A stretch of DNA of 64,000 bases, from NCBI RefSeq assembly GCF_000763495.1, contig NZ_CP009576.1:320001-384000 (forward strand), given 5' to 3'. Each line of letters begins with the position of its first letter. The first letter of the stretch is position 1. The stretch comes from Listeria ivanovii subsp. londoniensis. Lineage in GTDB: Bacteria > Bacillota > Bacilli > Lactobacillales > Listeriaceae. Below the pieces are notes generated by a model. That model was given only the letters and a program-made list of their open reading frames with translations. It was not told the origin of the DNA and searched no databases. Made by a program: the position numbers and the translations under genes. Positions 1 through 64,000 of this stretch are shown here, in pieces.

Positions 1-3627
<3,627 letters not shown>

Positions 3628-3708
3628 AAAAAAATGAAACGAAGTTACCTAACTGAACCCTTTCTTCTCTAGTTTTGAGAGAGCAATCTTTCAACAACTT
3701 AAATATTG

Positions 3709-3825
3709 TCTGGTAGTTATGGCGAGAAGGTCACACCCGTTCCCATCCCGAACACGGTAGTTAAGCTTCTCTGCGCCAATGGTAGTTGGGGGCTTCCCCC
3801 TGCGAGAGTAGGTCGCTGCCGGGCA
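3709..3825 (+). rRNA. 5S ribosomal RNA
   Basis: The 117-base gene begins TCTGGTAGTTATGGCGAGAA and contains the conserved CCGAACACGG loop. Its termini TCTGGTAG and CTGCCGGGCA are partly complementary, as expected for helix I. It follows 23S by 81 bases in the same operon. Confidence 0.96.
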
Positions 3826-3830
3826 ATTTG

Positions 3831-3859
3831 AAAAGTCCTAATTCGTTAGGACTTTTTTT
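3831..3859 (+). terminator. rRNA operon terminator
   Basis: An inverted repeat AAAAGTCCTAA / TTAGGACTTTT around a TTCG loop is followed by a T run, directly downstream of 5S. Confidence 0.93.
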
Positions 3860-3878
3860 GTGTAAAAAGATAAATAAA

Positions 3879-3908
3879 TTGCTAATAGGTAAGGTTATCT
3901 AGTATAAT
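3879..3908 (+). promoter_or_regulatory. SigA-type promoter of the ctsR operon
   Basis: TTGCTA (3879-3884) and a perfect TATAAT (3903-3908) are separated by 18 bases. The CtsR operator begins 3 bases after the -10 element, so it covers the transcription start. Confidence 0.8.
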
Positions 3909-3911
3909 TAA

Positions 3912-3928
3912 AGTCAAAAATAGTCAAA
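3912..3928 (+). promoter_or_regulatory. CtsR operator (tandem heptamer)
   Basis: Two direct copies of AGTCAAA separated by AAT match the class III heat-shock operator layout (A/GGTCAAA-N3-A/GGTCAAA). CtsR bound here would block initiation from 3879-3908, giving autoregulation of ctsR-mcsAB-clpC. Confidence 0.9.
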
Positions 3929-3966
3929 GTCAGTAATCAAGAGAATATAGAAAGGAGAGCCTTATA

Positions 3967-4425
3967 ATGAAAAATATTTCTGATATTATAGAAGCTTATT
4001 TAAAACAAGTACTGGAGTCTAGTGAAGCAGTCGAAATTAAAAGAAGCGAGATTGCTGATAAGTTTGAATGTGTACCGTCGCAAATCAACTACGTTATTAA
4101 TACCAGATTTACAATGGAGCGTGGATATATTGTTGAAAGTAAACGTGGTGGTGGAGGATACATTCGGATTATCAAAGTTAAAATGAATGATAAACTGCAG
4201 TTATTGGAAGCTATCATATCTATGGTTCATGATAAAAAGGTATCTCAATCTTTCTCAGAAGATGTTATTTTAAGATTGCTTGAGGAAGATGTTATAACGA
4301 AGAAAGAAGCGAGATTGATGGTGGCGGCATTAGATAGAGAAGTTTTAATTTTACCATTACCGGATCGAGATGTTTTGCGTAGTAGGATATTAGAAGCGAT
4401 GTTAGTTGCTTTGAAATATGATTAG
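3967..4425 (+). CDS. ctsR: Class III heat-shock transcriptional repressor CtsR
   Basis: This 152-residue protein is CtsR, the dimeric repressor of clpC, clpP and other stress genes in low-GC Gram-positives. The N-terminal half is the winged helix-turn-helix, with a glycine-rich wing (KRGGGGYIRI near residues 59-68). The C-terminal half is the helical dimerisation and McsB-sensing domain. The ATG is preceded by AAAGGAGAG. It is first in a four-gene operon with its own modulators mcsA and mcsB and its target clpC, and a CtsR box sits in the promoter. Its length is typical for Listeria CtsR. Confidence 0.98.
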   Translation: MKNISDIIEAYLKQVLESSEAVEIKRSEIADKFECVPSQINYVINTRFTMERGYIVESKRGGGGYIRIIKVKMNDKLQLLEAIISMVHDKKVSQSFSEDVILRLLEEDVITKKEARLMVAALDREVLILPLPDRDVLRSRILEAMLVALKYD

Positions 4426-4438
4426 GGTGTGATAACTT

Positions 4439-4957
4439 ATGATATGTCAAAGGTGTGGAGAAAACAAGGCTGTTATTGCTTTGCAACAGTTAAATGATGC
4501 TGGAAAAGTTGAGTCGCTATATTTATGTGAAAATTGTGGTACTGATGAAGCTCATGCATCAGAGCAAGACTTAGTTAAGGCGATGGATACATTTAGTGAA
4601 GTTGCTTTAGATTTTTTAACACTTTTACAGAAAGAAGAAGCGGTGCAGAAAAAAGTGGTTTGTGAAAATTGCCATTTGTCTTTTGAACAATTTTTACAAA
4701 CGAATCGTGTTGGCTGTGAAGAATGTTATTCAGCATTTCAAGCACAATTGGTGCCAATTATTGGACGTGTGCAAAATGGCTATAAGCAGCATATAGGAAA
4801 AGTTCCTAAAGAAATTGAACGTGAGGAAGATGTGCAAAATGAAATTATTCGTCTTCAAGAGAAGTTAAATCAATTAATTAAGAATGAAGAATTTGAGGAT
4901 GCTGCGGTTGTGCGTGATGAAATTCGAGCTTTGAAGGCTGGGGGTGAGGGTAAATGA
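4439..4957 (+). CDS. mcsA: McsA, activator of the McsB arginine kinase
   Basis: This is a 172-residue zinc-binding adaptor. Four Cys pairs are visible (CQRC at 3-6, CENC near 30-33, CENC near 75-78, CEEC near 93-96), followed by a UVR motif in the last 40 residues (KLNQLIKNEEFEDAAVVRDEI). In Bacillus, McsA activates McsB protein-arginine kinase and connects it to ClpC and CtsR. The gene lies 13 bases after ctsR, and its stop overlaps the mcsB start (ATGA), so translation is probably coupled. Confidence 0.97.
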   Translation: MICQRCGENKAVIALQQLNDAGKVESLYLCENCGTDEAHASEQDLVKAMDTFSEVALDFLTLLQKEEAVQKKVVCENCHLSFEQFLQTNRVGCEECYSAFQAQLVPIIGRVQNGYKQHIGKVPKEIEREEDVQNEIIRLQEKLNQLIKNEEFEDAAVVRDEIRALKAGGEGK

Positions 4958-5985
4958 ATGTATTTGAACCTCGGCTTAGTTCTTGGTTAGAGAATGATGG
5001 GGACGATGATGATGTAGTACTTAGTTCGCGAATCCGACTAGCTAGGAATTTGAAAAACGAACTATTTCCGATTTATGAGCAAAAAGAAGGAACTATAGAT
5101 ACTATTTCCGCTGTTTTTGATAATAATTTTACCCTATTTAAAATGAACGAAATTTCTAAGCTTGAGAAGGCCCTTTTAGTGGAGAAACATTTAATTAGTC
5201 CTTATTTGATGAGCAAGAGTCAGCATGGGGCTGTTCTTTTAAATGAGGAAGAGAATGTTAGTATTATGTTGAATGAAGAGGATCATTTAAGAATTCAGTG
5301 TATGACACCGGGATTAAGGTTATTTGATGCACTGGAAGCAGCCCTCCAAATTGATAGTTATGTAGAAGATAAGGTTGTTTATGCTTTCGATAAGCAATTT
5401 GGATATTTGACTAGTTGTGTGACGAATATTGGGACTGGGATGAGAGCTTCTGTTATGGTTCATTTGCCAGGGCTTGTCGCGACTAAAAGGATTAAAAATG
5501 TTGTCGAAGCGGTTAGGAGTCTTGGTTTTGTGGTAAGAGGTATATACGGGGAAGGTAGCATGCCCGCGAGTAATATCTTCCAAGTATCTAATCAAATAAC
5601 ACTTGGAAAAACAGAAACGGAAATTGTGGAAGATTTAACGCAAGTAATGGAACAAATTATCATGCAAGAACGAGTAGCAAGAACGACGTTGAAGCAAAAA
5701 TTTCATATAGCGCTTGAGGACAGAGTTTTTAGGTCATATGGTTTACTTAGAAATTGTCGGATTATCTCTATTCAAGAAGCAGCAGATGCTATTTCTGATA
5801 TTCGGCTAGGTGTTGAATTAGGATTTTTCGAACATATTTCTCGCCAAAAAATGAATGAATTGGTACTATTCTCGCAACCAGCTTTTTTAAGGAAAGAAGC
5901 TGGACGAGATATGGATGCCTTAGAAGAGAAAGTAATACGAGCCAAAGTGATTCGCGGGATTTTGGGCGATAATGGAATAGGCTGA
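4954..5985 (+). CDS. mcsB: McsB protein-arginine kinase
   Basis: This 343-residue protein has the phosphagen-kinase catalytic domain. The [13 protein letters not shown] motif is near residues 22-34, and GEGS followed by [15 protein letters not shown] is near residues 208-227. McsB phosphorylates arginines on CtsR and on misfolded proteins, marking them for ClpCP. It overlaps mcsA by four bases and is followed after 19 bases by clpC. The length is close to that of characterised McsB proteins. Confidence 0.97.
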
Positions 5986-6004
5986 GGATAAGGAGGAAAC
6001 AACA

Positions 6005-8467
6005 ATGATGTTTGGACGTTTTACGCAAAGAGCTCAGAAAGTACTCGCTTTGTCACAAGAAGAGGCAATGCGCTTGAATCATAGTAATTTAGGTACGGAA
6101 CATATACTGCTTGGACTTGTCAGAGAGGGAGAAGGTATCGCAGCAAAAGCACTCTATGAACTGGGTGTTAGTGCTGAAAAAGTTCAACAAGAAGTAGAAG
6201 GATTAATTGGTCATGGCGAAAAAGCTGTAACGACGATTCAATATACACCTCGAGCTAAAAAGGTAATTGAACTTTCAATGGATGAAGCTCGTAAACTTGG
6301 ACATACTTATGTTGGAACAGAGCATATTTTATTGGGGCTTATTCGTGAAGGTGAAGGAGTTGCTGCTCGAGTTTTAAGCAATCTAGGTATTAGCTTGAAT
6401 AAAGCTAGACAACAAGTATTGCAACTACTTGGTGGCGGAGATGCAACTGGAGCTGGAAGGCAAACTAATACACAAGCGACGCCGACATTAGACAGTTTAG
6501 CTCGCGATTTGACTGTCATTGCTCGTGAGGATAATTTGGACCCGGTTATTGGCCGTTCTAAAGAAATTCAACGTGTGATTGAAGTGTTAAGTCGTCGAAC
6601 AAAAAATAATCCAGTTCTTATTGGGGAACCAGGTGTAGGTAAAACAGCGATTGCTGAGGGGCTAGCACAGCAAATTGTACGTAATGAGGTCCCTGAGACG
6701 TTGCGAGGAAAACGTGTAATGACGCTTGATATGGGGACTGTCGTTGCGGGAACTAAATATCGTGGTGAGTTTGAAGACCGTTTGAAAAAAGTAATGGATG
6801 AAATTCGCCAAGCTGGAAATGTGATTTTATTTATTGACGAACTTCATACGTTAATTGGTGCTGGTGGAGCAGAAGGTGCGATTGATGCATCTAACATTTT
6901 GAAGCCACCTTTAGCTCGTGGAGAGTTGCAATGTATTGGCGCAACAACGCTTGATGAGTACCGGAAATATATTGAAAAAGATGCAGCACTCGAAAGACGT
7001 TTCCAACCTATTAAGGTAGATGAACCGTCTGTTGAGGAGTCGATTCAAATTTTGCATGGTTTACGTGATCGTTATGAAGCGCATCACCGGGTTGCTATTA
7101 CTGATGCGGCGCTTGATGCAGCAGTTCGCCTGTCTGACCGTTATATATCTGACCGGTTCTTACCTGATAAAGCGATTGATGTGATTGATGAAGCTGGTTC
7201 CAAAGTACGCTTGAAATCTTTTACAACACCTAAAAATGTAAAAGAAATGGAAAATAATTTAACAGATTTGAAAAAGGAAAAAGATGCAGCTGTGCAAGGT
7301 CAAGAATTCGAAAAAGCAGCAGCATTAAGAGATAAAGAGCATAAACTTAAAAAATCTTTAGAAGAAACAAAGGCAAATTGGAAAGAAAAACAAGGGCTTG
7401 ATCATAGTGAAGTAACAGAAGATATAGTTGCAGAAGTTGTAGCTAGTTGGACCGGGATTCCGGTTGCAAAACTTGCTGAAACTGAAACAAATAAATTACT
7501 TAACATGGAAAAACTTTTACATGAGCGAGTAATTGGTCAGGATGCTGCTGTTAAAGCTGTATCCCTAGCCGTTCGTCGGGCGCGTGCTGGACTTAAAGAT
7601 CCAAAGCGTCCAATAGGTTCCTTTATTTTCCTTGGACCAACTGGTGTTGGAAAAACCGAACTTGCTCGTGCGCTTGCGGAGTCAATGTTTGGTGATGAAG
7701 ATTCAATGATTCGGATTGATATGTCAGAGTATATGGAGAAATTTTCAACTGCTCGTTTAGTTGGTGCTCCTCCCGGTTATGTTGGTTATGAAGAAGGTGG
7801 ACAACTAACTGAGAAAGTCCGTCAAAAACCTTATTCGGTAGTTCTTTTAGATGAGATTGAAAAAGCACATCCAGATGTATTTAATATGTTGTTACAAGTG
7901 CTAGATGATGGTCGTTTAACAGATTCTAAAGGACGTGTAGTTGATTTTAGAAACACGGTTATCATCATGACCTCGAATATTGGAGCACAAGAAATGAAAC
8001 AAGATAAATCGATGGGCTTTAATGTAATTGACCCACTTAAAGATCATAAAGCAATGGAACACCGCGTTTTACAAGATTTAAAACAAGCGTTCCGTCCAGA
8101 GTTTATCAATCGTATCGATGAAACTATTGTGTTCCATTCGCTTCAAGAGAAAGAGCTAAAACAAATTGTAACGCTTCTAACTGCACAATTAACTAAACGC
8201 CTTGCTGAACGTGATATTCATGTGAAGCTAACAGAAGGCGCGAAAGCTAAAATTGCAAAAGACGGTTATGACCCAGAATACGGGGCTCGTCCTTTGAAAC
8301 GTGCGATTCAAAAAGAAGTAGAGGATATGCTTTCTGAAGAATTGCTTCGTGGAAATATCAAAGTGGGAGATACAATTGAAATTGGTGTGAAAGATGGGAA
8401 GCTGGAAGTTAGACAAAAAGCTTCAACTAAAAAGAGAGCTACACCTAAAAAAGTTAAAACAAAATAA
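6005..8467 (+). CDS. clpC: ATP-dependent Clp unfoldase ClpC
   Basis: This 820-residue AAA+ unfoldase feeds substrates to ClpP. In order it has two N-terminal Clp repeats (about 1-150), AAA domain 1 with Walker A GEPGVGKT near 208-215, a UVR-containing middle domain (about 420-455) that binds McsA/MecA-type adaptors, and AAA domain 2 with Walker A GPTGVGKT near 544-551. SMGFNV near residue 669 corresponds to the ClpP-docking loop. The tail is lysine-rich. A strong RBS (GGAGG) precedes ATGATG, and a terminator follows at 8475. Confidence 0.98.
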
Positions 8468-8474
8468 CTAGAGA

Positions 8475-8506
8475 GCCTTTCCTAGAAAATTTAGGAAAGG
8501 TTTTTT
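8475..8506 (+). terminator. Terminator of the ctsR-clpC operon
   Basis: The inverted repeat CCTTTCCTA / TTAGGAAAGG is followed by TTTTTT just after the clpC stop, closing the CtsR operon before radA. Confidence 0.9.
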
Positions 8507-8615
8507 AAACGCGGAAATACAGGATTTATGTCCAAAATACGAATTTAATTAAAAGGCTTAACGCGAACAGATGATCTGTGGTAAAATGAAGCATATGTGT
8601 GGAGGGGTGTTAGAA

Positions 8616-9989
8616 ATGGCTAAGGCAAAAAGGACGACCAAATTTGTATGTCAGGCATGTGGATATGAATCGCCAAAATGGATGGGTAAATGTCCAAATT
8701 GCAACGAGTGGAATCAAATGGTGGAGGCGCTAGAACCATCTAAGAAATCACGCTCAGCTTTTAATCATACTGGGGAAGCAGCAAAAGCAACTCCGATTAC
8801 GCAGATTGCTAGCGAAGAAGAGGCTCGAGTAGAGACACGTATGCCTGAGTTAAATCGTGTACTTGGTGGTGGAGTTGTCCCAGGATCAATGGTACTAGTT
8901 GGTGGCGATCCAGGTATTGGTAAATCAACACTTTTACTTCAAATATCAGCACAACTAACGCTGACCAATAAAAAAGTACTGTATATTTCTGGGGAAGAAT
9001 CAATCAAACAAACAAAACTTCGAGCTGAGCGATTGCAAGTTTCAGGAGATAATTTATATGTTTACGCGGAAACGAATTTAGAAGCAGTGCAAGAGACGAT
9101 TGATTTTGTGAAACCGGATTTTGTTGTAATTGACTCCATTCAAACAGTATATCATCCAGATGTGACTAGTGCTGCTGGAAGTGTATCTCAAGTTCGTGAA
9201 TGTACGGCTGCTTTAATGAGAATCGCCAAAATGCAAAACATTGCTATTTTTATAGTAGGACATGTAACAAAAGAAGGGGCAATTGCAGGACCGCGTTTAC
9301 TTGAGCATATGGTAGATACGGTACTCTATTTTGAAGGAGAGCGCCACCATGCTTACCGAATTTTGCGCGCTGTGAAGAACCGTTTTGGATCGACGAATGA
9401 AATTGGTATTTTTGAAATGCGTGATGTAGGTCTTGTTGAAGTTGCCAATCCATCGGAAGTCTTCCTGGAAGAACGTTTAGAAGGAGCATCAGGTTCAACG
9501 GTAGTTGCATCTATGGAAGGAACACGCCCAGTACTTGTCGAAATTCAAGCCCTTGTTTCACCAACCATGTTTGGAAATGCAAAACGAATGGCAACGGGAA
9601 TTGATTATAATAAAGTATCATTGATAATGGCTGTTTTGGAAAAAAGAGTAGGATTAATGCTACAAAATCAAGACGCTTATCTGAAAGCAGCAGGTGGAGT
9701 GAAATTGGACGAACCGGCTGTAGATTTAGCTGTGGCTGTAAGTGTAGCATCAAGTTACCGAGATAAACCGACCAAAAGTACTGATTGCTTTATCGGCGAA
9801 CTGGGCTTAACTGGAGAAATTCGTCGAGTGGCAAGAATTGAACAACGCGTACAAGAGGCGGCAAAACTTGGATTCAAACGAATTTTCATTCCGAAAAATA
9901 ATGAAGGTGCTTGGAAAATACCAAAAGATGTGCAAGTGGTTGGAGTAGAAACAATTGGGAAAGCTTTGAAGAAGGCTTTGCCAGACTGA
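8616..9989 (+). CDS. radA: DNA repair protein RadA (Sms)
   Basis: This is a 457-residue RadA/Sms branch-migration ATPase used in recombinational repair. It has an N-terminal C4 zinc finger (CQAC ... CPNC), a RecA-like core with Walker [10 protein letters not shown] near 92-100, the RadA-specific KNRFG motif, and a C-terminal Lon-protease-like domain without proteolytic function. The ATG at 8616 is chosen because GGAGGGG lies 7-13 bases upstream; the frame stays open 15 codons further upstream but has no RBS there. A weak TAAAAT -10 candidate lies at 8582-8587. Confidence 0.97.
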
Positions 9990-10022
9990 AAATAAATACT
10001 TGAGCGATTCCATGAGTACTAT

Positions 10023-10052
10023 TTGCGATATCGTCTTTTAATAGTGTAGAAT
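10023..10052 (+). promoter_or_regulatory. Predicted SigA promoter upstream of the PIN/TRAM gene
   Basis: TTGCGA and TAGAAT are separated by 18 bases, about 70 bases before the ATG at 10123. Confidence 0.55.
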
Positions 10053-10122
10053 GGTTCTATATGTATGTTTGATAATAGCTTAAATATGCCTATAAATATA
10101 GAAATGGAAAGGGGGAAACTAA

Positions 10123-11196
<1,074 letters not shown>

Positions 11197-11215
11197 ATGG
11201 AAGGAGTAAGTAAGC

Positions 11216-11914
11216 ATGAATTATGAGCTGGTTTTTTTAGCAGCGGGTCAAGGTAAACGTATGAATGCAAAACAAAATAAAATGTGGCTAGATTTAGTTG
11301 GTGAACCAATTTTTATTCATGCATTACGTCCTTTTTTAGCGGATGATCGTTGTTCGAAAGTGATTGTTGTGTGCCAAGAAACGGAAAGAAATCATGTGAA
11401 AAATTGGTTGCAACAGTTAGATGTTGCTGAAAAACGCACAAAAATTGTCAAAGGTGGAAGCGAGCGACAATTCAGTGTAGCTGCTGGTCTGGAACATTGT
11501 GGTACAGAGCAAGTAGTTCTTGTACATGATGGGGCGAGGCCGTTTGTAACAATTGATATTATTAATCGTCTTCTTGATGGTGTCAAAGCGAATAAAGCTG
11601 CTATTTGTGCAGTGAAGGTCAAAGATACGGTCAAACGAGTTACGGATGGTATCGTGCAAGAAACTGTTGACCGAGAAAATCTTTGGCAAGTTCAAACTCC
11701 ACAAGCCTTCGAGTTACACATTTTACAAAAAGCACATCAGCTTGCTAAGGAAGAGAAATTTCTTGGAACGGATGAGGCGAGCTTGGTTGAGCGGATACCT
11801 ATTCCAGTTTCGATTGTTCAAGGAAGTTACTACAATATTAAACTCACCACGCCAGAAGATATGCCGCTTGCGAAGGCTATCCTGGGAGAAATGACAAATA
11901 CGAAGAAGAAGTAA
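11216..11914 (+). CDS. ispD: 2-C-methyl-D-erythritol 4-phosphate cytidylyltransferase
   Basis: This is a 232-residue IspD-family cytidylyltransferase, which makes CDP-ME in the MEP isoprenoid pathway. The nucleotide-binding motif LAAGQGKRM is at residues 8-16, HDGARPF near 104-110 is conserved, and VQTPQAF is near 160-166. The RBS is GGAAGGAG. In Bacillus, and as I recall in L. monocytogenes, ispF lies between ispD and gltX. Here only 48 bases separate ispD from gltX and ispF is missing, so the enzyme's pathway context is uncertain. A CDP-ribitol-type activity (TarI-like) is an alternative. Confidence 0.93.
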
Positions 11915-11962
11915 ATCTAGTAAGCAATTTTAACTTGAAAATATTTGAAGGAGTGAATAATT

Positions 11963-13438
11963 GTGAGTAAAACAAAACGTGTACGTGTACGTTATGCGCC
12001 GAGTCCAACTGGATTTTTGCATATTGGGAACGCGCGTACGGCCTTATTTAACTATTTATTTGCAAGACATAATGACGGAGATTTTATTATCCGAATTGAA
12101 GATACGGATGCTAAACGTAATGTGGAAGACGGCGAAGAAAGTCAAATGAAAAATCTGAAATGGCTTGGTATAGACTGGGATGAAGGGGTTGATGTTCCTG
12201 GGAAATACGGACCTTATCGTCAATCTGAACGCCAATCTATTTACGAACCACTTATTCAAAAACTTTTGGATGAAGGTTTGGCTTATAAATGTTATTGTAC
12301 TGAAGATGAGTTAGATGCAGAACGCGAAAAACAAAAAGCAAATGGTGAAATGCCTCGTTACAGTGGGAAATGTCGTCATTTAACAAAAGAACAACAAGCA
12401 GAAAAAGAAGCGCAAGGTTTTAAGCCAAGTATTCGTTTTAAAGTCCCTGCAAATCAAACGATTACTTTTAACGATATGGTAAAAGATGATGTCTCTTTTG
12501 AATCAAATGGGATTGGAGACTTTGTTATTGCGAAGAAAGATGGTATTCCAACATATAATTTTGCAGTAGCAGTAGATGATCATTTAATGGAGATTTCTCA
12601 TGTGCTTCGCGGAGATGATCACATTTCTAATACACCGAAACAATTACTTATTTATAATGCTTTTGGTTGGGAGCCACCAATTTTTGGTCATATGACGCTT
12701 ATTGTAAATGAAAGCAGACGTAAATTAAGTAAGCGTGATGGTTCGATTATTCAATTTATTGAGCAATATCGTGATTTAGGTTACTTGCCGGAAGCGTTAT
12801 TTAATTTTATTGCAATGCTTGGTTGGTCTCCAGAAGGCGAAGAAGAAATTTTCTCTAAAGAAGAATTCATTCAAATGTTTGATCCAAAACGTCTATCTAA
12901 ATCGCCAGCGTTGTTTGACAATGTTAAATTAACATGGGTGAACAATCAATATGTGAAGAAATTACCGCTAAATGATGTCGTAGAGCTTTCTTTACCACAT
13001 TTACAAAAAGCAGGAGTTGTTTCTGAAGAGTTAGACCAAGCTGAACTTAATTGGGTGCACAAGTTAGTTTCGCTTTACCATGAACAAATGAGTTATGGTG
13101 CCGAAATCGTGCCACTTTCTGAAATGTTCTTTGCTGATGCTGATTCGATTACTTTTGATGAGGAAGAAAAAGCAGTTCTTGCAGAAGAAACTGTGCCAAC
13201 TGTTATTTTAGCCTTCAAAAAAGAATTGGAAGCTTTAGAAGTTCTAGAGGCTACTGAAGTAAAAGCGGCTATCAAACGCGTTCAAAAAGAAACTGGTGTC
13301 AAAGGTAAAGGGTTATTTATGCCAATTCGAATTGTCACTACTGGTGAAATGCACGGCCCTGAATTGCCACTTGCTATTGAAGTACTTGGCAAAGAAAAAG
13401 TAATTAATCGATTAGATACATGGCTACAAAATAACTAA
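11963..13438 (+). CDS. gltX: Glutamyl-tRNA synthetase
   Basis: This 491-residue class I aminoacyl-tRNA synthetase charges tRNA-Glu. It has the HIGH-type signature [12 protein letters not shown] at residues 12-23 and a KLSKRDGS (KMSKS-type) motif near 254-261. In organisms with GatCAB it also mischarges tRNA-Gln. Translation starts at GTG 11963, with GAAGGAG about 8 bases upstream. It is followed by a terminator at 13449, before the cysteine T-box unit. Confidence 0.98.
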
Positions 13439-13448
13439 CATTTAAGCG

Positions 13449-13485
13449 GAGCGCCTTTGCTATTTGCGGGGCGCTTTGTTATTTT
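13449..13485 (+). terminator. gltX terminator
   Basis: AGCGCC / GGCGCT form a stem followed by a T-rich tail (TTGTTATTTT), 10 bases after the gltX stop. Confidence 0.75.
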
Positions 13486-13497
13486 AATATATTTCAG

Positions 13498-13525
13498 TTG
13501 CAAGGATTTTTATTGCTGTTATAAT
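13498..13525 (+). promoter_or_regulatory. Promoter of the T-box/cysE operon
   Basis: TTGCAA and a perfect TATAAT are spaced by 16 bases. Transcription would start about 13532, at the base of the T-box leader. Confidence 0.75.
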
Positions 13526-13534
13526 AGAACTAAA

Positions 13535-13785
13535 TATATGGAAAAGTGCTGATAGGAAGAAGTACGGAATTTTAAGCTTGTAGAGAGAGTTGCCTTGGCT
13601 GGAAGCGACTTAGCTGAACACTCCTGAAATGCCTCCTTGAATTCTGGTGGGAATTTTAGTATCACCAGACGAAATGTGGGTCGTTACCCCCACCCCTAGA
13701 GTTGGAGTATCTACCAGAAATTTGGCAGAACTCAAGTCAGAGTGGAACCGCGCAAAGCGTCTCTGTAGTAGAGGGGCTTTTTTTG
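13535..13785 (+). promoter_or_regulatory. T-box riboswitch leader, probably tRNA-Cys responsive
   Basis: The leader contains the near-invariant T-box sequence AGAGTGGAACCGCG at 13739-13752. A terminator hairpin (GCGTCTCT / AGAGGGGC plus a T run, 13757-13785) follows immediately. A candidate specifier UGC (cysteine) lies at 13630-13632, inside GAAATGCCTCC on the 3' side of stem I. It precedes cysE-cysS, which agrees with sensing uncharged tRNA-Cys. The codon assignment is by eye; the T-box call itself is firm. Confidence 0.93.
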
Positions 13786-13839
13786 TTGGTTTTTAAGGCT
13801 AATGAAAAAAAGTACTAACTTGAATAAGGAGGCAACAAA

Positions 13840-14454
13840 ATGCCAACTCGCTTAAAAGAAGATATTGCAACAATTATAAAAAATGATCCTGCAACAAAGA
13901 GCTTTTTTGATGCTTTTTTAACTAATCCTGGACTTCACGCGCTTTGGTGGCACCGGGTGGCGAACTTTTTTTATCGTCATAAAATGGTTTTATTTGCCAA
14001 AGTGTTATCTCAAGTGGCGCGTTTTCTAACTAATATAGAGATTCACCCAGGAGCAACGATAGGTAGGCGGCTCTTTATTGACCATGGTGCGGGAATTGTT
14101 ATTGGAGAAACAGCAGAAATTGGCGAGGATGTAACGATATTTCATGGAGTCACACTTGGGGGGACGGGGAAAGATTGTGGAAAACGTCATCCAACAGTTG
14201 GTGATGGCGCACTAGTTTCAGCTGGAGCAAAAGTACTGGGACCAGTCGAAATTGGTGCAGGTTCGCGAATTGGAGCGGGAGCAGTGGTTTTAAAAGATGT
14301 TCCACCAGGCGCAACAGTTGTAGGGATTCCAGCTAAAGTAGTTCGTCTTAATGGACGGACAGTAGGACACGCAGTTCCAAAGATGGATGAACTTAATTTA
14401 CGAATTGCTGAATTAGAAAATATAGTAGAAAAACTTTTGAAGAAAAAGGAGTAG
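13840..14454 (+). CDS. cysE: Serine O-acetyltransferase
   Basis: This 204-residue enzyme makes O-acetylserine from serine and acetyl-CoA, the first step of cysteine synthesis. The N-terminal helical region (1-60) is followed by left-handed beta-helix hexapeptide repeats (about 65-170), including HPGATIGRRLFIDHG and IGETAEIGEDVTIFHGVTLGG. The RBS is AAGGAGG. It is the first gene behind the T-box, so it is predicted to be induced when tRNA-Cys is uncharged. Confidence 0.97.
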   Translation: MPTRLKEDIATIIKNDPATKSFFDAFLTNPGLHALWWHRVANFFYRHKMVLFAKVLSQVARFLTNIEIHPGATIGRRLFIDHGAGIVIGETAEIGEDVTIFHGVTLGGTGKDCGKRHPTVGDGALVSAGAKVLGPVEIGAGSRIGAGAVVLKDVPPGATVVGIPAKVVRLNGRTVGHAVPKMDELNLRIAELENIVEKLLKKKE

Positions 14455-14460
14455 ATTGGC

Positions 14461-15876
14461 TTGTCGATACAAATTTTTAATACGTTAAAACGAGAGAAAG
14501 AACCCTTTAAACCGCTGAGAGATGGCGAAGTGAAAATGTATGTATGTGGTCCAACTGTATACAATTACATCCATATAGGGAATGCGCGTCCGATTATTAT
14601 ATTTGATACAGTTCGACGTTATTTCACGTATCGTGGGTATGATGTGAAATTCGTATCTAATTTTACTGATGTGGATGATAAGCTAATCCATGCTGCAAAT
14701 GAGTTGAAGCTAACAGTTCCGGAAGTAGCAGATCGTTTTATTGGAGCTTATTTTAATGATGTCGATCAACTGAATGTCGCAAAAGCTAGTGTAAATCCAC
14801 GGGTAACGGAAAATATGGATGAAATTATTCAGTTGATAAGTACATTGATTGAAAAAGGCTATGCGTATGAGTCAGCTGGAGATGTATATTTCCGTACGAA
14901 AGAATTTAAGAATTATGGTAAACTATCTGGACAAGCGTTATCAGAATTACAGCACGGGGCTAGAGTCGAGCACAATGAACGTAAACAAGATGAACTCGAT
15001 TTCACGCTTTGGAAGGCTGCAAAACCAGGGGAGATTTTTTGGGAAAGTCCGTTTGGAAATGGTCGTCCTGGTTGGCATATTGAATGTTCGGCGCTTGCTA
15101 AAAAATATCTTGGTGACACGATTGATATTCATGCTGGTGGGCAAGATTTAATTTTCCCTCATCACGAAGACGAAATTGCGCAATCAGAAGCAGCAACAGG
15201 TAAAACATTTGCTAACTACTGGATGCATAATGCTTTTTTAAATATTGATGGTGAAAAAATGTCTAAATCGCTTGGGAATTTTATTACGCTCCATGATGTT
15301 CTAAAAGACAATGATCCAAATGTCATTCGATTCTTTATGCTTTCCGTACATTACAGGAAACCTATTACTTTAAACGATGCCATTTTAGAAGATGCCAGAA
15401 ATGGATTGGAACGTTTAATGATTGCTTATCAAAACATTGACCATCGTATTCAAACTGATGATGGGGAATATGTGGAAGAAGCCCATCAAGACGAATGGTT
15501 AGAGCAATTAACCGAACTGAAGCACGCTTTTGAAGAAGATATGGATGATGATTTTAACACAGCAAATGCAATTACAACATTCCATGAACTTGCAAAGCGA
15601 GCGAATATTTATCTGTCGAAAGAAGTTGTTTCCGTTAATGTATTGCGAGAATTCCTAAGTATGATGCGTTTATTTGCCGAAGTTTTAGGGTTGAAACTAG
15701 AGAATATGCAAACAGATTCGCTTGATGACAATGAAGTAGAAGCGCTAATTGAAGAACGATTACAAGCTAGAAATGAACGTAATTTCGCACGAGCTGATGA
15801 AATTCGGGACATTTTAAAAGAAAAAAATATTATTTTGGAAGACACTGCGCAAGGTACGCGGTTTAGACGGGGGTAA
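14461..15876 (+). CDS. cysS: Cysteinyl-tRNA synthetase
   Basis: This 471-residue class I synthetase has [16 protein letters not shown] at about 28-43, containing the zinc Cys and the HIGH-type motif, and KMSKSLGN near 267-274. Translation starts at TTG 14461 with AAAGGAG 8-14 bases upstream; the annotation relies on this non-ATG start. It lies 6 bases after cysE and is followed at once by mrnC, so it belongs to the T-box operon. Confidence 0.98.
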
Positions 15877-15878
15877 AT

Positions 15879-16289
15879 ATGGAAGAGGTTAAAGAATACA
15901 AACAACTCAATGGTCTCGCACTTGCTTATATGGGCGATGCTGTTTATGAAAAATTTATCCGCGAACATTTGCTAGCAACTGGAAAAACCAAGCCTAACCA
16001 ACTGCACAAAACAGCCACAAAATTTGTATCGGCTAAAGGTCAAGCGGTGGCACTTAAAAAAATGATAGCAAATGATTTCTTAACAGAGGAAGAAGCGGCG
16101 GTTGCTAAACGGGGGCGGAATGCAAAGTCGTATACTGTTCCGAAAAATACAGATCCTGCAACATATAGTATGTCTACATCATTTGAAGCGGTACTTGGGT
16201 ATCTTTATTTAGCAGGACAACTCGACCGACTTCAAGAATGGATGGAAAAGGCACTTGAAATAGTAGAAAAAGGAGTGGAGAATAATTAA
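15879..16289 (+). CDS. mrnC: Mini-ribonuclease III
   Basis: This 136-residue stand-alone RNase III catalytic domain has no double-stranded RNA-binding domain. In B. subtilis the enzyme matures 23S rRNA ends. The signature region LALAYMGDAVYEKFIREH (about 13-30) carries the acidic metal ligands. The gene starts 3 bases after cysS, and its stop shares a base with the rlmB ATG. Confidence 0.95.
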   Translation: MEEVKEYKQLNGLALAYMGDAVYEKFIREHLLATGKTKPNQLHKTATKFVSAKGQAVALKKMIANDFLTEEEAAVAKRGRNAKSYTVPKNTDPATYSMSTSFEAVLGYLYLAGQLDRLQEWMEKALEIVEKGVENN

Positions 16290-17044
16290 TGGAACAAGAA
16301 AATGAACAAGAATGGATTGGCGGTAGAAATCCAGTTCTCGAAGTATTGCGTTCAGATAGAGATATTCATAAAATTTACGTACAAGAAGGCGTGCAAAAAG
16401 GTGTTTTAAAGCAAGTTTTAGCCTCAGCAAAAGATCGTAAAATCCAAGTTCAATTTGTGCCAAAACAAAAAATTGAAAAAGTGGTTAATGGCGCACATCA
16501 AGGAGTGGCAGCGCAAGTCGCAGCATATCAATATGCCGAACTTGATGACTTGTTTAATGCAGCTGAAGCAAAAGGTGAAATGCCTTTCTTTATTATTTTA
16601 GATGAATTAGAAGATCCGCATAATCTTGGCTCCATTATGCGGACGGCAGATTCAGTTGGAGCACATGGGATTATTATTCCAAAACGACGTGCAGTTGGTT
16701 TAACGCAAACTGTAGCAAAGGCTAGTACAGGTGCAATGGAATATGTACCAGTTGTTCGGGTGACGAATATGGTACGGACTATGGAAGAATTACAAAAACG
16801 TGGCTTATGGATTTTTGGAACAGATGCAAATGGTAGTAGTGATTACCGGACAATGGATGTGGACATGCCGCTTGCGATTGTTATTGGTAGCGAAGGCTTT
16901 GGAATGAGCCGTTTAGTTAGAGAAAAATGTGACTTTTTAATTCATTTGCCAATGCGCGGAAAAGTGACGTCATTAAATGCTTCTGTTGCAGCTAGTATAT
17001 TACTTTATGAAGTTTACCGGAAACGTTTCCCACTGGAGAAATAA
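16289..17044 (+). CDS. rlmB: 23S rRNA 2'-O-ribose methyltransferase RlmB family (SpoU/TrmH)
   Basis: This 251-residue SPOUT methyltransferase has an N-terminal RNA-binding substrate domain (about 8-80) and a catalytic domain. The SpoU motifs LDELEDPHNLGSIMRTA (near 101-117) and IGSEGFGMSRL (near 200-210) are intact. RlmB modifies G2251 (E. coli numbering) in 23S rRNA. It overlaps mrnC by one base and the next gene by one base, a tight rRNA-maturation block. Confidence 0.92.
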   Translation: MEQENEQEWIGGRNPVLEVLRSDRDIHKIYVQEGVQKGVLKQVLASAKDRKIQVQFVPKQKIEKVVNGAHQGVAAQVAAYQYAELDDLFNAAEAKGEMPFFIILDELEDPHNLGSIMRTADSVGAHGIIIPKRRAVGLTQTVAKASTGAMEYVPVVRVTNMVRTMEELQKRGLWIFGTDANGSSDYRTMDVDMPLAIVIGSEGFGMSRLVREKCDFLIHLPMRGKVTSLNASVAASILLYEVYRKRFPLEK

Positions 17045-17559
17045 TGATGGAACAGATTTTGCTTGTTGACGGATATAATGTGATTGGGGCTTGGCCAGAG
17101 TTGAGTTATTTGAAAGATCGGGACTTGGAAGCGGCGCGAGATAAACTTATCGAATGGATGGCTGAATATCAAAGTTATACGGGGTACCGAGTGGTGGTCG
17201 TTTTTGATGCGCAGTTTGTGCGTGGGGTAAAGCGGAAAAGTATGAAACACCAAGTCGAAGTAGTTTTTACACATGAAGATGAAACAGCAGATGAATTTAT
17301 CGAACAAAAAGCTATCGAATGGAAAGACGCCCGAACACAAATTATTGTTGCCACATCAGACTATACAGAACAATGGGCGATATTTGGTCAAGGAGCGCTA
17401 CGAATTTCTTCTAGGGAACTACTTTTTGAAATTCAAGAAATGAGTAAACAAATTGGTCAAAAAATCAAGCGAATTCAAGAAAAAATGCCAAAATCAAACC
17501 TCGATATAGATTCTGAGGTTATTTCCCAGCTTGAAAAGTGGCGTAGAGGCGAAAAGTAA
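17044..17559 (+). CDS. NYN-domain endoribonuclease, Rae1/YacP family
   Basis: This 171-residue protein begins LLVDGYNVIGAWPEL, the NYN/PIN-like nuclease signature with the first catalytic Asp. It corresponds in family and position to B. subtilis YacP (Rae1), a ribosome-associated endoribonuclease. Two start codons are adjacent (ATG 17044 and 17047). It overlaps rlmB by one base and ends the T-box operon; sigH has its own promoter 5 bases downstream. Confidence 0.9.
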   Translation: MMEQILLVDGYNVIGAWPELSYLKDRDLEAARDKLIEWMAEYQSYTGYRVVVVFDAQFVRGVKRKSMKHQVEVVFTHEDETADEFIEQKAIEWKDARTQIIVATSDYTEQWAIFGQGALRISSRELLFEIQEMSKQIGQKIKRIQEKMPKSNLDIDSEVISQLEKWRRGEK

Positions 17560-17563
17560 GGGA

Positions 17564-17592
17564 TTGACGGCAAGTTTTTAGCTATGTATAAT
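17564..17592 (+). promoter_or_regulatory. Strong SigA promoter of sigH
   Basis: TTGACG and TATAAT are separated by 17 bases, about 48 bases before the GTG start of sigH. Confidence 0.85.
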
Positions 17593-17639
17593 AAAGCAAC
17601 CTAAGAAGAAATCCTGTCGAAAAGGAGCCGAGTAGCTTA

Positions 17640-18245
17640 GTGGATAAATCAGTAAATCGAGAAGAGATGAAGATGCTTGAACTAGCTAGAAGCGGTGATA
17701 CAGATGCATTAGAATATTTTTTCAGTAAGTACCAATCAGTTGTCTACTGGAAATCAACGCAATATTTTTTACAAGGTGCTGAGCGAGATGATTTAATCCA
17801 AGAAGCGATGATTGGATTATTCAAAGCGATTCGTGATTATAATCAAACCAAAGAAGCTTCTTTTCGTTCTTTTGCGGAAATGTGTATTAATAGGCAGCTT
17901 CTTTCAGCGGTGAAACGGGCTTCTCGGCAGAAGAACATACCACTTAATAATTCTGTTTCACTAGATACCCCAATGGCTGAAGATGATGTAGACTGGACTT
18001 TACTCGATGTCATTTCCGAAAAAGCTGCTGAAACCCCAGAAGATTTTTTAATCAAAAATGAAGATTTAACTCATGTAGCGCGAAAGTTAGAAGAAGTTAC
18101 AAGTGAATTTGAAAAAGAAGTTTTAAAACAATATTTAGAAGGGAAAAGCTATCAAGAAATGGCTGTTTTCTTCAACAAAAAAGAAAAGGCAATCGATAAC
18201 GCTTTACAACGAGTCAAAAAGAAAATGATGAAGCAGTTTGACTAA
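17640..18245 (+). CDS. sigH: RNA polymerase sigma factor SigH
   Basis: This is a 201-residue sigma-70 family factor. Region 2 contains DDLIQEAMIGLFKAIRDYN (near 50-68), and region 4 has a helix-turn-helix near 165-195 (GKSYQEMAVFFNKKEKAIDN). Translation starts at GTG 17640 after AAAGGAG. In Bacillus SigH drives early sporulation and competence genes; Listeria does not sporulate and has a reduced regulon. It precedes rpmG-secE-nusG, as in other Bacillales. Confidence 0.96.
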   Translation: MDKSVNREEMKMLELARSGDTDALEYFFSKYQSVVYWKSTQYFLQGAERDDLIQEAMIGLFKAIRDYNQTKEASFRSFAEMCINRQLLSAVKRASRQKNIPLNNSVSLDTPMAEDDVDWTLLDVISEKAAETPEDFLIKNEDLTHVARKLEEVTSEFEKEVLKQYLEGKSYQEMAVFFNKKEKAIDNALQRVKKKMMKQFD

Positions 18246-18253
18246 GAAAACAA

Positions 18254-18282
18254 TTGACTAGAAATGAGTCAAGTGTTATATT
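18254..18282 (+). promoter_or_regulatory. Promoter of rpmG-secE
   Basis: TTGACT and TATATT are spaced by 17 bases. The -35 element also forms half of a short inverted repeat (TTGACT / AGTCAA). Confidence 0.75.
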
Positions 18283-18348
18283 TATATGGATGAAATGTGC
18301 CTATTTTTTGGCATGGCATATTTAATGATTGCGGAGTTGAGATAATTT

Positions 18349-18498
18349 ATGAAGAAAAAAACATCCCTCGCTTGTTCTGAGTGTGGTTCGAGAAACTATA
18401 CTGTTAATGTCAGCGGGACGCAGAAAGAAACTCGCTTAGAAGTGAAAAAATTCTGTCGGCACTGCAATAAACATACAATACATCGAGAAACAAAATAG
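18349..18498 (+). CDS. rpmG: 50S ribosomal protein L33
   Basis: This is a 49-codon gene. The product has two Cys pairs (CSEC at 9-12 and CRHC at 36-39), so it is the zinc-binding C+ form of L33. The ATG is preceded by GGAG about 16 bases upstream plus GAG nearer, a moderate RBS. It sits 19 bases before secE in the conserved rpmG-secE-nusG order. Confidence 0.95.
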
Positions 18499-18517
18499 AC
18501 GATATGGAGGTTTTGGT

Positions 18518-18697
18518 ATGTCTGCAATAGCAAGATTCTTTCGGAATGTTTCATCCGAAATGCATAAAGTTACATGGCCAACTAGAAAAGAACTTTTAAC
18601 ATACACAGTAACAGTAGTTATTACAGTAATTTTATTTGCATTATTCTTTATGTTCATTGATTTCGGTATCGAACAATTAATTAAACTTATAATGTAG
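18518..18697 (+). CDS. secE: Preprotein translocase subunit SecE
   Basis: This 59-residue Sec translocon subunit is of the short Gram-positive type with one membrane helix (about 29-55). The conserved amphipathic stretch HKVTWPTRKEL precedes the helix. The RBS is TGGAGG. It is followed by a terminator-like hairpin before nusG. Confidence 0.96.
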   Translation: MSAIARFFRNVSSEMHKVTWPTRKELLTYTVTVVITVILFALFFMFIDFGIEQLIKLIM

Positions 18698-18741
18698 TGC
18701 TAGGAATTTTACAAAGAAAATGATATACTATTACTTGAGAC

Positions 18742-18768
18742 AAAACCCGTACAACTTTCGGGTTTTTT
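18742..18768 (+). terminator. Terminator or attenuator between secE and nusG
   Basis: AAAACCCG / CGGGTTTT followed by a T run. No convincing promoter lies between it and nusG, so readthrough or attenuation probably feeds nusG. Confidence 0.8.
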
Positions 18769-18825
18769 ATTTTGGATTATACTAAAAGGAGGATGGCGGC
18801 AAAATAGGATGCAGCCAAACAAACA

Positions 18826-19359
18826 ATGGAAAAAAATTGGTATGTAGTTCATACTTACTCCGGTTATGAAAATAAAGTCAAAGCAAATTTAGAAAAACGT
18901 GTAGAATCAATGGGGATGTCAGATAAAATCTTTCGTGTTATTGTGCCAGAAGAAGAGGAAACAGAAGTAAAAAATGGTAAGACAAAAACAATTAAACGCA
19001 AAGTCTTTCCTGGTTATGTACTAGTAGAAATCGTGATGACAGATGATTCTTGGTATGTAGTTCGTAATACGCCGGGTGTTACTGGCTTTGTCGGCTCATC
19101 AGGTTCTGGTTCAAAACCAACACCACTACTTCCTGAAGAAGCGGACCGTATCTTGAAAAGCATGGGCATGGTTGAAAAACGTGCCGAAGCTAATTTCGAA
19201 ATTGGCGAAACCGTTATGGTTAAAGAAGGACCTTTCGCTGACTTCTCCGGTAAAGTTGACGAAATGGACAACGATAAAGGGAAGGCGAAAGTCATGGTGA
19301 ACATGTTCGGTCGTGAAACACCAGTCGAAGTTGATTTCAATCAAATCGAGAAAATATAA
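18826..19359 (+). CDS. nusG: Transcription termination/antitermination protein NusG
   Basis: This 177-residue protein has the NGN domain (WYVVHTYSGYENKVK at residues 5-19, then FPGYVLVEI) and a C-terminal KOW domain (GPFADFSGKVDEMD near 132-145). It binds RNA polymerase and modulates pausing. The family start ATG 18826 has no good SD within the usual distance. The strong AAAGGAGG at 18784-18791 heads a four-codon reading frame (ATG 18793 to TAG 18805) instead. The length and N-terminus match NusG, so the start is kept. Confidence 0.96.
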   Translation: MEKNWYVVHTYSGYENKVKANLEKRVESMGMSDKIFRVIVPEEEETEVKNGKTKTIKRKVFPGYVLVEIVMTDDSWYVVRNTPGVTGFVGSSGSGSKPTPLLPEEADRILKSMGMVEKRAEANFEIGETVMVKEGPFADFSGKVDEMDNDKGKAKVMVNMFGRETPVEVDFNQIEKI

Positions 19360-19364
19360 ATGGG

Positions 19365-19397
19365 ACAACCTCTACGGGGAATCGTGGAGGTTGTTTT
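19365..19397 (+). terminator. Possible nusG terminator
   Basis: A perfect 12-base stem (ACAACCTCTACG / CGTGGAGGTTGT) follows the nusG stop. The T tract is short (TTTTG), so termination may be partial, allowing expression of the next gene. Confidence 0.65.
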
Positions 19398-19416
19398 GAT
19401 AGAAAGGAGGCGCGCG

Positions 19417-19887
19417 ATGAAGCAAGCTAAAGAAATCTACTTAGAATTAAAACGAGAAGCTTACTTTTTTGAGCTTGATTTTCCATTATACCTAGGTAAT
19501 GGTCAAGGCACTGGTGAACTTTGTATGGATTATAATGAAGAAGATGGATATATGCTCTATGGTTATGAACGAGGCAAACGCTTCAGTGAATTTAAAACAA
19601 ATGATTTGGAAGAGTTCAGATATGAAGTTTTTTTACATCTTTGCTGGTATATGGGAATGGAATTTGAGTTAAGGCATCGAAAAGAAGATACAAAAAGAGA
19701 TGATAACATTCTTGAAACTGACACGCGAAAAATTGCTTTTGAAAAAACATTACAATTATTAAAAACAGTGAATCCGGCATGGATAGACAAGGCGGCGCTA
19801 GGTTATACAGGTTATTTGAATCTCTGGCGCAAAAAGCAAAATGTTTATTTTGATAAAGAAGTGATGGAGTTTAAAGTAAATCCATAA
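19417..19887 (+). CDS. Hypothetical protein between nusG and rplK
   Basis: This 156-residue protein is acidic and aromatic-rich with no membrane segment or signal peptide. I do not recognise a catalytic motif. The ATG at 19417 follows GAAAGGAGG at ideal spacing; the frame is open 19 codons further upstream but only through the nusG terminator stem. A gene of this kind occurs here in Listeria as I recall, so it is likely a real, genus-level conserved cytoplasmic protein of unknown role. Confidence 0.8.
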   Translation: MKQAKEIYLELKREAYFFELDFPLYLGNGQGTGELCMDYNEEDGYMLYGYERGKRFSEFKTNDLEEFRYEVFLHLCWYMGMEFELRHRKEDTKRDDNILETDTRKIAFEKTLQLLKTVNPAWIDKAALGYTGYLNLWRKKQNVYFDKEVMEFKVNP

Positions 19888-19893
19888 AAAATA

Positions 19894-19922
19894 TTGCAAC
19901 TAAATGCTTATAGTGGTATCAT
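19894..19922 (+). promoter_or_regulatory. Promoter of rplK-rplA
   Basis: TTGCAA and TATCAT are spaced by 17 bases, giving about a 90-base leader before rplK. That leader could carry L1-dependent autoregulation, but I did not identify an L1 site. Confidence 0.65.
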
Positions 19923-20011
19923 ATATAAGTACGTTTTTACGTATGTTTTAACGTGGGAGGGGAAATATCAGCCCCAGTCAACCACATCACGGACTTAAGG
20001 AGGTATGTCTC

Positions 20012-20437
20012 GTGGCAAAAAAAGTGATTAAAGAAGTTAAACTTCAAATTCCAGCAGGTAAAGCAAATCCTGCACCTCCAGTTGGACCTGCATTAGGTCA
20101 AGCTGGCGTAAACATCATGGGATTCTGTAAAGAGTTTAATGCTCGCACAGCCGATCAAGCTGGTCTTATTATTCCTGTTGTGATCACTGTATTTGAAGAC
20201 CGTTCGTTTACGTTCATCACTAAAACTCCACCAGCAGCTGTATTACTTAAAAAAGCAGCTAAAGTGGAAAAAGGATCCGGTGAACCAAACAAAACAAAAG
20301 TTGCATCTGTAACTCGCGCTCAAGTACAGGAAATTGCTGAAACTAAAATGCCAGACCTTAACGCTGCAAATGTTGAATCTGCAATGCTAATGGTTGAAGG
20401 TACTGCACGTTCTATGGGTATCACTATCCAAGACTAA
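20012..20437 (+). CDS. rplK: 50S ribosomal protein L11
   Basis: This 141-residue L11 has the N-terminal motif [20 protein letters not shown] and the C-terminal 23S GTPase-centre-binding domain ([13 protein letters not shown]). Translation starts at GTG 20012 after AAGGAGG. It is co-transcribed with rplA, 39 bases downstream. Confidence 0.98.
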
Positions 20438-20476
20438 TCGTGTGTTTCACAATTTGACAATTAAGGAGGAAAAGAA

Positions 20477-21166
20477 ATGGCTAAGAAAGGCAAAAAGTAT
20501 CAAGATGCTTTAAAACAAATTGATGCAAACAAAGTTTACACTGCAGAAGAAGCAGTTGAACTTGCTAAAAAAATTGACTTCGCTAAATTCGATGCAACTG
20601 TTGAAGTAGCATTCCGTCTTGGCGTTGACCCTAAAAAAGCGGACCAACAAATCCGTGGTGCTGTTGTATTACCGAACGGTACTGGTAAAACTCAACGCGT
20701 ATTAGTATTCGCAAAAGGTGAAAAAGCTAAAGAAGCTGAGGCTGCTGGAGCTGATTACGTTGGTGAATCTGAATTCGTTGAAAAAATCAACCAAGGTTGG
20801 TTTGACTTTGACGTTATCGTTGCAACACCTGACATGATGGGTGAAGTTGGTAAATTAGGCCGTGTCCTTGGACCAAAAGGTTTAATGCCAAACCCTAAAA
20901 CTGGTACAGTAACTATGGACGTAACTAAAGCAGTTAACGAAATTAAAGCTGGTAAAGTAGAATACCGTGTTGATAAAGCTGGTAATGTTCATGCTGCAAT
21001 CGGTAAAGTATCTTTTGATGCTGCTAAACTAGTAGAAAACTTCCGTACTGTGAATGACGTTCTACAAAAAGCAAAACCTGCTGCTGCGAAAGGTACTTAC
21101 GTGAAAAATCTTTCCGTAACAACTACTTTCGGACCTGGAATCCAAGTTGACCCAGCAAGCTTATAA
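20477..21166 (+). CDS. rplA: 50S ribosomal protein L1
   Basis: This 229-residue L1 forms the L1 stalk and is a typical translational autorepressor of its own operon. The signature [19 protein letters not shown] is near residues 128-146. The RBS is AAGGAGG. The gene is followed by a separate promoter and the L10 leader of rplJL. Confidence 0.98.
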
Positions 21167-21174
21167 AATTTAAC

Positions 21175-21203
21175 TTGACCAGCCCCTTGTCTTTTGATAA
21201 GAT
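21175..21203 (+). promoter_or_regulatory. Promoter of rplJ-rplL
   Basis: TTGACC and TAAGAT are spaced by 17 bases. They start 9 bases after the rplA stop and directly precede the L10 leader. Confidence 0.75.
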
Positions 21204-21204
21204 A

Positions 21205-21349
21205 GGCTAGTTGAAACAATCAAATATCCTTACCGTAGACAGTTGGCGCGTTTATCGCTTAAATTTGCCACCCGAGGGATTTCTTTTGAAGTGTGCGTCC
21301 GCGTGCATTTTACAAAAACCTCTGACGTCTACGGTGTCAGAGGTTTTTT
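21205..21349 (+). promoter_or_regulatory. Ribosomal protein L10 leader with attenuator
   Basis: This 145-base leader precedes rplJ. A strong terminator hairpin (AAACCTCTGAC / GTGTCAGAGG plus T6) lies at 21316-21349. The upstream segment ACCGTAGAC (21232-21240) is the exact complement of GTCTACGGT (21327-21335) in the terminator loop and stem. The two can therefore form mutually exclusive structures. This is the layout expected of an L10-L7/L12-responsive attenuator. Confidence 0.85.
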
Positions 21350-21413
21350 GTTGCTGATCAAACGGAACTTGTGTCTGTTTAATTAGATTTAATTGTTGGA
21401 CGGAGGTGGAAAA

Positions 21414-21914
21414 ATGAGTAAAGTTCTTGAAGCTAAACAAAGTGCAGTAGAAGAAATTAAAACAAAATTATCAGCTAGTGCGTCTACAGTAATTGTTGAT
21501 TACCGCGGCTTAAACGTTGGCGAAATCACTGACTTACGTAAACAATTGCGTGATGCTGGTATTGAGTTTAAAGTTTACAAAAACTCACTAACTCGCCGTG
21601 CTGTTGAAGCTAACGGTTTTGATGGTTTAGAAGGAGCTCTAACTGGTCCTAACGCAATCGCATTCAGTAATGAAGACGTAGTTGCGCCTGCGAAAATCCT
21701 TAACGATTTCGCTAAAGATCACGAAGCACTAGAAATCAAAGCAGGTGTTATTGAAGGTAAAGTTGCTTCTCTTGAAGAAATTAAAGCACTTGCAACACTT
21801 CCATCACGCGAAGGATTGCTATCTATGCTTTGCAACGTACTTCAAGCTCCAGTTCGCGGTCTTGCTATCGCTACTAAAGCTGTTGCTGACCAAAAAGAAG
21901 GACAAGAAGCATAA
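21414..21914 (+). CDS. rplJ: 50S ribosomal protein L10
   Basis: This 166-residue L10 forms the base of the L7/L12 stalk. It has the N-terminal RNA-binding domain ([20 protein letters not shown] near 26-45) and C-terminal helices that bind L7/L12 dimers. The ATG 21414 has CGGAGGTGG upstream; an upstream in-frame codon at 21393 lacks an RBS. It is paired with rplL under the L10 leader. Confidence 0.98.
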
Positions 21915-21992
21915 TCTGTTCTACCCAGGGGAAACCCTACAAACAAATCTCGGTTAAATCCGAAAAAATTATATTATTGGAGGAATTTCAAA

Positions 21993-22355
21993 ATGGCTTT
22001 AAACATTGAAGAAATCATTGCTTCCGTAAAAGAAGCATCTGTATTAGAACTTAACGATTTAGTAAAAGCAATCGAAGAAGAATTTGGCGTAACTGCTGCT
22101 GCTCCTGTAGCTGTAGCTGCTGCTGGTGGCGCTGCTGCTGAGCAAACTGAATTCACTGTAGAACTAGCTTCTGCTGGCGAATCTAAAATCAAAGTAATCA
22201 AAGTGGTTCGTGAAATCACTGGTCTTGGCTTAAAAGAAGCTAAAGAATTAGTTGACAACGCTCCTAAAGCTCTTAAAGAAGGCGTAACTAAAGAAGAAGC
22301 TGAAGAATTAAAAGCTAAACTTGAAGAAGTTGGCGCTAACGTAGAAGTTAAATAA
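21993..22355 (+). CDS. rplL: 50S ribosomal protein L7/L12
   Basis: This 120-residue stalk protein has an N-terminal dimerisation helix (1-30), an Ala-rich hinge (about 37-52) and a C-terminal factor-binding domain with [19 protein letters not shown]. The RBS is TTGGAGGAA. The gene has strong codon bias and is followed by a terminator. Confidence 0.98.
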
Positions 22356-22364
22356 TTAGTTTGA

Positions 22365-22399
22365 AGACCTTGGATACTCGTTATCTAAGGTCTTTTTTT
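22365..22399 (+). terminator. rplJL terminator
   Basis: AGACCTTGGATA / TTATCTAAGGTCT with loop CTCG and a T7 run follow the rplL stop. Confidence 0.93.
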
Positions 22400-22507
22400 A
22401 CGCAATTAATTAGGTTTAAGAAGAGTTGCCAAAAATTCCTTTTAAATATACTTTAGATCGAGGTTTTATGCTAAAATAACTAGAGATATGAAAGGAAGGT
22501 GCGGTTC

Positions 22508-23113
22508 TTGACTAATAATCATTACTACACAAACGATGAAACAATTAAACACAACCGAAAAACATGGCAAGTGATGTTAAAAGGTTTTAATATGAGTTTT
22601 ACAAGTGATAATGGCGTGTTTTCCAAAAATACGGTTGATTTTGGCTCGAAATTATTGATTGAGTCTTTTGAGTTAGAAACAAAAACAGGAAAAATCTTGG
22701 ATGTAGGTTGTGGCTATGGTCCGATGGGATTAACGATAGCGAAAGCATTCCCTGATAGCCAAATGGAAATGGTAGATGTTAATTTGCGCGCACTGGAACT
22801 TGCGAAAGAAAATGCGGAAATCAATAAAACTACCAATACGCATATCTATGAAAGTTCGGTTTATAATAACGTAACTGCGAACGATTACCAAGCGATTATT
22901 AGTAACCCGCCAATTCGTGCTGGTAAAAAGGTAGTTCACGCGATTTTAGAAGGTGCTTACGATCACTTGCGAGAAAATGGAGAACTTTGGATTGTTATTC
23001 AAAAGAAACAAGGTGGCCCATCTGCTGAAAAGAAAATGGAAGAAGTTTTCGGTAATGTTGAAACAGTCGCAAAAGATAAGGGCTATTTTATTTTTAGAAG
23101 TGTTAAAAATTAA
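22508..23113 (+). CDS. Class I SAM methyltransferase, RsmC/YbxB-like
   Basis: This 201-residue Rossmann methyltransferase has the SAM motif ILDVGCGYGPMG near 61-72 and the catalytic-type NPPIRAGK near 133-140. It resembles the methyltransferase domain of RsmC, which acts on G1207 of 16S rRNA, and B. subtilis YbxB, found at the same place between rplL and rpoB. I favour TTG 22508, because GGAAGG lies about 8 bases upstream; GTG 22499 would overlap that RBS. The RNA target is inferred. Confidence 0.88.
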   Translation: MTNNHYYTNDETIKHNRKTWQVMLKGFNMSFTSDNGVFSKNTVDFGSKLLIESFELETKTGKILDVGCGYGPMGLTIAKAFPDSQMEMVDVNLRALELAKENAEINKTTNTHIYESSVYNNVTANDYQAIISNPPIRAGKKVVHAILEGAYDHLRENGELWIVIQKKQGGPSAEKKMEEVFGNVETVAKDKGYFIFRSVKN

Positions 23114-23114
23114 T

Positions 23115-23143
23115 TTGTATCAAGTGTGGAAACATGCTAATAT
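23115..23143 (+). promoter_or_regulatory. Promoter of a short transcript upstream of rtcB
   Basis: TTGTAT and TAATAT are spaced by 17 bases, immediately after the methyltransferase stop. With the terminator at 23302-23336 it defines a transcript of about 185 bases. Confidence 0.65.
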
Positions 23144-23177
23144 AGAAATACATTTTACTAAGAAAGGACTGAGGGAT

Positions 23178-23294
23178 ATGCTTAGAATGAAAGATATACT
23201 AGAAAAAAACAACCAATCAAGACAGAAGATAATAGGTATTTCTTTAACGTTCCTGCATAGACAACCGGTGTCTTTTCAAGGTAGCGTCCGTTAA
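23178..23294 (+). CDS. Small ORF (38 codons), function unknown
   Basis: The frame ATG 23178 to TAA 23294 encodes a 38-residue basic peptide. GGACTGAGGG lies just upstream of the ATG, and a promoter precedes the gene. A terminator lies 8 bases after the stop, so the unit looks self-contained. It could be a small protein, a leader peptide or a small RNA with an incidental frame. I recognise no homolog. Confidence 0.45.
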   Translation: MLRMKDILEKNNQSRQKIIGISLTFLHRQPVSFQGSVR

Positions 23295-23301
23295 AAGTTA
23301 G

Positions 23302-23336
23302 GTCCTTCAATCTTTCTTGATTGAGGGACTTTTTTT
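23302..23336 (+). terminator. Terminator of the short transcript
   Basis: GTCCTTCAATC / GATTGAGGGAC stem and a T7 run. It would stop transcripts before rtcB. Confidence 0.9.
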
Positions 23337-23459
23337 ATACTTAAAAATAAACTTGAAAGAAGTGAGTCGAATGACAATAGGAGAACTGGAGAATTTTAAC
23401 AGCTAGGAAGAGAAGTGGAGACTTTCATTTCTCTATTAAACAGAAAATGAGGAATAGAA

Positions 23460-24638
23460 ATGCTAACATTAAAAGGAAAATATAACGAAGCGAAAGTTTA
23501 TACAGATAATGTGGACGACAATACCATCGGGCAAATTATTACGTTGTGTAATCAACCGTTTGCGAAGGATAGTAAGATTCGGATTATGCCCGACACGCAC
23601 GGTGGTAAAGGTTGTGTGATTGGAACGACAATGACAATTCAAGATAAAATTGTACCGAATTTGGTTGGAGTGGACATCGGTTGTGGGTTGTATGTAGTGA
23701 AGCTAAAACCTGGCAAGTTAAAAATGGATTTTGATAAGCTGGATAAAGTTATTCGCGAACGGGTGCCATCTGGAAGCAAAACGCACGATAAGCCTGTGGA
23801 TCAATTTGATTTGGAAGGTGTAGTTGCGCCAATTCATCTCGGCTGGGCAGCTAGGAGTGTAGGAACGCTTGGTGGCGGGAACCATTTTATTGAGGTAAAT
23901 CAAGGTTCTGATGGTATTTACCTTGTAATCCACAGTGGAAGTCGGGTTCTGGGTAAAGAAATCGCGAAATATCACCAAGAAGTAGCTTATAAAAGATTAG
24001 ACATATTGCGTAAAGAATTGAAATTAGATGCAATTGCTGCGAAAAAACGCGGCAATTTAGAAATGGCCAACAACTTGAACGGTGAGCGCGAGCAAGTGAA
24101 ATTGGATTATGACTTATCTTATGTGACGGGCTCTGATTTAAACAATTATTTAAATGACATGGAAATTGCACAAAAATTTGCAGCGCGTAATCGTTACATC
24201 ATGGCAGAAACTATTTTAAAAGCGATGAAGTGGAATAAAGCAGTTGTTTCGGCGTTTGATTGTGTGCATAATTACATTGATATCGACAACCGCATGCTTA
24301 GAAAAGGTGCGACATCTGCTCAGCTTGGGGAACAAATTATCGTGCCGCTTAATATGCGCGATGGCAGCATTCTTGCAACTGGGAAAGGAAATGCAGATTG
24401 GAATTACTCGGCGCCACACGGGGCAGGCAGGATGCTAAGTCGCTCCAAAGCGAAAGCGCAAATCAGTTTAGAAAGCTATCAGGCAGCAATGAAAGACGTT
24501 TGGACTACTTCTGTTTCTAAAAAAACAATTGATGAAGCCCCAAAAGCCTATAAATCAGCTAAACAATTACTTGCTGATGTAGAAGATACGATGGAGATAC
24601 AAGAAATAATTAAACCGTTATACAATTTCAAAGCATGA
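23460..24638 (+). CDS. rtcB: RNA ligase RtcB family protein
   Basis: This 392-residue protein has the RtcB metal and guanylylation motifs: MPDTHGGKGCVIG near 43-55, GVDIGCG near 70-76, GGGNHFIEV near 138-146, and SAPHGAGR near 321-328, which carries the guanylated His region. RtcB joins 2',3'-cyclic phosphate or 3'-phosphate RNA ends to 5'-OH ends. The start ATG 23460 has a modest GAGG 7 bases upstream. No rtcA or archease gene is adjacent, so its role (RNA repair after toxin cleavage or stress) is inferred. Confidence 0.93.
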   Translation: MLTLKGKYNEAKVYTDNVDDNTIGQIITLCNQPFAKDSKIRIMPDTHGGKGCVIGTTMTIQDKIVPNLVGVDIGCGLYVVKLKPGKLKMDFDKLDKVIRERVPSGSKTHDKPVDQFDLEGVVAPIHLGWAARSVGTLGGGNHFIEVNQGSDGIYLVIHSGSRVLGKEIAKYHQEVAYKRLDILRKELKLDAIAAKKRGNLEMANNLNGEREQVKLDYDLSYVTGSDLNNYLNDMEIAQKFAARNRYIMAETILKAMKWNKAVVSAFDCVHNYIDIDNRMLRKGATSAQLGEQIIVPLNMRDGSILATGKGNADWNYSAPHGAGRMLSRSKAKAQISLESYQAAMKDVWTTSVSKKTIDEAPKAYKSAKQLLADVEDTMEIQEIIKPLYNFKA

Positions 24639-24644
24639 GCAAAA

Positions 24645-24684
24645 AGAAGCGGCAAATATTGTAATATTTGCCGCTTCTTCTTTT
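24645..24684 (+). terminator. rtcB terminator
   Basis: The near-perfect 16-base stem AGAAGCGGCAAATATT / AATATTTGCCGCTTCT is followed by CTTTT. Confidence 0.88.
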
Positions 24685-24715
24685 CATTGTTAGAGTAGCG
24701 TTATAAGGAAATAGG

Positions 24716-24744
24716 TTCTCACTTTTTCTGTAATCTGATATAAT
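24716..24744 (+). promoter_or_regulatory. Predicted promoter of the LacI-type regulator
   Basis: A perfect TATAAT at 24739-24744 with a weak -35 (TTCTCA). Confidence 0.5.
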
Positions 24745-24784
24745 AAATTAGTATAGATGAATTTGAAATTTTAGGGAGATAGAT

Positions 24785-25780
24785 ATGAATAAAGTGACGA
24801 AAATTGGAGATGTAGCAGAAAAAACGGGCTATTCTATAACTACTATTTCTCGAGCAATTAATGGTAATCCAAATGTTTCAGATAAAACGAAAAAGAAAAT
24901 TTTTGCTGCGATGAAAGAACTGAATTATTATCCTAATAATATTGCTCAACAATTTCGAGGGCAGGGGACTAAGATGATTGGTGTTGTGATTTCCTTTATA
25001 ACCAATCCTTTTTTTGCGTACCTTGTTGATGCGATTGAACGCTATCTATCTCACAGAGGGTATCAGGTTGTCATGTTGCAAACTTTAGAAAATCCTGCAA
25101 AAGAATTACAATTTATCGAGATGTTACAAAAGAAACAGCTAGATGGATTGATTATGGCTAACTTAGAAAATGATACAGAAGAAATTAAGTCGCTAGTTGA
25201 AAGTGGCAAAATCGTCCTTTGTAATCGTTATTTGGGAAATGAAAACTTAACGATTATTAACATTGATGAAACGAAAGCGGCTTATCAAGCAACGAACTAT
25301 TTAATAAAATGCGGTTATAAACGCCTTGCCTACTGTACTGGTGGCATTAAAAATAAAAATGATTACCGTTTTAAAGGATTCATGCAAGCTGTAACAGAAA
25401 ATGGACTTTCTTTTGATGAATCATTATATTTTGAGAAGTTGTTAACCATTAAAGATGGCGAAAAGCTTCTAGTTAATATTTTAGAAGAGAAATCTACCAT
25501 GCCAGACGCAATTTTTTCAAATGGTGATACGGTTGCTGCTGGGATATTATATGCTGCAAAAAAATACGGGATAGCAGTGCCAGAGGAGCTAGGAATCATA
25601 GGTTTTGATAATCAACCTATAGCGGAAGTTCTGAATCCGGCGTTGACAACTATTGAACAACCAATTAAAGAACTTGGTGAATATTCGGCGCAAGTTCTAT
25701 TGGCTAATTTACAAGGAACGAGTGTACCGGTAGCGCCTGACCTTGAAACAAAACTAATAATAAGAGAGACTACCAAGTAA
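24785..25780 (+). CDS. LacI/GalR-family transcriptional regulator of the sugar cluster
   Basis: This 331-residue repressor has an N-terminal helix-turn-helix (IGDVAEKTGYSITTISRAIN, about 7-26) and a periplasmic-binding-protein-like effector domain (about 60-330). It stands alone on its own promoter and is followed by a terminator that overlaps its last codons, then by the sugar operon on the same strand. A palindrome at 25867-25890 is its likely operator. The effector is unknown; by context it may be an isomalto-oligosaccharide, sucrose or a phosphorylated derivative. Confidence 0.92.
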   Translation: MNKVTKIGDVAEKTGYSITTISRAINGNPNVSDKTKKKIFAAMKELNYYPNNIAQQFRGQGTKMIGVVISFITNPFFAYLVDAIERYLSHRGYQVVMLQTLENPAKELQFIEMLQKKQLDGLIMANLENDTEEIKSLVESGKIVLCNRYLGNENLTIINIDETKAAYQATNYLIKCGYKRLAYCTGGIKNKNDYRFKGFMQAVTENGLSFDESLYFEKLLTIKDGEKLLVNILEEKSTMPDAIFSNGDTVAAGILYAAKKYGIAVPEELGIIGFDNQPIAEVLNPALTTIEQPIKELGEYSAQVLLANLQGTSVPVAPDLETKLIIRETTK

Positions 25781-25799
25781 ATTCTCTCTTATTATTTTT
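25756..25799 (+). terminator. Terminator overlapping the 3' end of the lacI-type gene
   Basis: AATAATAAGAGAGA (25756-25769, inside the coding region) pairs exactly with TCTCTCTTATTATT (25783-25796), followed by T's. Confidence 0.85.
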
Positions 25800-25809
25800 A
25801 TGAAAACGG

Positions 25810-25838
25810 TTGACATTTTATAAGATAATTGATATTAT
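25810..25838 (+). promoter_or_regulatory. Promoter of the msm-like operon
   Basis: TTGACA and TATTAT are spaced by 17 bases. The -35 lies inside TGAAAACGGTTGACATTTT, which resembles one copy of the downstream palindrome with a centre one base shorter. A second operator or cre site may therefore overlap the promoter. Confidence 0.85.
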
Positions 25839-25850
25839 TTTTACGATATA

Positions 25851-25864
25851 TGAAACCGCTTAAA
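25851..25864 (+). promoter_or_regulatory. Candidate CcpA cre site
   Basis: TGAAACCGCTTAAA matches 12 of 14 positions of TGWAARCGYTWNCW. It lies just past the predicted transcription start, suitable for glucose repression. Confidence 0.5.
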
Positions 25865-25866
25865 CT

Positions 25867-25890
25867 AAAATGACAACCGGTTGTCATTTT
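25867..25890 (+). promoter_or_regulatory. Palindromic operator, likely for the LacI-type regulator
   Basis: This is a perfect 24-base palindrome with half-site AAAATGACAACC and a central CG, the symmetry typical of LacI/GalR operators. It lies about 30 bases downstream of the -10 element and 28 bases before the binding-protein gene. Confidence 0.82.
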
Positions 25891-25917
25891 AAGTGAAGAT
25901 AAGGAGAATGTTCAAGT

Positions 25918-27144
25918 ATGAAGAAGTTACTTTTGTCCATCAGTATTATTGTCGGTTTAAGTTTGTTGGCTAGTTGTGGTGTAGAAAAGGAGTACAAGCC
26001 AGATATAAAAGTAAACGAGAAAAATGTTTCTTTAAAAGTTTGGGTGGATTTAAATCAGGGTGATTTTTATAGGAAAGTGGTAGATGATTTTAAAAAAGAA
26101 CATCCTGATAAAAATTATGATATTACGGTTATTGAATCTGAATCTGGACGAGCACAAGAATATGTTCAGAAAGATCCAGAAGCTGCGGCGGATGTATTTA
26201 TAACTCCGAATGACCGTCTAGGACAACTGGTAGAGTCTGGTGCAGTTTACCAATTAACAAAGTATACAGATGATATTAAGAAAAATAATACACCAACCTC
26301 CATTCAAGCTGCTGCATACCAAGATAAAATGTATGGTTTTCCTGTGACGGCGGAAGCGATGTTTATGTATTATGATAAGCGCGTTTTTTCAGAGGATGAT
26401 ATTAAAACTTTTTCTGGAATAACGTCTAAAGGGAAGCTCGGAATAAATCTTGCGGAAGCTGGCGCGGATTATCGTGAAACACCTTGGTTTATTGCAAATG
26501 GTACATATCTTTATGGTGAAAATGGCGAAGACCCTTATGGGACAACCTTTAACACTCCAGAAGGCGTCCAAGTACTGAACTGGATTGGTGAGCTGAAAAA
26601 TAATCCCAATGTTGTCGCTGTAAATGCAGATGAGATTAGTGCGCTTAGATCCGGTAAAATAAATGCCGTTTTTAGTGGGGTTTGGAATAAAGATGCGATA
26701 CGAGAGGTTTTAGGTGAAAATATGGGAGTGGCAGTATATCCGAAGGCCGATTTTGGAAGTGGTCAGGTAGATATGATGGCTTTCCAAGGAAGCGGGATAT
26801 ACTGTGTGAACGCATTTACTAAATCGCCATTAGATGCGATGGAACTGGCTGATTATATTACTAATGCGGATGTGCAGGAAAAAGCTTTTAAAGAACTGGG
26901 GAAAATCCCGAGCAATTTAGAGGCACGAAGTAGTTCTGCAATAGAAAAAGACGATGTGGCGAAAGCTGTTATTGATATGACATCTGGAAAGCACTCCGTT
27001 TTAATGCCGAAAATACCTGAAATGAACGTTTTTTGGCAACATATGAATCCGCTATTAGTAGATACTTATAAAGGCAAGATTAAGAAAGCGGATTATCCAG
27101 AAGCGCTCGATAAATTAGTCAAAGATATTACACCAGCGAAATAG
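25918..27144 (+). CDS. Sugar ABC transporter substrate-binding lipoprotein (MsmE/MalE type)
   Basis: This 408-residue extracellular solute-binding protein has a lipoprotein signal: charged start, hydrophobic segment and lipobox LASC with Cys at residue 20. The family-1 binding-protein fold follows, with features such as VWVDLNQGDFY and the C-terminal WQHMNPLL. It is the first gene of an operon with two permeases and two GH13 enzymes, so the substrate is probably an alpha-glucoside such as isomalto-oligosaccharide or sucrose. The RBS is AAGGAG. No ATPase gene lies in the operon. Confidence 0.92.
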   Translation: MKKLLLSISIIVGLSLLASCGVEKEYKPDIKVNEKNVSLKVWVDLNQGDFYRKVVDDFKKEHPDKNYDITVIESESGRAQEYVQKDPEAAADVFITPNDRLGQLVESGAVYQLTKYTDDIKKNNTPTSIQAAAYQDKMYGFPVTAEAMFMYYDKRVFSEDDIKTFSGITSKGKLGINLAEAGADYRETPWFIANGTYLYGENGEDPYGTTFNTPEGVQVLNWIGELKNNPNVVAVNADEISALRSGKINAVFSGVWNKDAIREVLGENMGVAVYPKADFGSGQVDMMAFQGSGIYCVNAFTKSPLDAMELADYITNADVQEKAFKELGKIPSNLEARSSSAIEKDDVAKAVIDMTSGKHSVLMPKIPEMNVFWQHMNPLLVDTYKGKIKKADYPEALDKLVKDITPAK

Positions 27145-27161
27145 GAAAGTAGGTTAAGTAT

Positions 27162-28499
27162 ATGATGGTTAAGAAGAATTATTTTAATATTTTTAAGAAT
27201 GGTTCTGTTTCTACGAGATTATCTTATGTAATTATGGGGGCTGGTAATTTGGCTCATAAGCAAATTGCGAAGGGGCTTCTATTTCTTTTTAGTGAACTCG
27301 CTTTCTTGTTTTTCCTTGTGTTTTATGGCATTACCTTAATTCAAGGTATGGCGACATTAGGGACAGTTAACCAATCGTGGAATTTTGATAAGAGTTTAGG
27401 TATTATGGTTCGAACACCGGGCGACAATTCCATGCTGATGCTAATATATGGGATTATGACAGTTGTTATTTGTGTACTATTTATCTTCTTGTACCTTGCT
27501 AATATTAGAAGCGCTAGCCAGGTGGAGGGCTTCCAGCGGGAAAATAAAAAAATCCCAACATTTAAAGAAGATTTAAAGAGTTTGCTAGACAATAAATTTC
27601 ATGTAACTTTACTGACAATCCCTATGATTGGGGTTGTGGTTTTTACGATAATGCCACTTGTTTATATGATTTCTTTAGCTTTTACAAATTATGATCATGA
27701 ACATTTACCGCCAAGAAATTTATTTGGATGGGTAGGATTTGTTAACTTTAAAAATGTGCTAAATGGTGATATTTCCAGTACATTCTTTCCAGTGCTTGGA
27801 TGGACGCTTATTTGGGCGCTTTTAGCTACTGCTACTTGTTTCTTTTTTGGCGTATTGCTTGCACTTCTTATTAATCATAAGGGTGTTAAATTCAAAAAGT
27901 TTTGGCGAACTATCTTTGTTATAACTATGGCGGTACCTCCGTTTGTGTCACTTCTCATAATGCAGAACTTGTTGCATGCAGCAGGACCACTTAATACGAT
28001 GTTACTTAATTGGGGTGTTATAGCGGAGCCGATACCATTTTTGACAGACGCTTTGCTGGCAAAGATATCCGTCATATTTGTTAATATGTGGATTGGGATT
28101 CCGGTAACTATGCTAATCGCCACAGGGATTTTAATGAATCTACCGAAAGATCAATTGGAAGCGGCGCGAATGGATGGAGGTAACAGTTTTCATTTATTTA
28201 GATACATAACTTTCCCTCAAATCTTAACGGTCATGTTGCCAAGTCTGATTCAACAATTTATTGGGAATATAAATAACTTTAATGTGATCTATCTCTTGAC
28301 TGGTGGAGGACCTTCGAATAGTAACTTCTATGGTGCTGGGGATACGGATTTGCTCGTGACATGGCTTTATAAATTAACAGTAGAAGCTGCGGATTATAAT
28401 TTAGCTTCGGTTATTGGGATTGTGACATTCATTCTTAGCGCGGCATTCTCGTTATTTGCCTACACACGTACAAATTCTTATAAAGAAGGGAGCAACTGA
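27162..28499 (+). CDS. Sugar ABC transporter permease (MalF/MsmF type)
   Basis: This 445-residue permease has two extra N-terminal membrane helices (about 40-60 and 85-115), as in MalF. The BPD_transp_1 core (about 155-430) carries the ATPase-docking EAA loop EAARMDGGNSFHLFRYITFP near 330-350. ATG codons at 27162 and 27165 are both possible. It pairs with the next gene to form the heterodimeric channel. Confidence 0.92.
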   Translation: MMVKKNYFNIFKNGSVSTRLSYVIMGAGNLAHKQIAKGLLFLFSELAFLFFLVFYGITLIQGMATLGTVNQSWNFDKSLGIMVRTPGDNSMLMLIYGIMTVVICVLFIFLYLANIRSASQVEGFQRENKKIPTFKEDLKSLLDNKFHVTLLTIPMIGVVVFTIMPLVYMISLAFTNYDHEHLPPRNLFGWVGFVNFKNVLNGDISSTFFPVLGWTLIWALLATATCFFFGVLLALLINHKGVKFKKFWRTIFVITMAVPPFVSLLIMQNLLHAAGPLNTMLLNWGVIAEPIPFLTDALLAKISVIFVNMWIGIPVTMLIATGILMNLPKDQLEAARMDGGNSFHLFRYITFPQILTVMLPSLIQQFIGNINNFNVIYLLTGGGPSNSNFYGAGDTDLLVTWLYKLTVEAADYNLASVIGIVTFILSAAFSLFAYTRTNSYKEGSN

Positions 28500-28500
28500 A

Positions 28501-29331
28501 ATGAAAAGAGCTACAGTATGGCCTAACCTATTGTTGATAGTGCTCGGGTGTATCTGGATATTCCCGATTATCTGGATTGTTTTGACAGCTTTTAGAGCGG
28601 AAAGTGGACAATTTGTTTCGTATATCTTTCCGAAAGAATATACGCTAGATCATTTTGCGTACCTATTTGAAAATCATGAAAATTTTCCTTTTATGTTATG
28701 GGTTAAAAATACAATGATTGTTGCGGTGTGTTCCTGTTTATTAAGCACTTTTATAACTGTTTCGATGGCCTATGTGTTATCTAGACTTCGCTTTAGATTT
28801 AAAAAGACGATGTTAAAAACAGCGCTAGTTTTAAACATGTTTCCTGCTTTTATGAGTATGATAGCAGTTTACTATATTTTAAAAGCATTTGGATTAACGC
28901 AATCTCTAACGGCGCTTGTGTTAATTTATTCATCTACAGCTGCATTAACTTTTTACATTGCAAAAGGATTTTTTGATACAATACCAAAATCTTTAGACGA
29001 ATCGGCAATGATGGACGGAGCGACGAAGTTAAGTATCTTTACAAAAATAACTTTACCAATGTCTAAGCCAATTATTGTATACACAGCTTTAATGGCATTT
29101 ATGTTGCCTTGGATGGATTTTATTTTTGCTAAAGTGATTATGGGAGACAATGTGCCTAAATATACAGTGTCGATAGGTTTATATTCCATGTTGAATCAAA
29201 CAACGGCAAATACAATGTATACAACGTTTGCGGCTGGCTGTATATTGATTGCGGTACCAATTACAATACTGTTTATTTATTTGCAAAAATATTATGTTGA
29301 AGGCATTACAAGTGGTGCTGTTAAAGGATAG
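28501..29331 (+). CDS. Sugar ABC transporter permease (MalG/MsmG type)
   Basis: This 276-residue partner permease has six predicted membrane helices and the EAA loop DESAMMDGATKLSIFTKITLP near 176-196. I start at ATG 28501 because AAGGGAG precedes it by 7 bases; the longer frame from 28456 overlaps the upstream permease and has no RBS. It is separated by one base from the upstream gene and by 14 bases from the glycosidase. Confidence 0.93.
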   Translation: MKRATVWPNLLLIVLGCIWIFPIIWIVLTAFRAESGQFVSYIFPKEYTLDHFAYLFENHENFPFMLWVKNTMIVAVCSCLLSTFITVSMAYVLSRLRFRFKKTMLKTALVLNMFPAFMSMIAVYYILKAFGLTQSLTALVLIYSSTAALTFYIAKGFFDTIPKSLDESAMMDGATKLSIFTKITLPMSKPIIVYTALMAFMLPWMDFIFAKVIMGDNVPKYTVSIGLYSMLNQTTANTMYTTFAAGCILIAVPITILFIYLQKYYVEGITSGAVKG

Positions 29332-29345
29332 GAGATAGATTAATA

Positions 29346-31043
29346 GTGGAAATAACAGAAACGAAAGAATGGTGGAAAGAATCGGTAGTGTACCAAATCT
29401 ATCCGCGTAGTTTTCAAGATTCAAATGGGGATGGTATTGGAGATATTAGAGGAATTATAGAACGACTTCCTTATTTGAAAGATTTAGGTATTAATGTGAT
29501 TTGGCTTTGTCCTGTCTATAAATCACCTATGGATGATGGTGGTTATGACATTTCTGATTACTATGAGATTGATCCAATGTTTGGAACGATGAGCGATATG
29601 GATGAATTAATTGAGAAGGCAGAAAAATTAGGAATAAAAATATTGATGGATTTGGTTGTAAACCATACATCTGATGAACATGAATGGTTTGAAAAAGCAA
29701 TAGCTGACCCAAAAAGTAAGTATCGAGATTATTATATTTTCCGAGAGGGTGTAAATGGAAACCCGCCTAATAATTGGCGTTCTTATTTTGGAGGATCTGC
29801 GTGGGAAGCCGTACCAGGTGAGGAAAACATGTTTTACCTACATGCTTTTTCTAAAAAACAGCCAGATTTAAACTGGGAAAACATTGTAGTGCGTAATGAA
29901 TGTATCCAAATGATTAACTGGTGGCTTGAAAAAGGTTTAGGTGGCTTTAGAATTGATGCCATTTTAAATTTGAAGAAAAGAATTGAGTACGGTACTTTCC
30001 CAGCGGACGGGGAAGATGGCTTGGTTTTCATCGGTCATTGGATTTTAAATCAGCCGGGAATTGAAGAGTGGCTCAAGGAGATTGACGAACGGACATTTAA
30101 AAAACATAATGCATTTACTGTGGCTGAGGCGGATGTGCCTGAAGAAAGACTTTCTGAATTTATAGGTGAAAATGGTCATTTCCGTATGGTGTTTGATTTT
30201 AGCTATACAGATATTGATACTCCTGAAACAGGCGAATGGTTCAAGAATTCAGAATGGACAGTAAAAGAATTAAAAGAGAAAATAATTACCAATGAACTGG
30301 TGACACAGCGAAATGGCTGGGGGGCAAAATACTTAGAAAATCATGATCAACCGCGTTCGATAAATAAGTATTTACCTCAAGAATACCAAGATGATCGTAG
30401 CAAAAAAATGCTAGGCACGTTATTTATGATGTTGCACGGTACGCCGTTCATTTATCAAGGACAAGAGATTGGCATGAGTAATACTCGGATGGAAAGTATA
30501 GATGATTATAACGATATCGCGACGCACGATCAATACCATCGCGCAATTCTCTCTGGAATAAGTCCGGAAGAAGCGCTTGAAGGAATGTATCGGCGTAGTA
30601 GGGATAATTCAAGAACACCGATGCAATGGAATAATCAAAAGAACGCTGGTTTTTCCGACTCAGATGAAATTTGGTTGAAAGCAAACCCTAATTACCTTGA
30701 TATTAACGTAGAGCAGGAACAAATCGATGATAATTCCGTATTGAATTTTTATAAGAAATTAATCCATTTAAGAAGTGATTCTAGTAAATATAAAGAAGTG
30801 GCTGTTTATGGAGAATTACTGCCAGTAGAATCAAGTGATGAAGTTATTGCTTACAAACGTAAAACAGATGACGCTGAGCTCTTAATCATCGTGAATTTTT
30901 CTGATTCTGAAAATCAATTATGCATTGAAGGTACTTATGAACAGGTACTTGCTAATGTAGCGTTGCCAGAAATGGTAGAAAATGTCCTTGAAATACCTGC
31001 ATATACAGGTGCCGTCTTCTCAAGGGTTTTGGAGGTAGACTGA
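29346..31043 (+). CDS. GH13 glucan 1,6-alpha-glucosidase (DexB-like) / oligo-1,6-glucosidase
   Basis: This 565-residue cytoplasmic GH13 enzyme has conserved regions DLVVNHTSDEHEWF near 99-112, GGFRIDAI near 199-206 with the nucleophile Asp, VAEAD near 258-262 with the acid Glu, and ENHDQPR near 333-339. GFRIDAI rather than GFRMDVI is what I associate with DexB-type enzymes acting on isomalto-oligosaccharides. Translation starts at GTG 29346 with GGAG upstream. It is coupled to the next gene (TGA directly followed by TTG). Substrate preference is inferred. Confidence 0.88.
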   Translation: MEITETKEWWKESVVYQIYPRSFQDSNGDGIGDIRGIIERLPYLKDLGINVIWLCPVYKSPMDDGGYDISDYYEIDPMFGTMSDMDELIEKAEKLGIKILMDLVVNHTSDEHEWFEKAIADPKSKYRDYYIFREGVNGNPPNNWRSYFGGSAWEAVPGEENMFYLHAFSKKQPDLNWENIVVRNECIQMINWWLEKGLGGFRIDAILNLKKRIEYGTFPADGEDGLVFIGHWILNQPGIEEWLKEIDERTFKKHNAFTVAEADVPEERLSEFIGENGHFRMVFDFSYTDIDTPETGEWFKNSEWTVKELKEKIITNELVTQRNGWGAKYLENHDQPRSINKYLPQEYQDDRSKKMLGTLFMMLHGTPFIYQGQEIGMSNTRMESIDDYNDIATHDQYHRAILSGISPEEALEGMYRRSRDNSRTPMQWNNQKNAGFSDSDEIWLKANPNYLDINVEQEQIDDNSVLNFYKKLIHLRSDSSKYKEVAVYGELLPVESSDEVIAYKRKTDDAELLIIVNFSDSENQLCIEGTYEQVLANVALPEMVENVLEIPAYTGAVFSRVLEVD

Positions 31044-32486
31044 TTGCAAATTAAAAATAAAGCTATGTTAATTACTTATTCTGATAGTTTAGGGAAAAAT
31101 ATGGAAGAATTATCCAAGGTGATGGAAACTTATTTTGAAGATGCGGTTGGCGGGATTCACTTATTGCCGTTCTTTCCATCCACTGGAGATCGAGGGTTTG
31201 CGCCAAGTGATTACACAACAGTAGATAGCGACCTAGGTTCTTGGGAAATAATCGAGAAATTAGGCGAAAAGTATTATTTAATGTTTGATTTTATGATTAA
31301 TCACATTTCTCGCGAATCACTCTTCTTTCAAGATTTAAAAAAAGAGCATTTAAACTCAAAGTATAAAGATATGTTTATTCGTATCAATGATTTCTTTCCT
31401 CCGGGTAGACCAAATGAAAAAGACTTAGATTTAATTTATAAGAGAAAAGATAAGGCGCCTTTTCAAGAAGTTGAATTTGCTGATGGGGAAACGGAATTAG
31501 TTTGGAATACTTTTGGGGAAGAACAAATTGATTTAGATGTCACAGCCGAAGTTACAAAAGAATTTATTCGTCAAACGATAAAAAATATGGCTGCACATGG
31601 TTGTTCTATTTTGCGTCTCGACGCCTTTGCTTATGCAATTAAAAAATTAGATACAAATGATTTTTTTGTAGAACCAGAAATTTGGGATTTACTGGATGAA
31701 GTGAAAGCGGAAGCGGCCAAATATGATATGGAATTATTACCAGAAATTCATGAACATTATTCCATCCAAATGAAAATCGCGAACCATGATTATTATATCT
31801 ATGATTTTGCGTTACCCATGGTGATGCTTTACTCATTATATAGTGGGCGAGTGGAACGTTTAGCTAAATGGTTAGAAATGAGTCCGATGAAGCAATATAC
31901 TACATTAGATACGCATGACGGCATTGGGGTTGTGGATGCGCGCGATTTATTAACAGATGAGGAACTCGATTATACCTCAGCGGAATTATACAAAATAGGA
32001 GCTAATGTTAAAAAGATATATTCCTCTGAAAAATATAATAATCTGGATATTTATCAAATTAACAGTACCTATTATAGTGCTTTGGGTGACGATGACAAAA
32101 GTTACTTGTTGGCGAGAGTAATTCAATGTTTTGCGCCGGGGATTCCGCAAATTTATTATGTTGGTTTACTTGCTGGCAAAAATGATATTGACCTTTTAGA
32201 AGAAACAAAAGAAGGGCGTAATATTAATCGTCATTACTACACAATAGATGAAATTGAAAATGAAGTAAAAAGACCAGTTGTTAAAGCGTTGTGCAATTTA
32301 CTGAGATTTAGAAATACTTCTGAAGCATTTGATTTGGAAGGAAGTATAGAAATTGAGACACCTAGCTCAAATGAAATAGTTATTATTCGCAAAAACAAAA
32401 CAAATAAAATTGCAGCGACATTAAAAGCGAATTTAAGTACTAAAACTTTCCAAATCAACGAAAATGAAAGAAATATTTTAATTTAA
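31044..32486 (+). CDS. gtfA: Sucrose phosphorylase (GtfA-like, GH13_18)
   Basis: This 480-residue GH13 phosphorylase has motifs RLDAFAYA near 191-198 (nucleophile Asp), LLPEIHEHY near 231-239 (acid/base Glu) and DTHDGIG near 289-295. The enzyme turns sucrose plus phosphate into glucose 1-phosphate and fructose. The sequence after the nucleophile ([17 protein letters not shown]) resembles the streptococcal msm-operon GtfA as I recall it. Translation starts at TTG 31044 after GGAGG with 8-base spacing. Sucrose 6-phosphate phosphorylase is the main alternative. Confidence 0.87.
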
Positions 32487-32493
32487 CATTTTA

Positions 32494-32530
32494 TAAACAC
32501 GAATGAGCCTCTACATTCGTGTTTATTTCT
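32494..32530 (+). terminator. Terminator of the msm-like operon
   Basis: TAAACACGAATG / CATTCGTGTTTA stem with a T-rich tail, 8 bases after the last stop codon. It isolates the cluster from rpoBC. Confidence 0.85.
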
Positions 32531-32538
32531 ATTTTCTA

Positions 32539-32567
32539 TTGACATTGGCTAATAGTTATTGTATTAT
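32539..32567 (+). promoter_or_regulatory. Main rpoB promoter
   Basis: A consensus TTGACA and TATTAT are spaced by 17 bases. A second TATAAT lies at 32569-32574. The start site would be about 465 bases upstream of rpoB. Confidence 0.85.
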
Positions 32568-32574
32568 TATATAA

Positions 32575-33041
32575 TGCCAAAAGAATCGAAACTGTTTTTT
32601 GTGTTTATTATGAAGCGAAAATGCTGTCGAAAATCAAGCATTTGCAATCGATTTTGGCAAAATAGAAGACATAGACGTGGCTTTCAAAAATACAAAACGG
32701 TATAAACTTTTTCCGTCTTGTACTGACACTTTTAAGGAAAATTATTTTCTAGGGAGTTTCAGCAATATGAAATCCGCTTTCTTTTTGTCTAAATAGAATA
32801 TTTTTTGTGTGAAAGTTCCACTTATGTTAACTCTGGAAATGCTTCTTGGATGCGTGTTTGCAAGCCAAGATTAGAAACAAAAAGGAAAATTTTGATGCAC
32901 GGTGTTTAAGCCAGTATATTTTGCACGCAGCAAAAAACTGCTAGCGACTTAAACCCCGGATACGGGAGGTTCCATTGTTTTCGCAACCATAATTAACAAG
33001 TGTGCTTATAAATTTTTTAATTAATTTGAGGGGTGAATAGT
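32575..33041 (+). other. Long structured rpoB 5' leader
   Basis: This stretch of about 465 bases between the promoter and rpoB has no credible ORF. It holds several stems near its 3' end. GTTTAAG (32904-32910) pairs with CTTAAAC (32948-32954), enclosing TTTTGC / GCAAAA (32919-32935). The hairpin CCCG-GATA-CGGG is at 32955-32966. A long structured leader suggests post-initiation control of rpoBC; no known riboswitch family is recognised. Confidence 0.55.
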
Positions 33042-36000
33042 TTGTCAGGACATTCAGGACATGATGTAAAATATGGACGGCATCGTACGCGTAGAAGTTT
33101 TGCGCGAATCAGTGAAGTACTTGAATTACCAAACTTAATTGAGATTCAAACAGCTTCTTACCAGTGGTTCTTAGATGAAGGGCTACGTGAGATGTTCCGC
33201 GATATTTCGCCAATTGAGGATTTTGCGGGTAATTTATCTTTAGAATTCATTGATTACGATCTTGGAGAGCCGAAATATTCGGTAGAAGAATCTAAGAACC
33301 GTGATGCAAACTATGCGGCTCCACTACGCGTGAAGTTGCGCCTAATCAACAAAGAAACCGGCGAAGTAAAAGACCAAGAAGTATTTATGGGAGATTTCCC
33401 GTTAATGACTGAAATGGGTACGTTCATTATTAATGGGGCAGAACGTGTTATCGTTTCCCAATTAGTTCGTTCTCCAGGTGTCTACTTCAATGGAAAACTC
33501 GACAAAAATGGTAAAAAAGGCTTTGGTTCTACAGTCATCCCTAACCGTGGGGCTTGGCTTGAGTATGAAACAGATGCTAAAGACGTAGTACATGTTCGTA
33601 TTGACCGTACACGTAAATTACCAGTTACTGTTTTACTTCGTGCACTTGGCTTTGGTTCCGATCAAGAAATTATTGATTTAATCGGTGACAATGACTACTT
33701 GCGCAATACACTGGAAAAAGACAATACTGACAACGCTGAAAAAGCTCTTCTAGAAATTTACGAAAGATTACGTCCTGGTGAGCCACCAACAGTAGATAAC
33801 GCTAGAAGCTTACTAGTTTCTCGTTTCTTTGACCCAAAACGTTACGACCTTGCAAGCGTTGGACGTTATAAAATTAACAAAAAATTACATCTGAAAAACC
33901 GTCTATTCAACCAAACATTAGCAGAAACTTTAGTGGATCCAGAAACTGGTGAAATTATCGCTTCTAAAGGTGATATTTTGGATCGTCGTAATTTAGATCA
34001 AATTATTCCTAATTTAGAAAACGGTGTAGGTTTCCGCACACTTCGTCCAGCTGACGGTGTTATGGAAGATAGCGTACTCGTTCAATCTATTAAAATCTAC
34101 GCACCAAATGATGAAGAAAAAGAAATCAACATCATCGGTAACGCGTATATTGAAGAAAACGTAAAACACATCACGCCTTCTGATATTATTTCATCCATTA
34201 GCTACTTCTTTAACTTGCTACATGGTGTTGGCGACACAGATGACATCGATCACCTAGGTAATCGTCGTCTTCGTTCTGTTGGTGAACTTTTACAAAACCA
34301 ATTCCGTATCGGTTTATCCCGTATGGAACGTGTGGTTCGTGAACGTATGTCTATTCAAGATATGACTACAATTACACCACAACAACTAATTAATATTCGT
34401 CCAGTAGTGGCATCTATCAAAGAATTCTTTGGTAGCTCACAGTTATCTCAGTTTATGGATCAAACAAATCCACTTGGCGAACTTACGCATAAACGTCGTC
34501 TTTCAGCGCTTGGACCTGGTGGTTTGACGCGTGAACGTGCTGGTTATGAAGTGCGTGACGTGCATTACTCTCACTATGGTCGTATGTGTCCGATTGAAAC
34601 ACCAGAGGGACCAAACATTGGTTTGATCAACTCCCTTTCTTCCTTTGCGAAGGTAAATAAATTCGGCTTTATCGAAACACCTTACCGCCGCGTAGATCCT
34701 GAAACAAACCGTGTTACTGATAAGATTGATTATCTAACTGCGGACGAAGAGGATAATTACGTAGTAGCGCAAGCGAACTCGAAATTAGACGAACAAGGTA
34801 CTTTCACAGAAGAAGAAGTTATGGCTCGTTTCCGTTCAGAAAACTTAGCGGTAGAAAAAGAACGTATTGACTACATGGACGTATCGCCTAAACAGGTTGT
34901 ATCTGTTGCGACAGCATGTATTCCGTTCCTTGAAAACGATGATAGTAACCGTGCGTTAATGGGAGCGAACATGCAACGTCAAGCAGTTCCTCTTATGCAC
35001 CCTGAAGCTCCATTTGTTGGAACAGGTATGGAACACGTATCTGCAAAAGACTCTGGTGCTGCTGTAACTGCCAAACATGACGGTATTGTAGAACACGTTG
35101 AAGCCCGCGAAATCTGGGTTCGTCGTGTATCTCTAGTGGATGGCAAAGAAGTAACTGGCGGAATTGATAAATATACTTTACGTAAATTTGTTCGTTCTAA
35201 CCAAGGTACTTGTTATAACCAACGTCCAAACGTAGCAGAAGGTGACCGCGTTGTTAAAGGAGAAATCCTTGGTAACGGTCCATCAATGGATTCCGGTGAA
35301 CTTGCTCTTGGTCGTAACGTACTAGTTGCGTTCATGACTTGGGATGGTTATAACTACGAGGATGCGATTATCATGAGTGAACGTCTTGTAAAAGATGACG
35401 TTTATACTTCGATTCATATTGAAGAATTTGAATCAGAAGCTCGTGATACAAAACTCGGACCTGAAGAAATGACTCGTGATATTCCAAATGTTGGGGAAGA
35501 TGCTTTACGCGACCTTGATGAGCGCGGAATTATCCGTGTCGGAGCTGAAGTAAAAGATAACGACCTTCTAGTTGGTAAAGTGACACCAAAAGGAGTTACA
35601 GAATTAACTGCAGAAGAACGTTTATTACACGCTATCTTTGGTGAAAAAGCGCGTGAAGTTCGTGATACTTCCTTGCGTGTACCTCACGGCGGCGGCGGAA
35701 TCGTGCTTGACGTGAAGATCTTTACACGTGAAGCAGGCGACGAACTACCACCTGGCGTAAACCAATTAGTACGTGTTTATATTGTACAAAAACGTAAAAT
35801 CCACGAAGGCGATAAAATGGCCGGACGTCACGGTAACAAAGGGGTTATCTCCCGTATTTTACCTGAAGAAGATATGCCATTTATGCCGGACGGAACACCG
35901 GTTGACATCATGCTTAACCCACTAGGGGTACCATCTCGTATGAATATCGGACAAGTTCTTGAATTACACTTAGGTATGGCAGCTCGTGCTTTAGGAATTC

Positions 36001-36596
36001 ACGTTGCAACTCCAGTATTTGATGGAGCGAATGAAGAAGATGTATGGAGCACAGTAGCAGAAGCTGGTATGGCCCGCGATGCGAAAACAGTTCTTTACGA
36101 CGGTCGTTCTGGTGAAGCATTTGATAACCGTATCTCTGTAGGTGTAATGTACATGATCAAACTTGCCCACATGGTTGATGATAAACTTCATGCGCGTTCA
36201 ACTGGACCTTACTCACTTGTAACGCAACAACCGCTTGGTGGTAAAGCACAATTTGGTGGACAACGTTTTGGTGAGATGGAAGTATGGGCACTGGAAGCTT
36301 ATGGTGCTGCTTATACACTTCAAGAAATCCTAACGATTAAATCCGATGACGTGGTTGGTCGTGTGAAAACTTACGAAGCGATTGTTAAAGGCGAAAGCGT
36401 TCCAGAACCTGGTGTGCCAGAATCCTTCAAAGTACTCATCAAAGAGCTTCAAAGTCTTGGAATGGATGTTAAAATGCTTTCCGCAGACGAAGAAGAAATC
36501 GAGATGCGTGACATGGATGATGACGACTTTACTAATCAAAATGATGCCTTCAATATCGTACAACCGGAAAATGCAGCTGCTGAAAAGACTGAGTAA
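33042..36596 (+). CDS. rpoB: DNA-directed RNA polymerase subunit beta
   Basis: This 1184-residue beta subunit is complete. The rifampicin cluster region ([25 protein letters not shown]) lies near 463-487 and reads as wild type. The C-terminal domains match the Bacillales form with an acidic tail. I choose TTG 33042 because GAGGGGTG lies 6-13 bases upstream; GTG 33033 overlaps that SD. The 1184-residue length agrees with Listeria RpoB as I recall. It is transcribed with rpoC. Confidence 0.98.
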
Positions 36597-36769
36597 TTCG
36601 GTTCGATAATTGAGACTCCAAAACAATAAGAAACAATGATTTGTTTTTTGCAAAATATAAAATTAAGCGATCGCTAAGGCTTTTCCTGAAAAAGTCGAGG
36701 AAGTGTGAGGGCAATCCAAAACACTTCCTAAAAAGCGAATGCTCCAAACTAATTTAGGAGGTTGGGCAC

Positions 36770-39700
36770 TTGTTAGATGTTAATAATTTTGAGTATATGA
36801 AAATCGGTCTGGCATCTCCAGATAAAATTCGTTCATGGTCTCACGGTGAAGTAAAAAAACCTGAAACCATCAACTACAGAACGCTTAAACCTGAACGTGA
36901 CGGCTTATTCTGTGAAAGAATTTTTGGACCAATGAAAGACTGGGAATGTTCTTGTGGTAAATACAAACGTGTGCGCTATAAAGGCGTAGTTTGTGACCGT
37001 TGTGGAGTAGAAGTAACGAAATCAAAAGTGCGCCGTGAACGTATGGGCCACATTGAACTCGCAGCTCCTGTATCCCACATTTGGTACTTCAAAGGAATTC
37101 CAAGTCGTATGGGTCTTGTTATGGATATGTCCCCACGTGCATTAGAAGAAATTATCTATTTTGCATCTTACGTGGTTACAGAACCAGGCGATACTCCACT
37201 TGAAAAGAAACAACTTTTATCTGAACGTGAATACCGTGTTTACCGCGAAAAATATGGCAAAGGTTTCTCCGCTGGTATGGGCGCAGAAGCAATCAAAAAA
37301 ATCTTAGCCGATATCGATTTAGAAAAAGAAACAAATGATTTAAAAGAAGAACTAAAATCTGCACAAGGTCAACGTCGTACTCGTGCAATTCGTCGTTTGG
37401 AAGTTATGGAAGCTTTCCGTAATTCCGGCAACAACCCAAGCTGGATGGTACTTGACGTGCTACCAGTTATCCCACCAGAAATTCGTCCAATGGTACAACT
37501 TGAAGGTGGCCGTTTTGCAACAAGTGATTTAAATGACTTATATCGTCGAGTAATCAACCGGAACAACCGTTTGAAACGTCTACTTGATTTAGGTGCACCA
37601 AACATTATCGTCCAAAATGAAAAACGGATGTTACAAGAAGCTGTTGATGCTCTAATTGACAATGGTCGTCGTGGTCGTCCAGTAACTGGTCCGGGTAACC
37701 GTCCGCTTAAATCCCTTTCTCATATGCTTAAAGGGAAACAAGGTCGTTTCCGTCAAAACTTACTAGGTAAACGTGTCGATTATTCTGGTCGTTCCGTTAT
37801 CGTCGTTGGACCTAACTTAAAAATGTACCAATGTGGTCTTCCAAAAGAAATGGCGCTTGAATTATTCAAACCATTTGTAATGAAAGAGCTTGTTGGACGC
37901 GGTTTAGCACACAACATTAAGAGCGCTAAACGTAAGATTGAACGTATGTCACCAGAAATCTGGGATGTATTAGAAGAAGTTATCCGTGAACATCCGGTAC
38001 TACTTAACCGGGCGCCTACACTTCACAGACTTGGTATTCAAGCATTTGAACCAACGCTAGTGGAAGGTCGCGCAATCCGTCTTCACCCTCTTGTATGTAC
38101 AGCTTACAACGCTGACTTTGATGGTGACCAAATGGCGGTTCACGTTCCCTTATCCGCAGAAGCACAAGCAGAAGCACGTATTTTAATGCTTGCCGCTCAA
38201 AATATTTTGAATCCTAAAGATGGTAAACCAGTTGTAACACCTTCCCAAGATATGGTGCTAGGTAACTACTACCTTACTTTAGAACGTGAAAAAGCTGTTG
38301 GTGAAGGTACAATCTTCAAAGACATCAATGAAGCACAACTTGCATATCAAAACGGCTATGTACACTTACATTCACGTATTGCTGTATTTGCTGGTTCGAT
38401 TCCAAATGAACGCTTCACAGATGAACAACGCAACCAATTATTAATTACGACAGTTGGTAAACTGATTTTCAATACTATTTTACCGAAATCGTTCCCTTAT
38501 ATTAATGAACCAACGAAATTCAACTTAGAAATCGAAACACCTGCGAAATATTTCGTTGATACAACTACAGATGTTCGTGCTCATATTGCGGCACAAGAAC
38601 TAATCGACCCATTCAAGAAGAAAATCCTCGGTAATATTATCGCGGAAGTCTTCAAGAAATTCCATATTACCGAAACTTCCAAAATGCTTGACCGTATGAA
38701 AGATCTTGGATTCAAGATCTCAACTAAGGCTGGTATGACAGTAGGTATTGCGGATATCTTAACGCTTGAAGAAAAACATGAGATTCTTGAAAAAGCACAT
38801 GATACAGTTGAAAAAATCACTAAATCATTCCGTCGTGGTTTGATTACTGATGATGAAAGATACGAACGCGTTATCGCTGTATGGAATGCTGCCAAAGATG
38901 AAATCCAAGGAAAACTGATTTTGAGTTTGGATCGCTTAAATCCAATCTTCATGATGCAAGATTCCGGAGCTCGTGGTAACATTTCCAACTTTACGCAGCT
39001 TGCAGGTATGCGTGGACTGATGGCCGATCCATCCGGACGTATTGTAGAATTACCAATTACATCTAACTTCCGTGAAGGTTTAACGGTCTTAGAGTACTTC
39101 ATTTCTACCCATGGTGCTCGTAAAGGTCTTACCGATACTGCCCTTAAAACTGCCGATTCTGGTTACCTTACTCGTCGTCTTGTTGACGTGGCTCAAGATG
39201 TTATTATTCGTGAAGACGATTGTGGCACTGACCGCGGTCTTACAATTAAGGCTATTCGTGAAGGTACTGAAATCATCGAACCACTGGAAGAACGTCTGGA
39301 AGGTCGTTATTCTCGTAAAACCATTCGTCACCCAGAAACAAATGAAGTTATTGCACGTGAAAATGACTTAATTACAGAAGCAATTGCAACTCAAATCGTA
39401 GAAGCTGGAATTGAAGAAGTTACCATTCGTTCCGCATTTACATGTAATACTAAACACGGTGTATGTAAAAAATGTTATGGTAAAAACTTGGCAACTGGTA
39501 CAGAAGTCGAAGTTGGAGAAGCAGTTGGTATCATCGCTGCCCAATCTATCGGGGAACCAGGAACTCAGCTTACTATGCGTACATTCCATACAGGTGGGGT
39601 TGCCGGAGACGATATCACGCAAGGTCTTCCACGTATTCAAGAAATCTTTGAAGCACGTAATCCGAAAGGGCAAGCTATCATCACTGAAGTTGGTGGAGAA

Positions 39701-40375
39701 GTTGTTTCTATCGAAGAAGGTCGTGATCGTCAACAAGAAATCACTATCCAAGGTGCAGATGACCGCCGTTCTTACAACATTCCTTATACTGCTCGCTTGC
39801 GTGTAGAAGAAGGAACAATTGTTGAACGTGGGGAAGCTCTAACTGAAGGTTCTGTTGATCCTAAAGCCTTGATTCGTGTTCGCGACGTTTTATCCGTTCA
39901 AGAATACTTGCTTGCAGAAGTACAAAAAGTTTACCGGATGCAAGGGGTTGAAATTGGCGATAAACACGTTGAAGTAATGGTTCGTCAAATGTTACGTAAA
40001 ATCCGTGTAATGGACACTGGGGATACAAGCATCTTACCAGGTACATTAATGGACATTCATACGTTTACAGAAGCCAACCGTGAAGCTATCTTAAGTGGTA
40101 GCCAACCAGCAACAGGTCGTCCAGTTCTTCTAGGGATTACAAAAGCTTCCCTTGAAACTGATTCCTTCTTATCTGCTGCATCATTCCAAGAAACAACTCG
40201 TGTCTTGACAGATGCTGCAATTAAAGGAAAACGTGACGAACTTCTAGGACTGAAAGAAAATGTTATCCTAGGTAAACTTGTTCCAGCTGGTACTGGTATC
40301 GGCCGTTACCGCAAACTGAAATCCGAAGTTATTAAAGAAACTGCTGAAGTAACTGACGAAATCACAAATATTTAA
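36770..40375 (+). CDS. rpoC: DNA-directed RNA polymerase subunit beta'
   Basis: This 1201-residue subunit has the N-terminal zinc ribbon (CSCGKYK ... CDRCG, about 60-78), the catalytic [12 protein letters not shown] motif near 447-458 with three Mg-binding Asp residues, and a second zinc site near 885-900 ([13 protein letters not shown]). Translation starts at TTG 36770 after AGGAGG with 7-base spacing. It follows rpoB by 173 bases and ends in a strong terminator. Confidence 0.98.
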
Positions 40376-40380
40376 TTCCA

Positions 40381-40420
40381 AAAAGCCAAGTGTCTCGTTC
40401 GCGCGCACTTGGCTTTTTTT
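40381..40420 (+). terminator. rpoBC terminator
   Basis: AAAAGCCAAGTG / CACTTGGCTTTT stem and a T7 run, 5 bases after the rpoC stop. Confidence 0.95.
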
Positions 40421-40450
40421 GTTATACTTTAAAAAAAGGAGTGAAGTGAT

Positions 40451-40999
40451 TTGATTACACATGTTATTTGGGATATGGGTGAAACATTGAACACCGTACC
40501 AAACACAAAGTATGACCATCATCCGCTTGATACTTATCCAGAAGTAGTTTTACGTAAAAATGCGCTCGAAACACTTGAAAAAGTAAAAGAACTAGGATTT
40601 AAGCAGGCTATTCTGAGTAATACCGCAACGAGTGATACCAAAGTTGTTAAACGAGTCCTTAATAATTTCGGTATTCTTGATTTTTTCGAGTTTGTTTATG
40701 CTTCAAATTCAGAATTACAACCCGGAAAAATGGAAAAACCAGATAAAACTATTTTTGACTACACGTTGAATGAGTTACATATTGAAGCATCACAAGCAGT
40801 TATGGTCGGAAATACCTTTGAAAGTGACATTATTGGTGCAAACCGAGCTGGAATTCATGCTATTTGGTTACAAAATCCAGAAGTTTGCCTTCAAGGAGAA
40901 CGATTACCAGTTGTGGCCCCGCCTTTCATTTTGCCAGTTTGGGATTTAAGCGACGTACCTGATGCACTTGTCCTTTTGAAAAAACTTACTGCCCACTAA
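40451..40999 (+). CDS. HAD-superfamily hydrolase
   Basis: This 182-residue protein has HAD motif I as VIWDMGETLNT (nucleophile Asp at 8; the usual +2 Asp is Gly), motif II LSNTAT near 56-61, and motif IV MVGNTFESDIIGANRAG near 116-132. The DxG variant occurs in several HAD subfamilies but weakens a phosphatase assignment. Translation starts at TTG 40451 after AAAGGAGTG. It occupies the lmo0260 position behind rpoC. The substrate is unknown. Confidence 0.82.
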   Translation: MITHVIWDMGETLNTVPNTKYDHHPLDTYPEVVLRKNALETLEKVKELGFKQAILSNTATSDTKVVKRVLNNFGILDFFEFVYASNSELQPGKMEKPDKTIFDYTLNELHIEASQAVMVGNTFESDIIGANRAGIHAIWLQNPEVCLQGERLPVVAPPFILPVWDLSDVPDALVLLKKLTAH

Positions 41000-41009
41000 A
41001 AGTTTCTGC

Positions 41010-41040
41010 TTGACCTGTAATGCATTACACAGAGTAAACT
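41010..41040 (+). promoter_or_regulatory. Promoter with embedded palindromic operator, GH1 gene
   Basis: TTGACC (41010-41015) and TAAACT (41035-41040) flank a perfect 14-base palindrome TGTAATGCATTACA at 41016-41029. The 19-base spacing is long. The palindrome fills the spacer, so a bound GntR- or other-family repressor would block RNA polymerase. No candidate regulator gene is adjacent. Confidence 0.65.
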
Positions 41041-41060
41041 AAAAAAGTAGAAGAAATTAG

Positions 41061-42539
<1,479 letters not shown>

Positions 42540-42545
42540 TATTAG

Positions 42546-42577
42546 AAACAGCCTTGATTGATTGAGGCTGTTTTTTT
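42546..42577 (+). terminator. GH1 gene terminator
   Basis: AAACAGCCT / AGGCTGTTT stem with a T7 run just after the stop codon. Confidence 0.9.
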
Positions 42578-42692
42578 AATAATTGGAGTGAGATAGAAAA
42601 GTGAATTATTTCTGTTTTTAGAACTAAAATGGAAGAATTTTAACAAATAACAAAAAAATCAGAAAATAAAGTTTGGAATAATCGATTTTTCA

Positions 42693-42721
42693 TTGTGGGC
42701 TATGATTTCTTATGCTATAAT
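42693..42721 (+). promoter_or_regulatory. Extended -10 promoter of the peptidase/ABC locus
   Basis: TTGTGG and TATAAT are spaced by 17 bases, with TGC directly before the -10. This is a strong SigA-type promoter. The expected start (about 42728) almost coincides with ATG 42729. Confidence 0.8.
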
Positions 42722-42728
42722 TTTTCCG

Positions 42729-42911
42729 ATGAATAGAGAGCGAACTAGAAGAAATCAAAAACATGAAGTATTAAAAGTAATTATGCATGAGGGTAACGTA
42801 GTTCATTGTTTTTCTAGTAGGGATATCAGTAGTAGAATATTGATATGCCATTCAACAAGTGGTAAATACAGTGTAAATCTAAATATAGAATCTACTTTAA
42901 AAAAGATATAA
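42729..42911 (+). CDS. Small ORF (60 codons), candidate precursor peptide
   Basis: The frame from ATG 42729 to TAA 42911 encodes a basic N-terminal half (NRERTRRNQKHEVLKV) and a C-terminal half with two Cys residues (VVHCFSS ... ILICHST) and several Ser residues. There is no SD. The ATG lies about 7 bases past the -10 element, so the mRNA would be nearly leaderless. It could be the substrate of the downstream peptidase and transporters, a decayed gene, or chance. An internal ATG at 42783 also has no SD. Confidence 0.4.
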   Translation: MNRERTRRNQKHEVLKVIMHEGNVVHCFSSRDISSRILICHSTSGKYSVNLNIESTLKKI

Positions 42912-42969
42912 AGAAATATAGTTACAACATGATTCTTCATTCATCTAAAAACTAAAAGGATAAACTAAT

Positions 42970-43470
42970 ATGAAGATAACTAAAAATGGAATATACATAA
43001 TCGTCGGTGCAAACGGAGCAGGAAAAACGACATTAGCCAAAAGAATACTACAAGCTAATAAAAATATTTGCTGCATGATGAAACAAGATGATAACCAAAT
43101 ATTAGAGCATGAGCCGGTTTTGACGAATATTACGATGAATGAGATTTCGGACGAACGGGTCATCAACTTCCTAAAAGAAAAACAATTAGACTATTTATTA
43201 ACCAAAAAAAGTAAATTTTTAAGTGGTGGCGAAAAACGACTAATTAATCTTTTGAGAGTAGTTTTATCAAATCAAGAAGTATTGATATTGGACGAACCAT
43301 CCAATGATTTAGATATTGATGTATTTGATAAAGCAAAAGAAATAATCTATCAAGTAGCTAAAAACAAAATAGTCCTGTTAATCACACACGATGATCGTTT
43401 CACAAAATTCGATAAAAAATTAGAAATTACAAAAAATAAAATTTATGATACAACTGAAAACAATTTGTAG
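42970..43470 (+). CDS. Minimal ABC transporter ATP-binding protein
   Basis: This 166-residue ATPase has Walker A GANGAGKT at 13-20, a Q-loop region (MMKQDD), signature LSGGEKR near 83-89, Walker B VLILDEP near 106-112 and H-loop THDD. Walker A begins only 13 residues from the start, so the usual N-terminal strands and the aromatic A-loop are absent. AAGGA lies 9 bases before the ATG. The stop codon abuts ATG 43471, and the cognate permease follows. Confidence 0.85.
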   Translation: MKITKNGIYIIVGANGAGKTTLAKRILQANKNICCMMKQDDNQILEHEPVLTNITMNEISDERVINFLKEKQLDYLLTKKSKFLSGGEKRLINLLRVVLSNQEVLILDEPSNDLDIDVFDKAKEIIYQVAKNKIVLLITHDDRFTKFDKKLEITKNKIYDTTENNL

Positions 43471-43521
43471 ATGAAATTTATTTTAAAAAGGAAAGCCCAA
43501 GCGAACGAACCATCAAAATAA
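43471..43521 (+). other. Overlapping start ORF with a candidate -1 slippery site
   Basis: ATG 43471 directly follows the ATPase stop and opens a 16-codon frame ending at TAA 43519-43521. At 43482-43488 it reads T-TTA-AAA, a classic X-XXY-YYZ slippery heptamer. A -1 shift there enters the permease frame. The joined product would start MKFILKKESPSER and run into a continuous membrane helix before the first in-frame ATG at 43566. A one-base deletion in the A tract is the alternative. Confidence 0.6.
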
Positions 43522-43565
43522 AACCTAGAAAAACGTATTTCTTATATATATTTTATTTATTATGC

Positions 43566-44648
43566 ATGACGATTATCGCTATTTTTTTAGTGAACTTATT
43601 AGTAGAAAATAACGAAGAAACAAAACCTATAAGCAAGAAAGGGACATATCAACTCGCAACACTCTACAGCGCTAATGCGTCTTCTTACGACAATACCGAA
43701 GCCATTAATACAATACTTATACAATCAGCGACTAAATGGAATAAAACGGAATTTTTTAATGAGGAAAATCGCGTTAATGAAGATGAGTATTATGAAGAAA
43801 CAATAGACTTGAAAAAAGATACCTATCAAGAATTAATCTATTTAGAGTTGTATAATCCAGAAACAAGAGAGTTTATGAATATCAAAGAATTAATGATGGA
43901 AAAATTACGCAAAGACTTAAAGCTTAAAGAAAACATAGAACTTATTAGTGACGACGAAAATTATTATAAAAATAGCGAGTATCCCTCTTTTTATGTAGCA
44001 AGCAATTCCGTTTTAACAGATGAGAAAATAGCCCAAATAGAGGCTTGGGGTTATAAGCTTCGTTATAGCGATACTTTGGAACCAAATCAGATAGAAGTAG
44101 ATTTCAATCCGGGGTTGTACTCGATAGTCTTAGCTGAAATTGATCAACAAGATGTTTTGGTTACAGAAGCTCGTATTAAATTAAAAGAAAAAGATTCATT
44201 TTTTAATTTTTTAGAAGAAAATAAATTATACGCTAAAAAAATGTTTGTTAAAGGCTATGAACCCGAGTTATTAAATGCGGAGGTCAATAAGTACAACAAT
44301 GCAGTCATGTTAATAAAAAAAGTAGTCCTTTTTATTGGCTTACTATTACTATTAGAATTAATTATACTATTTATGTATGAGGTTAATTTTAAAAATAGTT
44401 ATAGCACGGTAGCTTATTATGGTTACAACAAAAAAGAGTTACTTCAATTTAGGAAAAAAACTTATTTAACAACACAGTTTAAAATTTTTTCCATTATTAG
44501 TACACTTTTTTATATTTTGACGATGTGGATGTTAGTTCATTCGTTTATTATTGTAACAATTATTGGCGTGACAACTTTATTCTACGTATTTGCATATATT
44601 ATCATCCCACTAACTATTAAATACAACATTAGAAAAGCAATCCTATGA
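43566..44648 (+). CDS. ABC transporter permease (FtsX/MacB-like), N-terminus possibly via frameshift
   Basis: This permease is at least 360 residues. After an N-terminal membrane helix there is an extracellular domain (about 20-235) and about three C-terminal helices (247-270, about 300-325, 330-350), the layout of FtsX/MacB-type permeases. The first canonical start, ATG 43566, falls inside the first helix: the frame is open back to 43458 and the upstream codons (TYFLYIFYLLC) complete the helix. The true protein probably begins at ATG 43471 after a -1 shift. Its stop overlaps the next start (ATGA). Confidence 0.75.
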   Translation: MTIIAIFLVNLLVENNEETKPISKKGTYQLATLYSANASSYDNTEAINTILIQSATKWNKTEFFNEENRVNEDEYYEETIDLKKDTYQELIYLELYNPETREFMNIKELMMEKLRKDLKLKENIELISDDENYYKNSEYPSFYVASNSVLTDEKIAQIEAWGYKLRYSDTLEPNQIEVDFNPGLYSIVLAEIDQQDVLVTEARIKLKEKDSFFNFLEENKLYAKKMFVKGYEPELLNAEVNKYNNAVMLIKKVVLFIGLLLLLELIILFMYEVNFKNSYSTVAYYGYNKKELLQFRKKTYLTTQFKIFSIISTLFYILTMWMLVHSFIIVTIIGVTTLFYVFAYIIIPLTIKYNIRKAIL

Positions 44649-46423
44649 CTAAAACAAATAAATTTAGTATTTTTTCTATCAAAAAACCAGGAATATATAC
44701 CATTACCGGAAGTAACGGAAGTGGAAAAACAACTTTTATTGAAAACGAATTAAAGGGAAATACTGTAAAAGCAAAAGATGTAGCATATTTTGCGCAAAAA
44801 AACTGGAAATATAAAACATCTGTGGAGAAATATTTACACTTTCCAGAAACAAATCCTAAATTAGTAGAGAAGTACTGTGAGGCATTGACTATTGATAGCT
44901 ATTGCTTAGATAAAGATATTCAATCATTAAGTGGTGGAGAGTTTGTTAAAGTAGAGTTGGTTAGAACACTATCTTTAGACACTCCAATACTTGTTTTTGA
45001 TGAGCCTACTAATAATTTAGACAATGGTTCCACGAAGATACTAGCTAACATCTTAAGCGAATTGTCCAAAACGAAAATAATCTACTTAGTGAGCCATGAC
45101 ATACGCCTCGAACATTTATTTGATAAAACGATTCTTATAAATAAATCGGAAGTAGAAGTTTCGCCTTTAATTGAATTAGAAAATAGTAGCATACCAATAA
45201 AGGAAAAGAATGTAGTAGCAAATGGGAAAATGATTACTTATTTAGTAACATCAAAATTTAATTTCTTGATGTTGGCTTTTATTGTTATATTAACAATCTT
45301 ACTAACTAATATTGTCTCCAATGTTATTGCAAGCTCCGTTCCGATTGAAGACGATCTGGCAAGTGATTATGATTTCGAATTATTGGATATTGCGGAGAAT
45401 TATTCCAGATATTTTGCTATTGAAATGACGGATAGTGAATTAGAAAACAAATTCCAAGAACCTAATTCTCTCTCTGCAAATGAGTTAATAGAACTGCAAA
45501 ATAAAAAATATATGGAGAAAATATATGTGGTAGATGATAGTTATACAAATGAACTTACTTTAGATAATTCCAAGTTCGAAGTTCTTGCGCTTCCAGAAAT
45601 AATAACTAGTTCTCCTAATTATTTAAATGCTTTCCCAGTTACTAAAATGCATCTAGTCAAAGGTCGTTTGCCAAAAGATGATGCTAAAGAAATTGCACTA
45701 TCTTATGCACAGATTAAAAAATATTTTAATGATAATGTAAGTGAAGAATCGGCAATAGGAGGAAAAGTGGAATTTAAAGACGATTCTTATGAAATTGTTG
45801 GTATTGTTAACGCTCCAGTAGCGGCGATTTCTTACTCAAGTCAAATGCAGCAATATGGGGCAGTGGAAGTTACAGATAAATCTTCCGAGCAACTAAACAA
45901 CATATTGTTAAAACTTAAAAAGCAAAACTGTGATAATCCTAATTTCTCCATTATTTTCATGAAACTAGCCAGTAAAAACCAACATGAACTATTAGATTAT
46001 TTAAAAGATCATGGACCGAGCTATCAATATGCATCAAATTATGTAGATAGTGCTTTACAATTATCCTTCTACAAACAAAACTTAACAAAAATCACCCTCA
46101 TATCTGTACTTTTCTCTTTGATAGTATCCGTATTAATTTTCATCTTTGGAAGAAAATCATTTAGTTTAATCAATGGATTTTTAAATGATATGTCCAATTT
46201 GAATTTTAGACCTAAAAAGAATAAGCGGTTTATTTATTTGATAATGCTGTTAGACTTTTTGGTATGTATTCCTGCATTTTTAATAGTAAGTCGACTTATT
46301 ATAGGGTATAATATTGGTATTTTAATGGTACTTCCAGCGCTAGTAATTTCATTGATCATGTTCATGCTAACCTTGCTACTAATGAGTTACCAGGATAAAA
46401 AGAATGATTTTAGAAATTTATAA
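44645..46423 (+). CDS. Fused ABC ATPase-permease, MacB-like
   Basis: This 592-residue fusion has an N-terminal ATPase (Walker A GSNGSGKT at 22-29, signature LSGGE near 96-100, Walker B ILVFDEP near 114-120), then a membrane helix (about 206-228). A large extracellular domain (about 230-480) has MacB-type features such as KVEFKDDSYEIVGIV, and three helices end the protein. ATPase-permease fusions of this kind export or extract peptides at the membrane in characterised systems. It overlaps the permease by 4 bases and the peptidase by 20 bases. Confidence 0.87.
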   Translation: MTKTNKFSIFSIKKPGIYTITGSNGSGKTTFIENELKGNTVKAKDVAYFAQKNWKYKTSVEKYLHFPETNPKLVEKYCEALTIDSYCLDKDIQSLSGGEFVKVELVRTLSLDTPILVFDEPTNNLDNGSTKILANILSELSKTKIIYLVSHDIRLEHLFDKTILINKSEVEVSPLIELENSSIPIKEKNVVANGKMITYLVTSKFNFLMLAFIVILTILLTNIVSNVIASSVPIEDDLASDYDFELLDIAENYSRYFAIEMTDSELENKFQEPNSLSANELIELQNKKYMEKIYVVDDSYTNELTLDNSKFEVLALPEIITSSPNYLNAFPVTKMHLVKGRLPKDDAKEIALSYAQIKKYFNDNVSEESAIGGKVEFKDDSYEIVGIVNAPVAAISYSSQMQQYGAVEVTDKSSEQLNNILLKLKKQNCDNPNFSIIFMKLASKNQHELLDYLKDHGPSYQYASNYVDSALQLSFYKQNLTKITLISVLFSLIVSVLIFIFGRKSFSLINGFLNDMSNLNFRPKKNKRFIYLIMLLDFLVCIPAFLIVSRLIIGYNIGILMVLPALVISLIMFMLTLLLMSYQDKKNDFRNL

Positions 46424-46814
46424 GAGTTGGATTATCGTACTTGTATTGCACGAACTAACACACATATTTTTTGTGCTTCTTTTCAGAGGGAAAATAGATA
46501 AAGTCGTTTTTGGTAATTTTATTTTTCTCCACATAAAAAAAGTGGCTATTTCTCCAATTATTATCAATTGTTCTGTTTCATTTGAAGAAGGGAAGGACTG
46601 GGGATTATGGAAACAAGCACTTGTTTTATTAATGCCAGCTGCCGTCAATCTGACAACGGGGGTGCTGGTGGGCTATGATTTCCTATTCATAAAAATTTTC
46701 AGCTTGTTTATTGGTATCAATTCATTGCTCCCAATTCCTTCCTTACAAACAGACGGCTTTCTCATGCTGGAGGAATTTCAAAAATTTTATAAAAATCGTA
46801 AAAGAGGTCAGTGA
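46404..46814 (+). CDS. Small M50 (site-2-protease-like) membrane metallopeptidase
   Basis: This 136-residue membrane protein carries both S2P signatures. HELTH (HExxH) at 16-20 lies in the first helix, and NSLLPIPSLQTDG at 106-118 matches the NxxPxPxxDG motif with the third zinc ligand Asp. It is much shorter than most M50 enzymes. It overlaps the ABC fusion by 20 bases and ends the operon. By analogy with YydH/EpeP of B. subtilis, it may cleave a precursor peptide within the membrane. The substrate is not proven. Confidence 0.85.
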   Translation: MILEIYKSWIIVLVLHELTHIFFVLLFRGKIDKVVFGNFIFLHIKKVAISPIIINCSVSFEEGKDWGLWKQALVLLMPAAVNLTTGVLVGYDFLFIKIFSLFIGINSLLPIPSLQTDGFLMLEEFQKFYKNRKRGQ

Positions 46815-46836
46815 TGCATTTGCTGGTCTTTTTTTG
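46805..46836 (+). terminator. Terminator of the peptidase/ABC locus
   Basis: AGGTCAG / CTGGTCT stem (with G-U pairs) followed by T7. It overlaps the last codons of the peptidase gene. Confidence 0.65.
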
Positions 46837-46907
46837 TTTATCTCTCTGTTTACTCAAAAAAATTTAGGGAAAACATACGATGGACAATATGGAAGGAAGG
46901 CGAGGAA

Positions 46908-48047
46908 ATGGAACAACAAAAAAAGCTACAAATTTTAAAAGACATGATTAACATCAATTCAACAAATGGACATGAAGAACAGGTCGCGAATTATTTGCAA
47001 AAATTGTTAGCAGAATACAGCATCCAAGCTGAAAAGGTGCACTATGACACAGATCGTGCGAGTCTTATAAGTGAAATCGGCGCGGAGCAAGGACGAGTGT
47101 TGGCTTTTTCCGGACATATGGATGTGGTTGATGCTGGGGATGTTTCTAAATGGACTTTTCCGCCATTTGAAGCAACAGAATCGGATGGTAAAATATATGG
47201 CCGTGGTTCTACTGATATGAAATCTGGTTTAGCCGCGATGGTCATTGCGATGATTGAACTTCATGAAGAAAAAACCAAATTAAATGGGAAAATCAAATTA
47301 TTAGCGACAGTTGGAGAAGAAGTTGGAGAGCTTGGAGCGGAACAACTTACCACACAAGGTTATGCAGATGATTTAGATGGTTTGATTATCGGCGAACCGA
47401 GTGGACATCGAATTGTTTATGCACATAAAGGTTCGATTAATTACACGGTCAAATCTACTGGTAAAAATGCGCATAGTTCAATGCCGGAATTCGGTGTTAA
47501 TGCGATTGATAATTTGCTACTATTTTATAATGAAGTAGAAAAATTTGCGAAATCGGTTGACGCTACAAACGAAATATTAGGTGATTTTATTCATAACGTC
47601 ACCGTAATTGATGGTGGAAATCAAGTGAATAGTATCCCTGAAAAAGCACAACTTCAAGGGAATATTCGCTCCATTCCAGAAATGAATAATGAAACAGTGA
47701 AACAAGTGCTAGTGAAGATTATTAATGAGCTAAATAAACAGGAAAATGTGACGCTAGAGTTAATATTTGATTATGACAAACAACCAGTGTTTAGCGATAA
47801 AAATTCAGAATTAGTAAATGTTGCTAAGCGTGTAGCCAGTGATATCATCAAAGAAGAAATTCCTTTACTTGGTATTTCTGGAACAACAGATGCAGCAGAA
47901 TTCACCAAAGCTAAAAAAACATTCCCAGTAATTATTTTTGGTCCGGGAAACGAAACCCCTCACCAAGTAAATGAAAATGTTTCGATTGACAATTATTTAG
48001 AGATGGTAGATGTATACAAACGAATTGCAGTTGAGTTTTTAGGATAA
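46908..48047 (+). CDS. M20-family deacylase/peptidase (ArgE/DapE type)
   Basis: This 379-residue M20 enzyme has zinc ligands in SGHMDVVDAGD near 66-76, GRGSTDMKSG near 97-106 and GEEVGELG near 134-141, plus a dimerisation domain (about 175-285). It is usually annotated as succinyl-diaminopimelate desuccinylase. Because Bacillales commonly use the acetylase DAP branch, a different amide substrate is quite possible. It corresponds to the lmo0265 position. The RBS is GGAAGG plus GAGG. Confidence 0.87.
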   Translation: MEQQKKLQILKDMININSTNGHEEQVANYLQKLLAEYSIQAEKVHYDTDRASLISEIGAEQGRVLAFSGHMDVVDAGDVSKWTFPPFEATESDGKIYGRGSTDMKSGLAAMVIAMIELHEEKTKLNGKIKLLATVGEEVGELGAEQLTTQGYADDLDGLIIGEPSGHRIVYAHKGSINYTVKSTGKNAHSSMPEFGVNAIDNLLLFYNEVEKFAKSVDATNEILGDFIHNVTVIDGGNQVNSIPEKAQLQGNIRSIPEMNNETVKQVLVKIINELNKQENVTLELIFDYDKQPVFSDKNSELVNVAKRVASDIIKEEIPLLGISGTTDAAEFTKAKKTFPVIIFGPGNETPHQVNENVSIDNYLEMVDVYKRIAVEFLG

Positions 48048-48054
48048 CATAGGA

Positions 48055-48086
48055 AAAACAGCCACTTTTATAAGATGGCTGTTTTT
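48055..48086 (+). terminator. Terminator after the M20 gene
   Basis: AAAACAGCCA / TGGCTGTTTT stem and a T6 run. Confidence 0.9.
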
Positions 48087-48134
48087 TGTCATAAAAAGTG
48101 GCGCATTTCGTAGTTGAAAGTCTGTTTTTAGTAC

Positions 48135-48162
48135 TTGTAAGAGGGAGAAACTATGGTATTAT
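48135..48162 (+). promoter_or_regulatory. Predicted promoter of the LPXTG internalin
   Basis: TTGTAA and TATTAT are spaced by 16 bases. An overlapping SigB-like arrangement (GTTT at 48124, 15 bases, GGGAGA at 48143) is possible but its -10 is not consensus. No PrfA box (TTAACANNTGTTAA) is present. Confidence 0.5.
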
Positions 48163-48205
48163 GTATTTAATTTATAACAGGAAATGAATAAGGAGCGATA
48201 AATTA

Positions 48206-49993
48206 ATGAAATTAAAAATACTGTTAGTTCGTATTGCACTGACTTTAGTAGTGATGATGACGGTCAGTATTTGGATGGGAACCAGTCCAGGAATAGAAGT
48301 TCAAGCAGAAAGCATCACACAGCCAACACCAATTAAAGATATATTTCCAGATCCGAATTTTGCTGAGCGAATAAGGGAAGGTTTTGGAAAAGCTAGCGTA
48401 GATGATGTTGTCTCGCAAACAGAACTTAATCAAATCTATACTTTAGATAGTCCAAGTAGGAATATCCAATCAATTGAAGGAATACAATACTTGAATAATT
48501 TAGATAGACTTTATTTTGGGGAAAATAATATAAGTGATATAAGTCAGCTTAGTGGAGTAACAAGTCTAACTTATGTAGATGTTGGAGAAAATAATATAAG
48601 CAATCTAAGTCCCCTCGCTAATTTGACTAATTTAGAGTCTTTAGGTTTAGATAAAAATAATATAAGTGATATAAGTAACTTGGCTGGTTTATCTAAGTTA
48701 TCCAATTTGTCGCTAAATGATAATAACTTAGACAATTTGAGTGATGTAAGTGGCTTAATTAACTTGAAGGAACTGAAAGCAGGAGGCAATAGTATCAGTG
48801 ATTTGACCCCTTTATCTAACTTAATCAATATGGTGAGTTTATATTTGGCAGATAATAATATCAGTGATTTAAGTCCGTTAGCAAAATTAACCAAAATAGA
48901 TTATCTGAATTTATATACTAATAATATCAGCAATATAAGTGTCGTAGCAAACTTTACTGATATATGGGGGCTGTACTTGGGTGAAAATAATATAACTGAC
49001 ATAGCAGTTTTGACTAATTTAACAGGTTTAGGAGAATTGCATTTGGCAGATAATGATATTGGTGATATAAGTAATCTTGCTAACTTAACTAACCTCACTG
49101 AATTACAATTAGACAATACCAACATAACCGATTTAAATCCCTTATCCAATTTAACCAACCTAGAATACTTATATTTGGAAAATAACCGAATAAGTGATAT
49201 AAAAAGTTTGCAACCATTAAGTAATTTATTGTTTTTGGATTTGGATAATAATCAAATAAGGGATATTAGCATTTTGCCAGATTCGCCACCACACGTATTG
49301 GATTTTGAGGTGCAAGCACGAAACCAACAAATAATTAATAGTCCGATAAATTTTCAAACGGAGCTAGTTATTCCAAATAATGTTTTCGATGATTCGGGTA
49401 AGGTAGTGTCTCCAGCGACGATAAGTGATAATGGGAGATACACGAGTCCAGATATTACCTGGAATCTACCTGACTTTAAAAGCGAAGTGAGCTATACATT
49501 TAATAAAGAAGGAAATAATATAACTTTCAGTGGAACGGTGAAACAACCTCTTATTGGAGAATACAATGTTATTTTTGATGTAGATGGTGTAGAAAAGCAA
49601 GATAAGGCAATCGTTGGTACATTATTAACTGAACCAACACCACCAACGAAACAAGGTTATACATTTACTGGATGGTATGATGCGAAAACGAATGGCAACA
49701 AGTGGAATTTTGCTACAGATAAAATGCCGGAAAAAGATATAACTTTATATGCGCAGTTTAGTAAAGATTCAAGTCCAGATAAAGGCGGTGGGGGTTCCAT
49801 ACTGGATACAAATGGAAATATAAATGGCAAGGAAAAAAATCCTACCAACGACAATACGAAAACTATAAAGATTAAAAGTAACAAGAATAGCGAATTGCCA
49901 ACAACAGGAGATAGTGGCAATAACCAACCTATTTTTATAGGATTTATTCTTTTGGGGCTTGGAGTAGCTGGTTTACGGAAAGCACAACTTTAA
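48206..49993 (+). CDS. LPXTG-anchored internalin-family protein
   Basis: This 595-residue surface protein has a signal peptide (1 to about 35), an internalin cap beginning ITQPTPIKDIFPDPNFAE, and about eleven 22-residue leucine-rich repeats (about 95-345). The Ig-like inter-repeat region follows (about 350-465), then one Listeria-type repeat (FTGWYDAKTNGNKWNF), a short polar linker, and a sortase signal LPTTGD with a hydrophobic tail. It would be linked to peptidoglycan by sortase A. It lies downstream of the M20 gene, not upstream as inlG/H/E do in L. monocytogenes. The host ligand is unknown. Confidence 0.93.
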   Translation: MKLKILLVRIALTLVVMMTVSIWMGTSPGIEVQAESITQPTPIKDIFPDPNFAERIREGFGKASVDDVVSQTELNQIYTLDSPSRNIQSIEGIQYLNNLDRLYFGENNISDISQLSGVTSLTYVDVGENNISNLSPLANLTNLESLGLDKNNISDISNLAGLSKLSNLSLNDNNLDNLSDVSGLINLKELKAGGNSISDLTPLSNLINMVSLYLADNNISDLSPLAKLTKIDYLNLYTNNISNISVVANFTDIWGLYLGENNITDIAVLTNLTGLGELHLADNDIGDISNLANLTNLTELQLDNTNITDLNPLSNLTNLEYLYLENNRISDIKSLQPLSNLLFLDLDNNQIRDISILPDSPPHVLDFEVQARNQQIINSPINFQTELVIPNNVFDDSGKVVSPATISDNGRYTSPDITWNLPDFKSEVSYTFNKEGNNITFSGTVKQPLIGEYNVIFDVDGVEKQDKAIVGTLLTEPTPPTKQGYTFTGWYDAKTNGNKWNFATDKMPEKDITLYAQFSKDSSPDKGGGGSILDTNGNINGKEKNPTNDNTKTIKIKSNKNSELPTTGDSGNNQPIFIGFILLGLGVAGLRKAQL

Positions 49994-50005
49994 ATTAAGA
50001 GTACC

Positions 50006-50038
50006 CAGCATTTACAGTAAAGTAGATGCTGTTTTTTT
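50006..50038 (+). terminator. Internalin gene terminator
   Basis: CAGCATTTAC / GTAGATGCTG (one mismatch) with a T7 run. Confidence 0.85.
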
Positions 50039-50059
50039 ATGTGTGATAGAGTATTATTC

Positions 50060-50088
50060 TTGCAATTGATAAGGTTTAGCACTAAACT
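50060..50088 (+). promoter_or_regulatory. marR promoter with overlapping inverted repeat
   Basis: TTGCAA and TAAACT are spaced by 17 bases. The inverted repeat GTTTAG-CA-CTAAAC (50074-50087) covers the -10 and is a likely autoregulatory operator of the MarR protein. Confidence 0.65.
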
Positions 50089-50114
50089 GATTGTATCAAA
50101 AGGAGGGGATGAGC

Positions 50115-50531
50115 ATGGTTAAAAAAGAAGAACGACTAGGGGTTTTACTTTGGTTTCGATTTAGTCGGTTTTATAATCGAAATATGAAGTTGACCAATCA
50201 GAATTTACGGGATGCCGGAATTTCGACAGCACAATTCGACTGTATTGCGCAGATAGGGCTGGACAGTGAGATTACACAACAACAACTAGCAGAAAAATTA
50301 GTTGTGACAAAAGGAAATGTAACTCAACTCCTCACAAAATTAGAAGAACTGGACTACATCACACGAACAAAAGCGGGACGAGAAAAGCACATCACTTTGA
50401 CAGAAAAAGGAAAAAAGTGTTACATGGAAAATGTTCCTAAACAAGAAGCTTTTCAGCAATCGCAATTCGATAAGCTATCTAGAAAAGAACAAAAAGTATT
50501 ACTTCAACTTTTAAAAAAATTAGGAGAGTGA
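50115..50531 (+). CDS. MarR-family transcriptional regulator
   Basis: This 138-residue winged-helix regulator has a helix-turn-helix (EITQQQLAEKLVVTKGNVTQLLTKLE, about 53-78) and a basic wing (AGREKHITLTEKG). I choose ATG 50115: AGGAGGGG lies at ideal distance, while ATG 50109 is too close to it. It is followed 6 bases later by a ring-cleavage dioxygenase, an arrangement like MhqR-MhqO, which responds to quinones in B. subtilis. That function is inferred. Confidence 0.9.
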   Translation: MVKKEERLGVLLWFRFSRFYNRNMKLTNQNLRDAGISTAQFDCIAQIGLDSEITQQQLAEKLVVTKGNVTQLLTKLEELDYITRTKAGREKHITLTEKGKKCYMENVPKQEAFQQSQFDKLSRKEQKVLLQLLKKLGE

Positions 50532-50537
50532 TTTTTT

Positions 50538-51497
50538 ATGAAATTAGCAGGAATTCATCACGTGTCTGTTTTCACAGCAAATGCACGAGCAAATTTTGAT
50601 TTTTATACAAAAATAATAGGGCTACGATTAGTAAAAAAATCCGTTAATCAAGATGATCCATACACTTATCATTTGTACTACGGGGATGAAGTTGGTTCAA
50701 AAGGGACAGCGCTAACCTTTTTCGAAGTACCAAACATGGCTAAAAATAAGCCATCACGTAATGCTATTTCTGGCCTTAGCCTGCGTGTTCCAAACGATGA
50801 AGCGCTTGAATATTGGGATAAACATCTCGATGAACACCAAATTTTTCATAGCAAACCAATGGATCAATTTGGTCGAAAAATTATTCGCTTGAAAGATAGC
50901 GATGGCTTACCAATTAATTTGATTTCTGATGAGACAAGTACGCAGCTTACAGAAGTTTCTTATTGGGAAGATAGCCCTGTTCCAGCTGAATATGCAATTC
51001 GCGGTCTGGGGCCAGTTCGCTTCTCTGTTTTCAAAAAAGAAAAAACGGATCAACTTTTAACGAAGGTATTAGGCTTTGAACGAGCTGGCGCCTATGAAGA
51101 TGATGATAAATTAGTCACCGTATTTAAAACTGGTGCTGTGGGGCTTGGCGGGGAAGTGCATGTCGAATCACGCCCAGATTTAGAACAGGGAAATCTTGGT
51201 GCTGGGGGGATTCATCATGTAGCATTCCGTGTGCCAACAGATGGCGATTTAATTGGCTGGACAGAAATGATTCAAGACCTTGGTTATAAAAATTCAGGCT
51301 ACGTGGACCGTTTTTATTTCCACTCGCTTTATTTCCGTGAAAGTAATGGTATTTTAATTGAACTTGCGACAGACGGCCCTGGTTTCCAAACTGATTTCAC
51401 GAAAGAAAACGGAACTTATGTTGATTTACCACCGCACTTAGAAAATCGTCGCGCGGATATTTTGACACATTTACAACCATTAGATACGGAAAAATGA
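50538..51497 (+). CDS. VOC-family ring-cleaving dioxygenase (MhqO-like)
   Basis: This 319-residue protein has two vicinal-oxygen-chelate modules: GIHHVSVFTANARANFDFY near 4-22 and GGIHHVAFRVP near 223-233. The metal ligands include the His residues of the HHV motifs and a Glu in ILIELATDG. The family includes B. subtilis MhqO, induced by catechol and quinones. It is co-transcribed with the MarR gene, so it is probably derepressed by an electrophile. Substrate is not proven. Confidence 0.88.
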   Translation: MKLAGIHHVSVFTANARANFDFYTKIIGLRLVKKSVNQDDPYTYHLYYGDEVGSKGTALTFFEVPNMAKNKPSRNAISGLSLRVPNDEALEYWDKHLDEHQIFHSKPMDQFGRKIIRLKDSDGLPINLISDETSTQLTEVSYWEDSPVPAEYAIRGLGPVRFSVFKKEKTDQLLTKVLGFERAGAYEDDDKLVTVFKTGAVGLGGEVHVESRPDLEQGNLGAGGIHHVAFRVPTDGDLIGWTEMIQDLGYKNSGYVDRFYFHSLYFRESNGILIELATDGPGFQTDFTKENGTYVDLPPHLENRRADILTHLQPLDTEK

Positions 51498-51508
51498 CAA
51501 AGTAAGCC

Positions 51509-51536
51509 TTGAAAATATACCCATTCATGATACAAT
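51509..51536 (+). promoter_or_regulatory. Predicted promoter of the histidine phosphatase gene
   Basis: TTGAAA and TACAAT spaced by 16 bases, 33 bases before the start codon. Confidence 0.55.
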
Positions 51537-51568
51537 TTTAGGAGAATGTGTAATTAGGAGGCAGAAAT

Positions 51569-52204
51569 TTGGCAGAAGGTTTACGAACAATTTATTTTGT
51601 AAGACATGGCAAAACAGAATGGAATATGACTGGACAAATGCAAGGGTGGGGCGATTCACCGCTTGTTGCTGAAGGAATAGACGGAGCAAAAGCAGTCGGT
51701 GAAGTTTTAAAAGATACGCAACTTGATGCTGTTTATACGAGCACAAGTAAACGTACAAAAGACACTGCCGCTTATATTTTAGCAGACAGAGATATTGAAA
51801 TACGAGAACTAGAAGAGCTAAAAGAAATGCACTTTGGAACTTGGGAAGGCGTTACTGTGACCGAAATCGACGAAAAATATCCAGAGGAACGTGCCAAAAT
51901 CCTTCACAGTCCAGAAACATATAAAGCTGAAGTAAATGGCGGAGAAACATATTATGAACTTGCTGAAAGGTTACAGCAAGGTGTAGAGAAAATCATCGCA
52001 GAAACTCCAAGTGGCAATATTTTAGTCGTATCTCACGGCATGTCACTTACGTTGCTATTGTATTTGCTACAAGGTGGAACTGTTGAAGACCATCGCAAAG
52101 AAGCGCCGCGGATTTTAAACACCAGTATTAGTATTGTAGAGTATGAAAATGGGGAATTTACACTAAAAAAATTAAATGAAATTGATCATTTGAATTTAAA
52201 ATAA
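51569..52204 (+). CDS. Histidine phosphatase family protein (phosphoglycerate mutase-like)
   Basis: This 211-residue protein has the RHGKTEWN catalytic motif near 12-19, an acid Glu in ELKEMHFGTWEG near 83-94, and VSHGMSL near 155-161. Cofactor-dependent phosphoglycerate mutase residues are not clearly complete, so a broad phosphatase is more likely than a glycolytic mutase. Translation starts at TTG 51569 after AGGAGG. Confidence 0.88.
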   Translation: MAEGLRTIYFVRHGKTEWNMTGQMQGWGDSPLVAEGIDGAKAVGEVLKDTQLDAVYTSTSKRTKDTAAYILADRDIEIRELEELKEMHFGTWEGVTVTEIDEKYPEERAKILHSPETYKAEVNGGETYYELAERLQQGVEKIIAETPSGNILVVSHGMSLTLLLYLLQGGTVEDHRKEAPRILNTSISIVEYENGEFTLKKLNEIDHLNLK

Positions 52205-52214
52205 ATAGTATCTT

Positions 52215-52251
52215 GGACATGTCTTAGATGGGGATGTGTCCTTGATTTTTT
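52215..52251 (+). terminator. Probable terminator after the phosphatase gene
   Basis: GGACATGT / ATGTGTCC stem with wobble pairs, then TTGATTTTTT. Confidence 0.6.
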
Positions 52252-52288
52252 AAAACATAAGATAACTAAAAAGGGAGAAATAATACAT

Positions 52289-54178
52289 ATGAAAAAAGTT
52301 GTCAAAATTTTTCTACATTATTTTTTAGGAATTATCGGGATTATTCTAATTAGCTGTGTGCCAGCAATTTTTAGTAAGGTTACATCTTGGTCATCTGGGA
52401 CCTATCTGGAAGCATTAAAGTCGATTTTCACGACTATAATACATCCAACCACCTGGGGGATAACCTATCAAGGGAGTGCAGAAGTTTTCCACGTCTCATT
52501 ATATGATTTTATCAGTGGACCATACGCATACACGATGAAAATTATCATTGCTAGCTTACTGGTTTCTCTAGTGATTGCTTATCTTTTAGTAGTATTGGCT
52601 TTTCACGGTCCAAAATGGTTACGCCAAGGATTAGCTGGCTTTTCGGCACTTCTTCAAGCATTTCCTGATTTTTCTTTTATTTTTCTTATTCAAATGTTAG
52701 TCGTATACATATATCAACAAACTGGGATATTTACATTGAATTTTTATAGCTTAAACGGGGAGCAAATCTATGCAGCGCCGATTGTATGCTTATCGATTAT
52801 CCCTACCGTACTATTTTACAAAATGATGATGCTATTAATGAAAGATGAGTGGTGTTCTGACTATATCGAATTAGCGCGTGGAAAAGGGTTAACGAATACC
52901 ACCATTTTACTCCGACATGCAACTCCAAATATGGCACAAAGTCTGTTTTATCAATCCAAAACGATTATTTGGTTTATTTTAAGCGCCTATTTAATTGTTG
53001 AATTTTTGTTTGGGATTGAAGGCGTGTTGTACTATCTTTTAGCAGGTTTTAATCCAGTAAATACTTTCTTAATATTGGCCTTAATTTTCACGCCATTTTA
53101 CTTCTTTTATGCACTAGTTGATCTGTGGGTTAGTCGCGGGACAACACTTGCTGGCGAAACAATCATGCGAATTCCGTTGCACTGGAACAGCTTCCAAAAA
53201 ACTGCAGGGGAAAAAGTAAACCTTAAAAACAGATGGCGAAAATCAGCCTTAATGATTCAGAAGTGCCTAAAACGACCATCATTCAGCATTCCGCTGGTCA
53301 CACTCACCATTATGCTAATGATAAGCCTGATTTATGGTTTGATGGGAGACACAATCCATTCGCTGAAATTCATTAGTGATTCCTCAGGTCGAGTTACTGG
53401 AATGGCACCATTTAAACCTAATTCAGAGGTTTGGTTAGGAACGGATGGTGCAGGGAATTCTATTTTGGATCAATTATTAGTGGGTGTGAAGTATACGCTA
53501 ATTATTACGGTTCTTATCGCCACATTACGCATCGCTATTGGTTATCTATTAGCAATACCTCTAGCGTTTTTTAGCAAACCAAAAACAAGAAGCTTTGTTC
53601 AAAGTGTGGCTGATGGGATGCATTATTTGCCGTTGTCACTCTTGGTGTTTATAGTTATGGTGAATGAGTATATTAGCTTTTCTGGTATGTTTGAGACAGG
53701 TTTATTTACAAGAATTGCTTTTCAAGTGTTCATTATGGTTGTCATCGTTCTGCCAATTACGACCAATCGAATTAGTAGTGAAATATCCCAAGTGTTGAAA
53801 AAAGAATTTGTTTTAAACTCACTTGTCTTTGGGGGCAATGCTAGATGGATTTTAACAAAACATATTAATCCGCAAATTTGGTCTAAGTTAATTTTGATTT
53901 GGTTAGAACAATTGGTTCAAGTGTTGCAAATGTTCGTCCACTTGGCAATTTTTGGGATTTTTATCGGCGGAGCAATTAAAGGAGCAGATGATGGAATACT
54001 TAATCCAGTTATTCCAGAACTATCTGGCTTAATCGCAAACGCCAAATTTGTTTTCGCTAACCATCAATTTTGGATTATTTTACCGCCGTTATTATTATTC
54101 ATGGTACTGATTCTATGCTTCCAAATGATTGCGAGTTCGTTACTTAAAATGGAAGAAGACAATAAACAAGGATATTAA
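52289..54178 (+). CDS. Fused oligopeptide-type ABC permease (OppB-OppC fusion)
   Basis: This 629-residue protein joins two BPD_transp_1 permease modules. The first half (about 1-300) is OppB-like, with the EAA loop YIELARGKGLTNTTILLRHA near 192-211. The second half (about 335-625) starts with the OppC-type LGTDGAGNSILDQLLVG motif near 384-400. Both normally occur as separate proteins. No binding protein or ATPase gene is adjacent, so it must borrow partners or is an orphan. RBS AAAGGGAG. Confidence 0.87.
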   Translation: MKKVVKIFLHYFLGIIGIILISCVPAIFSKVTSWSSGTYLEALKSIFTTIIHPTTWGITYQGSAEVFHVSLYDFISGPYAYTMKIIIASLLVSLVIAYLLVVLAFHGPKWLRQGLAGFSALLQAFPDFSFIFLIQMLVVYIYQQTGIFTLNFYSLNGEQIYAAPIVCLSIIPTVLFYKMMMLLMKDEWCSDYIELARGKGLTNTTILLRHATPNMAQSLFYQSKTIIWFILSAYLIVEFLFGIEGVLYYLLAGFNPVNTFLILALIFTPFYFFYALVDLWVSRGTTLAGETIMRIPLHWNSFQKTAGEKVNLKNRWRKSALMIQKCLKRPSFSIPLVTLTIMLMISLIYGLMGDTIHSLKFISDSSGRVTGMAPFKPNSEVWLGTDGAGNSILDQLLVGVKYTLIITVLIATLRIAIGYLLAIPLAFFSKPKTRSFVQSVADGMHYLPLSLLVFIVMVNEYISFSGMFETGLFTRIAFQVFIMVVIVLPITTNRISSEISQVLKKEFVLNSLVFGGNARWILTKHINPQIWSKLILIWLEQLVQVLQMFVHLAIFGIFIGGAIKGADDGILNPVIPELSGLIANAKFVFANHQFWIILPPLLLFMVLILCFQMIASSLLKMEEDNKQGY

Positions 54179-54180
54179 AA

Positions 54181-54220
54181 AAGGTCAAGTTCCTGCTAAA
54201 CACAGGAGCTTGACCTTTTC
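54181..54220. terminator. Bidirectional terminator between convergent genes
   Basis: AAGGTCAAGTTCCTG / CAGGAGCTTGACCTT (one mismatch) is flanked by A's on the left and T's on the right. It serves the fused permease on the plus strand and the internalin on the minus strand. Confidence 0.88.
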
Positions 54221-54225
54221 GCTTG

Positions 54226-55317
54226 TTAGTTTGGTGTGACAGTTTGGTAGACAGTCACTGATACAGATGGGAATTCTGGATAAACATTATTTAGAAAGTA
54301 AGCGGAATTATCCCCCGTATCTTTCCAAGTAAGGATGTCATTTTCATAGCTGCCGGGTGTGTACCAAACCCAGTCATTTAAGGTAACGCCTTTATTGTCT
54401 TTAATCACTATGTCGGTAGACTCACCAAATGTAACTGATGGAAGATAAATATTTTGACCGGTGGCTTCAAAACTCGTTAATAATTGGCCTTCCAGAGAAC
54501 TAAAATCACTAATTTGATTTTCATCAATATATACCGAACGAAGCGTTGGGATATTGCTAAGTGGAGTAATGTCAGTGATTTGGTTGAAATTCGCATCGAA
54601 ATCTACTAATGTTTTATTATTTCTAAAAGCTTCGATGGATGTGATTTGATTACTTTCACCGTAAAAAAGTTGCAGTTGACTCAAATTTGAAATTACACTA
54701 ATATCAGCTATGTGATTATTTGAAACGGATAAATTAGTTAGGTATTGCGCATCTTTTAACGCAGATATATCACTAAGCTGATTACTACTAAGATTTAATA
54801 TTTTTAAGTTCGTTAAATTTTCAAAAGAAGGTAATGAAGTAATTTGGTTAGCGCCTATTTCTAAATTTTTTAACTGTGGAAGATTCATTAAGGGTGTAAT
54901 ATCAGTTATTTTATTCGAGTTAAGTGAAAGAAATTCTAATTGTGTTAAGTTAGCGAGACTATCCAAGGTGCTAATATTATTTTGGCTTAAGTCTAATGTG
55001 TTTAAGTTGTGTAAATACTCCATTCCGGTTAGATCTTCTACCTCAAAAGCAACATAAACCATCTCAGTGATAGTATCTAATTGTTCTTGAGTTACAATCG
55101 TGTTTTCTGAAACGCCTAATTTTTGAGCAACTTTAAATGCAAGTGCATCATCTGGGAAAATCTCATCAACCGTTGCTGGGGGGCTTACTTGTAAAGTTTT
55201 CACTTGAGCGCTTGCGATATTACTTGATGTAGCTGCTTTAACTTCTGTTTGATCTCCTAATGGGCTAAAACTAATTAAAGCAGTACATGCAATTGTTGTT
55301 AATACAAACTTCTTCAT
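54226..55317 (-). CDS. Secreted internalin-family LRR protein without cell-wall anchor
   Basis: This 363-residue protein has a signal peptide (MKKFVLTTIACTALISFSPL, likely cut after VKA near 32), an internalin cap (PPATVDEIFPDDALAFKVAQKLG), seven full 21-22-residue leucine-rich repeats and a part of an eighth (about 95-265), and an Ig-like inter-repeat region to the end. There is no LPXTG, GW or WxL module, so it should be released, as InlC is. I choose the Met with GAGGAG 9 bases upstream; the longer frame has no RBS. No PrfA box is seen. Confidence 0.9.
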   Translation of the reverse strand: MKKFVLTTIACTALISFSPLGDQTEVKAATSSNIASAQVKTLQVSPPATVDEIFPDDALAFKVAQKLGVSENTIVTQEQLDTITEMVYVAFEVEDLTGMEYLHNLNTLDLSQNNISTLDSLANLTQLEFLSLNSNKITDITPLMNLPQLKNLEIGANQITSLPSFENLTNLKILNLSSNQLSDISALKDAQYLTNLSVSNNHIADISVISNLSQLQLFYGESNQITSIEAFRNNKTLVDFDANFNQITDITPLSNIPTLRSVYIDENQISDFSSLEGQLLTSFEATGQNIYLPSVTFGESTDIVIKDNKGVTLNDWVWYTPGSYENDILTWKDTGDNSAYFLNNVYPEFPSVSVTVYQTVTPN

Positions 55318-55677
55318 TTCATCAATCTCCTCTCTGTTTCTTAAAGGAGCATAACATTGAAAAAGCACTAAAAAAGAAAAAATCTCATATATGAACAATA
55401 AAATATTATTTAAAAACCCCTATAAAAATGACTACTCATTTTTATAGGGGTTTTCATTTATTAATATCTGTATCTAACTCTCATTCATACCAAGTAAGTC
55501 TATACGTTCATCGTTGCCAAAATAAACATGGATCTATCATCAACCAAAATTGCTCCATAAGCTGTTCAAAATTCATCTTTACTGAATACAACATTATGTG
55601 TATTTATATTTAGTGCTTTTAATTTTGTTGTTTTGGCGAGGATTCTTTGGAGTTTTTCTCGGTGCGTAGTCGTACGA
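55318..55677. other. 360-base intergenic region with one strong hairpin
   Basis: Between the start of the secreted internalin and the end of the GH1 gene (both minus) I see only the hairpin at 55413-55454 and AT-rich sequence. Short frames on both strands (for example 55428-55613 plus, 55508-55576 minus) lack good RBSs and recognisable content. It could include a remnant of a lost gene. Confidence 0.5.
55413..55454 (-). terminator. Strong hairpin, probable minus-strand terminator
   Basis: An 18-base perfect stem (AAAACCCCTATAAAAATG / CATTTTTATAGGGGTTTT) has T-rich flank in the minus direction. It lies 220 bases past the GH1 stop and just upstream of the internalin, so it insulates the latter. 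Confidence 0.75.
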
Positions 55678-57114
55678 TTATAACTCTTCCCCATTTGTTT
55701 CGATTACTTTTTTATACCAATAGTAGCTTTTTTTCGGGATACGAGTCATTGGTGCATCGTCTTCCACGTCACGATCAACATAAACAAAACCGTAACGTTT
55801 TTGATAACCGTTTAACCAGCTTAGAAGGTCCGTGAAGCTCCAAGTGCAATATCCTAACATATCAACCCCATCACTGATTGCATCGCGAATAGCGGTAGCA
55901 TGAGCGCTTAGGTAGTCGATGCGGTAATCATCGTTTACTTCACCGTCAACTAATTTATCAAATTCACCTAAACCATTTTCAGTGATTAAAATTGGTAGGG
56001 CATAGCGACTGTTAATCCGACGAAGCGCAATTTGTAAGCCTTTTGGATCGATAGTCCAGTCCCAATTAGTCGTTTTTACAAATGGATTGACTACTTTTTT
56101 GTAAACACCAGGTACGCCAGTTTCTTTTGTGCTACCTTTTTTACCAGTGAAGTTCATTTCGTTGTTTTGACCAACCCCGTCAAGTGGATTGTAAGCAACT
56201 GTTGCGGATTGGTAATAGTTTACTCCCATAAAATCTGGTTTTGCAGATGCAAGTAATTCCATATCGCCAGCTTCAATAACAGGGGCGATATCATTTTCTT
56301 CTAAATATTTCCAAACAGCTTTTGGATAGCGACCAAAAGCATACATATCCATCCAGAAGTAACTATTTAATTCTTCTGCATCATCAGCGGCTTGAACGTT
56401 TTTAGGATCAGTATCGATTGGATAATGAGGTGTATAAGCGAAACTGGGTCCAATTTTTCCATCAGGAACGATTTCATGAAAAGCTTTAATAACACTTGCA
56501 TTAGCTAAGTTAGCAATATGGTTTACTGCGTACATTCGTTTTGGATCGCTTACTTTTGGTGGATGAAGTGCTTGACCATAACCCATACCAACGAAAATAT
56601 TTTGTTCATTTAAGGAAATCCAATATTTTACACGGTCACCGTAACGTTTGAAAAGTGTTGTTGAATAGTTCGTGAAATCTTCAATAACTTGACGAGACTC
56701 CCAACCACCATACTCATCAAATAGTGCTTGTGGGATATCCCAATGATAAAGCGTTACAAGTGGTTCAATATCATATTTAATCAATTCATTAATTAAGTTA
56801 TCATAAAATTGTAACCCAGCTTCGTTTACTTCTCCTTTACCATTTGGGAAAATACGAGTCCAAGCGATGGAAAAACGGTAAGCTTTTAGTCCAGCTTCCG
56901 CCATTAGTTTCACGTCTTCTTTATAACGGTGATAATGATCTACTGCTACATCACCATTGGTACCTTTAAAAGTGGTTCCAGGAATGCGGACATACTCATC
57001 CCACACAGATTTACCTTTACCATCAGCGTCCCAGGCACCTTCAATTTGATAAGCTGCAGATGCAGAACCCCATAAGAAGTCTTTTGGGAATGGTGAACGT
57101 TTTTGATGTTCCAT
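55678..57114 (-). CDS. GH1 6-phospho-beta-glucosidase
   Basis: This 478-residue GH1 enzyme has the start signature FPKDFLWGSASAAYQIEGAW, acid/base motif SLNEQN near 166-171, and nucleophile motif ITENGLG near 374-380. SLNEQN rather than TFNEIN separates it from the GH1 enzyme at 41079. The RBS is TGGAGG. It is a single-gene unit without a neighbouring PTS; it should act on phosphorylated beta-glucosides imported elsewhere. Confidence 0.93.
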   Translation of the reverse strand: MEHQKRSPFPKDFLWGSASAAYQIEGAWDADGKGKSVWDEYVRIPGTTFKGTNGDVAVDHYHRYKEDVKLMAEAGLKAYRFSIAWTRIFPNGKGEVNEAGLQFYDNLINELIKYDIEPLVTLYHWDIPQALFDEYGGWESRQVIEDFTNYSTTLFKRYGDRVKYWISLNEQNIFVGMGYGQALHPPKVSDPKRMYAVNHIANLANASVIKAFHEIVPDGKIGPSFAYTPHYPIDTDPKNVQAADDAEELNSYFWMDMYAFGRYPKAVWKYLEENDIAPVIEAGDMELLASAKPDFMGVNYYQSATVAYNPLDGVGQNNEMNFTGKKGSTKETGVPGVYKKVVNPFVKTTNWDWTIDPKGLQIALRRINSRYALPILITENGLGEFDKLVDGEVNDDYRIDYLSAHATAIRDAISDGVDMLGYCTWSFTDLLSWLNGYQKRYGFVYVDRDVEDDAPMTRIPKKSYYWYKKVIETNGEEL

Positions 57115-57285
57115 AAAAAATAACCTCCATTTAAAACGATTTTTAATAAAAAACTCTACAAATATATTTTAAAGTATATTCTTTTAAAAAGATAGTTAAA
57201 AAGCACGGATTTGATAAGGAAAATGTGTTTAGACTCCAGAAAAAGCGAATTTCTAAATGCGCTTTTTCGATGGATTCCTACATGT

Positions 57286-57291
57286 TATAAT
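57286..57291 (+). promoter_or_regulatory. Extended -10 of the toxin mRNA
   Basis: TATAAT preceded by TGT; the -35 is weak. The predicted 5' end (about 57297) begins GGCAA, which can pair with TTGCC at 57371-57375 next to the toxin SD. Confidence 0.65.
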
Positions 57292-57391
57292 AATTAGGCA
57301 AACAAGTTTATGGTGGTGTGCCAGCCTTCTTCATCAGAAAGTAGGTGGTGCTTATGTTGTTTTTTTTGCGTTGCCTGGAAAGGATAAACGT

Positions 57392-57478
57392 GTGACTGTT
57401 TTCGAAAGTCTTACGCTTATGATTGCTTTTGCAGTCTTAATCGTGACAATCATGAACAGTAAAGATGACAAAAAATAA
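57392..57478 (+). CDS. Putative holin-like toxin of a type I toxin-antitoxin module
   Basis: This is a 28-residue peptide, starting at GTG 57392 after AAAGGAT, with sequence MTVFESLTLMIAFAVLIVTI followed by a charged tail NSKDDKK. The single membrane helix, charged C-terminus and EsLtLMiaFavLIvti pattern match the holin-like toxin family (TxpA-related) known from Firmicutes. A convergent antisense RNA overlaps its 3' end. A 26-codon leader frame (57310-57387) ends 5 bases before the toxin start and spans the SD. Confidence 0.82.
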   Translation: MTVFESLTLMIAFAVLIVTIMNSKDDKK

Positions 57479-57600
57479 AAACCACTCATAAGCTTGGGCG
57501 GCTAAAAATGAGTGGTTTTTAATCTCATATAAGGCTGTCACCATCTTAAATGGTGTTTGCACTGTAAGGGAGTCATGTTGACGCATGGCTCTCTTTTCAT
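57470..57600 (-). ncRNA. Candidate antisense RNA antitoxin
   Basis: A minus-strand promoter (57606-57634) would start an RNA near 57600 that runs to the hairpin at 57476-57520 and the following T-rich stretch (TTTTTATTTTTT in the minus direction). It overlaps the toxin stop codon and 3' UTR tail to tail. This layout resembles TxpA/RatA. Confidence 0.65.
57476..57520. terminator. Shared bidirectional hairpin of the toxin and antisense RNA
   Basis: AAAAACCACTCAT / ATGAGTGGTTTTT stem starting within the toxin stop codon. T runs on both strands allow termination in either direction. Confidence 0.8.
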
Positions 57601-57605
57601 GTTTT

Positions 57606-57634
57606 ATAATAACATATTTAAGCATTGTTCACAA
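57606..57634 (-). promoter_or_regulatory. Promoter of the antisense RNA
   Basis: On the minus strand TTGTGA and TATTAT are spaced by 17 bases with TGT just before the -10 (extended -10). Confidence 0.75.
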
Positions 57635-57656
57635 TAAATCTAACTAAGATAAAGTA

Positions 57657-58475
57657 CTAGTTAGATTTATCAAGCACAAATTTTTGGATGGCTTTGGCAA
57701 CACCACTATCATTGTTAGAGGCTGTTGTATAATCAGCTAATTCTTTAATGTGTTCTGGTGCATTGCCCATTGCGATGCCAAGCCCAGCAAATTCAAGCAT
57801 TGTTACATCATTTTCTTGGTCGCCGATGCAGATAACTTCACTTTGCTTTATGCCAAGTTTTTCAGAAAGTTCTCGTACCGCATTCCCTTTACTGGCATCC
57901 CGGTTAAGAATTTCTAAGTAAAACGGTGTGCTCCGGACTAAATGGTATTTTTCTTTAAACGATACTGGTATTTTCGCGATACCAGCTTCTAAAAGTGGAG
58001 CTTCTTCAATAAACATGGCTTTGGACATAATAAAATCATCTGGGACATTTTCGATTTCTTTGAAAATAAGCTGGCTGCCAGTAAGATATGCTTCGACAAT
58101 TGTATATTTACCAATTTCTCGGTTTGGCGTATAAAGAGCCTTACTATCAAAGAAATGCATGTGTAAATTGCTCTCTAAACTTACTTGGTAGATTTCTTTT
58201 AAGTCTTCTATTCCAAGTGTTAAGTGAGAAATAACTTCTTTTGTAAAAGTATCTTGAACGAATGCGCCGTTAAAGCTAATAACGTAGTCTCCTTCTTCGC
58301 GTAGTTCAAGCTCTGTTAAGTAATTTTCTACGCCAACAAGTGGACGGCCAGTACAAAGAACAACTTTTACACCTTTTTGTTTGGCGTGACGAATCGCATC
58401 TTTTACTTCTGTTGTTACCTTATGATCGTCTGTTAGTAATGTTCCATCAATATCAATCGCAATTAATTTATACAA
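57657..58475 (-). CDS. Cof-type HAD phosphatase (YidA/SupH-like)
   Basis: This 272-residue HAD IIB phosphatase has motif I IDIDGTLLTDD at 7-17, motif II CTGRP near 41-45, a C2 cap domain (about 85-190), Lys motif III, and motif IV GDQENDVTML near 216-225. It probably acts on sugar phosphates. Translation starts at TTG 58475 after AGGAG with 8-base spacing. It is a single-gene unit. Confidence 0.9.
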   Translation of the reverse strand: MYKLIAIDIDGTLLTDDHKVTTEVKDAIRHAKQKGVKVVLCTGRPLVGVENYLTELELREEGDYVISFNGAFVQDTFTKEVISHLTLGIEDLKEIYQVSLESNLHMHFFDSKALYTPNREIGKYTIVEAYLTGSQLIFKEIENVPDDFIMSKAMFIEEAPLLEAGIAKIPVSFKEKYHLVRSTPFYLEILNRDASKGNAVRELSEKLGIKQSEVICIGDQENDVTMLEFAGLGIAMGNAPEHIKELADYTTASNNDSGVAKAIQKFVLDKSN

Positions 58476-58607
58476 TATAATAACTCCTTTTCCATCATAA
58501 ACTCATTCTAGTATAGCATAAAATCATGCGGATTTCTGACTATCTATTGAAACAACAGGGAATTTATGGCATGATGGATTTGGAAACTTGATAAAGAAAA
58601 GAGTGAA

Positions 58608-59111
58608 ATGATGAAACGTAATTATCACGTGAAATTTTTAACTGAAAAAGATGTCGCACTTGCTGAAGTTGTTTGCAGTGCTTCAGAAGATTATTATTTA
58701 ATAGAACAAGATAAACCCGCATCCAAAAGTGATGCACTAAAAATTATCACGGAAATTCCAAACGGGAAAACTCGCTTTGACAAATTTGTACTGGCTGTTC
58801 TAGATGAAAATGAAAAGCCAATTGGGCTAGTTGATATTGTATCAGACTATCCAAGAAAAGGTCGCTGGTATGTAGGACTACTATTGTTAACTCCAGCAGC
58901 ACGTGGTAACGGATTAGGAAAAGTACTTCATCAAACAATTAAAGAATGGGCTAATGATGGCGGGGCGGATTCGCTTGCTTTAGGTGTGCTTCAAGAGAAC
59001 GATAAAGCACATGGCTTTTTTGAACATTTAGGTTATACAAAAGAGGCAACAAAAGAAGCGACTTATGGCGAAAAAGCACATCAAGTTGATATTTATACAT
59101 TGACTATTTAA
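58608..59111 (+). CDS. GNAT-family N-acetyltransferase
   Basis: This 167-residue protein has the acetyl-CoA motif A as LLTPAARGNGLGKVLHQTI near 96-114 (R-x-x-G-x-G/A type) and motif B around VLQENDKAHGFFEHLGY. Its substrate is not recognisable. It starts with ATGATG after a weak AAGAG. It lies divergent from the HAD gene and convergent with the Crp/Fnr gene. Confidence 0.87.
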   Translation: MMKRNYHVKFLTEKDVALAEVVCSASEDYYLIEQDKPASKSDALKIITEIPNGKTRFDKFVLAVLDENEKPIGLVDIVSDYPRKGRWYVGLLLLTPAARGNGLGKVLHQTIKEWANDGGADSLALGVLQENDKAHGFFEHLGYTKEATKEATYGEKAHQVDIYTLTI

Positions 59112-59114
59112 ATG

Positions 59115-59148
59115 AAAGGAGGCCGCATCCAATGCAGCCTCCTTTTTT
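59115..59148. terminator. Bidirectional terminator between GNAT and Crp/Fnr genes
   Basis: AAAGGAGGC / GCCTCCTTT stem with inner GCAT / ATGC pairing, and a T6 run on the plus strand. It reaches the final codon of the minus-strand gene. Confidence 0.85.
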
Positions 59149-59809
59149 AACGTGTGATATCGTTTTTCTTATTCAAAGCATTCATGTCAATTTGCCACTG
59201 TGAATGAACTTTAGAGATGATTTTTGCTTCTTTTAGTTCCTTTAATTGGGAATAAAAGAAAGCTTTGGATAGTGTACAGTAATTCTTGATAATAGTTGTA
59301 CTGATAGGTTTAGGTAATGTAGCAATTCCATCTATTATATCCACATTAAGCAATGTCACAAGTGTTTCAAAGGCAAATGCTAATTGGTTCTTTTTGTTTT
59401 GATATTGCAGAAGTGACTTATAATAACCATGTCTTGCGATAGTTTTCATGATAGTATACTGAAATCCAAAATTTTCAGGGAATAGCGACAAGGAATATTC
59501 AACATCTTTTTTCTTATAAAGTAAAACATCACATTCTGTAAGCGCCTGGCATGTTAAAGCGAGTGGTGTATCATCAAAAATTGTGAAATATCCCATAAAA
59601 AAATTATCATTAAAAACAGAATAAATTTTATTTCTATCAAAATCGATGTAACCGGCAATTATCCCAGTCTTTACTAAAAAAAGATAATCCTCAAGTTCTG
59701 TAGCTAAATCATTTAAAATAGTATGCTCTGGAATGGTTATTCTTGTTGATTGTAAATTGTATTGATCCATCATACTAATAAATTCTTCATGATTGAATGG
59801 AAAAACCAT
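59147..59809 (-). CDS. Crp/Fnr-family transcriptional regulator
   Basis: This 220-residue protein has an N-terminal cyclic-nucleotide-binding-like beta-barrel (about 20-115), a dimerisation helix (about 120-150) and a C-terminal winged helix with a recognition region near TLSKAFFYSQLKELKEA (about 185-201). It lacks the Fe-S cysteines of Fnr. Listeria encodes many such PrfA-related paralogs. On the minus strand, AAAGGAGACG precedes the ATG. A TGC-TATAAT extended -10 lies about 50 bases upstream (59855-59863). Its targets are unknown. Confidence 0.85.
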   Translation of the reverse strand: MVFPFNHEEFISMMDQYNLQSTRITIPEHTILNDLATELEDYLFLVKTGIIAGYIDFDRNKIYSVFNDNFFMGYFTIFDDTPLALTCQALTECDVLLYKKKDVEYSLSLFPENFGFQYTIMKTIARHGYYKSLLQYQNKKNQLAFAFETLVTLLNVDIIDGIATLPKPISTTIIKNYCTLSKAFFYSQLKELKEAKIISKVHSQWQIDMNALNKKNDITR

Positions 59810-59998
59810 TATATGTTTCGTCTCCTTTAGAATCAGTTATTAAAATACTAGTATATTATAGCATCGTATTAATAATGATAATTACTAAAATTAGACTGCG
59901 AGAAACGCCTATTTAATACTGTTTACGAACTTGAAGAATCAAATTGCTAACAATATCGCTTTATTTAAAGTGATTTTATTACGGAAAAAAGCAGCAAT

Positions 59999-60841
59999 CT
60001 ATTTACCAACTTTATATGAAGAACCATTTCCTGTTACAACGATAGTTTTATTTTTATTGGTTTGGTAAACTTTGGCTTTGGCTCTCGTTAAGGTTTTAAC
60101 TGTCTGTGAGTTTGGATGATCATAGCCGTTGTTACCAACGCTAATAATAGCATATTTAGGTTTTACAACGTTGACAAAAGTAGAACTAGTGGCATTTTTG
60201 GAGCCTTGAGTGCTTACTTTTAGAACATCAGCGCGTAATTTCTTTTTCGCTTTAATCATATCTTTTTCTGCTTTTATTTGCGCGTCACCAGTGAAAAGGA
60301 AAGTGTTCTTCTTGTAAGTTAGATGAAGCACAGCGCTCCAATTATTTCTATCGGTTTTTCCGTAAGACTTAACGGGACCGACAAATTGAGCAGTTACACC
60401 TTTTACAGGTAGCTTTACCCCAGCTTTAGCGTTTTTGATGGTTAATTTTTTCTTTTTGGCTGTATTCACAAAATTTTTGTATGCAGCAGTAATATTCCTG
60501 AAATTAGGTGCATAAAGACTTTTGACTTTGATGCTATTCATTACTTCTGGAAGTCCACCAATATTATCTGCATCTGGGTGAGAAGCAATCATAATTTCGA
60601 TATCTTTTACTTTTAATTTTTTAAGATAGTTAACAACGGTTTTTCCTTTTCCTTTGTTTCCTGCATCAATTAAAATATCCTCACCACTTGGCGCTTTGAT
60701 ATAAATAGCATCTCCTTGGCCAACATCAATGAAGTGTACTTTAATGCTTGGTGTGGCGGCTTCTACTTGAATAGAGTTTGGAATCGATAATCCAGTTACT
60801 AAAGTAAAAGCTAGTAAAATTTTAAAAATCCCTTTTTTCAT
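59999..60841 (-). CDS. Secreted ComEC-type metallo-beta-lactamase-fold protein with altered metal site
   Basis: This 280-residue exported protein has a signal peptide (1 to about 29, cut after VEA). Its fold follows the ComEC/Rec2 C-terminal MBL domain: HFIDVGQGDAI, LIDAG, SHPDADNIGG, FTGDA and YAIISVGNNGYDHPN. In active relatives the motif reads HPDxDH and a later HHGS follows. Here DH is DN and HHGS is TQGS, so several metal ligands are lost. It may be a non-catalytic or binding protein. Confidence 0.85.
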   Translation of the reverse strand: MKKGIFKILLAFTLVTGLSIPNSIQVEAATPSIKVHFIDVGQGDAIYIKAPSGEDILIDAGNKGKGKTVVNYLKKLKVKDIEIMIASHPDADNIGGLPEVMNSIKVKSLYAPNFRNITAAYKNFVNTAKKKKLTIKNAKAGVKLPVKGVTAQFVGPVKSYGKTDRNNWSAVLHLTYKKNTFLFTGDAQIKAEKDMIKAKKKLRADVLKVSTQGSKNATSSTFVNVVKPKYAIISVGNNGYDHPNSQTVKTLTRAKAKVYQTNKNKTIVVTGNGSSYKVGK

Positions 60842-60859
60842 CTGTCTCCCTCTTTTCAG

Positions 60860-61678
60860 TCAAATGAATTCTTTTAGAAATTTGTAAACCCCGTCTGCTT
60901 CATTTGTGTCTGTAATGCTGTTTGCTGCGGCTTTTACATTGTCGCTTGCGTTTTCCATCGCAACACCAATACCGGCATATTCTAGCATACCGATGTCGTT
61001 CTCACCATCTCCAAAAGTAATAATTCTTTCACGTGGAATGTTGTAATGTTTTCCAAGCGCTTCGACAGCCGTTTTTTTATCAGAGTTAGCAGGTAAGATT
61101 TCCAAATTATTATGATGAGAAGAAAGAACGCGAATCCCGCTCGCTTCGTTCAAAGCAGTTCGAACAGATGTTAAGCGAGACGCATCTTCTTCGGCAACAA
61201 CAATGGCATTTAAAAATTGGTGTAAATTTTGATCAAAAGCACTGGAATCATTAATCGAAACGAGTGAAAAACGATTGTGTCCCGTATCTAATCGACTTTT
61301 GTCAGCAAGACTTTGGAAAAATGCAGGTGGTTCTTTTGTGTAAAATAATGTATTGGTAGAAAAGAAAAATAATGGTAAGTCAAAATCACGCATAATATGA
61401 TACGTATCGCGAATGGCTTTTTCTTCTAAAGTGGTTTTAAGCAGTTGCTCATCGCGGATTGCAGCGTAAGAACCATTCGAAGCAATAACGTGACCGGAAT
61501 CGCTTACTTGCAAGCCAACTTCGCGCGCGGAACGATACATCCGTCCGGTGGAGATTGAGAAAATATGTCCGTCATTCTCTAGCGTTTGAATTAAATCACG
61601 GGTTTTTTCTGATACGGTTTGATCCGAATGCAACAATGTGCCGTCAATATCGGAACAAATTAAATATTTTTTAGTCAA
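60860..61678 (-). CDS. Cof-type HAD phosphatase
   Basis: This 272-residue HAD IIB phosphatase has motif I SDIDGTLLHSD at 9-19, motif II STGRMYR near 43-49, a C2 cap, and motif IV FGDGENDIGMLEYAG near 216-230. It is a paralog of the 57657-58475 gene with clear divergence. Translation starts at TTG 61678 after AAAGGATG. It lies 18 bases upstream of the MBL gene on the same strand, so the two may be co-transcribed. Confidence 0.9.
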   Translation of the reverse strand: MTKKYLICSDIDGTLLHSDQTVSEKTRDLIQTLENDGHIFSISTGRMYRSAREVGLQVSDSGHVIASNGSYAAIRDEQLLKTTLEEKAIRDTYHIMRDFDLPLFFFSTNTLFYTKEPPAFFQSLADKSRLDTGHNRFSLVSINDSSAFDQNLHQFLNAIVVAEEDASRLTSVRTALNEASGIRVLSSHHNNLEILPANSDKKTAVEALGKHYNIPRERIITFGDGENDIGMLEYAGIGVAMENASDNVKAAANSITDTNEADGVYKFLKEFI

Positions 61679-61813
61679 ATATAATCATCCTTTTTAGTTA
61701 ATACCCTAAGTATACCATGTGCGAAAGCGAATAGTTATTATGATACAATAGTTTCATACATATTTTTATAACTTTTGAGCTTATTTGAAAATATAAATTT
61801 AAGGAGTTTTACA

Positions 61814-62785
61814 ATGAATAAACTTAACTGGGCAATTCTTGGTCCTGGATCGATTGCGCACCAATTTGCAGAGGGAATGAAAGGCTTAGACCGTGAAATT
61901 TATGCAGTAGGGGCTAGAAATTTGGAGAAAGGTCAAGCGTTTGCCAAACAATATGATATTAAAAATGTTTACGATGACTTTGATAAAATGCTTGCTGAAC
62001 CAGCGATCGATGTGGTTTATATTGCAACGCCGCACTCCAATCACTATGAATATATTATGAAAAGTTTGCAAAATGGTAAGCATGTGCTAGCAGAAAAAGC
62101 GATTACGGTGAGCAGTGCCGAATTAGATGAAATAAATGCGCTTGCGAAAGAAAAAGGCTTAATTGTTAAAGAAGCGATGACGATTTTTCACATGCCACTT
62201 TATAAAAAATTACGAGCAATTGTTGATTCAGGCGAAATTGGTAAATTAAAACTTATCCAAGTCGCATTCGGAAGCGCAAAAGAAAAAGATCCAAGCAACC
62301 GTTTTTACAATATGGACTTAGCAGGCGGAGCGCTTCTTGATATTGGGACATACGCATTAAGCTTCGCGCGCTATTTCTTAACGGAAGCACCAGATGAAGT
62401 GCTAACAACGATGAAAAAATTCGAAACGGGTGTCGATGAGCAATCTGGTATTTTGCTGAAGAATAGAGAGGAAGAACTCGCAGTCGTGTCGCTTTCTTTC
62501 CGAGCAAAAGTGCCAAAACGTGGAATTGTTGCTTGTGAAGAAGGCTTTATCACTGTGGATGAATACCCGCGTGCAAGCCGTGCAACTGTGACTAATACGA
62601 CTACAGGAAAAGTGGAAGAAATTGTTGCTGGTGATACGGATAAAGCTTTAGCATACGAAATTACTGCGATGGAAGAAAGTATTTCTACAGGAGAAAATCC
62701 AACATCCGAGTTAACGCGTGATGTCATCGCGATTATGACGAATGTTCGAACCAAGTGGGGCATTAAGTTTCCGTTTGAAAAATAA
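61814..62785 (+). CDS. Gfo/Idh/MocA-family NAD(P)-dependent oxidoreductase
   Basis: This 323-residue protein has an N-terminal Rossmann domain (WAILGPGSIAHQFAEGM near 5-21, and EKAITV near 94-99 with the conserved catalytic-type Lys) and a C-terminal alpha/beta substrate domain. Such enzymes act on sugars, inositols or dihydrodiols. ATG 61814 is chosen for AAGGAG 8 bases upstream. The TGATACAAT element at 61741-61749 is a plausible extended -10. Confidence 0.9.
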   Translation: MNKLNWAILGPGSIAHQFAEGMKGLDREIYAVGARNLEKGQAFAKQYDIKNVYDDFDKMLAEPAIDVVYIATPHSNHYEYIMKSLQNGKHVLAEKAITVSSAELDEINALAKEKGLIVKEAMTIFHMPLYKKLRAIVDSGEIGKLKLIQVAFGSAKEKDPSNRFYNMDLAGGALLDIGTYALSFARYFLTEAPDEVLTTMKKFETGVDEQSGILLKNREEELAVVSLSFRAKVPKRGIVACEEGFITVDEYPRASRATVTNTTTGKVEEIVAGDTDKALAYEITAMEESISTGENPTSELTRDVIAIMTNVRTKWGIKFPFEK

Positions 62786-62786
62786 G

Positions 62787-62822
62787 AAAAGCCAGCCGGA
62801 AAAATTCCGGCTGGCTTTTTAT
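62787..62822. terminator. Bidirectional terminator between convergent genes
   Basis: AAAAGCCAGCCGGAA / TTCCGGCTGGCTTTTT stem with T's on both strands, serving the oxidoreductase and the ABC ATPase. Confidence 0.93.
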
Positions 62823-62829
62823 AAGTATT

Positions 62830-63930
62830 TTAGTCTGTCAAATTATCTTCTGTTTCTGGATCAAAAAAGTGAGATTTAGACATTTCAAATGCAAGTGTAA
62901 GTACTTCATTTGGTTGGTGTTCAGAACGAGCATCAACACGAGCAACGAATTCGTGCGTACCAACACGGCTGTGAAGCATGAATTCAGCACCAGTAAGTTC
63001 GGCAACGATAGTAGTTGCTTTGAACGTATAACCTGGGTTTGCTTCAATTACGATAGGCTCATCATGGATATCTTCAGGACGAATGCCGAAAACGATATCT
63101 TTGCCGTCAAATCCTCTGTCTTTAAGAAGTTTCAATTTACCTTCTGGTACAGCGATAGTGAAATCATCACCGATAAAGTGGGTACCTTCTAAACGACCTT
63201 TGAAGAAGTTCATTGCGGGACTACCAATAAAGCCGGCTACGAACATATTTACTGGATGATCATACACTTGTTTTGGTGAACCAACTTGTTGGATAACACC
63301 ATCTTTCATAATAACGATACGAGTAGCCATTGTCATAGCTTCCGTTTGGTCATGGGTAACGTAAATCATTGTAGTATCTAATTGTTGATGTAGTTTAGTG
63401 ATTTCCGCGCGCATTTGCACACGTAATTTTGCATCTAAGTTGGAAAGTGGTTCATCCATTAAGAATACTTTGGCATCACGAACGATTGCACGTCCTAAAG
63501 CAACACGTTGACGTTGACCACCGGAAAGTGCGCTTGGTTTACGTTTTAAGTACTCTGTTAGACCAAGAATGTTTGCTGCATGTTCTACACGTTCTTTAAT
63601 AGCATCTTTTGGCATTTTACGTAATTTTAAGCCGAAAGCCATGTTATCATATACAGTCATATGTGGGTAAAGTGCATAGTTTTGGAATACCATTGCGATG
63701 TCGCGGTCTTTTGGTGCAACGTTATTCATTACTTTGCCATCAATGGATAATTCCCCTTTAGAAATTTCTTCTAGTCCAGCAATCATACGTAAAGTAGTAG
63801 ATTTACCACAACCAGATGGACCAACGAAAACGATAAATTCTTTGTCGTCGATTTCTAAATTAAAATCAGATACTGCTGTTACTTTGTTATCATATATTTT
63901 ATAAATATGTTCTAGTGATAATTGTGCCAA
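62830..63930 (-). CDS. Sugar ABC transporter ATPase (MsmK/MsmX/UgpC type)
   Basis: This 366-residue ATPase has Walker A GPSGCGKST near 37-45, signature LSGGQRQRV near 135-143, Walker B VFLMDEP near 155-161, and a C-terminal MOBE/TOBE regulatory region (about 240-360). Stand-alone ATPases of this type energise several carbohydrate importers in Gram-positives. No importer genes adjoin it, while the msm-like operon at 25918-32486 lacks an ATPase. Translation starts at TTG 63930 after GAGGCG. Confidence 0.93.
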   Translation of the reverse strand: MAQLSLEHIYKIYDNKVTAVSDFNLEIDDKEFIVFVGPSGCGKSTTLRMIAGLEEISKGELSIDGKVMNNVAPKDRDIAMVFQNYALYPHMTVYDNMAFGLKLRKMPKDAIKERVEHAANILGLTEYLKRKPSALSGGQRQRVALGRAIVRDAKVFLMDEPLSNLDAKLRVQMRAEITKLHQQLDTTMIYVTHDQTEAMTMATRIVIMKDGVIQQVGSPKQVYDHPVNMFVAGFIGSPAMNFFKGRLEGTHFIGDDFTIAVPEGKLKLLKDRGFDGKDIVFGIRPEDIHDEPIVIEANPGYTFKATTIVAELTGAEFMLHSRVGTHEFVARVDARSEHQPNEVLTLAFEMSKSHFFDPETEDNLTD

Positions 63931-63974
63931 CTAACTTCGCCTCTTTCTATTTTTTAACTTGTATTCATTGTATA

Positions 63975-63988
63975 TGAAAACGCTTTAC
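63975..63988 (-). promoter_or_regulatory. Candidate cre site upstream of the ABC ATPase
   Basis: TGAAAACGCTTTAC (plus-strand reading) matches about 12 of 14 cre positions. It overlaps the region just upstream of a minus-strand TACAAT -10 element, which would place the ATPase under CcpA. The full promoter runs past the window edge. Confidence 0.5.
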
Positions 63989-64000
63989 AAAAACTATGGC

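Follow-up and report, generated by a model that had tools for sequence, protein, structure and literature searches.

In the epeXEPAB (yydFGHIJ) operon of Bacillus subtilis, the gene of an M50 metalloprotease accompanies those of an ABC transporter, and the product is membrane-targeted. Lactococcin 972 loci, including Lmo2774-2776 of L. monocytogenes, encode an exported protein (131-137 residues in Listeria) followed by an ABC system. In this study, we analyzed a gene cassette with likenesses to both in a 64,000-nt stretch of Listeria ivanovii subsp. londoniensis, hereafter the window; its cassette is called the window copy, and the compared loci carry L-numbers. In relatives with the cassette in the same slot, we observed a fuller gene plan consisting of an exported 147-aa protein, two fused ABC ATPase-permeases (A1P1, ~555 aa, and AP2, 592 aa) and an M50 protease of 133-136 aa. 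An earlier note had read the window copy as an active operon of a 60-codon precursor, a minimal ATPase, a separate permease, a fused ABC protein and an M50 protease. Each of these five ORFs exists; judged from the relatives' sequences, three of them (the small ORF, the ATPase and the permease) were misread. All features given below lie on the + strand.

The proposed parallel with epeXEPAB holds insofar as an M50 protease is encoded together with ABC proteins, but it is an analogy only. No radical SAM domain was found in the five window ORFs, and in L019 and L021 the stretch from bglA to the end of the cassette contains no extra gene; the control locus L109 has a radical SAM protein (PF04055, 3.8e-13) beside its LiaK-family M50. 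An EpeX-like short precursor was not found in the cassette, and the 60-codon ORF matches no family. The cassette M50 resembles a LiaK/EpeP-family protein locally around HExxH (BLASTP E 7e-5; hhalign 85%, 28 columns), but it is ~90 residues shorter ahead of HExxH than the 251-aa LiaK-family protein and reaches 11.9 bits (E 0.13) on the YydH/LiaK model NF058609 against a cut-off of 225 bits. The cassette ATPases match the epipeptide-locus ATPase weakly (E 7e-7 and 7e-5), as between any ABC ATPases. The ABC parts of the cassette differ in being fused and two in number, and the permeases are unlike.

Lactococcin 972 type loci were found in five sampled genomes of the genus. The precursor family PF09683 had no match in the four scanned 147-aa homologues and none in the window's own genome, and the profile of the 147-aa protein gave an hhalign probability of 1.8% against nine lactococcin 972 precursors. 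These loci have a 596-735-aa permease and, in nine of ten, a separate ATPase of ~190-217 aa, whereas the cassette has two fused ATPase-permeases. No profile link was seen between the cassette and lactococcin 972 permeases (hhalign 20.7% over 31 columns, and 2.4%), and no M50 match was found in the ten lactococcin 972 type loci. Membership in this group was rejected on these grounds: precursor family, profiles, ABC layout and M50. By the features tested, the cassette is neither an epipeptide nor a lactococcin 972 system.

The M50 gene (46404..46814) is intact and encodes a miniature metalloprotease of 136 aa. Its PF02163 match (E 9.6e-5, 22.3 bits) lies below the cut-off of 27.2 bits. The M50 protein of L021 (12.6 bits) and the LiaK-family control of L109 (23.2 bits) likewise fall short. 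The HELTH motif noticed earlier is present, and the HExxH sits within hydrophobic segment 9-27. The second motif, previously given as NxxPxPxxDG, is actually NSLLPIPSLQTDG, that is, N-x3-P-x-P-x4-D-G. HExxH and P-x-P-x-L-x-T-D-G are retained in all seven aligned M50 sequences, the window included; the motif N is retained in six of the seven, with S in L002, and S is also found in L096. Both features looked for in this protein were found: HExxH in a predicted TM helix and, further along, the N/P...DG motif.

The first ABC gene is broken in the window. A1 (42970..43470, 166 aa) is the N-terminal part, an ABC ATPase domain (PF00005, 1.9e-15), and P1 (43470..44648) is the C-terminal part, a permease domain assigned by homology with four hydrophobic segments. 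These two form one fused ORF in four of the nine cassette loci compared (L017, L019, L021 and L096), which shows that the supposed minimal ATPase and separate FtsX permease are halves of one gene. In the window, the A1P1 reading frame changes near 43,460, which splits the gene. Permease homology begins at 43470, in the frame following the ATPase stop and upstream of the permease ATG, so the ATG at 43566 falls within TM1; the ATG-initiated ORF (43566..44648, 360 aa) has no Pfam or NCBIfam family. No slippery heptamer for programmed frameshifting was seen by eye at the A1/P1 junction. We observed that A1P1 is broken at differing places in five of the nine loci, which fits a dispensable trait. 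The frame change in a single assembly might be a sequencing error, and the same applies to the draft relatives.

AP2 (44645..46423) is an intact fused ATPase-permease of 592 aa in MacB-like order (PF00005, 1.4e-10). It overlaps the permease ORF by 4 bp and the M50 gene by 20 bp, in agreement with the adjacency described from the ATPase onward, but a gap of 95 bp separates the ATPase ORF from the permease ORF. On the evidence of the fused relatives, the layout is two half-transporters, not a minimal ATPase, a permease and a fused protein. Hydropathy suggested a permease topology of one helix, a large outer domain and further helices; four helices exceeded the threshold used in the window P1, against three each in AP2 and in the A1P1 of L021. 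This suggested order, with the ATPase ahead of one helix, a large outer domain and more helices, would be that of MacB/LolCDE, and AP2 matches MacB_PCD weakly (22.3 bits against a Pfam cut-off of 27). The cassette differs from MacB/LolCDE in having two unlike half-transporters, a MacB_PCD score below that cut-off (P1 has no match) and no MacA/TolC-type partner gene. Both ATPase domains scored best with ABC-F type models, and PADLOC matches were treated as generic ATPase matches. PDB sequence searches gave ATPase-domain matches and otherwise nothing usable, and the AlphaFold transporter model (mean pLDDT 34.2) was unusable.

The 147-aa gene is intact in seven of the nine cassette loci, split in one and absent only from the window. 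The protein has a single N-terminal hydrophobic helix by hydropathy. Family, profile and PDB sequence searches gave no sequence link to a known toxin or bacteriocin, and the predicted structure (mean pLDDT 40.9) was unusable. In the window, the promoter and leader of the lost gene (42690..42768) are conserved with an altered ribosome-binding region; the alignment score exceeds all 300 shuffles for four of four relatives, narrowly for L018. An extended -10, TGCTATAAT (42713..42721), aligns by position with TGATAYAAT in five relatives. The spacer ahead of the first ABC gene (42915..42969) is also conserved (84% identity over 55 bp, two relatives). The middle of 42768-42925 was rejected as a remnant of the 147-aa gene, as 31 to 260 of 300 shuffles reached the score in five of five relatives. 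With no recognizable remnant there, deletion, replacement or strong divergence of the gene are all possible. Unlike the frame change, this loss is not explicable as a sequencing error. The exported 147-aa protein, lost in the window genome, is the likely candidate for the product.

The 60-codon ORF (42729..42911) sits where relatives carry the 441-bp gene. It starts 7 nt past the -10, where transcription of the lost 147-aa gene presumably began. It showed no conservation: there was no Pfam or NCBIfam match and no convincing relative among the other 24 Listeria genomes searched, where the sole match (E 0.026) is antisense to bglA. No Shine-Dalgarno sequence was seen by eye. The longest ATG ORF in 42540-42969 has 69 codons, in the frame of the 60-codon ORF from an earlier ATG. 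Of 2000 shuffles, only 0.1% reached this length on the + strand and 1.5% on either strand, which speaks against a pure-chance origin of the frame. We rejected the ORF as a precursor peptide for its position and its want of conservation and Shine-Dalgarno sequence, with the shuffle test opposing this rejection; the conserved first gene elsewhere encodes 147 aa. The 60-codon ORF is very unlikely to encode the peptide and is probably not a gene. The promoter and terminator said to enclose the set exist as promoter-like and terminator-like elements, but the extended -10 was not among the elements listed by the promoter scan, and the hairpin (46800..46834) has only three G-C pairs and overlaps the M50 gene end. 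An active operon with a 60-codon precursor would agree with the existence of all its ORFs, the unexpectedly long small frame and these flanking elements. However, we consider it very unlikely given the unconserved small ORF, which starts at the presumed transcription start with no ribosome-binding site seen, and the fusion of ATPase and permease in relatives.

The cassette is bordered on the left by bglA (41079..42539; PF00232, 7e-133) and on the right by a dapE-type M20 peptidase gene (46908..48047; PF01546, 1.6e-41). Its G+C is low, at 0.29-0.34 compared to 0.378 for the whole window. Among 15 Listeria genomes with a syntenic-type dapE, five have the cassette at this hot spot, four a permease-only version, one an internalin only, and five are empty; bglA directly precedes dapE in the five genomes without an insert. 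Judged from gene order, the bglA-dapE (inlGHE) hot spot carries the cassette as an accessory insert. In phage and plasmid collections, the 147-aa protein matched only three records, two of them labelled 'Listeria phage' and one, of 2.9 Mb, 'plasmid'. All three carry rpoC-bglA-cassette-internalins-dapE, i.e. chromosome, and an origin from phage or plasmid was rejected; among viral contigs, neither the 147-aa protein nor the M50 had a relative. In the inlGHE region, den Bakker et al. (2010, PMC3019230) reported ABC-transporter ORF(s) for L. seeligeri FSL S4-171 as well as for L. marthii; these are probably the present cassette or its permease-only form. The chromosomal slot is common to both, and the accessible passages of that account do not include the 147-aa gene, the M50, the fusion or the decay. 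It is the sole earlier mention found; the accessible parts of the openly licensed PMC literature, including PMC7076858, PMC3556495, PMC3464598 and PMC7614699, do not describe the cassette's 147-aa gene or its M50.

We observed strict co-occurrence of the cassette genes. The M50 is found in nine of 395 genomes of the order, and the 147-aa protein in eight of these nine, missing only in the window genome. In a search of 295 genomes, the 147-aa protein was full length in these same eight; four more partial weak matches (E 0.002-0.0065) were left out of the count. The earlier note held that the M50 and ABC genes should not occur apart. For the most part they do not, as the M50 and the full-length fused ABC gene occur in the same five of 25 Listeria genomes, but four others retain the AP2-type permease while lacking both its ATPase and the M50. 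The co-occurrence is equally compatible with a sensing or envelope-repair system.

With its 147-aa gene lost and A1P1 split, the window copy should yield no product. It is probably the decayed form of an accessory operon specific to Listeriaceae, and probably non-producing. The M50 and AP2 reading frames remain open in the window. Purifying selection was observed between species. The dN/dS of the window M50 against L018 and L019 was 0.08-0.13, and that of AP2 was 0.21. Across relatives, the values were 0.06-0.14 for the M50 (0.45 in the close pair L020-L021), 0.13-0.21 for AP2 (0.50 in the near-identical pair L017-L021) and 0.03-0.26 for the 147-aa gene, excluding one pair without protein change. 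We regard it as rather improbable that the window cassette is wholly functionless, with AP2 and M50 not yet decayed, a reading compatible with either account of the intact operon. Two of four genes are lost or broken, and the low AP2/M50 divergence may predate the loss, but both frames are open with low dN/dS, and permease-only versions persist in other species.

M50 proteases commonly cleave single-span membrane proteins in signalling. The intact operon might thus be an envelope-stress or signalling module, in which the 147-aa protein would be a sensor or adaptor cut by the M50 on a signal and the ABC proteins would counter foreign antimicrobial peptides as a BceAB-type sensor/flippase. The permease topology agrees with this, as does the retention of the permease-only version in four genomes (dN/dS 0.22-0.28 for the three unmasked). 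However, the cassette ORFs include neither a two-component nor a sigma/anti-sigma gene, and the window lost the 147-aa gene while AP2 and M50 stay open. We consider such a module unlikely.

A maturation, export or immunity operon around the M50, as the earlier note proposed, remains the best idea, but the product and transporter layout were misread and the window copy looks inactivated. Tentatively, and at slightly less than an even chance, we take the intact operon to be bacteriocin-like, with the M50 freeing an anchored protein and a MacB-like ABC pair protecting the producer, and the window copy to be decayed. From sequence we infer the relation of M50 to substrate, the bacteriocin-like activity, and the pairing and role of the transporter. 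Sec would insert the 147-aa precursor, anchored by its one N-terminal hydrophobic helix. The M50 would cut this helix inside the membrane and free an outer domain of ~115 residues, which may act on competing bacteria. A1P1 and AP2 would pair into one heterodimeric MacB-like transporter, which, driven by ATP, may protect the producing cell by clearing the product out of the membrane, or may aid release of the product. In the window copy, AP2 and M50 may persist as relics or residual immunity. It is doubtful, though conceivable, that the operon represents a protein bacteriocin system of a new class. There, the anchored protein would be freed by a miniature site-2 protease instead of a signal peptidase or peptidase-containing exporter, the heterodimer would give immunity, and the lone permease of other Listeria would be an orphan immunity gene.

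These results demonstrate that a single decayed copy misleads on the parts list, as the relatives led us to revise the likely substrate as well as the layout of the transporter. The cassette is an uncharacterized operon, polymorphic for presence and absence in the internalin slot, in one L. monocytogenes record and in other Listeria species. If it is bacteriocin-like, it would be a further means of competition between Listeria strains, with maturation by intramembrane cleavage of an anchored protein.

Nine cassette loci were compared, namely the window, L002 (L. grandensis), L003 (L. riparia), L017 (an L. monocytogenes record), L018-L021, and L096. All five ORFs named in the earlier note exist in the window. 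Its separate minimal ATPase and FtsX permease, in contrast, belong to one gene: ATPase and permease form a single ORF of 553-559 aa, A1P1, in 4 of 9 loci (L017, L019, L021, and L096). In the window, permease homology starts at 43470 in a new frame, 96 bases 5' of the first ATG. These results indicate that the two ORFs are pieces of a fused half-transporter. A1P1 was broken in the other five loci at differing sites. The window has a frame change close to 43,460, within the final codons of the ATPase ORF; L018 has one within the permease, L020 an early stop, and L002 and L003 frame changes. Some breaks, above all those in drafts, may be sequencing errors. A DDE transposase gene (PF01609, 7e-19) lies between the gene of a 147-aa exported protein and A1P1 in one genome, G101 (L096 5559-6812).

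The second fused ABC gene, AP2, was one open frame in 8/9 loci and broken in L003, and the gene of the miniature metalloprotease M50 was open in all nine. The ATPase domains of A1P1 and AP2 are related (31% identity, E 7e-18); profile comparison found no likeness between their permease halves. A break near residue 150 of AP2 was also present in two more copies, both from phage-labelled records. These records, L097 (OR848104.1, 'Listeria phage LM 4-14-1') and L153 (OR846786.1, 'Listeria phage LM 4-11-1'), carry rpoC-bglA-cassette-internalins-dapE, and by this chromosomal gene content they look like host DNA. The 2,899,513-bp L017 record (NZ_CP030101.1), listed as a plasmid, has rpoC and its neighbours and is evidently a chromosome.

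An intact ORF for the 147-residue protein (146 in L019) lies 5' of A1P1 in 7/9 loci, with a TTG start in L002, L003, and L096; in L017 the gene is split. The protein has a hydrophobic helix at its N-terminus (residues 6-24 in L021), followed by RGVD and a conserved outer part, and its copies are 65-73% identical to that of L020, to which L021 is identical. In the window the gene is absent: tblastn with the L020 protein gave nothing significant in 42501-43000. The promoter and leader are retained at 42690-42768, scoring above all 300 shuffles against 4/4 relatives (narrowly for L018), as are the last 55 bp 5' of A1 (84% identity to two relatives). Between them, likeness to the 147-aa gene was no better than shuffles for 5/5 relatives. 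The 60-codon ORF of the earlier note (42729-42911) takes the place of the 147-aa gene. It starts 7 nt 3' of the -10, no ribosome-binding site was seen by eye, and no convincing relative was found among the other 24 Listeria genomes searched, the lone match (E 0.026) being antisense to bglA. Of 2000 shuffles, however, only 0.1% gave an ATG ORF as long as the longest one there (69 codons) on the same strand, and 1.5% did so on either strand, which calls for caution in dismissing the 60-codon ORF.

We examined dN/dS between loci. The ratio was 0.07-0.19 for A1 (0.30 for the close pair L020-L021), 0.18-0.20 for P1 (0.27 for L020-L021; L017-L021 showed no protein change), 0.13-0.21 for AP2 (0.50 for the near-identical pair L017-L021), 0.06-0.14 for M50 (0.45 for L020-L021), and 0.03-0.26 for the 147-aa gene (L020-L021 without protein change). 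For comparison, the border genes gave 0.02-0.035 (bglA) and 0.07-0.08 (dapE). Judged from these ratios, the cassette genes have been under past selection as proteins. The A1P1 break in the window looks recent, because its A1 piece still falls within 0.07-0.19.

Among 395 genomes of the order, nine had a match to the M50 profile, and all nine belong to the Listeriaceae (five in Listeria, four in a second genus). The 147-aa profile gave eight strong full-length matches in 295 genomes, leaving four weak partial matches (E 0.002-0.0065) out of the count; these eight are the M50 genomes minus the window's own. Among 198 genomes, P1 was found in six Listeriaceae (plus one weak fragment) and the AP2 permease in nine (plus two weak fragments). 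Within Listeria, M50 occurs in 5/25 genomes and AP2 homologues in 9/25. The genomes with AP2 homologues include all five M50 genomes; the other four keep an AP2-type permease alone.

The window's genome is one contig of 3,045,035 bp from a Listeria species: its named relatives are Listeria, and the rpoC protein is 99.2-99.6% identical in unmasked syntenic copies. The cassette ORFs are flanked by bglA and dapE. In other genomes internalin genes occupy this slot, which we equate with the inlGHE region of the literature (PMC3019230). The slot survey covered 15 of 25 Listeria genomes, those with dapE 85-100% identical to the window's (of the other ten, four had no dapE match at the limit used, and six matched at 66-72% only). 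The slot held the cassette in five, the permease alone in four, no insert between bglA and dapE in five, and internalins 5' of dapE with no AP2 match in one (G016). The cassette genes are A+T-rich (G+C 0.29-0.34 vs 0.378 for the window), as expected of a moved insert. In the window dapE is followed directly, at 48206-49993, by a class 1 internalin-like gene that encodes LRRs, an LPTTG-type anchor, and a Listeria-Bacteroides repeat; the gene at this place in L018 is 93% identical to it.

In the four permease-only genomes (G002, G003, G015, and G022), the AP2-type permease is ~381 residues from the ATG, without an ATPase, in the same slot between bglA and internalin genes (L022 8506-9666; L023 7616-8776; L024 8316-9476; L025 8229-9323). 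It is 44-47% identical to the AP2 permease domain, has its own promoter-like sequence 5' (a TATGCTATAAT element, by eye), and gave dN/dS of 0.22-0.28 among the three unmasked copies, that of G015 being partly masked. Persistence without the other cassette genes is as expected of an immunity gene, and the permease is possibly an orphan one; if the AP2-type permease were a sensor, its persistence elsewhere would look alike.

The epe cluster comprises epeX, epeE (a radical SAM epimerase), epeP, epeA, and epeB (PMC7614699). The M50 of the cassette scores far below the LiaK/EpeP cut-off, with likeness confined to the HExxH segment, and the cassette, unlike epe, has no radical SAM gene. In the control locus L109, radical SAM, LiaK-family M50, and ABC genes stand side by side. 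Among 148 genomes of the order, 21 had matches to lactococcin 972-type systems, of which Lmo2776 is a studied case (PMC7076858). Five of the 21 are in Listeria; one Listeria genome, G010, has two different such loci (L087 and L088). Neither the cassette precursor nor its permease showed a profile link to this type, and the M50 profile had no match in the ten such loci fetched. For L. seeligeri FSL S4-171 and for L. marthii, den Bakker et al. report ABC-transporter ORF(s) within the inlGHE region (PMC3019230). These probably represent this cassette or the permease-only version, and are the only earlier mention of it that we found in the literature consulted.

The 147-aa protein is the sole single-span membrane protein of the cassette. 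Site-2 proteases cleave such proteins inside the membrane. By hydropathy the permeases have one helix, ~240-260 outer residues, and further helices, with the ATPase N-terminal, a plan resembling MacB/LolCDE, whose relatives in Gram-positive bacteria act in peptide resistance and export. From this protease habit and layout, we propose an order in which the 147-aa precursor would be inserted, M50 would cut it, the outer domain would be set free, and the A1P1/AP2 pair would protect the producer. The operon family is real, conserved, and apparently undescribed before, its copy in the window is degraded, and its most interesting gene is the one lost from the window's genome.
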